A DNA stretch of 36,940 nucleotides from a virus, in the IMG/VR virus record IMGVR_UViG_3300030688_000069, positions 1 through 36,940 of that record; one strand, 5' to 3'. A program made the translations under genes and the position numbers. Below the pieces are notes generated by a model, which saw nothing but the letters and a program-made list of their open reading frames with translations, was not told the DNA's origin and searched no databases. Shown piece after piece: positions 1-36,940 of this stretch. Positions within the stretch are counted from its first letter, which is position 1; each line of letters starts with the position of its first letter.

Positions 1-245
1 GCCTTGAGCGCTGACGCATTGCCGGGAGACCCAACTTTCCTCGCGAGGCCACCCCCGTATGTCGGCTCCCATGTGTAATCCGGCGAAGAGATCGGATTGC
101 CAGATTGATCGCTGAGTTGCGGATTAGTCAGGAGTCGGCGGTAGATGCGCTGAGTGCCAGTGGTCGTTGCGTCCGCTAGCGCAAGGTCTCCTGATGGCGA
201 GACGCTCAAATCGCTGCCGTAATAGTGCGAAACATCGATGGTCAT
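1..245 (-). CDS. Baseplate wedge protein, gp25/GPW-like (partial, C-terminus off window)
   Basis: Only the first 81 codons are visible; the gene runs off the left edge. It starts at an ATG (243-245) with a weak GGGCG site upstream. The N-terminus (MTIDVSHYYGSDL, then GDLALADATTTGTQRIYRRLLTNP) has the pattern of gp25/GPW-type wedge proteins: a short lead-in, a GDL strand, then a helix ending in RLLT. These proteins belong to the baseplate ring around the hub. The gene follows the spike gene on the same strand, where a wedge gene is expected in contractile-tail clusters. Function is inferred from pattern and position; another small baseplate protein (Mu gp46-like) is possible. Confidence 0.55.
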   Translation of the reverse strand, partial: MTIDVSHYYGSDLSVSPSGDLALADATTTGTQRIYRRLLTNPQLSDQSGNPISSPDYTWEPTYGGGLARKVGSPGNASALK

Positions 246-258
246 TGCGTGCGCCCAT

Positions 259-281
259 AAAAAAACCCGCCGAAGCGGGTT
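259..281 (-). terminator. Intrinsic terminator after the spike gene
   Basis: On the minus strand AACCCGC-TTCG-GCGGGTT forms a perfect 7-bp stem with a stable UUCG loop, followed by a run of T. It lies between the spike gene stop (298) and the next gene start (245), inside a co-directional cluster, so it should reduce expression of the wedge gene unless transcription is antiterminated. Confidence 0.75.
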
Positions 282-297
282 CTGTTGGTTTGAGCGT

Positions 298-987
298 TTA
301 GCCGCCCAGTGTGGTCGAGGTCATATGACTCGGGCCCATTTGCTGGGTCGGTACATTGGTTTGATTGCCCGTGCCATTACTCAGATGCGTGTGTCCATTA
401 AACAGCGACTCGAACGCCGAGGTGATAAATGCCATCAGGGTTTGGCCGGATGCACCCAATGTGATTGCCGGTGCGGTAATGGCCGCAGAAACAGCCGCGA
501 CAATTGAGGCGGCCTTTGCCGATATGGTTGCGTTACCGGTGATGGTTGCCGTCATGTTCCCGGCTACGATCGCGTTCAGATTGCCCGCGGTGCTGACGTC
601 AATATCACCGTTGGTCACCAGCTTCAAAAATGAACCGGTGGAGTGAACCGCCCAGATCTCGCCGGACGGAACGGCAATCGCCTGCTGCGTGGTCGAGAAA
701 ATGCGCCCAACGATGGTGCCGGACGATGCGTCGCCAAGTTCGAATACCACCAGAACCTGGTCGCCAATCTGAGGCCCGACAGCAACGCCCCATCCGTTAC
801 CAATGCCAATGGCGCCAAGCGGCATCCAGTTGGACTCTTCCCCCTCGGGCTGAATCAGCACTTTTACGGCATGGTTTGATGCGTCATAGCTGCTGATCGT
901 GGCGATTTCTGGCCACGCCATGTCACTCATCGCCGCGCGCGCCTGCTGCCGCATGGCGTTTGCCATGAGATCACTGCCCTTGCTCAT
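298..987 (-). CDS. Baseplate spike / assembly protein V (gp45/gpV-like)
   Basis: This 229-residue protein is the probable central spike at the tip of the tail tube that pierces the outer membrane. Residues about 25-115 look like an OB-fold (WPEIATISSYD, then VKVLIQPEGEESNWMPL and GDQVLVVFELGD). A short-repeat, alanine- and threonine-rich segment typical of a trimeric beta-helix follows. The C-terminal region holds FNGHTHLSNG, an HxH-type motif common near the tips of gpV-type spikes. It starts at an ATG overlapping the hub gene stop (ATGA), so the two are translationally coupled. Order hub-spike-wedge matches other contractile tails. Confidence 0.8.
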   Translation of the reverse strand: MSKGSDLMANAMRQQARAAMSDMAWPEIATISSYDASNHAVKVLIQPEGEESNWMPLGAIGIGNGWGVAVGPQIGDQVLVVFELGDASSGTIVGRIFSTTQQAIAVPSGEIWAVHSTGSFLKLVTNGDIDVSTAGNLNAIVAGNMTATITGNATISAKAASIVAAVSAAITAPAITLGASGQTLMAFITSAFESLFNGHTHLSNGTGNQTNVPTQQMGPSHMTSTTLGG

Positions 988-2102
988 AGCATGATCTCCG
1001 AGTCTGGCGCGTGGCTCTTGGCAGATATGGTCATGTCGTATCCATCCTCCACGCTCAATGTGCGGCTGATTGAATCTGGATAATAAAGCTGGTCAAACGC
1101 GGTTCCGGTTCCGCTCACCCTGATGATTGACGTGGTATCTAGGCTGTTATCCCCCGGCATGGTTCCGTCCATGATGAGCTCGTGCGCAATCAGCTGCCGA
1201 TACCAATTCTGGGCATGCTGCAGCGCTTGATCTTGCGTGAGGTTCGGGATGCGCTTCGAGTAGATCTGCGCGCCAGCGCCAACAGACGATTGGCCAACCT
1301 TGATGGTTTTGACATTGGAAGGGTACGTGACGGTAAAGCCCTTGCCTTGCCGTTTATTCCACGAGCGAATCTGCACCTGAATGCCGCGGGACACCGTCAA
1401 GGCCCGCTTGAATTTCATGCGTTCGAAATTGGCGCTTGGAACCCCGCCCACAGGCGACTGCTGATAAATCAGGTCGTACGGCGCAATTTTCCCCGGGTCT
1501 GGCGCCGGCTGGAAATACAGCGTTTGCCCACGCACCCAGACGTTGAAGCCTTCGCTATCCGCCAGATAGGTCAAGATGTCCCATTCTGACTGCGACTTAG
1601 CCATTTGGACGTGATCTATCTGGTAAAACTTCCCGACTTTGGCCGTTGTCTTGGTAACCGACGGTGTTAACCCATGTTTTTTTGCGAGCGCCGTAGCAAT
1701 CTGGCTAGCCGTCTGATTTGGCCATTTCTGCGTTGTCTTCGTGTCCACAAAAACACGAGTTAAATCCCGTCCAGTCACGGAAAATGTCTTATTTGCAAGA
1801 TCTACGTCTTCGATATCGTCCACTTGGCCGTAGATCCAACTTTGCAGCTCAGCCGGGGTGTAAAACGACGGGTTGTCCGGGAACCCGATGAACAACTCGA
1901 CAAACATGTCTTCCTGCTCGCTAAACCACGCCAAATTCCGATCCGGCGGAAGCCCTTTTATCGCGAACGTAACGCGAAAGGTATCGACCGAGTAATACCC
2001 GACGTTTTCCACCTCAAGCTCGACCCAGCCTGGGATAATCTCGCCATTGATCTTCACGGCGCCGCGAGGTCGGCGCGCGGTCGGAGTGAGAAATGCAGTC
2101 AT
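984..2102 (-). CDS. Baseplate hub protein, late control gene D family
   Basis: This 372-residue hub protein would connect the tail tube to the spike. The N-terminus (VKINGEIIPGWVELEVENVGYYSVDTFRVTF) and the DVDLANKTFSVTGRDLTRVFVD segment are typical of gpD/gp27-like hubs, which adopt paired beta-barrel domains. Further on, AKSQSEWDILTYLADSEGFNVWV is the usual conserved block. I place the start at the ATG at 2102, eight bases after the upstream stop. A GTG at 2132 would add ten residues but would overlap the previous gene by about 20 bases. The gene ends overlapping the spike start. Confidence 0.8.
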   Translation of the reverse strand: MTAFLTPTARRPRGAVKINGEIIPGWVELEVENVGYYSVDTFRVTFAIKGLPPDRNLAWFSEQEDMFVELFIGFPDNPSFYTPAELQSWIYGQVDDIEDVDLANKTFSVTGRDLTRVFVDTKTTQKWPNQTASQIATALAKKHGLTPSVTKTTAKVGKFYQIDHVQMAKSQSEWDILTYLADSEGFNVWVRGQTLYFQPAPDPGKIAPYDLIYQQSPVGGVPSANFERMKFKRALTVSRGIQVQIRSWNKRQGKGFTVTYPSNVKTIKVGQSSVGAGAQIYSKRIPNLTQDQALQHAQNWYRQLIAHELIMDGTMPGDNSLDTTSIIRVSGTGTAFDQLYYPDSISRTLSVEDGYDMTISAKSHAPDSEIML

Positions 2103-2109
2103 GGGAAAC

Positions 2110-3072
2110 CTATGAGGTGAGTACTCCGCCACTGGAGTTGTTGTACGGCGGGATGGTCAGCACGGTAATGCCAGCGAGTGTCGGATCGGTCAGGCCATTG
2201 GCCTGCGCAATCAATACCCATGCCGTTGGGTCGCCATATTGCTTCGCGGCGACGTCATACAGGTTCCCGCCGCCTACGGTGATCGTGCGTTCGCTTGAGT
2301 TGGCCTGGTTAAGGTTCTGAATGACGCGCCCGAACAGCCCTTGTAATTGCACGAGGCCGGTTTGCTGATTGTTTGCAGCTAACTGAGCCTCGAATGCGGC
2401 CAGGTTCGCCGCTGGAGACGTAGACGGCATAATGCCACCAGGTGTGCTCACGCTAGACAGCGTCGTATCCGTTGTGGCCGACAACAGATCGACAGCCGTC
2501 AACGCGGCGCTGGCCGCTTGGATGATCGGAGCGACGTCGCTATACGATGCGTTGTCGAACGACGCCACGGCAGCGACTTGGGCGGCAAAGTTGGTAACCG
2601 TATTTGAGATAATCGCGCTGTTTACCGCTGCAGCGAGGCTGACAATGCTATTGACGTCGGCGGTGATGACCGCTGTGATGTCGGAAAATGGGTTGATCGA
2701 CACCGGCGCAGTAAGGTCGTCCAGCACCTCGAGCGTGATTTTGTACGGGATGTGCCCAAGCTGATAATCCGGCTCAAACTTGCTGATCAGCACCATCAGC
2801 AGAATCTGGTCGTAGGACAGCAGTAGCGGCAGTCCTGAATCCTTCATGCCCTGAATAACCAAAGCCCGGTCTAGCGCCGAGTCGAATAACGAGGGGAAGA
2901 ACGTACCAGACCACTGCGGCGGATCAGGGTCTTTCCCCATCGCATCAATGACGCGGCCGCCGCCGATAAGCTTTTTGACGGACAGGAGCTGAGCGCCGCC
3001 AAAGTTGATGCTCTCTGGGATCTCCATATCCTGAAATATGAAGTCCCCCAGTACCAGGATGATTGGATCCAT
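2110..3072 (-). CDS. Baseplate protein with C-terminal LysM domain
   Basis: This 320-residue protein has two recognisable parts. Residues 1-125 contain WSGTFFPSLFDSALDRAL and IPYKITLEVLDD, a fold found in tube-initiator or baseplate proteins next to hub genes in myoviruses. The last 60 residues (TVGGGNLYDVAAKQYGDPTAW, then IAQANGLTDPTLAGITVLTIPP) are a LysM module, which in tail proteins usually docks the protein in the baseplate or contacts peptidoglycan. The middle is alanine-rich and probably flexible. The start overlaps the tape measure stop (TAATG). It probably sits between tape measure and hub, as in T4 gp53-type proteins. Confidence 0.75.
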   Translation of the reverse strand: MDPIILVLGDFIFQDMEIPESINFGGAQLLSVKKLIGGGRVIDAMGKDPDPPQWSGTFFPSLFDSALDRALVIQGMKDSGLPLLLSYDQILLMVLISKFEPDYQLGHIPYKITLEVLDDLTAPVSINPFSDITAVITADVNSIVSLAAAVNSAIISNTVTNFAAQVAAVASFDNASYSDVAPIIQAASAALTAVDLLSATTDTTLSSVSTPGGIMPSTSPAANLAAFEAQLAANNQQTGLVQLQGLFGRVIQNLNQANSSERTITVGGGNLYDVAAKQYGDPTAWVLIAQANGLTDPTLAGITVLTIPPYNNSSGGVLTS

Positions 3073-4820
3073 TAACGCACTCCGGGCATGGGCATCGCTA
3101 AGCCACCGTCTAGCCCACCACCAGATCTTGGGATGTTGGCCCAGCGCCCCTGATGAACCGAAACAGCTTGAGCCACCTTCTTGCCATCGATATTGACTGC
3201 CGTATGGAGGTGCACAGTTCCTGCGAGCGATTTAGGCACGAACGTGGTCTTCTTTGCGCCGCCTCCGAAGAAGTTTTCTACGCTACCCCACAGATTGCTG
3301 AAGAAATTGATAATCCAGGATCCAAACGCGACGAATCCGCTCTTAATCTGCGGCCAGATGGTGCTCCAGTTTTGATAGAGATATCTGACGCCCAGCGTGA
3401 GCGCGGTGACCGCGCCCAGGAATAGCGCAAACGGCAGGCTGATGCCGCCGATCAATAGACCAAGAAGCGCAAAGCCGCTACATGCGGCCGCAATCATGGT
3501 GATCAGACCGCCGGTGATGAGCACCCCGGACAAAATCAGGAAACCCTCGGCGATTTTTTTGACTGCGTCTGGGTTCGCTGACATCCACGAAATCATGGTT
3601 TGCATTTTGGCATTCAGCTTTGTCAGTGCCACCGTCGCCAACGGCAGGAGCGTGTACCCCAGCTCGGTCATGGCCGATACAAAGTTGGTCTTCGCGTTCA
3701 TGTACTTCTGTTCGGCAGATTGGTTGGCGAACATCGACTGGATTGAATCCACGCCTCCATAGCCACTAAATGTCTGGCCAAGCATTTTGAGTTGAGATAT
3801 CGCTTGCGGGCTAGACAGCAGAGAGGCAACACGAGAACCCTGCACGCCAAAGGCGTACTGAAAATTCTTCATTATGTCCTGGCGCGCTATGGCCTCAGGA
3901 TGACTTGCGAACTCCCTTGAGACGTAATCACTCAAATGCCCCATCCACTTGAAGGTGTCAAACTTTCCGTCCGTGAAAATGGTCGAATGACCCTGTGGGT
4001 CGGTGAAACCCATGCGCTTCAGGGCTTCGCCACTCTTGCCAGCCAGCAACCCAGACCCAAATACCCCAGGGATAGTGCGAGACATGGCGGCAATCAGGTT
4101 CGTGCCGCCGCGGCTGCCGGCGAATCCCAAGCGATTAAGCAATGCGGTCATCAATACCATCTGCTCATCACCGATGCCCAGCGCGGTCTTGCCCATGCCC
4201 TGCGAGTATTTCAGCGCGTTACCAACTTCGTTTAGGCCGCCAGGCACGACGAACGATGCTTTGGTCAGAAGATCCAGATATTTACCAAGCGAAGCGGGGT
4301 CGTAGTGCTGCGCCGTGTGTGCCAGACGGATGGCATCGGTCACTGACTGGTTGTAATCCGTCCCCTTCATCAGGTACTGCACGTCGGCGAACTTCGCGTA
4401 TTCTGGGAGCAGCTTTGTCACGTCCGGCGCAGCAAGCCCGGTACCGGTGGCGACCAACTTACCCATCTTGGCAACGTCGATATTGCTGAAAACGGTCTGA
4501 GACGCGACACCTTCAATCGCATGGCGCATGTCAACCATCTGACTGGTTGTGCCGCGCGCCGCGACCTGGATGCCAAGCATCTGCTTTTGCAGCTCGGCTG
4601 CGCGGTCGATGGCGAAGATAAAAGGGGCTGCGATCGCCGCACCAGCGCCGACAAGAGCGCCACCAACGGCCATCTGCTTGCCAATCTTGGTAAGTCTCCC
4701 TTGGAACTCTTCCGCGCTAACGTTCGCGCCCTGCAAGCCTTTGCTGATTAACAACAATCCATAGGTCACGCCGTTGATCAGCGATAACTTGATGGCGACA
4801 GAGTAGGCCTCAAATGCCAT
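3072..4820 (-). CDS. Tail tape measure protein
   Basis: This 582-residue protein would set tail length and be ejected at infection. It has an N-terminal coiled region, a glycine-rich hydrophobic stretch at about residues 52-72 (VGGALVGAGAAIAAPFIFAI), a TP901-type central region (SQMVDMRHAIEGVASQT, KYSQGMGKTALGIGDEQM), and a long membrane-like block at about 420-480. At roughly 1.5 angstroms per residue it predicts a short tail of about 85-90 nm. It follows the chaperone and gp10-like genes but is separated from them by a 268-base gap that carries an opposite-strand gene. Confidence 0.88.
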   Translation of the reverse strand: MAFEAYSVAIKLSLINGVTYGLLLISKGLQGANVSAEEFQGRLTKIGKQMAVGGALVGAGAAIAAPFIFAIDRAAELQKQMLGIQVAARGTTSQMVDMRHAIEGVASQTVFSNIDVAKMGKLVATGTGLAAPDVTKLLPEYAKFADVQYLMKGTDYNQSVTDAIRLAHTAQHYDPASLGKYLDLLTKASFVVPGGLNEVGNALKYSQGMGKTALGIGDEQMVLMTALLNRLGFAGSRGGTNLIAAMSRTIPGVFGSGLLAGKSGEALKRMGFTDPQGHSTIFTDGKFDTFKWMGHLSDYVSREFASHPEAIARQDIMKNFQYAFGVQGSRVASLLSSPQAISQLKMLGQTFSGYGGVDSIQSMFANQSAEQKYMNAKTNFVSAMTELGYTLLPLATVALTKLNAKMQTMISWMSANPDAVKKIAEGFLILSGVLITGGLITMIAAACSGFALLGLLIGGISLPFALFLGAVTALTLGVRYLYQNWSTIWPQIKSGFVAFGSWIINFFSNLWGSVENFFGGGAKKTTFVPKSLAGTVHLHTAVNIDGKKVAQAVSVHQGRWANIPRSGGGLDGGLAMPMPGVR

Positions 4821-4849
4821 AATGATTTACCTATTCAGAGCACATTCAC

Positions 4850-5092
4850 ATGGCAAAAAAACCACGCGTGTTGCAATGGCGCGAAAATGAGATTGAAGAT
4901 GTGCCGTTTGAAGAATTACCAGGGCGTCAGGCGTATGACAGAGCCCCGCGCCTACCAAAGCAAAAGCCTCGCGCAAAAATAAACATTGCCCAAGGAATGG
5001 CTCTATTTGGCGTGTCTTTTGCTGTGCTGATGTATGCCGGGGCGGCGCTTGCGCTTGTGCTGTTTATCTTTTATTCGGCGATATTTGGCTAA
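4850..5092 (+). CDS. Small single-pass membrane protein, opposite strand (moron candidate)
   Basis: This 80-residue protein is encoded against the direction of the late operon. It has a charged N-terminal half (MAKKPRVLQWRENEIEDVPFEEL) and one strong membrane segment at about residues 48-78 (ALFGVSFAVLMYAGAALALV). The minus strand has no gene here, so this is not a shadow. Its stop overlaps the end of the convergent gp10-like gene by a few bases. No strong ribosome site is visible; GCGACA-17-CATAAT at about 4796-4824 is a weak possible promoter. A membrane-located accessory role such as exclusion or lysis is possible but unsupported. Confidence 0.6.
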   Translation: MAKKPRVLQWRENEIEDVPFEELPGRQAYDRAPRLPKQKPRAKINIAQGMALFGVSFAVLMYAGAALALVLFIFYSAIFG

Positions 5093-5583
5093 TCTTGGCC
5101 TTTGCCAATTATTGGCGGGCGGACGCCTATAATCTCGGAAATCATGGCTTCAGCCACAATCCGTAAGATGCGATCCTTATTTCGATACCACGCAGGCCAT
5201 AAAACAGGCCTTGGCGGCATTTTTGATGTGCCAAACTCGTGATAAATCAGGATCTTCCCTGCACCCTCTTCTTTTGCTCCGACCACAGCTTCTAGCCCGC
5301 TCACCTCGTGGGTGATGGCATCCCGCATATCCCCCGTCCTGAGTAGCGGAGCATCTAGCGGGAATCCCTTACGTGCTTTATCTGCCTCTGTCGAATCCGC
5401 AAGCTGCGCCCATGCTGGAGATATCCCAGCCTCACTTTGGTAATGCCCGATCTCTTCCTTGGCGGTATCTTCAATCACCAAACATGCTTCATCAAGCGCC
5501 AACTTTGCCGCGATCATTTGCCCGGCGGCCACCTTTGCGAGATGCAGCCCAAGCGCGCCCATGCTCGAAAACTCACGGCTCAT
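5089..5583 (-). CDS. HK97 gp10-like / virion morphogenesis tail protein
   Basis: This 164-residue protein carries the signature of gp10-like tail-completion proteins: DAPLLRTGDMRDAITHEV, then a glycine-containing beta region, then IYHEFGTSKMPPRPVLWPAW. The HEFGT and MPPRP motifs are highly typical. Members usually act at the tail end or head-tail joint during assembly. Here the gene sits between the tail chaperone and tape measure, which is less common for this family. The ATG overlaps the stop of the frameshifted chaperone extension (TCATGA), so the two are probably coupled. Confidence 0.72.
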   Translation of the reverse strand: MSREFSSMGALGLHLAKVAAGQMIAAKLALDEACLVIEDTAKEEIGHYQSEAGISPAWAQLADSTEADKARKGFPLDAPLLRTGDMRDAITHEVSGLEAVVGAKEEGAGKILIYHEFGTSKMPPRPVLWPAWYRNKDRILRIVAEAMISEIIGVRPPIIGKGQD

Positions 5584-6130
5584 GACCGCTCCTTAAAGCT
5601 CATGGTGCAAAAGTCGAACTCCTGCCCTTCCATCTCGCTAAAAATGATGCACCAGCCCGCGCGAGTGATATCGTCAAGCTGGAATGCCAGGTCAACCGGG
5701 ATATGATTTTTCACAAGCCATAGCGCCTCGCGGATTGGGCCTGACTGGACTATTTTTTTAGTGCGTCTCGGTCGGCCTCCGGATTGGCTGCAGACACACG
5801 CTCATAAACAGCCTTTACGACGGCGGCGATGCCATCTTCGTCGAGGCGAGTTATCAGTGCTTCGAGCTGGGCCTTGGTTGACGGTGGCGGGACTGGCGAT
5901 CCGTCAATCGAGACGACATACAGCAGCGGCAGCACCATGTTCATGTAGCCGACGTTGGTCGAACTGTTGCCAACCACTTCAGCCAGTCGGTACTGCGCCA
6001 GCGCGCCAGGCTTGCTCAGGGTGATCTGACGACCGCGCGAGTCCTCGGCGGTGAATTCTTGCGTGGAATTGTCGATCAACTGTTCGGTCGGCGTGCGAAC
6101 GGGCTTAACGGTTACTTTTGGATTGGTCAT
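5580..6130 (-). CDS. Tail assembly chaperone, -1 frameshift fusion (gpGT-like)
   Basis: Slipping back one base on A AAA AAA (5753-5759) bypasses the TAG at 5750-5752 and adds 57 residues, giving about 183. I translated the -1 frame by hand. It begins IVQSGPIREALWLVKNH and continues through VDLAFQLDDITRAGW to FCTMSFKERS, with no stop until 5580-5582. That composition is protein-like, it fills the gap exactly, and its stop overlaps the next start. This is the familiar G/GT arrangement, where a minor fraction of ribosomes makes the T extension that contacts tape measure and tube. Confidence 0.8.
5750..6130 (-). CDS. Tail assembly chaperone, short form (gpG-like)
   Basis: This 126-residue protein is the unshifted product. 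Its sequence (DNSTQEFTAEDSRGRQITLSKP, LAQYRLAEVVG) and its place between tail tube and tape measure match gpG-type chaperones, which coat the tape measure before tube polymerisation and are absent from the finished virion. It ends in CTA AAA AAA TAG, a run of seven A that allows -1 slippage. The longer product is listed separately. Confidence 0.8.
   Translation of the reverse strand: MTNPKVTVKPVRTPTEQLIDNSTQEFTAEDSRGRQITLSKPGALAQYRLAEVVGNSSTNVGYMNMVLPLLYVVSIDGSPVPPPSTKAQLEALITRLDEDGIAAVVKAVYERVSAANPEADRDALKK
5753..5759 (-). promoter_or_regulatory. Programmed -1 frameshift slippery heptamer
   Basis: The minus strand reads A AAA AAA immediately before the TAG of the short chaperone, which fits the X XXY YYZ rule. 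A stimulatory downstream structure was not identified by eye. Confidence 0.75.
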
Positions 6131-6134
6131 TTGA

Positions 6135-6575
6135 TCAGCTCAGTTGAATTTTGCGGCCAGCTTCGAACGTCATCTTCTCGGTCACCTTGTCTTGCCCCTT
6201 CCACGTCCCGGCGTCTTCTGGTGTCAGTGCAATGTCTGTGTACTGCCACTGACTCGTCGAGCCGTCGAGCTCTTGGATGGTATGGGTGATAAAGATTGCA
6301 TCCGGCGGTAATCCGGCAAAAAAATTGGCTTCGACACCGGCAAAATAGGTATCGAAAGAAGCGTCCTGACGATCAAGTTCGATGGTGCCGGTATGGCCAT
6401 CTGGGATCGTGCGGTGACGAATGCGGCCATCAAGCGCGACGCTTTTGAGCTTGACGACTGTCGGCTTGGTTTCGAACGAGGTAATGCCGTTGAAAGTGAT
6501 CTTTCCGAGCGTTGCGCTGATGATCGTCAACTGATAACCGTCACGCCCGGTATTGAAACTATTGGGTGCCGTCAT
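6135..6575 (-). CDS. Tail tube protein
   Basis: This 146-residue protein lies directly after the sheath gene and before the chaperone, the invariant place for the tube gene in contractile tails. The N-terminus (NSFNTGRDGYQLTIISATLGKITFNGITSFETKP), the all-beta pattern and the polar C-terminus fit a tube protomer forming stacked hexameric rings. It ends four bases before the chaperone start. No other gene in the window is a better candidate for the tube. Confidence 0.82.
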   Translation of the reverse strand: MTAPNSFNTGRDGYQLTIISATLGKITFNGITSFETKPTVVKLKSVALDGRIRHRTIPDGHTGTIELDRQDASFDTYFAGVEANFFAGLPPDAIFITHTIQELDGSTSQWQYTDIALTPEDAGTWKGQDKVTEKMTFEAGRKIQLS

Positions 6576-6597
6576 TTATTTGGCTCCTGGCATAGAT

Positions 6598-6621
6598 AAA
6601 GCCCGCGCGATGGCGGGCTTT
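6598..6621 (-). terminator. Hairpin between sheath and tube genes
   Basis: AAAGCCCGC and GCGGGCTTT form a perfect 9-bp stem with a 6-base loop. The following minus-strand sequence (ATCTATG) is only moderately T-rich, so this may be a weak terminator, an RNA end-stabiliser or a processing site. Confidence 0.55.
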
Positions 6622-6632
6622 ATGGTTTGGAT

Positions 6633-8600
6633 TTACTGGACGGTGACTTGAACGCTTGATCCGCCCTGCAGCGAGATCAGGAACGTCCTGACGATGGATT
6701 CGTACTTGACCTGTACGAGCGCTTGCATCAAGCCCAAGGAAACGTTGTTGTTTGGGTTATTGCTGGCGTTCAGGGTGACCAGGAACGGCACGGCAGTCGG
6801 GTTGTTGACGTCGCCGATGTACTTACTGACCATCCACAAGCCCGTCAAGAAGGCGCCGAGCGAGTCGGTCACATCCTTGCGAAGGTCGCCGGTTTGTGGA
6901 TTACCAATCGCGAAGCCGTAGTTCGCTGCCAGCGTCATCGCCAGGAAGTTCGTCATCGTGGTGTACGACTCGGAATTGGTCGCGGCCTGGCTGGACGTGT
7001 TGCGATCAGTCTGGAAGCTGAAATAATTACCGCCAGCGCTCGGATTAGCGAGCATGTCCAGGCGCCCGTTTTGCGCGGCAAGCAATTCGGCATCGCTATA
7101 CGGTTGATTTGCAATGCTGCGGATCGTACCAATGAGCCCGTTGACAGGCTTGTTCAGGGTCGATTGGTTCGGAGCCAGGTTGGCACGCATCGGCGCCCAG
7201 AAGGTTGCCGGGCCAAGCAGACGCTGCACGTTATTGACAGTGTCCTGCCAGTAAGCCCAATCGCCGTTCAGAGCCTTCAGCCCGTAGGTATCGACGCCAG
7301 CGGTGTTAAGTGCCGCTGCAGTCGTGGCAATCGTCGCAGCAGGAGACTCTTGCGCCGCGCCAAAGATGCCATTTTGCAGGCAGAAAGCGGCGATCGTACC
7401 CCACAAGCTCGATGTCTGATGATCGACCAAGTTCAGGGTTTGGACATTGGTCGATTGATGGACATACATGCCGGTCGGCGGCGAAGTATTCGCACCGATC
7501 AGCGTGGTGTCGGTCACGCCAGCCGCGCCGTCAGTGCCGCCAGCCAGGGTGTAGGATGCCAGAGCAGGAACAGCCGTCGATGTGCCGATAGAGGCCACGG
7601 CGATTTGAGATGGCCCACGCACGCCGGACTGGCCGTTGTTGACCGCGTTGACCAGATTCGGCCATACGCTGGTGGTTAAGGCGATTGATCCGCCAGTTCC
7701 TCCGCCACCACTCAGGGTTGCGGTTGCGCTGGTATAGCCGCTGCCGATTACGCTGGGGGTGTAGACTCCCAAACCCCATACAAGGGTGACGGTCGCGCCA
7801 ACGCCAACGCCGGAGGTCGATAACTGCGCCACCGGATTGGTCGGTGCCGCGCCGCCTGCAATATTGCCGGCATTGGTGACGGCCAAGGCAGTGATCGCGC
7901 CAGCCGCGGCGGTGACGGTCAGGATGACGCCGTTTGATAGGGTGATGGTGTCGCCAGTCACATAGCCTGAGCCAGCATTGGCCTTAGTTGCAGTGAGGGC
8001 CTTGAGCGATACGGAGCCAGACGCTTGAACACCGTTGGAATTCTGCGGCGCACTGACGATTACAGTCGGGGTCTGCGTGAACCCAGTTCCCGGCGTGACG
8101 GCGCCAGAGGCCACGCCTTGGGTCAGGTTGTCGTACACCTCGCCGGAGAAGCCCGGCAGCGCCAAGGTTAGCTTGTAGCTATTCGCCTGGGTGCCATTAC
8201 CAACCGTCGCGGCCATGCTGTTGCCGAGGATGCCGGTATAGATGCCGGTAATCGTCGAGCCATTAACCGACGATCCGTCGAGCAGCTGAGTTGTTGCGGC
8301 AGTATCAGTACCATCCGACACACGCACACCAACGTTGTTGCTCTGGCCGAGTTGGAAGGCGACCGCGATAGCCGTTGCCAAGTCGTGCATGCGCACGGTC
8401 TGATTTCCCCAGTTCATCGCATTGGCCTGCGGCGAGCCGGTGATCAGCGGGGAATTAACGGGGCCCCACGACGCTACGCCGACCAAGCCGTAGCCATTGG
8501 TGGCCACGCCCTGCACCACGGCGGGCGGCGCGACGATCTGAACGTCAACACCAGGGGCGAGTGCGCCAGCAGTGTTAATCTGGCCAAATTGATAAAGCAT
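6633..8600 (-). CDS. Contractile tail sheath protein with inserted repeat domain
   Basis: This 655-residue protein is recognised by its N-terminus (LAPGVDVQIVAPP, then GLVGVASWGPVNSPLITGSP) and its C-terminal third (NQPYSDAELLAAQNGRLDML, TGLWMVSKYIGDVNNP), both typical of phage sheaths whose subunits hold the contracted and extended states. It is longer than many sheaths. Residues about 160-310 form a low-complexity Gly/Thr/Ala/Val-rich insertion with repeats such as NAGSGYVTGDTITLSNG and GSGYTSATATLSGGGG, resembling beta-repeat modules on virion surfaces. Its ATG (8598-8600) is preceded by a weak GGA site and a terminator. Confidence 0.9.
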   Translation of the reverse strand: MLYQFGQINTAGALAPGVDVQIVAPPAVVQGVATNGYGLVGVASWGPVNSPLITGSPQANAMNWGNQTVRMHDLATAIAVAFQLGQSNNVGVRVSDGTDTAATTQLLDGSSVNGSTITGIYTGILGNSMAATVGNGTQANSYKLTLALPGFSGEVYDNLTQGVASGAVTPGTGFTQTPTVIVSAPQNSNGVQASGSVSLKALTATKANAGSGYVTGDTITLSNGVILTVTAAAGAITALAVTNAGNIAGGAAPTNPVAQLSTSGVGVGATVTLVWGLGVYTPSVIGSGYTSATATLSGGGGTGGSIALTTSVWPNLVNAVNNGQSGVRGPSQIAVASIGTSTAVPALASYTLAGGTDGAAGVTDTTLIGANTSPPTGMYVHQSTNVQTLNLVDHQTSSLWGTIAAFCLQNGIFGAAQESPAATIATTAAALNTAGVDTYGLKALNGDWAYWQDTVNNVQRLLGPATFWAPMRANLAPNQSTLNKPVNGLIGTIRSIANQPYSDAELLAAQNGRLDMLANPSAGGNYFSFQTDRNTSSQAATNSESYTTMTNFLAMTLAANYGFAIGNPQTGDLRKDVTDSLGAFLTGLWMVSKYIGDVNNPTAVPFLVTLNASNNPNNNVSLGLMQALVQVKYESIVRTFLISLQGGSSVQVTVQ

Positions 8601-8612
8601 GAGGATGTCCCA

Positions 8613-8638
8613 TAAAAAAAGCCACCCGGAGGCGGCTT
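8613..8638 (-). terminator. Intrinsic terminator upstream of the sheath gene
   Basis: On the minus strand AAGCCGCC-TCCG-GGTGGCTT forms an 8-bp stem with one mismatch, followed by TTTTTT. It separates the 58-residue gene from the sheath gene. Confidence 0.7.
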
Positions 8639-8659
8639 GTTACTGGATGGATGCGTGGA

Positions 8660-8836
8660 TTAGCGCGGGATGACCTTACGGACGTGATGCGCGGTGTCGC
8701 TGGCCAATACCTTGGCGATTTCTGCGTCATCGGTGATCTGGTCGCCGCGACGATAGCTTCCGAACGGGTGGACGACGACGAGGTCGTGGGTCTTCTGCGG
8801 TGCGACGGGCGCATCCGGCTGGGTTTCGTTTGCCAT
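8660..8836 (-). CDS. Small conserved-looking phage protein, unknown function
   Basis: This 58-residue protein begins MANETQPDAPVAPQ and continues THDLVVVHPFGSYRRGDQI, ending HHVRKVIPR. The ATG overlaps the upstream stop (TAATG) and has GGAGC seven bases before it, which supports a real gene. The basic C-terminal half and its place directly before the sheath suggest a small virion or assembly factor, but I do not recognise a family. An intrinsic terminator follows. Confidence 0.7.
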   Translation of the reverse strand: MANETQPDAPVAPQKTHDLVVVHPFGSYRRGDQITDDAEIAKVLASDTAHHVRKVIPR

Positions 8837-9681
8837 TAATAGCTCCGGTTAAGGATCGGCGTGCCGTCCTCGGTTTCGTATTCGGTTGTGACCGCCACGA
8901 CGGTGGCGACTTGCTCGGTGACCGTGGTTGCGTATTCGACGGTGTAGAACAGGTCGCGGCGGTAGATGTTGGCGTTCTGCACCTCGTCAGATAGCCTGCT
9001 GGACTTGTACCGGCAGCGCGCTCCAAAGCCGTCGATCATGGTGAGAAAGTTTATTTGCGCCAGCGCCAGTTTGATCGCCGCGCCAATCGTTGCTCGAGTC
9101 GTTGGATCGGGCGCCCAAACAGTGACTTGGAAAAGCTGTTCTTGCCGCTCCCACTCCGTCGTCACAGTACCGGTCGCACCGACTCGCGCCGCAGACGGGG
9201 CAATACCGGCCGGCAGCGTGATAACCGATCCTGAACTGACGGTTCCGGGAAACGCCACGGCAATTAGTGCGGCCAATCCGGTGGCGATGCTAGTCAGCGT
9301 GTCAGTTGTCTGAACCGGGTAGATGAAAGCTTGTCCTTCGATGATCGCCGCTACATTCTCAGGCGTGAACGGTGATGGCATCGCGCCGCCTACGGTCAGA
9401 GTATTTCCGGAGGCTGCAAGCGTGATCGTTGCGGCCGCAATGGACATGACGTGCGCTTTTGGCGCGTACCGCGTCACGTTTCGCTCTGATCCAGTTGATT
9501 CGAAAACACTTACGTGAGAGGTTTCAGCCGTCAAGTCGGCCTGCAGTACGTTTGGGACTGGCCATCCAGTCATAATCTTGATTGGATTACCCGTAATGCT
9601 TCCGCTGCCGGTCCCGTTCGGGTAAAGCACGCCGGCAACATACGTGGCGAGCGTATTGAGTACGTCTTGAACGTCTGCCAT
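8836..9681 (-). CDS. Neck / tail terminator-like structural protein
   Basis: This 281-residue protein begins MADVQDVLNTLATYV at 9681, with AGCAGG upstream and only two bases after the preceding stop; an in-frame ATG at 9717 would overlap that gene. The C-terminal part (TEWERQEQLFQVTVWAPDPTTRATIGAAIKLALAQ) resembles the tail-terminator pattern, in which a short helix-strand protein caps the tube. The middle contains a beta-rich, Ala/Thr-rich insertion (TITLAASGNTLTVGGAMPS). Its place between connector genes and sheath supports a neck or terminator role. The assignment is inference. Confidence 0.55.
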   Translation of the reverse strand: MADVQDVLNTLATYVAGVLYPNGTGSGSITGNPIKIMTGWPVPNVLQADLTAETSHVSVFESTGSERNVTRYAPKAHVMSIAAATITLAASGNTLTVGGAMPSPFTPENVAAIIEGQAFIYPVQTTDTLTSIATGLAALIAVAFPGTVSSGSVITLPAGIAPSAARVGATGTVTTEWERQEQLFQVTVWAPDPTTRATIGAAIKLALAQINFLTMIDGFGARCRYKSSRLSDEVQNANIYRRDLFYTVEYATTVTEQVATVVAVTTEYETEDGTPILNRSY

Positions 9682-9683
9682 GG

Positions 9684-10331
9684 CTATGCCTGCTGTTGTG
9701 TCGCGGTGATGCGCCAACCCATGTCAGTGAGCTCGGCGCTTGAGATAAGGTATTTCCGACTTAGATCATCAAGCAGGATGTCCGATGTCCGGAGTGTGAC
9801 GCCATGAACAGACGGTAAAATGACATGCCAGCTTGGATTTCTGAAGTCCGTTGGCAGATCAACCTCATTCTTTCGCCCGCCACCACCTTCGAGGATGCTT
9901 GCCGGCCACCCGGCCATCAGAACAACTTCGGTGCTTGACGTGTCTCCAGCCTGACCAATAAAGCCCTCGGTCACAGATCCCATTGATACGCGCAGCACGC
10001 TGATGGTGCGATTACAGTCAACCATGTAGATCGGAAGCATCTGCTGCAGTGTTGCCACAAACAGCGTCCCTTCGACCCCAACGATGTAATCCCCAACTGC
10101 GAGCTGACTACCGTCCGCGACGGCATACCATGTGGCCTTGCCGTAGACGTTTGGCCTGGCGTACTTTGGATCGTCGGCATTCAAACTGACCAGCAGGTCA
10201 GGCATTGCATTGCCGGGGTCGAGCGGGTTGCTAACGCCAGATGGGCGGAAATGCTGGTAAGGCGTGCCGATGATCTTGGCAGCCTTGGCATATCCAGCCC
10301 ACACCTTCGCGTTGATCGTTGCGCCGTCCAT
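9684..10331 (-). CDS. Uncharacterised neck/virion protein
   Basis: This 215-residue protein starts MDGATINAKVWAGYAKAAKIIG at 10331, overlapping the upstream stop as TAATG. An upstream in-frame start would overlap the neighbouring gene by about 100 bases. The sequence is beta-rich (GDYIVGVEGTLFVATL, then DCNRTISVLRVSM) with a glycine cluster (LEGGGGRKNE). It lies between the HExxH protein and the terminator-like protein, in the neck module of a contractile-tail cluster. I do not recognise a named family. Confidence 0.65.
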   Translation of the reverse strand: MDGATINAKVWAGYAKAAKIIGTPYQHFRPSGVSNPLDPGNAMPDLLVSLNADDPKYARPNVYGKATWYAVADGSQLAVGDYIVGVEGTLFVATLQQMLPIYMVDCNRTISVLRVSMGSVTEGFIGQAGDTSSTEVVLMAGWPASILEGGGGRKNEVDLPTDFRNPSWHVILPSVHGVTLRTSDILLDDLSRKYLISSAELTDMGWRITATQQQA

Positions 10332-10705
10332 TACTTGCCTCGGCTTTCTCGGTAGGCTCTTAACAACCCCATGGTGATGGCTTGCATGGCATACGCCTCC
10401 ATTTCCCTTGAGGGCCGATCCTCGCCGATCTGACTGCAAATAAACTGCCAGACGTGTGTAGCCTCATGGACGATTAAGCCGACCACACCAACGCCGTCTT
10501 TGTCACTTATCCGTTCAGAAATGGTAACGATGACAACCAACTGCCCATTTGGCCCATCAAAGGCTGATGTGCAACCATCCATTACCGGGTATTCGCTACC
10601 GGCGACGCGAAGCAACTTCATGGCCCGCGTCCATGCCTTTTCGCTTGGGCAAAAACCGAAACTCACAGGCAGCCAGCCTCGATCGCACCAGATAACCTTT
10701 TTCAT
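10331..10705 (-). CDS. Small zincin-like metallopeptidase in the neck module
   Basis: This 124-residue protein starts at the ATG at 10705, overlapping the upstream stop (TGATG). It contains an intact HExxH zinc motif (LIVHEATHVWQ, H80, E81 and H84) followed about 20 residues later by REMEAYAMQ, whose glutamate could be the third zinc ligand, as in gluzincins. All catalytic residues seem present. Possible roles are processing of a head or neck protein, or local cleavage during assembly or entry. The family role is not known to me; activity is inferred from the motif alone. Confidence 0.65.
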   Translation of the reverse strand: MKKVIWCDRGWLPVSFGFCPSEKAWTRAMKLLRVAGSEYPVMDGCTSAFDGPNGQLVVIVTISERISDKDGVGVVGLIVHEATHVWQFICSQIGEDRPSREMEAYAMQAITMGLLRAYRESRGK

Positions 10706-11100
10706 CACACCACCATCGCGCCGCGATTGCCGCCAAAGTTTGGCCCGGGCGGAATGCCCATGAAGTTGCACAGCTTTCGGCGCCATAGGTTCAGCAGGCG
10801 CTCACGGTCGCGTACTTCGTTTTTGTTATGCTTCCAGACTGCGGCCTCATCGGTGTCCAGGTTCGCGCTTGCACCAGGGATCGCCGACTCCAGCGTGTAG
10901 AGATTAGTCAGGTAGGTATTGACCAGCACCGCCCCTTCATCGACGCTCATGTGCTGCATGCGATACTCCAATGCAAGGTACTGGCGCATGATCCACGGGG
11001 CCGGGAACACGACCGCGCCATCGCCATAAAGCGGGTACCCGCAGAATCGGCGCACGTCCACAAGCTGGGCGCTCGTGGGCACGAACGGGACGAAGGCCAT
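10705..11100 (-). CDS. Head-tail connector-like protein
   Basis: This 131-residue protein is rich in helix (MRQYLALEYRMQHMSVDEGAVLVNTYLTNLYTLE) and sits just downstream of the capsid gene and a small acidic protein, where adaptor proteins of the portal ring are expected. The helical first half with a long loop and basic C-terminus (LLNLWRRKLCNFMGIPPGP) fits an adaptor. There is no diagnostic motif, so the call rests on position and overall character. Its stop overlaps the start of the metallopeptidase gene. Confidence 0.5.
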   Translation of the reverse strand: MAFVPFVPTSAQLVDVRRFCGYPLYGDGAVVFPAPWIMRQYLALEYRMQHMSVDEGAVLVNTYLTNLYTLESAIPGASANLDTDEAAVWKHNKNEVRDRERLLNLWRRKLCNFMGIPPGPNFGGNRGAMVV

Positions 11101-11102
11101 AA

Positions 11103-11384
11103 CTATTCCTCGATCTGTTCGAGCGGTGCGCCAGCGCGGGCTAATGCAGAAATCGTTGCCGCATCGTCGATTGCATCGAATTTTTCGCCGGCTTTGTGCA
11201 GCACAAAATCACGGCACTCATTCACGATGCTTTGAGTTTTTTGGAGCACAAAAACAATGCGCTTTTCTGTGTCACCCTGCTCTACTGCCTCAGACTTTTT
11301 CGGTTTGCGCGCAGGCTTCGGCTTGCCTTGTTGCGCTTCGGTGTCTCCGACCAATCCGGCCGGCTCAATTAATTCTTCGGGCAT
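11103..11384 (-). CDS. Small lysine-rich protein downstream of the capsid gene
   Basis: This 93-residue protein has a low-complexity, lysine- and proline-rich segment (GKPKPARKPKKSE), then a probable amphipathic helical part (RIVFVLQKTQSIVNECRDFVLH). It lies two bases before the connector-like gene start and after a terminator that follows the capsid gene. I do not recognise the family. A minor head or assembly protein is plausible from position only. Confidence 0.6.
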   Translation of the reverse strand: MPEELIEPAGLVGDTEAQQGKPKPARKPKKSEAVEQGDTEKRIVFVLQKTQSIVNECRDFVLHKAGEKFDAIDDAATISALARAGAPLEQIEE

Positions 11385-11396
11385 TGTCTTCTCCAG

Positions 11397-11426
11397 AAAA
11401 AACAGGGCAGCCGCTAAGCCGCCCTG
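11397..11426 (-). terminator. Intrinsic terminator after the major capsid gene
   Basis: On the minus strand CAGGGC and GCCCTG pair around a 12-base loop, followed directly by TTTTTT. It would cap the abundant capsid message and lower expression of the neck genes. Confidence 0.75.
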
Positions 11427-11432
11427 CCTTGA

Positions 11433-12794
11433 TTACAGCGATTCCAGCAAAATACCGCGCTTGTAGGCGCTATTGTTCGCGGTCGGGATCGTAGTCGGGT
11501 TGGCCAGGGTATCAGACGGGACAACGAAGCCGCCGATATAGCTCCAGGTTTGGGTAACAACCTGTTTCAGGACGTCCAGCGGCTCGCGAGTGATGTGGGC
11601 AACGCCATCGATAATTGCAATCATGTCGTCACGATCTACGCCTGCCAATGCCTCGGTGTACGCGGAATTAGTGAACTCGCCTTCAACCAGCGCGCCTTGG
11701 CCGACCAAGATGCCACGTCGAACAACACCAACGCCAGACAGGGTTTGCACCGGGTTCAGGTTGGTTTCGATGATGCGCACGCCCAGCATTTCGGCGATGA
11801 TGCCCTTCTTGTATTCTTCCGACGTCACCTGCCCGCGGAAGAACTGCTGGAAGGCCGGATCGTTATACAAACCGGTCGCTTGAATCGGGTCGATGTACAG
11901 GTGGTACATACCGGTCGCATCAACAGGCGGGGCGCCGTTCGCCGACATGGTGGCCTTGGCGGTCAGAACCATTTGCATGGTCAGCTTGCCAAGGTTGATG
12001 TCGTTCGCACCGGAGATCGCTGCGGTGGTTGCTGCCATCACGTTGGTGGCGGACAGGCTCGGGCGGATCACATACGGAGCGATAGCGGAGACAACTGCAT
12101 TCAGCGCCGTGCCGTCCAACACAGAAACGCTGGCCGAGAAAGTCAGGGTGCCGGACACGCCGCCGGGCGCGGTGGAGACATTGGTTCCGTCCACGGCAAC
12201 GCCAGTCAGGCTGTACACGTCGGCGCCAACGGTGACATTTACCGGATTGCCGGCGGAGACGTTAACTACCTGGCCTGCGCTGTTCAGCGTGGTCTGGAAG
12301 CCGCGCACATCATCAACAGCGATGGTCACGTCCGGCGAGCCAAGGGTGACGCGCACGCGAGTATTGCCGCCCATATAGGTGTTATACAGAGCCTGCTGAG
12401 CCAGAGTATCGACCGAGCGGAACGCCTGCTCGCCCAAAGTCCAAGCGTTGCGCAGGAAAATATCGGCAATCGCAACCCGTTGAGTCACGATATTGAGGTA
12501 TGCCGGCGCGCCGTATTGAGCCACTTGCAGGATGTACTGCTCAACGCTGAAGTTCTGGCCAGTCAGGCCGCTGGTGATGTCGCTATTCGCGGCAGGCGCC
12601 ATCGGGGTGGTGATGGCCGGCAGCAGCCCAGTGCGGGTCTTGGTGATCGTTTCACCAATGTTCGCCGTGAACGGCTCGCGGTCAGCAATCTCGCGGAAAC
12701 CGAGTTTTGCCTTGAGCGGCAGTCCAAATTGATGCTCAAGAAATCCAGCTTGAATGACGCTCTGCAGCGCGGTCGGCAGGTTATTAAGTGCCAT
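11433..12794 (-). CDS. Major capsid protein
   Basis: This 453-residue protein is the shell subunit with a probable HK97-type fold. The C-terminal half carries the conserved block MYHLYIDPIQATGLYNDPAFQQFF, then EEYKKGIIAEMLGVRIIETN, as in N4-gp56-type coat proteins. Residues about 150-240 form an Ala/Val/Thr-rich beta segment (VTIAVDDVRGFQTTLNSAGQ, VNVTVGADVYSLTGVAV) that could be an inserted surface domain. It follows the scaffold gene. Its ribosome site lies in one arm of a strong hairpin (listed separately), suggesting translational control. A terminator follows. Confidence 0.9.
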   Translation of the reverse strand: MALNNLPTALQSVIQAGFLEHQFGLPLKAKLGFREIADREPFTANIGETITKTRTGLLPAITTPMAPAANSDITSGLTGQNFSVEQYILQVAQYGAPAYLNIVTQRVAIADIFLRNAWTLGEQAFRSVDTLAQQALYNTYMGGNTRVRVTLGSPDVTIAVDDVRGFQTTLNSAGQVVNVSAGNPVNVTVGADVYSLTGVAVDGTNVSTAPGGVSGTLTFSASVSVLDGTALNAVVSAIAPYVIRPSLSATNVMAATTAAISGANDINLGKLTMQMVLTAKATMSANGAPPVDATGMYHLYIDPIQATGLYNDPAFQQFFRGQVTSEEYKKGIIAEMLGVRIIETNLNPVQTLSGVGVVRRGILVGQGALVEGEFTNSAYTEALAGVDRDDMIAIIDGVAHITREPLDVLKQVVTQTWSYIGGFVVPSDTLANPTTIPTANNSAYKRGILLESL

Positions 12795-12798
12795 GAGT

Positions 12799-12852
12799 GT
12801 GAGTCCTTAAACGATTGGTTTGTTCTGTCTTGCCCTCGTCGTCAGGACTCAC
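12799..12852 (-). promoter_or_regulatory. Leader hairpin that can sequester the capsid ribosome site
   Basis: The minus strand has GTGAGTCCT (12844-12852) and AGGACTCAC (12799-12807), a perfect 9-bp inverted repeat with a 36-base loop. The second arm contains the AAGGA ribosome site of the capsid gene (start 12794). Confidence 0.6.
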
Positions 12853-12868
12853 GGGCTGCGGGTATTGC

Positions 12869-13486
12869 TTAACGTTTTTTGAGCGGAGAAAGCCCCAGTT
12901 CACGCGCCTTGGCGTCCCGCTCTTCTTGGGATGCTGTATTCGCATTGAAGGGCTTCGGCTCTTCTTTCCTGGGGGGCTCTTTGGTTTGAGAGGTGGTAGT
13001 TTTCGCACCAAAGAGATACGGTTTTGCCTCTTTAAGCGAAGTCATCAGCGCTTCTGCGCCAACAACGTCGCCTTTTTCGTCGAGCGCGATGCTCGACAGG
13101 TCGGCGAGTTTTAGTCCATCCAGATCAACCATGCCTGCCTTGATGGCTTCTGCCTTCAGCTCGGCGCGAATGATTCGCTGTTCGGCCTTGGTGTGCGTTT
13201 CCGTTACGCGAGCATCCGCCTCGGCAGCGGCCTTCGCGGCCTTCGCTTCTGCGTCCTCTTGCGCCTTCTTCGCTGCATCGACGGCTTCCTGAGCCTTCTT
13301 TTCAGCTTCTGCGGCGCGAGTGCGGTAGCTGGCGTTTTCCTGGCGCAGCTCTTGCACATACTCGCGAGAGAACGTTTCCTTGCCCTGTACTGGAGCAGCG
13401 GCCTGCTGAGTCACCGGAGCAGCGGCAACGCTGGGCTCTTCGGACATCAGGCGGGTCTGGCGGTTAAAAAATCGACGATTGAGCAT
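12869..13486 (-). CDS. Capsid scaffold protein
   Basis: This 205-residue protein lies directly upstream of the major capsid gene, the usual place for scaffold. The central part is a long charged coiled coil rich in Ala, Glu and Lys (EKKAQEAVDAAKKAQEDAEA), followed by an Asp/Leu-rich segment (GMVDLDGLKLADLSSIALDE) and a Lys/Arg-rich end (LGLSPLKKR), the usual charged capsid-binding tail. The start at 13486 has GAGGG upstream. An in-frame ATG at 13447 (MSEEPSV) lacks one. It acts inside the procapsid and leaves on maturation. Confidence 0.82.
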   Translation of the reverse strand: MLNRRFFNRQTRLMSEEPSVAAAPVTQQAAAPVQGKETFSREYVQELRQENASYRTRAAEAEKKAQEAVDAAKKAQEDAEAKAAKAAAEADARVTETHTKAEQRIIRAELKAEAIKAGMVDLDGLKLADLSSIALDEKGDVVGAEALMTSLKEAKPYLFGAKTTTSQTKEPPRKEEPKPFNANTASQEERDAKARELGLSPLKKR

Positions 13487-13502
13487 CTGGCCCTCACAAA
13501 AT

Positions 13503-13525
13503 AAAAAAGCCCGCATCTAGCGGGC
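13503..13525 (-). terminator. Intrinsic terminator before the scaffold gene
   Basis: On the minus strand GCCCGC-TAGAT-GCGGGC is followed by TTTTTTATTTT. It lies between the decoration gene stop (13561) and the scaffold start (13486). Confidence 0.78.
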
Positions 13526-13560
13526 GTGGTTGGTTTCTGGCATCAAGCCAGGTTTACTGG

Positions 13561-14073
13561 TTAAACGTAATCGATCTGCGTCAGAACATCAGCCGCCGCC
13601 GGGGCGGTGGTGTCGGTATCGGCCAAGTTTTGAGTGATAGCGATCGTGATTGCCGCCGAAAGCGACAATCCAATATCGTTAAGATCAAAAAACGACTGGG
13701 AGGATGCAGGCAGTTGCAGCGTGCGGGCAGGGACAGTCGTCCCCACAACAACGCTACCCTGGGCTAGGTTGTAAATTTTCAGGTATCGAGCGCTGGCTGC
13801 AGCGTTGATGCAGTGCACCTTGTGTATTTTCCCGGCAGATGCCTTGACCGCCACCGGCGTGGTTGCCGCTGCGCAAAATGCTCGGTAGGTCGACAAGCCT
13901 GTGGGCGTCGCACTGGCGGCAAACGTCGGCAGCAGAGATGACGGGTCAATGCCGGCGGTCACAATAGACACATCAGGGACAGAACTGACAATGGTCGTCA
14001 TAACGACAGTGCCGGCTCCAACAATGGAAGAAGTCAGCACAAACCTGAATTGCGGGAAACCGGCGACGGACAC
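13561..14073 (-). CDS. Head decoration/fibre protein, C-terminal part (after in-frame TAA)
   Basis: This 170-codon frame opens with GTG immediately after the TAA of the preceding gene and in the same frame. The sequence VAGFPQFRFVLTSSIVGAGTVVMTTIV continues the domain that the upstream frame breaks off. The second half (VKASAGKIHKVHCINAAASARYLKIYN, then GTTVPARTLQLPASSQSFF) is a beta module common in phage structural proteins of this position. Whether it is translated by reinitiation at GTG, by readthrough, or is a broken part of a 300-residue gene cannot be decided from sequence. Confidence 0.6.
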   Translation of the reverse strand: MSVAGFPQFRFVLTSSIVGAGTVVMTTIVSSVPDVSIVTAGIDPSSLLPTFAASATPTGLSTYRAFCAAATTPVAVKASAGKIHKVHCINAAASARYLKIYNLAQGSVVVGTTVPARTLQLPASSQSFFDLNDIGLSLSAAITIAITQNLADTDTTAPAAADVLTQIDYV

Positions 14074-14463
14074 TTACCATGCGTGAGTCCCGGGGCTGCC
14101 GGACAAGGAAAATGAGCTGTCAGTTTGGTAGCTGTCAGTTCTGGCTGCTTTTACCGGAATCCACGTCGCGCCATCATAGACTTGGAAGCCGACAACACCA
14201 CCCGTCAGCCCGGCCGGCGGCACGATGGTCACAACAACCTGATCCATCCCTCCAGTCGCCATTGTGAAGGAGGTGTTTAGCGGTGTTGCTGATGTCCAAT
14301 TGGAGGCAACCGGCGCCTGAAACGCATCGACCACTGGTACGGGGTTTGCCTGACTGGCAGCATGCGGCGTACCGCCCGCATCTATGGCCATGACAACCAC
14401 GCCAGCGGCAGAATTGCCGGTCTCGCCCGGGGTGCTTACGTTGAACTTTACCTGGGAAGCCAT
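14074..14463 (-). CDS. Head decoration/fibre protein, N-terminal part (ends at in-frame TAA)
   Basis: This 129-residue frame starts MASQVKFNVSTPGETGNSAAG and contains NPVPVVDAFQAPVASNWTSAT, MDQVVVTIVPPAGLTGGVVGF and WIPVKAARTDSYQ, a beta-sandwich pattern seen in phage surface proteins. It stops in TGG TAA GTG, with the same frame continuing for another 170 codons. A single C-to-T change from CAA (Gln) would produce this TAA and give the expected W-Q-V strand. It lies between portal and scaffold, where decoration genes often occur. Confidence 0.62.
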   Translation of the reverse strand: MASQVKFNVSTPGETGNSAAGVVVMAIDAGGTPHAASQANPVPVVDAFQAPVASNWTSATPLNTSFTMATGGMDQVVVTIVPPAGLTGGVVGFQVYDGATWIPVKAARTDSYQTDSSFSLSGSPGTHAW

Positions 14464-14471
14464 TTATGGCC

Positions 14472-15935
14472 TCATTCGTTGATCTGTGCCTTAACCTGCG
14501 CGTTTTCATTGCGCGCGGCCATATCGGCATCGGCTAACAGCTTTTCAGCGTTAGCGTCTTCAATGTCGTATTCAGCAGAGAGGATCTTGATTGCTGTTTC
14601 ACGGCTCAGCAGGCCCGCGTCGCAAAGCGTTTTTAGAGTTGTGGCGCGGTTAAGCATGTCCTGCAGGGTTGGCGCATACCAAACGGGCCATCGTAAGGAG
14701 ACAATGGCGCCAGCGTCGAACTTGCCAACCTTTAAGCCATCCTTGTAAACCAAGGCAATCTGCTCAGAGGCTCGAATAATCATTGTCACAAGGTCAACAA
14801 TTGCGCCTTTCCCGTAGCTAATCCGCAGCTTGTCGGCCAGCCATACTAAGGGCTGATTCATCAACTCCATGGCTCGGCCAGACTGCGCGGCGGCGATTTT
14901 CTCGTTGCTTGCGCGATTGCCGTGCATGGTTTCGAGGGCGATTTCGCGCAGATGCTTAACGTAATCAATGACGGCTGCAACGCCATCACCGTTGATCTCC
15001 AGCAGCTTGGCATCATCTTCCGCGCCCAGCATCAGGGCATTTGCGGCCCCTTTGACGCGCGGTGAGCTATCTTCATCATCATCGCCACCGCCCTCCTCTT
15101 TGATGACCAGCGTGGGGTCTGACATGAATTTTAGCCCGCGGCCAGCCTGTGACAGCTGATAATCGACTTCAATTTGGCAGTCGATCGCCTCGGGATGAAG
15201 TGTTGATGCGCCGTCGATACCATCACCGCCAGGTAGGTTCTTTACCCAGGCAACCGGCACAAAACCAAGCTTGTGCTCAACCGACCGCTTGACGTCTATC
15301 TCTGGCGCGACCTTCTTGTCTACGATCTTCCATGGCGTGTACCAAGCCTCTTGCGACGTATCCCAAACCCGCTGAAACCAGAACGTCGCGCCAAGGTCAT
15401 CATCCTTTATTGCGTAGCCGCTATCGCTCAAACTCTGACCGCTAACCTTGTATTTCTCCGTGACTGAGATCAGCGTGTCGGGCGCGTCTGGATCCCATTG
15501 CGGCGTCAGCGTGTCCGTGTCCATCACGGACAGGAAAGCACGGCCTTTGAGCACTTTGAGCACGATGGCGATACTACCGACCGCACCGCGCGTGGCGGCG
15601 TCGATCATGACTTGGTTCAGCCCAATCTCATCGAGAAGGCGCTTCATCTGCGCTTTTTGTTCTGGATTTGGCAACTCTACTGCCGGGAAATTTCCCTCGG
15701 AGAAAAGTAGCGCAACCGCATCATCAACAACCGTACGGCAAAGGTTCGTGCGTACGCTTGGGCGCCGGTCTCGTAGCGGGACATACTCGTTTGCGCCGGT
15801 CGTCTCGGTATGGAACGGGTGAGGCAACTTGTCATACATGGTCCCATCTAGCACGCGCCGCAGCATCTGCAGCCGGAACGTGCGCGCGGGCATATCGGTG
15901 TCCTGATCCCATTTTGACTGGATGGTTTTGTACAT
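14472..15935 (-). CDS. Portal protein
   Basis: This 487-residue protein forms the DNA entry ring at one head vertex. The SPP1 gp6-like pattern is clear: PSVRTNLCRTVVDDAVALLFSEG near residue 60, WDTSQEAWYTPWKIVD, VAWVKNLPGGDGIDGASTLH, and the later IDYVKHLREIALETMHG with ASNEKIAAAQSGRAMELM, which is the stem/wing region. It lies just downstream of the large terminase (10 bases after its stop), the standard order. The C-terminal part is helical and charged, as in other portals. Confidence 0.88.
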   Translation of the reverse strand: MYKTIQSKWDQDTDMPARTFRLQMLRRVLDGTMYDKLPHPFHTETTGANEYVPLRDRRPSVRTNLCRTVVDDAVALLFSEGNFPAVELPNPEQKAQMKRLLDEIGLNQVMIDAATRGAVGSIAIVLKVLKGRAFLSVMDTDTLTPQWDPDAPDTLISVTEKYKVSGQSLSDSGYAIKDDDLGATFWFQRVWDTSQEAWYTPWKIVDKKVAPEIDVKRSVEHKLGFVPVAWVKNLPGGDGIDGASTLHPEAIDCQIEVDYQLSQAGRGLKFMSDPTLVIKEEGGGDDDEDSSPRVKGAANALMLGAEDDAKLLEINGDGVAAVIDYVKHLREIALETMHGNRASNEKIAAAQSGRAMELMNQPLVWLADKLRISYGKGAIVDLVTMIIRASEQIALVYKDGLKVGKFDAGAIVSLRWPVWYAPTLQDMLNRATTLKTLCDAGLLSRETAIKILSAEYDIEDANAEKLLADADMAARNENAQVKAQINE

Positions 15936-15945
15936 AGGGATCCTG

Positions 15946-17232
15946 TTATCGATTCATGTGCTGAACGTGAGTAGAGCGCGCCTTCGATGGTTTGATAATT
16001 GGCCACAGCCGGACAATTGGGTAAGTCCCAGCGTCATTGACGTGGTCAACGCCGCTTTTTTTGTCTGGCTCGCCATTCTTGTCGTATGCCTGCTGTTCTA
16101 GGCCTTCGGTAAACTTCGGACAGCGATGGATATTGACCTTCATCCGCCGTTCGCCCTGTCCGTTCAATAGCATGGCGTTCGTCGCCAGGACACGGTCTTT
16201 CACCGCCGGATTACTTCCGGTGACGTGCAGCGCGAACCCTGATTGCCGAAGTATCGACAGATCGGACTGACTGGCGCTCTTGCTGCTCGCGTTCTGGCCG
16301 GAGGCGTCCGGATAAATCGTGATGGCGTGGCCGGTGGATTTCCATCGCTCGACAATCATCCGAGCTATTTCCGGGGTGTCGCGCACATCAACCAGTTCAT
16401 CCACGGCTATCGGGTTGCCGTCGCGGATCACATAGACCACTGCGGCCATGCGCAGGACATTGAAGTCCATGCCGATGTGCAGCGGCTCGCCTGGCTTCAT
16501 CTCGGCGCCAGAGTGGTTTAGCTTGCGGTCGAAGCATGGGTAAACCGATCCGGAGGCCAGATTGCAGAACTGGCCCTTCAGATACGCAAGAATCAGTTGC
16601 GGCGGGTACGATTGAATCAGCGACGGAATATAGTCCGCCGGCAGGTTCAGCTCATTATCGAAAGTTGACGCTTGGATAAGCCCGTACAGCGTGGCTAGCT
16701 CAGGCTTTGCGGCAATCTGTTTGACGAACTGGTCGTAGACGAACTTGAAACCCTCTGGCGTCGTCGTCACATCCACGCCATTCCTGAGCCCATCAACGTT
16801 GTAGCGCATCCTGGCAATGATTTTGCGCCAGGCGTTCTGAGCCTTCTCCGCCTTCAGGACATCTAACTCATCGCACAGCGCCTTGCCAATTTTGAAGCCG
16901 ATGATCGTTTCAGGCTTTTCCATCGACCGGCAAATGATCGTGCCTCGCGACTTCCGGCCCTCAAAAACGTGAACTTCCTTGTTTGACTCGTTGATATTGA
17001 CGCTCAAGCCCCAGTCAAACGCCACTTCCTCAATGGTCGGGTAGAAGATGTCGCGAATCTGCGGGTAAGTCGGTGCGAAGTATCCGGCATTGATTCGCGG
17101 AAACTCCCAGAAGTGTTGCATCAGGCCGCCGCAACCCACCCACGTCTTGCCGGAGCCGAACCCAGCCACATAGGCGCGGAATTTATGATCCATAGCCAGG
17201 AACTGCGATTGCGGCACGTTAAGGCTCGGCAT
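15946..17232 (-). CDS. terL: Terminase large subunit
   Basis: This 428-residue protein packages DNA: an ATPase motor plus nuclease. The Walker A motif is GFGSGKT (residues 24-30) and the Walker B is KALCDELD (about 117-124), with an acidic catalytic pair. The nuclease domain begins around HIGMDFNV, with its Asp near residue 256, and later IYPDASGQN probably gives another metal ligand. The length is normal. The start overlaps the small subunit by 14 bases and has no clear ribosome site of its own, so translation is probably coupled. Motif integrity suggests it is functional. Confidence 0.93.
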   Translation of the reverse strand: MPSLNVPQSQFLAMDHKFRAYVAGFGSGKTWVGCGGLMQHFWEFPRINAGYFAPTYPQIRDIFYPTIEEVAFDWGLSVNINESNKEVHVFEGRKSRGTIICRSMEKPETIIGFKIGKALCDELDVLKAEKAQNAWRKIIARMRYNVDGLRNGVDVTTTPEGFKFVYDQFVKQIAAKPELATLYGLIQASTFDNELNLPADYIPSLIQSYPPQLILAYLKGQFCNLASGSVYPCFDRKLNHSGAEMKPGEPLHIGMDFNVLRMAAVVYVIRDGNPIAVDELVDVRDTPEIARMIVERWKSTGHAITIYPDASGQNASSKSASQSDLSILRQSGFALHVTGSNPAVKDRVLATNAMLLNGQGERRMKVNIHRCPKFTEGLEQQAYDKNGEPDKKSGVDHVNDAGTYPIVRLWPIIKPSKARSTHVQHMNR

Positions 17233-18001
17233 CGTCGCGTTTCCTTGCGTCTTTCACCTCGACAACGATCTTCACAGGTGTCGGCTTGTCGTCGTCTGGG
17301 TCTTCCAGATCTCGGGAGGCCTTGGCAATTGCCAGGCGCTTTGCCTCGACTTCCAGCCGGTGAAGCTCTTGGGCTCGATCCTTCGCTTCCTGGCTTTCGT
17401 ACATCCCAAGAATCTTTGTGACTTGTTCCAGCGCCTTGTCTCGGTCGCGCAGCAGCAGCTTCAGCCCGTCTTTGCCCTGGTGGACGCCGTTGTATAACTC
17501 GCGCGCGGCACCCTTGAGATTGCGGGTATCGTGGACATGAATCTTGCCGTGGCCTTCGCCGGAGCACTCGGGGCACTCAGGGTGCGGCGGCCGAGTGGCG
17601 GTGAAGCCAAATCCGCCGGCTATATCAGGCTGGTCACCACCGCTATCGTCGGCTTCTTTCTGCGCCTGGGTAAATTCACCGTCAGTCCACTGGTACAGAT
17701 GGTCATCGCCCCAGCAGTGTCGGCAGCAATCGCGTCGGTATTCGACAAGGTCGTTTGCATCGACGTCGGCCAGAGCCATCCAGCGCAACAACACTCTCTC
17801 AGGCGTGACAGCCGTTGACTCGGCCAGTTCTTTCCGCCGCTGCGCCATGTAAACCTGAACCCTAGTTTTCCCTAGCAGTTCAGGCCCAATTTTGTCAGCG
17901 TTCCTTGCGCTGTATCCAGCAAGGATCGCGGCCTTCGTTGCGTTCAGTTCGGCCTCGCCGAGATACATCTCGACGAACTTCTTTTGCTTGTCTGTTACCA
18001 T
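17219..18001 (-). CDS. terS: Terminase small subunit with added zinc-binding motif
   Basis: This 260-residue protein recognises the packaging site. The first 60 residues (TDKQKKFVEMYL, LNATKAAILAGYSA) are the Terminase_2-type helix-turn-helix. After it comes an unusual insert with two cysteine clusters: CCRHC (92-96) and CPECSGEGHG (143-152), the latter like one half of a DnaJ CxxCxGxG zinc finger. The C-terminal third is a charged helix. Many small terminases are near 150-200 residues, so this one is long. It is the first gene of the terminase-portal block. Confidence 0.85.
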   Translation of the reverse strand: MVTDKQKKFVEMYLGEAELNATKAAILAGYSARNADKIGPELLGKTRVQVYMAQRRKELAESTAVTPERVLLRWMALADVDANDLVEYRRDCCRHCWGDDHLYQWTDGEFTQAQKEADDSGGDQPDIAGGFGFTATRPPHPECPECSGEGHGKIHVHDTRNLKGAARELYNGVHQGKDGLKLLLRDRDKALEQVTKILGMYESQEAKDRAQELHRLEVEAKRLAIAKASRDLEDPDDDKPTPVKIVVEVKDARKRDDAEP

Positions 18002-18098
18002 GAGGCTCTCGCCTCCTCGGCGTGCTGGTTTCTCGCGAGGAATTTAGTTGCAAAAGCGCAACCGGAACAAAATATCATCCCGCCCGCTGATTATTCGC

Positions 18099-18127
18099 TT
18101 GAACTAGGAACAATGTTCCTATATATT
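18099..18127 (+). promoter_or_regulatory. Promoter with a perfect palindrome as spacer (operator-promoter)
   Basis: TTGAAC (18099-18104), a 17-base spacer, then TATATT (18122-18127). The spacer itself is TAGGAAC-AAT-GTTCCTA, a perfect inverted repeat of 7-bp arms that occupies the region exactly. It is upstream of the two plus-strand genes at 18176 and 18343, so they are probably repressed by a dimeric DNA-binding protein, possibly the product of 18343. Confidence 0.7.
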
Positions 18128-18175
18128 GAATTCATAGGCCGCTCACATCGAGAAGGCGAACCCGGAGTACAGATC

Positions 18176-18304
18176 ATGAACCAGCACGTCATCGACTACC
18201 TGCATGCCAAATTCAACGCAATGAAAGCGGACCCGAAGCACGACGCGCTGGATCTACTGAAACTGGCTGTCGAGGTTTCGAAGTACCTCAACATGAATGC
18301 TTAA
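18176..18304 (+). CDS. Small helical protein, first gene of a plus-strand moron
   Basis: This 42-residue protein (MNQHVIDYLHAKFNAMKADP, ending EVSKYLNMNA) has an ATG at 18176 with GGAG eight bases upstream, about 40 bases after the promoter's expected start. The frame extends further upstream, but without a ribosome site and against the palindromic promoter. No domain is recognised. It opposes the late operon, and a terminator-like hairpin follows before the next gene. Confidence 0.6.
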   Translation: MNQHVIDYLHAKFNAMKADPKHDALDLLKLAVEVSKYLNMNA

Positions 18305-18308
18305 TACC

Positions 18309-18333
18309 GCCCCGCAAGGGGCTTTACTCTTTT
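18309..18333 (+). terminator. Terminator-like hairpin between the two moron genes
   Basis: GCCCC-GCAA-GGGGC followed by TTTACTCTTTT: a 5-bp stem with a GNRA loop. It immediately precedes the ribosome site TTGGAG of the 18343 gene, so it may attenuate that gene. Confidence 0.55.
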
Positions 18334-18342
18334 GGAGCCCGC

Positions 18343-18585
18343 ATGATTCCGAACGCAGACAACTACAACCCGTCTACCGAATACGCCGCACAACTTGTCG
18401 CCGATATCGGTAGATCTCAGACATGGATTGCCAAGCGCCTCGGGGTGTCTGACCGGCGCGTGCGCTACATCCTCAACGGGTCGCGAATCGTCAATGGGGA
18501 GCCGACGCCAGTCGCCATGAGCTATACCGAGCAGTTCGCCCTTGAGTGCTTGGCTGAAGCGGTAAAAGCTGCGGCTAACCTGTAG
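18343..18585 (+). CDS. Small helix-turn-helix protein
   Basis: This 80-residue protein starts at an ATG with TTGGAG seven bases upstream. TEYAAQLVADIG, then SQTWIAKRLGVSDRRVRYILNG, matches a helix-turn-helix with recognition helix DRRVRYILNG. The rest (TPVAMSYTEQFALECLAEAV) is probably a dimerisation helix. It might act on the palindrome in the promoter upstream, a common arrangement of self-regulated cargo, but this is inference. It ends 9 bases before the convergent stop of the antirepressor gene. Confidence 0.68.
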   Translation: MIPNADNYNPSTEYAAQLVADIGRSQTWIAKRLGVSDRRVRYILNGSRIVNGEPTPVAMSYTEQFALECLAEAVKAAANL

Positions 18586-18594
18586 GCTCCCGTT

Positions 18595-19107
18595 TCACGC
18601 CACCAGAGGCAGCGCCATCTGGATCTTCTCGGCAATCTGCGTGACGCGCTGCAGGAGTGGCGGCTTCTGTTTCTTGTGTTCGCTCAGTCCACGCCCACAG
18701 AGACTGGCGAATCGCTCTTGGCAATCCAGGTTGGCCTTTGCGTCGTACCATTCGGCAATTAGTGACCGGTTATCGGTCTTCTGGGCCTCGATGGCGTCAA
18801 GCTGGTCCAGCACCCAGCGGCGGAAAGCCACGCCTTTGGAAGTGCGGGCAAACATTCCCAACAGGTGCGCCCCTCGCAGGCTAAATAGGCGCATTTCAAT
18901 CGGCGGCTGCCCATACCCCAAACTGAGGCCCCGAATTTCCGTGGTCATTGATGCAGAAAATTCGGAGGTGTGCCTTGCGAAGATTTGCCCGATTTTGTTC
19001 GTTCTCGCGTAGCCGAGTGCGCGGGCAATGTCGGTAGATCTAAGCCAAAACCGCCCATCATGCTCAAAAAGAGGGAGCGACTTGTTCTCAAAAGTCAGTT
19101 CTTGCAT
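18595..19107 (-). CDS. BRO-N domain antirepressor-like protein
   Basis: This 170-residue protein has a BRO-N/Ant domain at residues 1-115: FENKSLPLFEHDGRFWLRSTDIARALGY, then RLFSLRGAHLLGMFARTSKGVAFRRWVLDQLD. Such proteins bind DNA or repressor and inactivate immunity repressors of the non-cleavable kind. The C-terminus (KQKPPLLQRVTQIAEKIQM) is basic. It is the last gene before the terminase block in the reading direction, unlike the other two antirepressor-type genes, which lie in the early region. A late-expressed role is inferred from position. Confidence 0.78.
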   Translation of the reverse strand: MQELTFENKSLPLFEHDGRFWLRSTDIARALGYARTNKIGQIFARHTSEFSASMTTEIRGLSLGYGQPPIEMRLFSLRGAHLLGMFARTSKGVAFRRWVLDQLDAIEAQKTDNRSLIAEWYDAKANLDCQERFASLCGRGLSEHKKQKPPLLQRVTQIAEKIQMALPLVA

Positions 19108-19142
19108 GGTTTTCTCACAGAGTAATAGGCCCAGCGGCCAAT

Positions 19143-19169
19143 AAAAAAGGCGACCCCATGAGGGCCGCC
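19143..19169 (-). terminator. Intrinsic terminator before the BRO-N antirepressor
   Basis: On the minus strand GGCGGCCC and GGGTCGCC pair (8 positions, one G-T) with a short loop, followed by TTTTTTAT. Confidence 0.7.
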
Positions 19170-19213
19170 CTGTTTGATATGTCGGTAAACCTGCAGCGCC
19201 TCACGGCAGATGC

Positions 19214-19369
19214 TTATTCATCGTCCATTGCTCCGCGATCCGGCACGCCGTCCAGATAGTCGTCTTTGTCCTCTACATCCTGTCGGCTCTCGGCGGCCGC
19301 CTGGCGGATACGCTCGATGCTTTTCTCGCCCGCTAGGGTCGCCCAGTTGTCTGTCAGGATCCCGTACAT
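19214..19369 (-). CDS. Small acidic protein, unknown
   Basis: This 51-residue protein (MYGILTDNWATLAGEKSIER, then DVEDKDDYLDGVPDRG) is strongly acidic. The ATG at 19369 has GAGGA eight bases upstream, which decides the call. No family is recognised. It sits among small late-region genes between the tRNA and the antirepressor. Confidence 0.55.
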   Translation of the reverse strand: MYGILTDNWATLAGEKSIERIRQAAAESRQDVEDKDDYLDGVPDRGAMDDE

Positions 19370-19477
19370 GGCGCGTCCTCGAATAGTTGCCGGTTTTCGT
19401 GTATTTCACACAGGGAGCGCCGGCGTCCAGTGGCCAGCGCTGCACGGAAATGAATTAACGCGCGGCGCCTGGCTTGT

Positions 19478-19678
19478 TCAAACCCTGACGTACTTTTGCA
19501 CCTGCTGGCGGCTTAGCTCGATCTCATCGTTTCCACGCAGCGTGTCCAGCAAGCGAAACACGATACTAGCGTGCTTGATCTCGGTCACCTTTGCGGCGCC
19601 ACTGTGGTCGATGAGCACGTTCTGGCCTTCGCGCAAGTGCAGCGCGTCGAGAACGACTTTGGCGTGTGCCATGTGCAT
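19478..19678 (-). CDS. Small hypothetical protein
   Basis: This 66-residue protein starts MHMAHAKVVLDALHLREGQN at 19678, two bases after the stop of the preceding membrane peptide. The sequence LIDHSGAAKVTEIKHASIVFRLL is an ordinary globular pattern, and the RQQVQKYVRV end is basic. The tight spacing favours a real gene. Function unknown. Confidence 0.52.
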   Translation of the reverse strand: MHMAHAKVVLDALHLREGQNVLIDHSGAAKVTEIKHASIVFRLLDTLRGNDEIELSRQQVQKYVRV

Positions 19679-19680
19679 AT

Positions 19681-19779
19681 TTAATTGTCCAGGTTGAATA
19701 GCCACACGAACAGAACGCCAATCGGGCCAGCCAGGCATAAGGCGGCTAGCCACACATACCATGGGACGGATTTATGCAT
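19681..19779 (-). CDS. 32-residue membrane peptide
   Basis: This peptide (MHKSVPWYVWLAALCLAGPI, ending FVWLFNLDN) is one transmembrane helix. The ATG at 19779 has GAGGT six bases upstream, a clear ribosome site. It is the first gene after the tRNA. A holin-like or accessory membrane role is possible, but it is shorter than typical holins. Confidence 0.58.
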   Translation of the reverse strand: MHKSVPWYVWLAALCLAGPIGVLFVWLFNLDN

Positions 19780-19797
19780 GGTGAACCTCAAATACAA

Positions 19798-19827
19798 AAG
19801 CCCAGCACCTGGGAAGATGTGGGGCTT
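19798..19827 (-). terminator. Hairpin downstream of the tRNA
   Basis: On the minus strand AAGCCC and GGGCTT pair across an 18-base loop that has its own CCAGGTGCTGG hairpin, ending in TTTT. It lies 10 bases after the tRNA 3' end. Confidence 0.5.
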
Positions 19828-19836
19828 GGAAATTTG

Positions 19837-19910
19837 TGCTGCGGGTTGGCCTCGAACCAACGACATCCAGCTTACAAGGCTGGCGTTCTCCCCGTCTGAA
19901 CTACCGCAGC
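19837..19910 (-). tRNA. tRNA-Thr(UGU)
   Basis: A 74-base cloverleaf is clear on the minus strand: acceptor GCTGCGG/CCGCAGC, D-arm GTTC/GAAC, anticodon stem CCAGC/GCTGG with loop CTTGTAA (anticodon TGT), T-arm GTTGG/CCAAC with the conserved TTCGAGG loop, and discriminator A. The 3' CCA is not encoded, so the host must add it. It sits downstream of the Q-like gene and late-promoter candidate, so it is probably expressed late. ACA may be a codon the phage needs more than its host supplies; a codon count would be required. Confidence 0.92.
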
Positions 19911-19975
19911 GGTAAATCATCACCCGGCGATCACATCGGGCCGCATGCGCGGACGGCAACACCTGATCCAAACGC

Positions 19976-20023
19976 AAAAAACCCGGCCAGATCCAGCCGA
20001 GAGGGCCGTTTTTTGCCGGGTTT
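19976..20023 (-). terminator. tR'-like terminator just downstream of the late promoter
   Basis: On the minus strand AAACCCGGC (20015-20023) pairs with GCCGGGTTT (19979-19987) around a loop of about 27 bases with inner pairing, followed by TTTTTT. It lies about 80 bases from the expected start of the promoter at 20062-20090. Confidence 0.78.
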
Positions 20024-20061
20024 AATATACAAGCGCAATTATGCAATGTATCTAATTATGA

Positions 20062-20090
20062 ATTATACGCACGAAGATCGTGCCGATCAA
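20062..20090 (-). promoter_or_regulatory. Strong promoter on the minus strand (pR'-like late promoter)
   Basis: On the minus strand TTGATC (20085-20090), exactly 17 bases, then consensus TATAAT (20062-20067). The spacer holds an inverted repeat GCACGA-TCT-TCGTGC. It lies just downstream of the Q-like gene and upstream of the tRNA and late genes, as lambda pR' lies with respect to Q. Confidence 0.75.
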
Positions 20091-20113
20091 GCTTAAATGG
20101 ATAGCCGATGGAT

Positions 20114-20701
20114 TTAAGCGGCTTTTTTGTGTGTTTTCCCCACACTGCTTTTCACCACGCCCGACTCGCACAAAACATCCGCCATATTGGCTTGGGCTTG
20201 CGACTCCAGGGTCTTGAGTGCGTTGGCCACTTTGTAAAATGCCTTCTTTACCTTGTCCTCGCCCTCAGAGAACTGTGTCGCAATGCTGGCGAATGTCCGC
20301 TTGGCTGTCGAGGGCAGAAAGTGGCGCATCACCAGCTCGCGCGCCATGCGCTCATGGATAGTCTCTGCCGCAGGCATTGCGATGTTCGTCGCCAGCAGCA
20401 CGCACGATCCCCTAAATCCATCTGACAATTCCGCCCGCCCGCAGCACTCGCAGCGCCCAGCATCCTCGTCATATGGGCTGCCAAACCTCGCCACCAGCGC
20501 GGCCTCTTTGACCTTGCCAAGCTCGAAGGCCATGTAAGCGATAAAACCCGCCTGCGCGGCGCCATCGATGCCAATCAGTCCCAAGCCATTCCCCAATGGC
20601 GTCGGATCGACTTTTTGCACCTTTGCGTACTGCTGGCTGCTGAATCGGAATGCGAACATCAAAGCGTCCGCCAAGTTTTCCCAGATGTAATCTTTTTCCA
20701 T
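20114..20701 (-). CDS. Q-like late regulator / antitermination protein candidate
   Basis: This 195-residue protein is the last gene of the leftward early operon. It has a cysteine cluster, RCECCGRAELSDGFRGSC, that could bind zinc, then a helical C-terminal part (TFASIATQFSEGEDKVKKAFYKVANALK) resembling a sigma region 4-like helix-turn-helix as in Q-type antiterminators. Position supports it: directly downstream lie a consensus promoter and, 80 bases later, a terminator. The family match is by character only. An unrelated zinc-binding protein cannot be excluded. Confidence 0.5.
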   Translation of the reverse strand: MEKDYIWENLADALMFAFRFSSQQYAKVQKVDPTPLGNGLGLIGIDGAAQAGFIAYMAFELGKVKEAALVARFGSPYDEDAGRCECCGRAELSDGFRGSCVLLATNIAMPAAETIHERMARELVMRHFLPSTAKRTFASIATQFSEGEDKVKKAFYKVANALKTLESQAQANMADVLCESGVVKSSVGKTHKKAA

Positions 20702-20724
20702 CGCCCTTGCCCGCCCCTTTTGAA

Positions 20725-21102
20725 TTACGCCCCAATAATCGAAACTGTCACTTGCAACCCGCCCCCAGGTCGCACTGATGATCTAACTACTGATAGCCGA
20801 TCAATCTGGCTGTCGTCGCCCCACACCCCCGCGTGGGTCAAACTATCGAGCGTTGCCTTGATGATGTTGTCCACGTCCCGTTTGCGCTTGTCTGGAGGGC
20901 TCATGATGATTTCAACATTTAGGCGCCCAGCGATTGGCTTTCGACCGAGAAACATGGCCCTGACCGCTTCCCGATATGCCCGGCCTTTCTCACTAATCAT
21001 GTGACGGCCAGCCAGTGGTCCGCTTGTCGGGTGGCGCCAATAGCTGTTCACGGAAGGCGGGTATGGCATTGCCAGCACGTAGTCGCTCATGTGCCCGGTC
21101 AT
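20725..21102 (-). CDS. rusA: RusA-type Holliday junction resolvase
   Basis: This protein of 125 residues cleaves four-way junctions during recombination and replication. The typical N-terminus YVLAMPYPPSVNSYW and the catalytic block PPDKRKRDVDNIIKATLDSL, followed by GVWGDDSQID, are intact, with acidic residues for two metals (about D76, D78 and the DD near 96). The start at 21102 has AAGGAAG upstream; a longer start at 21129 lacks a better site. The position late in the replication operon, beside the YbcO nuclease and Q-like gene, is the usual place for RusA. Confidence 0.9.
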   Translation of the reverse strand: MTGHMSDYVLAMPYPPSVNSYWRHPTSGPLAGRHMISEKGRAYREAVRAMFLGRKPIAGRLNVEIIMSPPDKRKRDVDNIIKATLDSLTHAGVWGDDSQIDRLSVVRSSVRPGGGLQVTVSIIGA

Positions 21103-21187
21103 CGAGACTTCCTTTCGCAATGTGTGCACTTCAGCCCTTGTACCAAAATCACCCCTTTCGTTCCGCCATCCCCATGACGGTCTTAAC

Positions 21188-21316
21188 TTACGGCTTCCAA
21201 CTCGGATCTACTTCAAGCATCGCCTGCGTGTACCAATAGAGCTGAGCAAGCTGTCGTCGCTGTTCTCTGGCAACGAAACATTGCCACCGGCAAAAGAGTG
21301 CAACGTGTGCATTCAT
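21188..21316 (-). CDS. 42-residue protein, unknown
   Basis: This short protein (MNAHVALFCRWQCFVAREQR, ending YWYTQAMLEVDPSWKP) starts at 21316 with AGGAG six bases upstream. The site lies just after the stop of the previous gene. Aromatic, cysteine and arginine-rich. No family recognised; the strong ribosome site supports translation. Confidence 0.55.
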   Translation of the reverse strand: MNAHVALFCRWQCFVAREQRRQLAQLYWYTQAMLEVDPSWKP

Positions 21317-21324
21317 CTCAACTC

Positions 21325-21501
21325 CTATGCCGCTTTGCGGCTCATTACTGCAGCGGCCTTTGCCTCTGCACTCGTTCTGAAATTCCCCACAAGCTTCTCT
21401 AGCCGCCACAACTCGAACCGCTCTGGCACGGCTAGTGGGTAGCGGTAGATTCGCCACTCGCCGGACTTGATGCAGAGGTCTGTGACTTTTATCCAGTTCA
21501 T
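21325..21501 (-). CDS. Small protein of the replication operon
   Basis: This 58-residue protein (MNWIKVTDLCIKSGEWRIYR, ending KAAAVMSRKAA) overlaps the upstream gene's stop as ATGA. The form WRIYRYPLAVPERFELWRLEKLVGNFRTSAEAKAAA is typical of a small phage protein family with a beta hairpin followed by a helix, unknown function. Confidence 0.65.
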   Translation of the reverse strand: MNWIKVTDLCIKSGEWRIYRYPLAVPERFELWRLEKLVGNFRTSAEAKAAAVMSRKAA

Positions 21502-21602
21502 TGCGCAAACCACACCATCAAAATCAACGGTGAAAATGTGATGGCCAGCACCACGGCCAGGGCCACAGTGGTGACGGTTTTATGTAGTCCGGTGCGTTTC
21601 AT
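21498..21602 (-). CDS. 34-residue membrane peptide
   Basis: MKRTGLHKTVTTVALAVVLA, then ITFSPLILMVWFAQ: a basic start and one membrane helix. It is locked between its neighbours by ATGA overlaps at both ends, which is good evidence of translation. Function unknown. Confidence 0.6.
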   Translation of the reverse strand: MKRTGLHKTVTTVALAVVLAITFSPLILMVWFAQ

Positions 21603-21988
21603 GCTGCCCCCTTGATTTCCAATAGTCCCAGATCGCGCATGCGGCGCAAGGTTCGAATATTGGCCCGACGCATGTACCAATCGTTCTCACCCGGTTCGAA
21701 TTGATGCGGCACACGGCCATCAATCACGTCATGACAGGCTGAACATCCGAATCCGCTACTTAGGTCATCGGCCTTGCGCGCCCAGCCATGAGACTCGTCA
21801 GGCAAGTGGCAAAGAACGGTTGTTGACCAGTTGCCGTTACAGACACCGGGTATTTGAAAGGTGCAAGGCTCCCCGGCGGCGCTATCGCGGATCTGCTTGG
21901 ATTGGATACGATTGGTTTGGCGCTTGCCGGTGCCAGGCGTATCACCTGGACGTGGAACGCATTTCGATGGGCGGGTGGTTGAACTCAT
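21599..21988 (-). CDS. YbcO-like nuclease (DUF1364)
   Basis: This 129-residue protein matches the DUF1364/YbcO family of phage recombination nucleases: IRDSAAGEPCTFQIPGVCNGNWSTTVLCHLP, then GWARKADDLSSGFGCSACHDVIDGR. Cysteines and histidines in CxxCH and the earlier CN/CH positions would form the zinc/HNH-type site. In E. coli the family protein is a small nuclease encoded next to rusA and Q in DLP12. The neighbours here (RusA, Q-like) match that arrangement. It may process recombination intermediates. Confidence 0.82.
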   Translation of the reverse strand: MSSTTRPSKCVPRPGDTPGTGKRQTNRIQSKQIRDSAAGEPCTFQIPGVCNGNWSTTVLCHLPDESHGWARKADDLSSGFGCSACHDVIDGRVPHQFEPGENDWYMRRANIRTLRRMRDLGLLEIKGAA

Positions 21989-22320
21989 AGAATCCTCGTC
22001 ACGATGTTTCCGCCCGAGCGGCTAGGGAGCGATGCATATCGATTTGCAGTGCGAATGGCCTCGCACAGCTCGTACGTAGACTTGTATCCACGCGGTAGAA
22101 TCTCGTTACGCGTCTCACCAGTTAGAATCAGGCATATGGCGTGCGGATCCGTTTCGATTTCCATGCCATCGATGTAGTCGGCTATCTCCCACAGAAAGTC
22201 TGCTAGCTTGTTCTTTGCCCGGAACGGCGCAGGAAACACAGGGAATTGCAGAACGTCAGCGCCATTGGTCTTGCGGACCACGCCTGCAGATTCGAACAGG
22301 GATAGTTGCTCGGTACTCAC
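21985..22320 (-). CDS. Uncharacterised protein of the replication operon
   Basis: This 111-residue protein starts at a GTG overlapping the preceding stop (GTGA) and ends overlapping the YbcO gene. The N-terminus (STEQLSLFESAG) contains QLSLF, which resembles the QL[S/D]LF clamp-binding motif, so a link to the DNA polymerase sliding clamp is possible. The body (LADFLWEIADYIDGMEIETDPHAICLILTG) is helical. No named family is recognised. Confidence 0.62.
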   Translation of the reverse strand: MSTEQLSLFESAGVVRKTNGADVLQFPVFPAPFRAKNKLADFLWEIADYIDGMEIETDPHAICLILTGETRNEILPRGYKSTYELCEAIRTANRYASLPSRSGGNIVTRIL

Positions 22321-22901
22321 GCAGCCTCCCAGGCATATACATCAGCCATGCGTTCAATCTCTCCGGCGCTACAATCCGGCCAGTACCGGTCGGCAACCCA
22401 CTGAGCCAGTGCGTGCATGACGTTTTGAAACCTGACTTCGTCCATACTGTCGAAACTTAGGGATCTTGCCACGCGCTGTTCGAACACTTGGCCGCGCACA
22501 ACATCGAATGCGATATTAACGACGCTTTCCATGTGCTGGCCTGCCTTCTGACCGATAAACGCGGCAACACACTCCGCAACAGGGTCAATCAAGATGGCCG
22601 TGTAATCGCACTCAACGCCCGATTCGATCTGCAGACGCTTAAGAACGGCGTGCGGGTCCATTCCAGAGAATGACGGAACATTCATCGCGACTACCTCGCC
22701 AAATTTGTGCGCAAGGCCCCAAAAGCCACCGTTGCGCGGCTGACTAATATCGCATTTGAGCCACTGACCAACTCTGATCTGGCGACGACGTAGTTCATCG
22801 CGATCCTGCTTTGTAGCTGGGACCATTGCCCCAACCATTTCACCTGTCTTCGGGTCAGATAGTTCGCGTACCGCCATGCGGATTGGTTGTTTTTTGCTCA
22901 T
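22317..22901 (-). CDS. DUF1367-like recombination/replication protein
   Basis: This 194-residue protein shows the layout of the DUF1367 family: an opening LVP-type strand (AMVPATKQDRDELRRRQIRV), ISQPRNGGFWGLAHKFGEVV in the centre where the family has RN..FH, and ARSLSFDSMDEVRFQNVMHAL near the C-terminus. The family is found with NinB and RusA genes in lambdoid phages, function unsettled. The start at 22901 overlaps the loader's stop (ATGA). The expected RN-FH histidine appears replaced here, so the match is not certain. Confidence 0.6.
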   Translation of the reverse strand: MSKKQPIRMAVRELSDPKTGEMVGAMVPATKQDRDELRRRQIRVGQWLKCDISQPRNGGFWGLAHKFGEVVAMNVPSFSGMDPHAVLKRLQIESGVECDYTAILIDPVAECVAAFIGQKAGQHMESVVNIAFDVVRGQVFEQRVARSLSFDSMDEVRFQNVMHALAQWVADRYWPDCSAGEIERMADVYAWEAA

Positions 22902-23707
22902 GCGGCCACCCCGCGCGCGTCCTGCCAGTCGAATACCTTGACCTCGCAACCGTCTTCTTTCAGGCGGCTGTATAGGCGATCACCAATAGCAATCTTGATT
23001 TCGTCTAGCGTGAGATTTGATAGAAGGATGGTTGGCTTGCGGTTTTCATACCGGCCATTTACCACAGCGAAAAGTGACCGATGTTCTGTATCGGTTCCAG
23101 ACTGAATCCCTACCTCATCCAAAATCAACAGATCAGGGAAGGTATATAAGGCGATTGCCTGTGACTCGTTGATTTTCCCGCTAAAAGATTTCGATTCGCG
23201 GATAGTGCGAGCCATGGTATCCACGGTCGTGAAGATGGCCGTCCGGTTGTAGCGATGCATGATCCGCAGAGCGATGCCGCACGAAAGGTGCGTCTTGCCG
23301 GTGCCGTAGTTGCCGAGGAAGATCGCGCCGCGCCCGGAGTGCTCGCCTTTAAACTCGTCAGCATAGGCAACTGCAAATTCCAACACATCGCGCTGCCCAT
23401 CACACTCGACGCGGTAATTTTTGAGGCTGCAGGACTGGAAGCGCAACGGAATGCCTGAACTGCCCAAGGCATGCAGCCATGCAGACTTATGACGCTCAGC
23501 CGCTTCTGCAGCATCCTTTGCTATCTGTTCGGCTTCTGACTGCTTGCGGGCCTCTGCAGCGCATGTAGGGCACTTGGTCCAGACTCGCCCAAGCGGATTG
23601 CGTGAAGTGAATTCGCCATGGCGCTCGCATGTATCTTGGCGTTCTTCTGGCTGAGCCGGAATGATGGCGGCGGCAATAGCGCCAACCGATTGGAGATGGT
23701 CGTTCAT
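22898..23707 (-). CDS. DnaC-like replicative helicase loader
   Basis: This 269-residue AAA+ ATPase would load host DnaB at the origin. Walker A is GNYGTGKTH (about 132-140) and Walker B LLILDEVG (193-200), followed by the sensor region KPTILLSNLTLDEIK. The N-terminal part has a possible zinc site with CERHGEF and CPTC (27 to 49). The start at 23707 overlaps the O-like stop. The O-loader pair followed by recombination genes is the classic lambdoid plan. Confidence 0.88.
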   Translation of the reverse strand: MNDHLQSVGAIAAAIIPAQPEERQDTCERHGEFTSRNPLGRVWTKCPTCAAEARKQSEAEQIAKDAAEAAERHKSAWLHALGSSGIPLRFQSCSLKNYRVECDGQRDVLEFAVAYADEFKGEHSGRGAIFLGNYGTGKTHLSCGIALRIMHRYNRTAIFTTVDTMARTIRESKSFSGKINESQAIALYTFPDLLILDEVGIQSGTDTEHRSLFAVVNGRYENRKPTILLSNLTLDEIKIAIGDRLYSRLKEDGCEVKVFDWQDARGVAA

Positions 23708-24435
23708 TGCAGCCTCCCACTTTGGCCATAGTCGCGTTGCTGGGTGCTTTCGCTGCCAACTGACTTGGCCATTAGCCATGATGCATTGAACCCCTGCCAA
23801 CTGCGTTCAGTGCAAATCTGGATTGCATCTGCCAGTGTTAGGTTTGCCTTACTGGCCTCTCTGGCGATTGCGTCCAAGGCGGTCTGCGTCAGTGGTGCGC
23901 GCTTTGCTTTGCGGATAGACAAAAAGTCTTTTGCAACTTGTTCAGCAACCCCGTCAGCAAGCAAGACAGCCAGAAAATCAGTGCGTACCGGCTTTCCCGG
24001 TGCGTTATGTTTTTTAATTACAGGATCAGAGGGGTTAGTGACAGGTTCTTGTGCGGCAATTTTCGCCGGTGGGTTCTGCGGTTTTTCGCCGGTGGCGAAT
24101 TCTGCCGGTGGCGAAATTTTCCGCTGGTTTTTTGCTTTGTATCCAGTGGCGAATCCTGCCGGTGGCTTAGAGAGGTTTAACGAAACAAAATCAGTGGTTT
24201 TTGTACCATCTTGGCGGGCGCGCCCTACTCTGCTAATAAACCCATTTTTCTCTAGGAAGGCCAGGTGCTCACGCACGGTACGTTCTGACTGTTCTGTGTA
24301 TTCTGCTATGTGGGCTTGCGATGGAAAACAGTGGCCGTGTTCATCAGCAAATTGAGCAAGAGCGGATAGAGTTGCCTTGCGCCCTGAGCTTCCGGTCTTT
24401 TGCTTCCATGCCCATGCGAGTGCCTCGAAACTCAT
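23704..24435 (-). CDS. O-like replication initiator with winged helix
   Basis: This 243-residue protein has an N-terminal winged helix-turn-helix (LSALAQFADEHGHCFPSQAHIAEYT, then ERTVREHLAFLEKNGFISRVG). A linker follows with two copies of PPA(G/E)FATG. Then comes a helical C-terminal domain (LAVLLADGVAEQVAKDFLSIRK) of the type that binds the helicase loader. The linker DNA carries the direct repeats listed at 24061-24166, so this gene probably contains its own origin, as lambda O does. The start overlaps the upstream stop. Confidence 0.78.
   Translation of the reverse strand: MSFEALAWAWKQKTGSSGRKATLSALAQFADEHGHCFPSQAHIAEYTEQSERTVREHLAFLEKNGFISRVGRARQDGTKTTDFVSLNLSKPPAGFATGYKAKNQRKISPPAEFATGEKPQNPPAKIAAQEPVTNPSDPVIKKHNAPGKPVRTDFLAVLLADGVAEQVAKDFLSIRKAKRAPLTQTALDAIAREASKANLTLADAIQICTERSWQGFNASWLMAKSVGSESTQQRDYGQSGRLQ
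24061..24166. repeat. Iterons inside the O-like gene (putative replication origin)
   Basis: GCCGGTGG occurs at least four times (24065, 24089, 24105 and 24159 regions). One copy is the 15-base inverted repeat TTCGCC-GGT-GGCGAA (24085-24099). GTGGCGAAT-C/T-CTGCCGGTGGC occurs at 24093-24112 and again at 24146-24166. An AT-rich block (ATGTTTTTTAATTA) lies next to it at about 24008-24021 and could be the unwinding element. Confidence 0.6.
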
Positions 24436-25112
24436 GCTGCGACCTTTCTTGCAATCCACATGCCTGCCACCCACTGAATACCCTTTGGGGTGAACTTGGC
24501 TTGATTGAATGCATGACCGCCATCTGATGCGCCGGCCTTTACTACAAATCGACCGGTATTCATGTGTTGGGCCATTGGGGTTAATGCCCCGCCAAGGCGA
24601 TACATAATCCCGTTCTCAATGAGAAATTCACGAAACTCGGATTCGTTGGCGTTTAGGAGCTTGCAGACTTCACGGAACCCGCGATTGCCGGTACTTGATA
24701 CATAGTGGTCAACAAACTCAACGGCAGGCCGTTGCTGTTCAATTACGGCGTGTTGTTGTTCGATCTGTTCGGCTTGATTGGCCGCCAACATCAACGCTTG
24801 AGCAAAAGTTTTAGGAATACTGAATTGCGCTTGCTGTTCTAGTTCTTGCCAGCGGTCAATAATCCGTGCGCGGACTTCGTCGCTGTATCCAGCAACAACC
24901 AAGTATGAATCACGTTCAGTTAGGTCATAAACATCAACGGGACGGCCGCCAGTGGCCTCTTGGCGAGTTTTACGACTTGATCGTAAAAGTCCTTTTTCAA
25001 ACAACCTATTAATGGTTGCAACCACATCGTTGTGCCTCGCTTCGCACAATTCAGCGATTTCGCGACTGCTCATTGTTAGGTTGTTATTGACTATCAGTGG
25101 TGTGTTTTGCAT
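24432..25112 (-). CDS. Rha / KilAC two-domain antirepressor
   Basis: This 226-residue protein has an N-terminal Rha domain (LTMSSREIAELCEARHNDVVATINRLF, then YDLTERDSYLVVAGYSDEVRARIIDRWQELE). A coiled linker follows (AEQIEQQHAVIEQQRPAVEFVDHYV), then a C-terminal KilAC/ANT domain (TGNRGFREVCKLLNANESEFREFLIENGIMYRLGGALTP, KFTPKGIQWVAGMW). This fusion is typical of phage antirepressors, which act by binding repressor. The start at 25112 has GAGGG eight bases upstream, better than the GTG at 25118. Confidence 0.85.
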   Translation of the reverse strand: MQNTPLIVNNNLTMSSREIAELCEARHNDVVATINRLFEKGLLRSSRKTRQEATGGRPVDVYDLTERDSYLVVAGYSDEVRARIIDRWQELEQQAQFSIPKTFAQALMLAANQAEQIEQQHAVIEQQRPAVEFVDHYVSSTGNRGFREVCKLLNANESEFREFLIENGIMYRLGGALTPMAQHMNTGRFVVKAGASDGGHAFNQAKFTPKGIQWVAGMWIARKVAA

Positions 25113-25132
25113 AATCACCCTCAGTAGGTTTT

Positions 25133-25174
25133 AAGCCCCGCGAGACCCGGCAAGGTCTATGACCGGGGCTTTTT
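25133..25174 (+). terminator. Inverted repeat AAGCCCCG / CGGGGCTT with T run
   Basis: Perfect 8-bp arms at 25133-25140 and 25164-25171, with inner ACCCGG/CCGGGG pairing. The T run is on the plus strand, so it would stop rightward transcripts. It lies just upstream of the antirepressor start (minus) and the plus gene promoter at 25211, so it may insulate the two directions. Confidence 0.5.
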
Positions 25175-25210
25175 GCTGTCTGTCGTTCTTGGCCGCAGAC
25201 TCTGCCGTTG

Positions 25211-25239
25211 TTGGGTGACGCCCCAATCAGGTTTATGCT
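25211..25239 (+). promoter_or_regulatory. Promoter candidate for the 25277 gene
   Basis: TTGGGT (25211-25216), 17 bases, TATGCT (25234-25239). The start codon is about 32 bases from the expected transcription start. Confidence 0.5.
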
Positions 25240-25276
25240 GTTGTCTCTAACCACAAACAGCGCCGATTGGAACGTC

Positions 25277-25504
25277 ATGAAAGTCAATGAACTATCTGTT
25301 CGCACCCTTGAGTACGACATCAACCTTAGTGGGACCGCCATTCGAGTTAACCGGGTTATTGAACTTTCCGGCGGTGAAAAAATTACGTTTTCCGTTGACG
25401 TAAAGCCTGGGAAAGAGCCGACCCTTAAAGAGGTTCACCTGCTGAGCCTGGATCGAGTACAGGAGATTCTCTCGACACTCTTTCCAAGATCCCAACCTGA
25501 CTAA
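25277..25504 (+). CDS. Opposite-strand small protein in the early operon (moron candidate)
   Basis: This 75-residue protein (MKVNELSVRTLEYDINLSGT, then GGEKITFSVDVKPGKEPTLK) has a beta-rich pattern. It opposes the leftward early operon and has its own promoter candidate. The ATG has a weak GGA upstream. Its 3' end overlaps the convergent gene at 25425-25673 by 80 bases, so both may not be real full-length genes. Function unknown. Confidence 0.5.
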   Translation: MKVNELSVRTLEYDINLSGTAIRVNRVIELSGGEKITFSVDVKPGKEPTLKEVHLLSLDRVQEILSTLFPRSQPD

Positions 25505-25673
25505 CTGCATACCGATCTTCCAAATCTTCGGGACGGGCAGCGCTTTCAACCTTTACAGCCGCAATGAGAGCGGCCCGAATACCCGAAATCAGGGCGTCGC
25601 GGTCAATTGAAATTTTCACCGTGTAAGGCTTAAATCCGCCCTGCTCTTGCGGGGCTTTTTGTTGACCAGTCAC
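25425..25673 (-). CDS. Small hypothetical protein (convergent overlap with 25277 gene)
   Basis: This 82-residue protein starts at a GTG overlapping the upstream stop (GTGA). The N-terminal KPYTVKISIDRDALISGIRAALIAAVK is a typical strand-helix pattern; the C-terminus (LERVSRESPVLDPGSAGEPL) is low-order and lies over the opposite gene's end. Unknown function. Coupling favours it being real. Confidence 0.5.
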   Translation of the reverse strand: MTGQQKAPQEQGGFKPYTVKISIDRDALISGIRAALIAAVKVESAARPEDLEDRYAVSQVGILERVSRESPVLDPGSAGEPL

Positions 25674-25927
25674 GCCGCCACCTCCCTGTCTATATCAACC
25701 GGTGCAACCTGCTCGGCACCGGGTAGAGTCACGCGCTTAGCCACCATTAAGCAGTGGGCATTCTGTGAAGCGACCCGCTCAAATTGGATGGTGCAAAGTG
25801 GGCGCCCTTCTGCGTCTGAAACGGGCAGGAAATACGCATCGGCTAGATGGCTCAGATCAATCACTAATCGATGCGAGCCATCTGGTGCCGGTACTAATCT
25901 AGTTTCAGAAACGCACGGCTTAGTCAT
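25670..25927 (-). CDS. Small hypothetical protein of the early operon
   Basis: This 85-residue protein (MTKPCVSETRLVPAPDGSHR, then LCTIQFERVASQNAHCLMVA) overlaps the upstream stop (ATGA) and the downstream GTG. The two-cysteine beta pattern is not a recognised family. Tight coupling on both sides supports it. Confidence 0.62.
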   Translation of the reverse strand: MTKPCVSETRLVPAPDGSHRLVIDLSHLADAYFLPVSDAEGRPLCTIQFERVASQNAHCLMVAKRVTLPGAEQVAPVDIDREVAA

Positions 25928-26103
25928 GCGGCCGCCCGCTGCTCTTGCTGCTTACGCAACTCTTCACGCACCTTCTCTTTCAGGTAATTACGGAAGAACG
26001 CGGAGTGACTAATATCGTCACCGTTACCAGTGAGCGATTGGAGGGCGATGTATTCCTCGGCGTTGAGAAGCACCTGAACCCTTTGATCCCTTATATCTGC
26101 CAT
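25924..26103 (-). CDS. Ribbon-helix-helix-like protein (Arc-type candidate)
   Basis: This 59-residue protein starts at 26103 with AGGGG six bases upstream. QRVQVLLNAEEYIALQSLTG, then SHSAFFRNYLKEKVREELRK, fits the ribbon-helix-helix plan: one strand, a turn, then two helices. Such proteins bind DNA as dimers and often regulate phage early genes. It is the first gene after cro in the leftward operon. Confidence 0.62.
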   Translation of the reverse strand: MADIRDQRVQVLLNAEEYIALQSLTGNGDDISHSAFFRNYLKEKVREELRKQQEQRAAA

Positions 26104-26252
26104 CTGAAACCCCTATTGCGTAAGACCTACACACCTGATGCACATGTATGTGGACTTAAGTTTTCTGCTCACATACTCTTCGGTTGTGAGCTACGCCCTT
26201 GCTCATGCCTCTCGGGAGCCGCTTAGCTTCCCCGCCCTGCGGCTCCCAACCT

Positions 26253-26438
26253 TCAAACCTTCTTCCTACTGTCATGGTCAGTCTGATCGAGCTTATAAAG
26301 CTCAGGAAAATCGCGGCATAAATTGTATGCACTTCCATCCGGGATCTCTTCAGACCACTTGGATACGGCAGCGGAGGACACCCCAAGGACACGAGCTACG
26401 CGGCTTTTGGTCCCTCGGCCCCCGCCAAAATATTTCAT
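26253..26438 (-). CDS. Cro-like repressor
   Basis: This 61-residue protein, MKYFGGGRGTKSRVARVLGV, then SSAAVSKWSEEIPDGSAYNL, has the typical Cro pattern (a short protein with helix-turn-helix SRVARVLGVSSAAVSKWSE). I use ATG 26438; an ATG at 26456 is possible, but it sits only a few bases from the -10 and would need leaderless translation. It is divergent from the CI-like gene. The recognition helix SSAAVSKW probably reads the palindrome TGCATT-A-AATGCA in the control region, though this is not shown. Confidence 0.8.
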   Translation of the reverse strand: MKYFGGGRGTKSRVARVLGVSSAAVSKWSEEIPDGSAYNLCRDFPELYKLDQTDHDSRKKV

Positions 26439-26462
26439 GACGGTTTCTCTTTTCATTTCATG

Positions 26463-26491
26463 ATGATAACTACAGTTTGCATTAAATGCAA
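26463..26491 (-). promoter_or_regulatory. Leftward early promoter (PR equivalent)
   Basis: On the minus strand TTGCAT (26486-26491), 17 bases, TATCAT (26463-26468). The palindrome TGCATT-A-AATGCA (26478-26490) overlaps the -35 and spacer. The expected start is 5-7 bases past the -10, about 20 bases before the cro start used here. Confidence 0.7.
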
Positions 26492-26525
26492 TCCTAGGTT
26501 CACAAAATATCCGCTAACCTTGGTT
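26491..26525. promoter_or_regulatory. Repressor operator pair AACCNNGGTT
   Basis: AACCTTGGTT lies at 26516-26525 just before the CI-like start. ATCCTAGGTT (one mismatch) lies at 26491-26500, touching the -35 of the leftward promoter. The same 10-mer recurs at the large-RNA promoter (29681-29690). Confidence 0.55.
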
Positions 26526-26528
26526 GAC

Positions 26529-26912
26529 ATGAACACTCTCGGACAACGTATTCAGAAGGCGCTAGATGACCTGACTGAATCAACAGGTAAAAGGCACACG
26601 CCGAATTGGCTGGCAGTGCAAATTAAACTATCAAGAACCGCGGTTTATAAATGGATGAACAATCCAACTGCTGGCATTGATGGTGATAATTTGGTACGTG
26701 CATCTGCGGCGCTAAAGGTGAGGTCAGATTGGCTTGCGCTAAACAAAGGGCCTATGCGGGAAGATAAGTCCGATACATTTCCGTCCATAAACATTGAGGC
26801 ATCGTCTCCCGAGGAACTTGCCACGAAGCTTTCAGCTTATGACGCGCAGCGAATGCTAGAAATCGTGCAAATGGCGATGAAGTTGAAAGATCAAGACAAG
26901 CTGGACGATTGA
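26529..26912 (+). CDS. CI-like repressor without protease domain
   Basis: This 127-residue protein has a helix-turn-helix (TPNWLAVQIKLSRTAVYKWMNNP, then DNLVRASAALKVRSDWLALNKGPM). After it comes only a short acidic helix (PEELATKLSAYDAQRMLEIV). There is no LexA-type autocleavage domain, so induction must use another route, such as an antirepressor. The start at 26529 is preceded by an operator and no clear ribosome site, so translation may be leaderless. Divergent from cro: the classic immunity switch. Confidence 0.78.
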   Translation: MNTLGQRIQKALDDLTESTGKRHTPNWLAVQIKLSRTAVYKWMNNPTAGIDGDNLVRASAALKVRSDWLALNKGPMREDKSDTFPSINIEASSPEELATKLSAYDAQRMLEIVQMAMKLKDQDKLDD

Positions 26913-26968
26913 GGAAATTTGAGAAGCTCGCAATTGCGGGCTTATGTCGTTAATTTGGGAGAATAAAA

Positions 26969-27742
26969 TTGGGAAGCCTACCGGCTGGCGTGCCGCAGAA
27001 GAAAGTGCAGATTGTTGATACGACGATACCGGTCATCGAGTATCGGGGGCAGCGGGTTATTACCCTGGCTATTATGGACGTCATCCACCACCGACCTGAC
27101 GGAACGGCCAAAAGGGCATTCCAAACATACAAAGACAGGCTAGAAGAAGGAAAACACTTCTATCTTGTTGATTATACTCAAAAGAACGAATTTCGTTCTT
27201 TTGAAATTGACGTACCTCCTCGCGGCCTGACTGTCCTTACTGAGCGCGGATATTCAATGCTGGTCAAATCCTTCACGGATGACTTTGCATGGGAAGTTCA
27301 AGAGCAACTGTCAGATAGCTATTTCGACAACCAGAAGCCGATGAGCACGGCAGAATTTCTGGTGCAGCAGGCCAACCTGATACTCGAGCATGAAAACCAA
27401 ATCAAGGCGCTACGCGAACATCAGCACCGGACGGACCAGCACCTAGTAGAAACAAATCAAAAAATTCGTGCCCTCAGCGAAAAGGCTGACGAAGCTTTCG
27501 AGGCGGCATCAGCTGCGCTTCAGCACAAATTCGGACGTTCTGACTATTTCACTGTGATGGCCTTCTCTTCGACTCTTGGCGTTAGCCTTGACCTGACAAT
27601 GGCCAAAACATATGGCGCCAGGGCATCGCAGCTATCCCGCCAGCAAGACATGCAAATCATGAAGGTTCCTGATGAACGGTTCGGTAAAGTTAATTCGTAT
27701 CACTCAAGCATCCTAAAGCAAGTGTTTGATGACCTAACGTGA
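26969..27742 (+). CDS. ORF6N-domain antirepressor-like protein
   Basis: This 257-residue protein starts at TTG (GGGAG seven bases upstream). The N-terminal ORF6N domain is visible: IPVIEYRGQRVITLAIMDVIHH, KRAFQTYKDRLEEGKHFYLVD and LTVLTERGYSMLVKSFTDDFAWEVQEQL. A coiled stretch follows (ENQIKALREHQHRTDQHLVETNQKIRAL), then a C-terminal domain (DYFTVMAFSSTLGVSLDLTMAKTYGARASQL) resembling DNA-binding regions of Roi/Ant-type proteins. Its place downstream of the short CI-like gene suggests control of immunity. Confidence 0.75.
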   Translation: MGSLPAGVPQKKVQIVDTTIPVIEYRGQRVITLAIMDVIHHRPDGTAKRAFQTYKDRLEEGKHFYLVDYTQKNEFRSFEIDVPPRGLTVLTERGYSMLVKSFTDDFAWEVQEQLSDSYFDNQKPMSTAEFLVQQANLILEHENQIKALREHQHRTDQHLVETNQKIRALSEKADEAFEAASAALQHKFGRSDYFTVMAFSSTLGVSLDLTMAKTYGARASQLSRQQDMQIMKVPDERFGKVNSYHSSILKQVFDDLT

Positions 27743-27822
27743 CTATCCGCGTCATCGCCATCCTTGTGTTTTAGATTGCGCCGCTAGGCGCCTACCACTA
27801 GCCAGCGCCAGCGGGCTTTGTA

Positions 27823-27869
27823 TTGTCAACCATGCCTTATTGCTCTATATTGCCTACATATGTAGGCAA
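27823..27869 (+). promoter_or_regulatory. Toxin-antitoxin promoter with a perfect 20-bp palindrome
   Basis: TTGTCA (27823-27828), 17 bases, TATATT (27846-27851), overlapped by TTGCCTACATATGTAGGCAA (27850-27869). The palindrome covers the -10 end and start, the usual site for autorepression by antitoxin. Confidence 0.78.
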
Positions 27870-27883
27870 ACAAGGAGAACGCA

Positions 27884-28114
27884 ATGAGTGTCGCAGTGCG
27901 GATTGACGCAAATCTCTATGAGCAAGCCAGGGCTGAGGCGACGGCTGAACACCGCTCAATTGCTGGGCAGATTGAATTCTGGGCCACGATTGGCCGGGTC
28001 GCATTAGACAATCCAGATCTACCCGTATCGTTTATTGCTGAGTCTATGGCCTCAATGGCTGAGCCAAGGGATCAAGCACAGCCATTTGAGCCAAGAAGCC
28101 GTAAAGCCTCATGA
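27884..28114 (+). CDS. ParD-like antitoxin
   Basis: This 76-residue protein has the ParD-like ribbon-helix-helix start: SVAVRIDANLYEQARAEATAEHRSIAGQIEFWATIGR. The strong site AAGGAGAAC lies upstream of the ATG. The C-terminal tail (EPRDQAQPFEPRSRKAS) probably covers the toxin. It overlaps the toxin gene by ATGA. The palindrome in its promoter suggests self-repression. Confidence 0.85.
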   Translation: MSVAVRIDANLYEQARAEATAEHRSIAGQIEFWATIGRVALDNPDLPVSFIAESMASMAEPRDQAQPFEPRSRKAS

Positions 28115-28389
28115 AGTACGAAGCGAGACAGACCAAGCGGTTTGGGCGCCAATATAAAAAGCTGCAGGACAACATCGCGGCTGACGTAGACGGCGCTGTA
28201 GAGGCTGTTTGCACAGACCCGGATATTGGCGAACGAAAAAAAGGGGATCTAGCCTCCCTGTGGGTCTACAAATTTCGCAGTCAAGGCCAACTCTGGCTGT
28301 TGGGTTATACGCGCGACGACTCCATTCGATTGGTTTACCTGGAGGCCGTTGGGTCTCATGAGAATTTCTACCGAGACATAAAGCGGTAG
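28111..28389 (+). CDS. RelE/YafQ-type toxin
   Basis: This 92-residue protein (MKYEARQTKRFGRQYKKLQD, then LWVYKFRSQGQLWLLGYTRDDSIRLVYLEAVGSHENFYRDIKR) has the RelE fold pattern: helix, strands, and a C-terminal HENFY element. It is probably a ribosome-dependent mRNA interferase. It overlaps the antitoxin. In a prophage the pair could stabilise the lysogen or block other phages; no target is shown here. Confidence 0.85.
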   Translation: MKYEARQTKRFGRQYKKLQDNIAADVDGAVEAVCTDPDIGERKKGDLASLWVYKFRSQGQLWLLGYTRDDSIRLVYLEAVGSHENFYRDIKR

Positions 28390-28408
28390 CCTGCACAGAA
28401 TACCTTTA

Positions 28409-28428
28409 GCCCGCAATCGCGGGCTTTA
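28409..28428 (+). terminator. Terminator after the toxin gene
   Basis: GCCCGC-AATC-GCGGGC followed by TTTATT. It ends the toxin-antitoxin transcript. Confidence 0.7.
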
Positions 28429-28533
28429 TTGCATCGAATGTCGGTGACAATCAATCTGTATCCAGAACAATAATTCCTGATTTCATGCCAATAAATCCCG
28501 CTTTCAGAACGAGGCGTACCACATTATGTGCGG

Positions 28534-28872
28534 ATGAATTCGCTCGGTATCCGCATTAAAGAAGAACGCATGCGTCGTGGTTGGACTCTAGAGGAGTTGG
28601 CCAGGCGTGCTAATGTCAGCAAAACCCTCATCTCTGAACTTGAGAACGATCCCAATCGTGGTACAACAAAACTCTTGCAACTTGCGAGAGCGTTCAAGAT
28701 GAATCCAGTGTACCTAGAGACGGGCAAAGGCCCGCGCGATAACCTGGTTGATCCGGCTGGCGCCTACATTTCTGCCGAGTCAATTGAAGACCTTGCCGAC
28801 AAGTTGGTAGCGCGTGGCGACGAAGAGGTTATAAAGCTCTGGCGCGCCATTCTCGCCGCCAAAACAAAATAA
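28534..28872 (+). CDS. XRE-family regulator
   Basis: This 112-residue protein has a clear helix-turn-helix: IRIKEERMRRGWTLEELARRANVSKTLISELENDP, then TTKLLQLARAFKMNPVYLETGKGPR. The C-terminal helix (SAESIEDLADKLVARGDEEV) resembles that of the CI-like protein, with the same acidic EDLA/EELA pattern. Starting at ATG 28534 (a GTG at 28528 is in frame); no clear ribosome site. Possibly a second immunity factor. Confidence 0.72.
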   Translation: MNSLGIRIKEERMRRGWTLEELARRANVSKTLISELENDPNRGTTKLLQLARAFKMNPVYLETGKGPRDNLVDPAGAYISAESIEDLADKLVARGDEEVIKLWRAILAAKTK

Positions 28873-28920
28873 TAGTCAACTGTCCTATCTTACAGTTGTA
28901 AGTCATTACGCATGGCTTGC

Positions 28921-28940
28921 GTATCAAGTAAACTTGATAC
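28921..28940. promoter_or_regulatory. Perfect operator palindrome GTATCAAGT-AA-ACTTGATAC
   Basis: Nine-base arms, perfect. It lies between two XRE genes. A half-site ACTTGATAC recurs at 29301-29309 within the promoter after the second gene. Nearby, CAACTGT/ACAGTTG (28877-28898) is another inverted repeat. Confidence 0.68.
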
Positions 28941-28991
28941 CAAACACTAGAGTTTCTTGCTGTTCGCCTAGGTGGTATCTACCATCCCCTA

Positions 28992-29306
28992 ATGGATACT
29001 TTTCAGGCACGGCTGCGCCATTTAAAACAGCGCGATCGCATTATAGCGAAAGAAATTGCAAGAGCCTGTGGGGTATCCGTTCAGGCCGTTTTTGGATGGC
29101 TTAGTGGTACATCAATGCCAAAACCGCAAAATGTTGTAGCACTTGCAAAAATGTTCGGCGTGTCAAGCGATCACCTTATTAATGGTGATGCAGATAGCGT
29201 ACGCGCCGAATCTCTAGATCTAATCCGCGCCGCCCTCCCTACCCTATCTAACGACAAACTTGAGTTGCTCGCTAAGGTTGCGGTCGAATTCTCTAAAAGC
29301 ACTTGA
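28992..29306 (+). CDS. XRE-family regulator, third in the region
   Basis: This 104-residue protein has helix-turn-helix AKEIARACGVSVQAVFGWLSGTSMPKPQNVVALAKMFGVSSDHLINGD, typical of XRE repressors, and a helical end (LPTLSNDKLELLAKVAVEFSK). It is likely the binder of the palindrome just upstream or of the half-site at its 3' end. No clear ribosome site, but the start is close to palindromic sequences (GGTGGTATCTACC). Confidence 0.72.
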   Translation: MDTFQARLRHLKQRDRIIAKEIARACGVSVQAVFGWLSGTSMPKPQNVVALAKMFGVSSDHLINGDADSVRAESLDLIRAALPTLSNDKLELLAKVAVEFSKST

Positions 29307-29331
29307 TACACTAAGTACAACTACTTATTCC
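29303..29331 (+). promoter_or_regulatory. Promoter candidate with half-operator
   Basis: TTGATA (29303-29308), 17 bases, TATTCC (29326-29331). The -35 is part of ACTTGATAC, the half-site of the palindrome at 28921. It would read the small gene at 29407. Confidence 0.45.
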
Positions 29332-29358
29332 GCCGCCTATTCTCAGGGGGTAGCCTTA

Positions 29359-29398
29359 TCTCTCACGCCGCACAATCAGACGGCCAATCTGTGAGAGA
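29359..29398 (+). promoter_or_regulatory. Leader hairpin covering the ribosome site of the 29407 gene
   Basis: TCTCTCAC (29359-29366) and GTGAGAGA (29391-29398) form a perfect 8-bp stem with a 24-base loop. The second arm contains the GAGAGA that would serve as ribosome site for ATG 29407. Confidence 0.42.
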
Positions 29399-29406
29399 CA
29401 ATAACA

Positions 29407-29565
29407 ATGAACACGAGCACACAATCAACGCAGCCGCACCCTCCCGCTTTTTTGGCAGAACTACACATCACATTAAGCCACGATAGAAAATTCAACATTG
29501 TGCAACAGGGCGACGTTGGCGCCATCCTCTCTCTCATTATTGCTCGCCTCGGCTTATCTAAATAG
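29407..29565 (+). CDS. Small hypothetical protein
   Basis: This 52-residue protein (MNTSTQSTQPHPPAFLAELH, then DVGAILSLIIARLGLSK) is not recognised. Its only ribosome site candidate (GAGAGACA) is in a hairpin arm. Low complexity start; a helix at the end. It is the last open frame before the noncoding region. Confidence 0.45.
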   Translation: MNTSTQSTQPHPPAFLAELHITLSHDRKFNIVQQGDVGAILSLIIARLGLSK

Positions 29566-29667
29566 AAACACTCAATAACGGGCCACTTCCTCGGCCCGTC
29601 AGTCCCCTGCCCTAATTTCCACTACTGTGATTTGAACACCCAGGTTTCCATTCAATGCAAACTTAAG

Positions 29668-29696
29668 TTGACACCATGCGAACCAAGGTTTACATT
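29668..29696 (+). promoter_or_regulatory. Near-consensus promoter of the large RNA with repressor site
   Basis: TTGACA (29668-29673), 17 bases, TACATT (29691-29696). The spacer contains AACCAAGGTT (29681-29690), which is the reverse complement of the operator by the CI-like start. CACCCAGGTT at 29637-29646 is a one-mismatch copy. AACTTAAGTT (29660-29669) overlaps the -35. Confidence 0.75.
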
Positions 29697-29703
29697 TACC
29701 ACA

Positions 29704-30707
29704 TCAGCTCAGCAACGCCGAGCACCGATCTTTGAAAACCTACAGGGATAGCAAGCCGATATCGCCGCAAGGCGTCCTAGGCCCGGCCCCAGAATTAGCC
29801 CCGCGCCGGTAAAGCGGGAGCAAGTCGAGTGAAAGCAATCACTCGTGACCAGTAGACGAAGCGACGCAGGCTAAGAATGAAACTGGAAAACGCCGACCGA
29901 CAGCGGCGAGTTGACTGAAGACATAGCCCATTCGCAAGAGTGGGCACATTGGAGCGCTCAGTATCGGTTTGGTGGGTGGAGCGCACCCGTATGCCAAGCC
30001 CGTTCCAATGTGATGCAGCGCGGACGCCACTACGAGGGCCGCGAGTTTAACCGGGAGACGATCATGTAACCGCGCCTTGCTGTGACATTTTCAACTGCGG
30101 CTTCGCTGGGGAGCGAGTCCGTTTTCCAAAGGCGCTTCGACGAGGTGGTTTTGGTGATTTTACCGGGGAGCGGCGCCCTGAGCACAACAGCTGATTTGTG
30201 GCGCGACCGGTCGCCGTAAGCGGCCACCCGGTAAGCACATTCCGACGAGTGCGTTTACCGGGTCTGGATGACTTCCGCATTCAAGACGGACCCATTAAAT
30301 GTCCACGAATGCGCTGATTCGCTTCGGCAGTTCCGGAGTGCGGGCTTTGCGACTGAGCCAAATCATAGAGTGTGAGGTGGCGACCGCACAGCGCCTGACG
30401 GCCGGGAAAGACCGGCGCCAACACGCATGGCGACTGAGCATCGGAAGTCTGTGCCAGGCAACCACTGATGCGGCACCATCCGCCAGCCGTGTTGGTAAAC
30501 GCACCAACTAAGACTGACAACACGGCATGAGTCGCGACGACATGCGGGCCACAACACAAAGGCCAAGCGTCCATGAACGGCAACAGGGCATGCGCAGGGC
30601 GCCAATGACAAGCTACTGGTCTGACTTTGCTGGGGGGAAAGAAACCAGCACCAACAAACGTGTTCTCCTTGTGTTTTCTTTGCCCGCCTCGTGCGGGCTT
30701 ATTTTTT
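29704..30707 (+). ncRNA. Large structured RNA of about 1 kb (novel candidate)
   Basis: This stretch has no convincing gene but has a strong promoter before it and an intrinsic terminator at its end. It is full of strong pairings. CGCC-GCAA-GGCG lies at 29763-29774 and CGAGTGA/TCACTCG at 29826-29845. GCCCATTC-GCAA-GAGTGGGC (29926-29945) has a GNRA loop. A three-tier nested stem follows: CACATTGGA/TCCAATGTG, GGTTTGG/CCAAGCC and GGGTG/CACCC, 29945-30012. GCGACCGGTCGC is at 30203-30214, ACCCGGTAA/TTACCGGGT with inner GCAC/GTGC at 30226-30263, GCCGG/CCGGC at 30401-30416, and CCGTGTTG/CAACACGG at 30487-30525. Size, phage location and ornate folding recall the GOLLD and ROOL classes, but homology cannot be shown by eye. 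A giant 5' leader of the recombination operon is an alternative. Confidence 0.65.
30682..30707 (+). terminator. Intrinsic terminator at the end of the large RNA
   Basis: GCCCGC-CTCGT-GCGGGC, then TTATTTTTT. It lies just before the ribosome site AGGAG of the 30720 gene, so it would either end the RNA or, when bypassed, allow the recombination operon to be read. Confidence 0.8.
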
Positions 30708-30719
30708 AGGAGCGTGACA

Positions 30720-31193
30720 ATGCAAATAGCAACCCTGGAATGTGGCGACGTGAAGTTGTCCGCCCCGCTACACCGGATTGAAAAACTAATCGCCAGCTTG
30801 TTCGCCGAGCCGGCGGTCACCGAGGTTCGGACGGTAATCGGCGTGCTGCTGCACGAGGGCGAGGATTATGCGGGCCTGGTGTTTGATGCCGAGACTGGCG
30901 AGCCGTCGCACCACTTGATTCTCCTACCCGGCGAGTTTAAAGGCGGATGGCAGCAGGCACTGGACTGGGCAGCATCGATCGGTGGGGAGCTGCCGACGCG
31001 TCAGGAGCAGTCATTCCTGTTCGCCCAGCTCAAGCGCCTGTTCTCCGGCGACTGGCACTGGTCTTGCGCGCAGTGCTCGAGCGGCGTCGCCTGGGCGCAG
31101 TACTTCCGCGGCGGCACCCAGCACGGCGTCTTCAAGGTCACCAGCAGTCGTGCTCGAGCCGTCCGCAGAGTCGCCTATTCATCTATTCAGTAA
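30720..31193 (+). CDS. DUF1566-like phage protein
   Basis: This 157-residue protein starts at ATG 30720 with AGGAG nine bases upstream. The second half (WAASIGGELPTRQEQSFLFAQLKRLF, then HWSCAQCSSGVAWAQYFRGG and SRARAVRRVAYS) matches the DUF1566-type module common in phage recombination regions. The N-terminal half (MQIATLECGDVKLSAPLHRI) is related to the start of the protein at 36709. Function unknown. Confidence 0.68.
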   Translation: MQIATLECGDVKLSAPLHRIEKLIASLFAEPAVTEVRTVIGVLLHEGEDYAGLVFDAETGEPSHHLILLPGEFKGGWQQALDWAASIGGELPTRQEQSFLFAQLKRLFSGDWHWSCAQCSSGVAWAQYFRGGTQHGVFKVTSSRARAVRRVAYSSIQ

Positions 31194-31196
31194 TTT

Positions 31197-31222
31197 AACC
31201 CGGCATCGCCGGGTTTGCTTTT
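31197..31222 (+). terminator. Intrinsic terminator-like hairpin
   Basis: AACCCGGC-ATC-GCCGGGTT, then TGCTTTT. Perfect 8-bp stem between the first and second genes of the rightward operon. Confidence 0.68.
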
Positions 31223-31232
31223 GGTGTCCACC

Positions 31233-31382
31233 ATGAAAGCCAAATACGACCGCAAGACCAAAACCGTAGTAATCGTCCGCCAGAACGGCGACTTCGAATA
31301 TTCGCAGCGGTGCAGCAGCGTGACCGAGGCGAAAAAAATCGCCGCCAAGTATGGGGCTGCATTTGCGGAGGGATCTGCATGA
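31233..31382 (+). CDS. 49-residue basic protein
   Basis: MKAKYDRKTKTVVIVRQNGD, then SSVTEAKKIAAKYGAAFAEG: a beta hairpin and a helix. The ATG has a weak GGTGTCC upstream, and the end overlaps the next start (ATGA). Unrecognised. Confidence 0.58.
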   Translation: MKAKYDRKTKTVVIVRQNGDFEYSQRCSSVTEAKKIAAKYGAAFAEGSA

Positions 31383-31552
31383 AAAACATCGAATACATCA
31401 TCGGTCACATGACCGAAGAAATGAAAGCGGATCTGATCCGCCGCGGCTGCGTTCAGATCAAGTTCCTGTTCTGGTCCCGTCGCGGGACGCCAGTACACAT
31501 GGGGGTGATGCAATGCTACGTCGCGGGGAAATCCTTGGAATTGGCGGCCTAG
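31379..31552 (+). CDS. 57-residue hypothetical protein
   Basis: MKNIEYIIGHMTEEMKADLI, then RGCVQIKFLFWSRRGTPVHM. Starts with an ATGA overlap and GGAGGG upstream. Its end overlaps the next small gene by 40 bases in another frame. Unrecognised. Confidence 0.58.
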   Translation: MKNIEYIIGHMTEEMKADLIRRGCVQIKFLFWSRRGTPVHMGVMQCYVAGKSLELAA

Positions 31553-31608
31553 TGTTCGCGCTGGCCGTGATTTATACCGTTTCGGCTGTGTGCGGAAGGC
31601 TTTTTTAA
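31513..31608 (+). CDS. 31-residue membrane peptide 1
   Basis: MLRRGEILGIGGLVFALAVI, then YTVSAVCGRLF: one membrane helix after a basic start. GGGGGTG lies before the ATG. Overlaps the next start as TAATG. Paired with a second membrane peptide of the same length. Confidence 0.52.
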   Translation: MLRRGEILGIGGLVFALAVIYTVSAVCGRLF

Positions 31609-31703
31609 TGGACTCGGCACAGCGGAAGTTTTGGAACTTTGCGGCGGTCGGCGTGGTGGTTTTGGCCGTGCTGTTTACCGCATGCGTGATGCACTGGAGT
31701 TGA
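31608..31703 (+). CDS. 31-residue membrane peptide 2
   Basis: MDSAQRKFWNFAAVGVVVLA, then VLFTACVMHWS: one membrane helix. VLFTAC resembles a lipobox, although the position is late for a signal peptide. Depends on coupling (TAATG), with no ribosome site of its own. Confidence 0.5.
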   Translation: MDSAQRKFWNFAAVGVVVLAVLFTACVMHWS

Positions 31704-31705
31704 TT

Positions 31706-32098
31706 ATGGGAAAAATGGCTGAGTACAGCGCCGAGCAGCACTCGTTAAACGATGGCCCGTCAGATTGCGACGGGCCTTATTCGTTGCCGGGCGAGACTCC
31801 GACTAATGTGTCGAGCATGATGGCGGCGCAATTCAAGCGCCAGGTGAAAGCGATGTTGCCGCGGTGGTGCCGGGTTTCCGTAGAGGTGGCAGACAGCGGG
31901 GTACATACGCTCGTCGTTGATTTTGGCGACAGCAAGTACAACTCCACTATTGCCGACTACGGGGACGCCGGGCTTGATCGAGTGAAGAAGGGTTGCGCGG
32001 TGGGCGTCGCCATGGGCGAAGACAGTCGGCGCCTAGCGGAAAACAAAGTTGCTCAGCGCGCGGTTGGATCCGGCGTCTACAGCAGCAGGTTCGATTAA
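31706..32098 (+). CDS. Hypothetical protein of the recombination operon
   Basis: This 130-residue protein starts at 31706 with GGAG upstream. Sequence: an N-terminal polar part (AEQHSLNDGPSDCDGPYSLP), then MMAAQFKRQVKAMLPRWCRVSVEVADSGVHTLVVDFGD, a helix-strand domain. Unrecognised. Its stop overlaps the next start (TAATG). Confidence 0.58.
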   Translation: MGKMAEYSAEQHSLNDGPSDCDGPYSLPGETPTNVSSMMAAQFKRQVKAMLPRWCRVSVEVADSGVHTLVVDFGDSKYNSTIADYGDAGLDRVKKGCAVGVAMGEDSRRLAENKVAQRAVGSGVYSSRFD

Positions 32099-32292
32099 TG
32101 CGCGCCTTTATTGATGTTTCACCAGTAGCGAGCCGGCGACGCGCTGACGAGGTGGCGCATTTCCGCGCGATTAAGCTTGGCGGGAACATGAACCGCACTA
32201 TCACGGACGCGGATCGCAGTCTCACACTGCGCCGCAACGACCGATTTGAACGCGAGATGGCCCGGGCTCTGTCTGGCGCCGATTTCGCATAA
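32098..32292 (+). CDS. 64-residue basic protein
   Basis: MRAFIDVSPVASRRRADEVA, then RTITDADRSLTLRRNDRFER: arginine-rich and helical. It is coupled to the previous stop. An internal ATG at 32188 with GGCGGGA upstream would give a 34-residue version. Unrecognised. Confidence 0.5.
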   Translation: MRAFIDVSPVASRRRADEVAHFRAIKLGGNMNRTITDADRSLTLRRNDRFEREMARALSGADFA

Positions 32293-32305
32293 TGAGGGCA
32301 TGATC

Positions 32306-32929
32306 ATGAAGGTCTACCAGGCCATTGCCGCGGTGGCGGCAGAAATGGCACAACAAGGCATCAGTAAAGACGGGCGGAATGCGGCGCAGGGATTTAGTTT
32401 CCGGGGCATAGACTCAGTGTACAACGCGCTGGCACCGATTCTCGCAAAGCACTTGCTATGCATCCTCCCTCGTTGCATCGAAAGAACAGTGGTCGAGCGC
32501 ACGAACGCGAAAGGAACGGCGCTATTCTATGTGACCGTGCACGCCGAATTTGACCTGGTCAGCGCGGAGGACGGCAGTAAGCACACCGTCGCCATGTACG
32601 GCGAGGCGATGGACAGCGGCGACAAGGCCACCAGCAAGGCGATGAGTGCTGCCTACAAATATGCAGCATTCCAGACCTTCTGCATTCCGACTGAGGAAAC
32701 GGCAGTGGATGCGGACAGCGAATCACACGAAGTACGAACGCGCAAATCGTCGGCGCAAGTCGCTCTTGAGGCAGATCTGGACGCGGTGGGTGCAGACAAA
32801 GCCAAATTCCTTACGTTGGCCACTAGCGTCGGCTGGAACCTCCCGACCCTCGACGGCATGGCAGATGCCCCTGACTGGTATGCATGGGCATCCGAACAAA
32901 TCAGCATCAAAAGGAAGAAGGTAGCTTAG
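32306..32929 (+). CDS. erf: ERF-family single-strand annealing protein
   Basis: This 207-residue protein anneals complementary single strands in phage recombination. The family core is clear: AAQGFSFRGIDSVYNALAPILAKH, then ALFYVTVHAEFDLVSAEDGSKHTVAMYGEAMDSGDKATSKAMSAAYKYAAFQTFCIPTEE. The start at 32306 has GAGGG at a proper distance; an ATG at 32300 is too close. It is followed without a gap by SSB, its usual partner. The C-terminus (NLPTLDGMADAPDWYAWASEQ) may contact SSB or another protein. Confidence 0.92.
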   Translation: MKVYQAIAAVAAEMAQQGISKDGRNAAQGFSFRGIDSVYNALAPILAKHLLCILPRCIERTVVERTNAKGTALFYVTVHAEFDLVSAEDGSKHTVAMYGEAMDSGDKATSKAMSAAYKYAAFQTFCIPTEETAVDADSESHEVRTRKSSAQVALEADLDAVGADKAKFLTLATSVGWNLPTLDGMADAPDWYAWASEQISIKRKKVA

Positions 32930-33427
32930 ATGGCATCCGTCAATAAAGTGATTCTGGTTGGCAATCTCGGCAAAGACCCTGAAATGCGCTACATGCCTAG
33001 CGGAGAGGCCATTGCCACCCTGTCGATCGCTACCACCGATTCCTGGATGGACAAGGCCTCGGGCCAACGTCAGGAAAGCACCGAATGGCACCGCGTGGTG
33101 CTCTTCGGTAAAACCGCCGAAGTGGCCTCGCAGTACCTGAAAAAGGGTTCGCAAGTCTACATCGAGGGTTCGATCAAGACGCGCAAATGGCAGGATAAAG
33201 AAACCGGCCAAGACCGTTTCAGCACCGAAATCCGCGGCGACCGCATGCAAATGCTCGGCGGCAAGGGTGGGAGCGATAGCCAGGACGACCGTGCGCCAGC
33301 CAGTAGCGCACCGCCGTCTTCGCCCCGGCGCAAGGCGCCCGCGCCGCAGGTGATGAATGACATTGACGATGACATTCCGTTCGCACGAATTGGGCTTGAA
33401 AACCGCACAATCATTCACTGCATTTAA
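32930..33427 (+). CDS. ssb: Single-stranded DNA-binding protein
   Basis: This 165-residue protein has the full OB-fold: [21 protein letters not shown], then [35 protein letters not shown] disordered proline-rich linker follows. The acidic tip DIDDDIPF is present, but is followed by 14 more residues ([14 protein letters not shown]), so it is not the very C-terminus as in bacterial SSB. That may change partner binding. It starts directly after the ERF stop, with GAAGG upstream. Confidence 0.94.
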
Positions 33428-33439
33428 CCGGGACTCATC

Positions 33440-34117
33440 ATGGCACAAATCGCACGTATCTTTGACGTTGAAACCACCGGCCACATCGACAAGAAAACCG
33501 GTGCCCTACCAGATGTGATCGAGTCCGCGTGGTTGGAATTGGACGCGCCGCCGGTCTGTGGCGTTATCGATCAGTTCGAGCAGCGCTATAAGCCAACCAA
33601 GCCGATCAACCTGGGCGCGCTGGCCACACATCACATCCACCCTGATGACCTAGTTGATTGCCCGGCGCACACGAATTTCGCGCTGCCGGCGACCGACTAT
33701 CTGATCGGCCACAACGTCGATGGTTTCGACTGGATCGTCATTGGCAAACCGCCAGTCAAGTTGATCGACACACTCGCTCTGGCGCGCATGGTATGGCCGG
33801 CACTCGACAGTCACACGCAAAGCGCCCTGCTGTATCACCTCAAGGGAAAGGCGGCGCGCGAACAGCTGCGCAATGCGCACAGCGCCCTGGCTGATATCTG
33901 GATCTGCCGCGAAATCCTGCTGGCGCTGATGAACGACCTCAAGGCGACGAGCTGGCAGGAGCTGCACGAACTGTCCGAACGCGCGCTGATTCCGACTGTG
34001 ATGCCATTCGGTAAGCATCAAGGGGTGCCGCTTGCGCAAGTGCCGTCCGATTACAGGCGCTGGCTGCTCAACCAACCCGACATTGACCCACGGCTCCGCG
34101 CCGCGCTCACCAAATAA
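33440..34117 (+). CDS. DnaQ-like 3'-5' exonuclease with C-terminal DUF3820-like domain
   Basis: This 225-residue protein has all three exonuclease motifs: FDVETTG (8-14; Asp9 and Glu11), IGHNVDGFDW (89-98; Asp97), and HSALAD (147-152). So it should be an active DEDDh enzyme. The end (VMPFGKHQGVPLAQVPSDYRRWLLN) matches the DUF3820 module. It is expected to trim DNA ends for ERF annealing or proofread. Its place in the operon fits recombination. Confidence 0.85.
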   Translation: MAQIARIFDVETTGHIDKKTGALPDVIESAWLELDAPPVCGVIDQFEQRYKPTKPINLGALATHHIHPDDLVDCPAHTNFALPATDYLIGHNVDGFDWIVIGKPPVKLIDTLALARMVWPALDSHTQSALLYHLKGKAAREQLRNAHSALADIWICREILLALMNDLKATSWQELHELSERALIPTVMPFGKHQGVPLAQVPSDYRRWLLNQPDIDPRLRAALTK

Positions 34118-34119
34118 CC

Positions 34120-34142
34120 AACCCTGCTCCGGCAGGGTTTTT
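34120..34142 (+). terminator. Intrinsic terminator after the exonuclease gene
   Basis: AACCCTGC-TCCG-GCAGGGTT followed by TTT: 8-bp perfect stem. It is inside the operon. Confidence 0.72.
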
Positions 34143-34155
34143 CATGGAGATCACC

Positions 34156-35244
34156 ATGGAACAACCCGAACAAACCGACCTCGCCATCGTCGAGCCGTCC
34201 GAGATCGCCAAGCGCGAATTGCTCACCATCGACCCGCTGACCTACGTCACCGCCGTCTACGCCCAGCACCACACCGATCTGGCCGCAGCTATCGCAGCCA
34301 TCCCGGTTACGATCGACATGCAGACGACGGCGGGTTACAAGCGGGCCACGACCTGTCGAGCGACATTCCGTGGCATTCGTACCAGTGGGGATGCCACTCG
34401 CAAACTGCGCAAGGCTCCAATCCTTGAAATCGGCAAGATGCTGGAATCGCATTACAAGGCGCTGGAAGCTGAAGTCACCCCGTACGAAACCCAGTTTGAC
34501 ACCCTAATCAAAGACGAAGATGCGCGCAAAGAGGCCATCAAAGCCGAAAAAGCGCGCGTTGAGGCTGAGCGAGTCGACGCCATCCGCTTCCGGATCGACG
34601 CCTTTGGTCTCGTGGCGCTGGACTGCGCTGGCAAGTCGTCCGAGCACATTCAAGGCGCGATCGACACCGTCACGGCAGTCGAGATCGACGCCAGCTTTCA
34701 GGAGTTTTCCACCGCGGCCATTTCTGCCAAGCAATCTGCGCTCGAAAAATTGGATCTGGCGCTGGACGGCGCCAAGGAGACCGAAGCCGAGCAGGCACGG
34801 GCCAAAGCGGAGCGCGAGGAATTTGAGCGCCAGCGCAAGCAACAACAGGAGGATGCCGCCGCGCTCGCCGCTGAGCGCAAGAAGCTGGATGCTGAGCGTG
34901 CCGAGCAAGAGCGCGCAGCACAGGCCCAGGCTGACGCCCTTACCGCTCAGCGGGCAGAACTAAAGCACCAGCAGGATGCACTGGCGGCGCAGCAAGAAGC
35001 TGCGAGGATTGCGGCCTTGCCGAAGCCCGAACCGACCATCATCGAATTGGCGCCCGCGCCGAGCCCAAGCCAATCAAGCGCACCACCACGACTCACCTCG
35101 GTGGCGCAGGCGCCTCGCCAGCCGTTGCAGGACACCGCCGAGATAATCCTGGCCGAGTTTGTGAACGCCTACGAGGATGGCAGCGAAATCCACATGCAAA
35201 ACGTCTACAAGCGCGCCAAGGCACTCGCTGCCCAGGCCGCGTAA
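34156..35244 (+). CDS. Coiled-coil phage protein of the recombination operon
   Basis: This 362-residue protein starts at 34156 with GGAG eight bases upstream. After residues 1-100 (ATTCRATFRGIRTSGDATRKLRKAPILEIGKMLES) it has a long charged coiled coil at about 100-290 (EDARKEAIKAEKARVEAERVD, then AERKKLDAERAEQERAAQAQ). A proline-rich linker follows, and a last helix (QPLQDTAEIILAEFVNAYED). It is of the DUF1351/SbcC-like coil type often near ERF/RecT genes, but I do not recognise the exact family. Confidence 0.62.
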   Translation: MEQPEQTDLAIVEPSEIAKRELLTIDPLTYVTAVYAQHHTDLAAAIAAIPVTIDMQTTAGYKRATTCRATFRGIRTSGDATRKLRKAPILEIGKMLESHYKALEAEVTPYETQFDTLIKDEDARKEAIKAEKARVEAERVDAIRFRIDAFGLVALDCAGKSSEHIQGAIDTVTAVEIDASFQEFSTAAISAKQSALEKLDLALDGAKETEAEQARAKAEREEFERQRKQQQEDAAALAAERKKLDAERAEQERAAQAQADALTAQRAELKHQQDALAAQQEAARIAALPKPEPTIIELAPAPSPSQSSAPPRLTSVAQAPRQPLQDTAEIILAEFVNAYEDGSEIHMQNVYKRAKALAAQAA

Positions 35245-35258
35245 CCAAGGATCAGACC

Positions 35259-35468
35259 ATGAAAACCAAAACCCAAACCATCGACCCACGCACTCTGCGC
35301 CGCCAACTCGGGCTGTCCCAATCCGACTTTTGGGATCAGCTCGGTGTCACGCAATCAGGTGGCTCGCGCTATGAAAGTGGCCGCGCCATGCCGAAGCCGG
35401 TGCGCAAGCTTCTCGGCGCCATCTACCTGGGCGAAACCGTTAATCCTTACCATCGCGAGGCCGCGTGA
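35259..35468 (+). CDS. Small helix-turn-helix protein
   Basis: This 69-residue protein: DPRTLRRQLGLSQSDFWDQLGVTQSGGSRYESGRAMPKPVRKLL. The XRE-type helix-turn-helix is clear. Site AAGGATC lies before the ATG. It sits between the coiled-coil gene and RdgC, and could regulate this operon. Confidence 0.72.
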   Translation: MKTKTQTIDPRTLRRQLGLSQSDFWDQLGVTQSGGSRYESGRAMPKPVRKLLGAIYLGETVNPYHREAA

Positions 35469-36364
35469 TGTGGTTTAAGCAACTATCGTTTTACAAGCTG
35501 CCCGACACGATCGGGCGCAACGAACTGGCCGAGCGGCTTGAAAAGCAGCCGTTCACACCATGCATGGGCCTCGGCTGGTTCAGTGAAGGCTGGCAGACGC
35601 CGGCCAGTCACGTCGACGGCCCGGTGTTCGCCGCGCGCGATTGCCTATTGGTATCGCTCAAGCGCGAGGACAAAGTGTTGCCGCCCGCAGTGATCAACAA
35701 GAAGCGCGATGAGGTGGCCGCTGAGATCGAGCGGCGCGAAGGGTGCAAGCTCGGGCGCAAGGCAAGACAGGCCCTTAAAGAACAGATCGCCGACGCTTTG
35801 CTGCCCAAGGCATTCACCCGGGACAGTCGCAAAGTTGGCTACATCGACAACCGCCGCGGTTGGCTGATGGTCGACACGGCGACGTCAAGCAAGGCCGAAG
35901 CACTGGTCAGCAAGTTGCGCGAGGCGCTTCCGCCCTTCCCGGCCGCATTGCCTCGCACCAAGCAGGCGCCGCACACCGTAATGACCGATTGGCTGGCTGC
36001 TGGCGAGGCCCCGCACGGTTTCGAGCTTGATTCTGATGTTGAGCTGCGCGACCCAGGCGAAAACGGCATGGTGATCAGCGCCAAGCGCGCAGACCTGACC
36101 GCTGACGAGATCCGCCAGCACATCGCCACCGGCAAGCAAGTCACCCGCCTGGGGCTGATCTGGAAAGAACGGATCCGCTTTGTGCTGACCGACAACCTGC
36201 AATTGAAGCGCATTCAGTTTCTGGACGTACTGCAGGACGAGGCAAATCAAGCCGGTGACGACAGCGCCAGCCTGTTCGAAGCTACGTTCACCCTGATGAG
36301 CGAGGAACTGGGCGACCTGGTCGAAGCGCTGATTGAGGCGCTGGGAGGCATTGAGGACGCATGA
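35468..36364 (+). CDS. rdgC: RdgC recombination-associated protein
   Basis: This 298-residue protein matches RdgC from end to end: MWFKQLSFYKLPD, then GWFSEGWQTPASHVDG, LLVSLKREDKVLPPAVINKKR, GRKARQALKEQIADALLPKAFTRDSRKVGYID and TATSSKAEALVSKLREALPP. RdgC forms a ring around DNA and counteracts RecA-mediated exchange. The start overlaps the previous stop (TGATG). Length is typical. Its presence beside ERF/SSB/exonuclease suggests the phage steers host recombination. Confidence 0.93.
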   Translation: MWFKQLSFYKLPDTIGRNELAERLEKQPFTPCMGLGWFSEGWQTPASHVDGPVFAARDCLLVSLKREDKVLPPAVINKKRDEVAAEIERREGCKLGRKARQALKEQIADALLPKAFTRDSRKVGYIDNRRGWLMVDTATSSKAEALVSKLREALPPFPAALPRTKQAPHTVMTDWLAAGEAPHGFELDSDVELRDPGENGMVISAKRADLTADEIRQHIATGKQVTRLGLIWKERIRFVLTDNLQLKRIQFLDVLQDEANQAGDDSASLFEATFTLMSEELGDLVEALIEALGGIEDA

Positions 36365-36576
36365 GTTTGCAGCGCCGCAAGTGGATATTTCACGCAATAA
36401 GGAAGCATCGGAGGTCTGAAATGGAACATCACAAACACGAGCCGGAGGAAGAAGGCTTTGTCCGGTTGCCGCTGCTGCAGGCCATGTACGAAGCGGCCAG
36501 ACGCAAGCAGCAGCAAGATGCTCGCCAAGAAGTCACCACCCCGCCCGCTCGGCAAGATCAAGACAAAGCAGCATAA
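36361..36576 (+). CDS. Small charged protein following rdgC
   Basis: This 71-residue frame begins with an ATGA overlap (MSLQRRKWIFHAIRKHRRSE). A second in-frame start at 36421 (MEHHKHEPEEEGFVRLPLLQ) has the better ribosome site GGAGG seven bases before it, and the product would be 51 residues. The C-terminal part (AARRKQQQDARQEVTTPPAR) is helical and polar. Unrecognised. Confidence 0.5.
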   Translation: MSLQRRKWIFHAIRKHRRSEMEHHKHEPEEEGFVRLPLLQAMYEAARRKQQQDARQEVTTPPARQDQDKAA

Positions 36577-36666
36577 CAAACAACACCCCGCCCGCTCCCT
36601 CAGCGGTAATCCTGCAACGCACACGGCCTGTCCTGGCTAACTGCGCGGGGGATTGAAATCAACGAC

Positions 36667-36690
36667 CCGCCGTGTGGCGGTTTTTCTTTT
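36667..36690 (+). terminator. Intrinsic terminator before the last gene
   Basis: CCGCC-GTGT-GGCGG, then TTTTTCTTTTT. It lies 20-40 bases before the next ATG. The 132 bases between genes (36577-36708) hold nothing else recognised. Confidence 0.75.
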
Positions 36691-36708
36691 TCCTCTTTGG
36701 AGATTCCC

Positions 36709-36940
36709 ATGGCAAAAGTAGCAACTCTGCAGATCGGCGATACCAGCATCTCGGTCCCGCTCAAAAAGATCCTGAAAGCAATTTTAGAAGACGCCGCGCA
36801 GGAGCTGGCGCCATCGAATGCCCCACAAGTTGGCGAGTCTTGGCCAGGGCAAGGCGGCAAGGTGGCTGGGCTGATCAAGCCAGATGACGGCACGGAGCCC
36901 TACTTTCTGATTGTCTCGACCAGCAAGGCCGGGCGAAATA
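36709..36940 (+). CDS. Second copy of the 30720 family (partial, right edge)
   Basis: Starts with TTGGAG six bases before the ATG. MAKVATLQIGDTSISVPLKK, then ILEDAAQELAPSNAPQ, is clearly like MQIATLECGDVKLSAPLHRI in the gene at 30720. GKVAGLIKPDDGTEPYFLIV also parallels EDYAGLVFDAETGEPSHHLI. The rest runs off the window. The two copies bracket the recombination operon. Confidence 0.72.
   Translation, partial: MAKVATLQIGDTSISVPLKKILKAILEDAAQELAPSNAPQVGESWPGQGGKVAGLIKPDDGTEPYFLIVSTSKAGRN

Follow-up and report, generated by a model that had tools for sequence, protein, structure and literature searches.

A covarying pseudoknot RNA family outside Rfam in a temperate phage and in unrelated phages and prophages

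Results

The stretch of viral DNA analysed here (the window, 36,940 bases) belongs to a temperate phage with a contractile tail, as judged from PHROGs assignments: its minus strand encodes tail sheath, portal, terminase, and O-like and DnaC-like replication proteins, and its plus strand CI-like repressors, Erf, SSB and exonucleases. A noncoding region at positions 29668–30711 separates repressor-type genes, the last of which ends at 29306, from the recombination genes, whose first frame begins at about 30720; in lambda-like phages, this repressor/recombination junction is the place of the pL leader. The elements follow one another as promoter, RNA, terminator, and then the Erf, SSB and exonuclease genes. 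The IMG/VR contig L013 matched positions 28637–35334 with 100% identity. The neighbouring immunity region (26460–29306) is unusually crowded: an antirepressor and three separate regulator genes of the CI/HTH type are found there, and a RelE-like toxin gene (28111–28389) sits among them. A lone tRNA-Thr (TGT; 19836–19910, minus strand) lies in the structural and replication arm, far from the RNA, and one tRNA elsewhere in the window was the only match when the window was scanned with Rfam 15 at gathering thresholds.

The initial annotation had described the noncoding region as structured rather than featureless, bounded by a near-consensus promoter and a clean terminator and filled with strong helices, and this description was borne out. 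The sigma-70-like promoter (TTGACA-17-TACATT, 29668–29696, plus strand) matches the consensus at 10 of 12 positions, and coliphage mEp390 carries TTGACA...TACATT at the equivalent spot after its repressor gene. The intrinsic terminator (30682–30707, plus strand) consists of a stem at 30682–30698 followed by a TTATTTTTTA tail. The helices were found both in the sequence and in the minimum free energy (MFE) fold, including two hairpins with GCAA loops (29763–29774 and 29926–29945), the nested stem (29945–29953/30004–30012) and the stem previously placed at 30226–30263 (30227–30234/30255–30262), while a further hairpin at 29826–29845 has an AAGCAA hexaloop and no GNRA tetraloop. Folded over 1,000 nt, the region reached −399 kcal/mol against −369 ± 9 kcal/mol in dinucleotide shuffles (z = −3.2), none of the 20 shuffles being as stable, and z fell below −2 in 39% of plus-strand 150-nt windows compared with 7% in controls and 6% on the minus strand.

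The two halves of the region differ in conservation. The 5′ half (29700–30203, plus strand), which holds the two GCAA hairpins, the hexaloop hairpin and the nested stem (29945–30012), is stable by fold statistics, with z from −1.7 to −3.6 over 29701–29901, and BLAST of positions 29700–30200 against the loci of relatives gave short, weak matches only and no homologue. The conserved portion spans 30204–30495, about 290 nt, and the remainder is lineage-specific, so that conservation supports only this portion of the discrete RNA of about 1,000 bases that the initial annotation proposed. It begins with a hairpin, GGTCGC-CGTAA-GCGGCC (30209–30225, plus strand), and hairpins with CCGTAAG or CCGTTAG loops also occur in L001, L008, L011, L020 and L021. 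Next, abutting the core, comes the 5′ helix CCCGGTAA-GCAC ... GTGC-GT-TTACCGGG (30227–30262, plus strand; sequence and MFE fold), whose final three G overlap helix P1 of the core; the two helices compete for these 3 nt, and a switch between them may thus be possible in the window. Beyond the conserved portion, a second GGGGAAAGAA hairpin (stem 30629–30633/30645–30649) lies in a plus-strand segment, 30591–30653, that is common to L055 (81% over 64 nt, E = 6e-8).

The core itself is an H-type pseudoknot at 30260–30313 that occurs in 82 non-redundant phage and prophage loci. P1 pairs GGGTCTG (30260–30266) with CGGACCC (30287–30293), and P2, which crosses it, pairs CGCATTC (30276–30282) with GAATGCG (30307–30313), both on the plus strand and both supported by covariation; AAGA alone separates the 5′ strand of P2 from the 3′ strand of P1. 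Collecting homologous phage regions and testing them for covariation was among the checks proposed by the initial annotation. In the 82-sequence alignment A1, ranking all column pairs by an APC-corrected G-test, in which phylogeny was handled by sequence weighting and APC only, placed pairs that nearly all belong to P1 or P2 at the top. P1 was paired in 98.7% of cells over 81 distinct sequences, and its column pair 10-42 was never unpaired (A-U 42, G-C 20, U-A 18, C-G 2). Over the whole structure, 93% of cells were paired compared with 73% in shuffles, cells with both sides changed numbered 222 against 67 ± 7.5 in shuffles, and the covariation score of 0.507 dropped to at most 0.118 when the partner was slid by 1–3 columns. 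The loop at 30267–30275 forms covarying base triples with P2: columns 20-33-62 go from U20.A62-U33 to C20.G62-C33 in concert, the behaviour expected of a major-groove triple, and a further tertiary signal comes from columns 18-61, which change from A/G to G/C. The sequence 5′ of P1 is unconserved, and the core is nearly invariant.

Downstream, helices P3–P6 (to 30416) are common to the window and 11 relatives, and P7 extends the structure to 30495. P3 (30320–30326/30335–30342) and P4 (30343–30347/30355–30359, GGCTT/GAGCC), which together cover 30320–30359, covary across these 12 sequences; P5 (30370–30399) and the recurrent hairpin P6 (GCCGG-GAAAGA-CCGGC, 30401–30416), whose stem also covaries, follow on the same plus strand, and the 3′ domain as a whole holds 17 compensatory pairs. 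P6 was present in 26 of 79 loci at +35 to +260 from the core, compared with 0.8% of control windows (about 40-fold enrichment). P7 is a long-range plus-strand helix (30418–30495) formed by CCAACACG (30418–30425) and CGTGTTGG (30488–30495); it encloses a variable domain and shows compensatory changes in the L068 group. Strong helices begin after P6 in 33% of tested loci, compared with 2.5% of control positions. In some relatives the domain enclosed by P7 is a tRNA or folds like one: in L061, L085, L095 and L101 the helix leads directly into the acceptor stem of such a tRNA-like domain, which RF00005 scored at 47–49 bits in L101 and L085; in L067 the domain corresponding to the tRNA-like tip is degenerate. 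Both the T arm and the acceptor stem are good in the domains of L101 (5622–5740), L085 (6625–6742) and L067, but the anticodon arm is odd and there is a long insertion; on these sequence features, the domains are possible tRNA mimics. After the core of mEp390 (L142), the leader contains an internal terminator-like hairpin and then a second long stem, CACAAC...TTGTG, as if the P7 module were repeated.

Relatives were widespread among phages. Distant blastn searches against named phages recovered a core of 50–105 nt, both in Burkholderia phage Mica and in Stenotrophomonas and Xanthomonas Schitoviridae, where it sits in gaps adjoining tRNA genes. Pattern scans of IMG/VR and GTDB yielded 113 loci, 82 of them non-redundant, spanning IMG/VR contigs, Mica and the Stenotrophomonas and Xanthomonas Schitoviridae, with one copy per locus according to the covariance model; coliphage mEp390 and E. 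coli prophages carry it too. Because the core motifs also served to search for members, the constancy of CTGGATG, AAGACGG and AAATGTC results in part from this selection; the relaxed patterns left most P1 and P2 pairs free, and core residues vary in mEp390, L139 and L141, altered-core members that the covariance model also finds. Three pattern hits, L015–L017, were rejected, as their TAAATGTCC half is absent, and L015 and L016 reached only 15 bits with the model. Among bacterial genomes, two queries matched five different genomes out of 5,426 E. coli; in a Burkholderiaceae-type family sample 2 of 343 genomes matched, one being the source genome, and in a class sample of 369 the source genome alone did. 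Rarity in the sampled Burkholderiaceae-type genomes is as expected of a phage-borne element. The plasmids searched gave no match.

The genomic setting of the family varies. A tRNA gene lies within 1.5 kb in 28 of the 82 loci, compared with 7.8% of control positions, and all 76 nearby tRNAs are on the same strand as the RNA, none on the opposite one; most of this linkage stems from one third of the loci, and the RNA in the window has no tRNA nearby. In L040, L078, L098, L125 and L132, P1 begins 0–7 nt after a tRNA, which replaces the 5′ helix. A tyrosine integrase gene, identified from the Mica annotation, is upstream in seven loci, a CI-type repressor ends at most 1.3 kb upstream in 15 of 82, and in mEp390 and two E. 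coli prophages the RNA lies in the gap between the repressor and the early operon, in which no N-like gene is annotated. Most of the 82 loci share no recurrent partner protein, the best being CI repressors (22) and integrase (7). The next genes after the RNA are on the opposite strand in Mica and, by ORF calls, in L005, L098, L109, L112 and L131. Terminators occur within 600 nt in 14 of 78 loci compared with 9% of controls, a weak signal that does not make terminators a family-wide feature; in L005, the 3′ end of a terminator stem lies 57 nt beyond the AAGACGG of the core. Proteo-phage-1 RNA (RF03044) lies on the same strand and at most 700 nt from the pseudoknot in L008 (7600–7679), L012 (2298–2380) and L138 (840–919). 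It was found near the core in L008/L138 and L011/L012, phage contigs of Caballeronia and others, and on either side (5′ or 3′) of the pseudoknot, as if modules had been shuffled. A sub-threshold hammerhead type III match (30.6 bits; gathering threshold 48.5) precedes the core in L140 (670–728), a Herbaspirillum MAG.

Discussion

Sequence comparison across the loci shows that a structured non-coding RNA is encoded here, made up of a P1/P2 pseudoknot with base triples, helices P3–P6, and P7 with its variable, sometimes tRNA-like, domain. The alignments show selection on an RNA-level fold that is common to unrelated phages and belongs to no Rfam family. The initial annotation had offered two identities for it: membership in GOLLD or ROOL, or a new class. 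The first did not survive the covariance-model check that the annotation had itself suggested, as the region had no match at gathering and no credible Rfam match at E ≤ 10, including GOLLD, ROOL and OLE, and we reject membership in any of these three; the GOLLD and ROOL models likewise gave no match in 15 relatives, nor in 16 loci at E ≤ 1. The second is supported by a covarying pseudoknot family that lies outside Rfam 15, in unrelated phages and adjoining tRNAs. The motif is not described in the literature searched, which mostly left out subscription journals, and absence from it and from Rfam is not proof of novelty.

Our preferred reading, in which we place about equal belief and doubt, is that these loci define a new family of phage RNAs, large and structured, that act in their own right, as unrelated analogues of GOLLD and ROOL. 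Such an RNA would be transcribed early, here from the promoter at 29668 in the pL-leader position and elsewhere together with tRNA genes or the integrase. Its 5′ side may be freed by tRNA-type processing or may stay attached to the 5′ helix, and the transcript would be ended by the terminator and released as a discrete RNA. It could then act in trans during infection by binding, as a folded scaffold or as a decoy, a partner in the translation or tRNA machinery that comes from the host or the phage. In favour of this reading count the covariation of the core, the strand-specific fold beyond chance, the conserved 3′ domain with P6 and P7, the tRNA linkage, the single copy per locus and the lack of an Rfam match; nor is the RNA a leader in every case, as the opposite-strand genes of Mica and the terminator of L005 indicate. 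Counted against it are a position downstream of a repressor in 15 of 82 loci, as would suit a cis role, the origin of most tRNA linkage in a third of the loci, the bias that the search patterns lend to the apparent invariance of the core, and the lack of a homologue of the 5′ half in the relatives of the window. More tentatively, the loci may represent a large, modular and so far undescribed viral RNA class of Proteobacterial phages, in which a triplex pseudoknot behind a tRNA or helix, with a tRNA-like arm, would target the host translation or tRNA machinery.

The main rival, which we consider somewhat unlikely, is a cis-acting antitermination or leader RNA by analogy with the put sites of phage HK022. 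HK022 put suppresses termination in cis, and put in HK022, like N and nut in lambda, lies downstream of the repressor. By this account, the nascent pseudoknot and helices would bind RNA polymerase and carry it past the terminator at 30682–30707 and on into the recombination operon, and at other loci they would keep untranslated tRNA arrays transcribed. The order of promoter, RNA, terminator and recombination genes in the window fits such a role, as do the CI-type repressors that end at most 1.3 kb before the RNA in 15 of the 82 loci and the equivalent place in mEp390 and the two E. coli prophages, where no N-like gene is annotated; this pL-leader position keeps alive the alternative, already raised by the initial annotation, of an untranslated leader of the recombination operon. 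HK022 putL, too, follows closely on PL, and its RNA includes a triplex, but put is only about 70 nt long, with two stem-loops (PMC9378689) and no pseudoknot, and the RNA described here is far larger than needed. Moreover, given the opposite-strand genes in Mica, which by ORF calls recur in L005, L098, L109, L112 and L131, and the terminator directly after the L005 core, the RNA cannot in general serve to control downstream genes.

A self-cleaving ribozyme or processing signal that would cut 5′ of P1, freeing the 3′ end of an upstream tRNA or mRNA, is improbable. P1 starts 0–7 nt past a tRNA 3′ end in five loci, the contrast between the unconserved sequence 5′ of P1 and the nearly invariant core would suit such a site, and theta ribozymes in gut phages occupy this very position at the 3′ end of phage tRNAs (PMC10879173). 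However, the nested double pseudoknot of HDV-like ribozymes (P3, P1.1 and P4) is absent, AAGA alone lying between P2 and the 3′ strand of P1, and the conserved residues are others; this missing HDV topology makes a ribozyme at tRNA 3′ ends less likely than a put-like RNA. In addition, no ribozyme family matched at the core, and in most loci no tRNA adjoins the core.

A metabolite-binding aptamer related to SAM-II is very improbable. SAM-II is likewise an H-type pseudoknot in which U.A-U triples stack between loop 1 and P2, and its topology and its order of loop-1 × P2 triples (G8-C23-G42, U11-U21-A45 and U12-U20-A46; PMC3764141) are the same here. By the published triple numbering, however, the stretch that in SAM-II separates the top triple from the U.A-U triples appears to be lacking here, and with it the SAM pocket; no consistent downstream gene or recurrent adjoining gene family accompanies the RNA, and the Rfam SAM families gave no match, although their models hold no pseudoknot and a distant relative could escape them. 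SAM-II is retained as a fold analogy only.

Least credible of all are chance folding of GC-rich intergenic sequence and a small protein gene that went unrecognised: an AUG in the conserved AAAUGUC opens a 70-aa frame in the window (30299–30511), but that frame is unconserved across relatives, core-internal spacings differ among relatives by non-multiples of 3, which together contradict a small protein gene, and the core carries compensatory changes. Because of these spacing shifts, frame comparison across relatives found no conserved ORF in 29668–30711, in agreement with the initial annotation, which saw no credible gene. Hypothetical proteins annotated over the RNA core in L142 (mEp390; 1585–1827) and L004 (PB119; 3539–3628) are probably not genes.

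To our knowledge, few large structured RNAs of phages have been described so far, and what they do is an open question. The present family, strongly covarying and outside Rfam, adds to them, and genome annotations at present leave such regions blank or fill them with spurious small proteins. Its named cultivable carriers include Burkholderia phage Mica, Stenotrophomonas phages Piffle, Paxi and Pokken, coliphage mEp390 and E. coli prophages, so action in trans, in cis on transcription or together with tRNAs can be tested in laboratory strains.

Proteo-phage-1 RNA, for which the window gave no match, is likewise a phage RNA but a motif separate from the pseudoknot. HK022 put shares with the window RNA an early-leader position after a PL-type promoter and a cis-encoded RNA with a triplex; the conserved fold here is a pseudoknot with further helices, not a two-stem-loop element of about 70 nt, and members of the family are further found in tRNA clusters and downstream of integrase genes. 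As for the giant phage RNAs, GOLLD forms a homo-oligomeric nanocage. GOLLD and ROOL are large, structured, non-coding RNAs of phages and prophages, often found near tRNA islands and sometimes with internal tRNAs (PMC12286853), and the family described here resembles them in being large, structured, non-coding, phage- or prophage-borne and near tRNAs (28 of 82 loci). Unlike them, it is built on a triplex pseudoknot with the GAAAGA hairpin P6 and a tRNA-like tip on P7, its named phage hosts are Proteobacteria and only about 290 nt are conserved; we take the likeness to GOLLD and ROOL as one of setting, not of ancestry.
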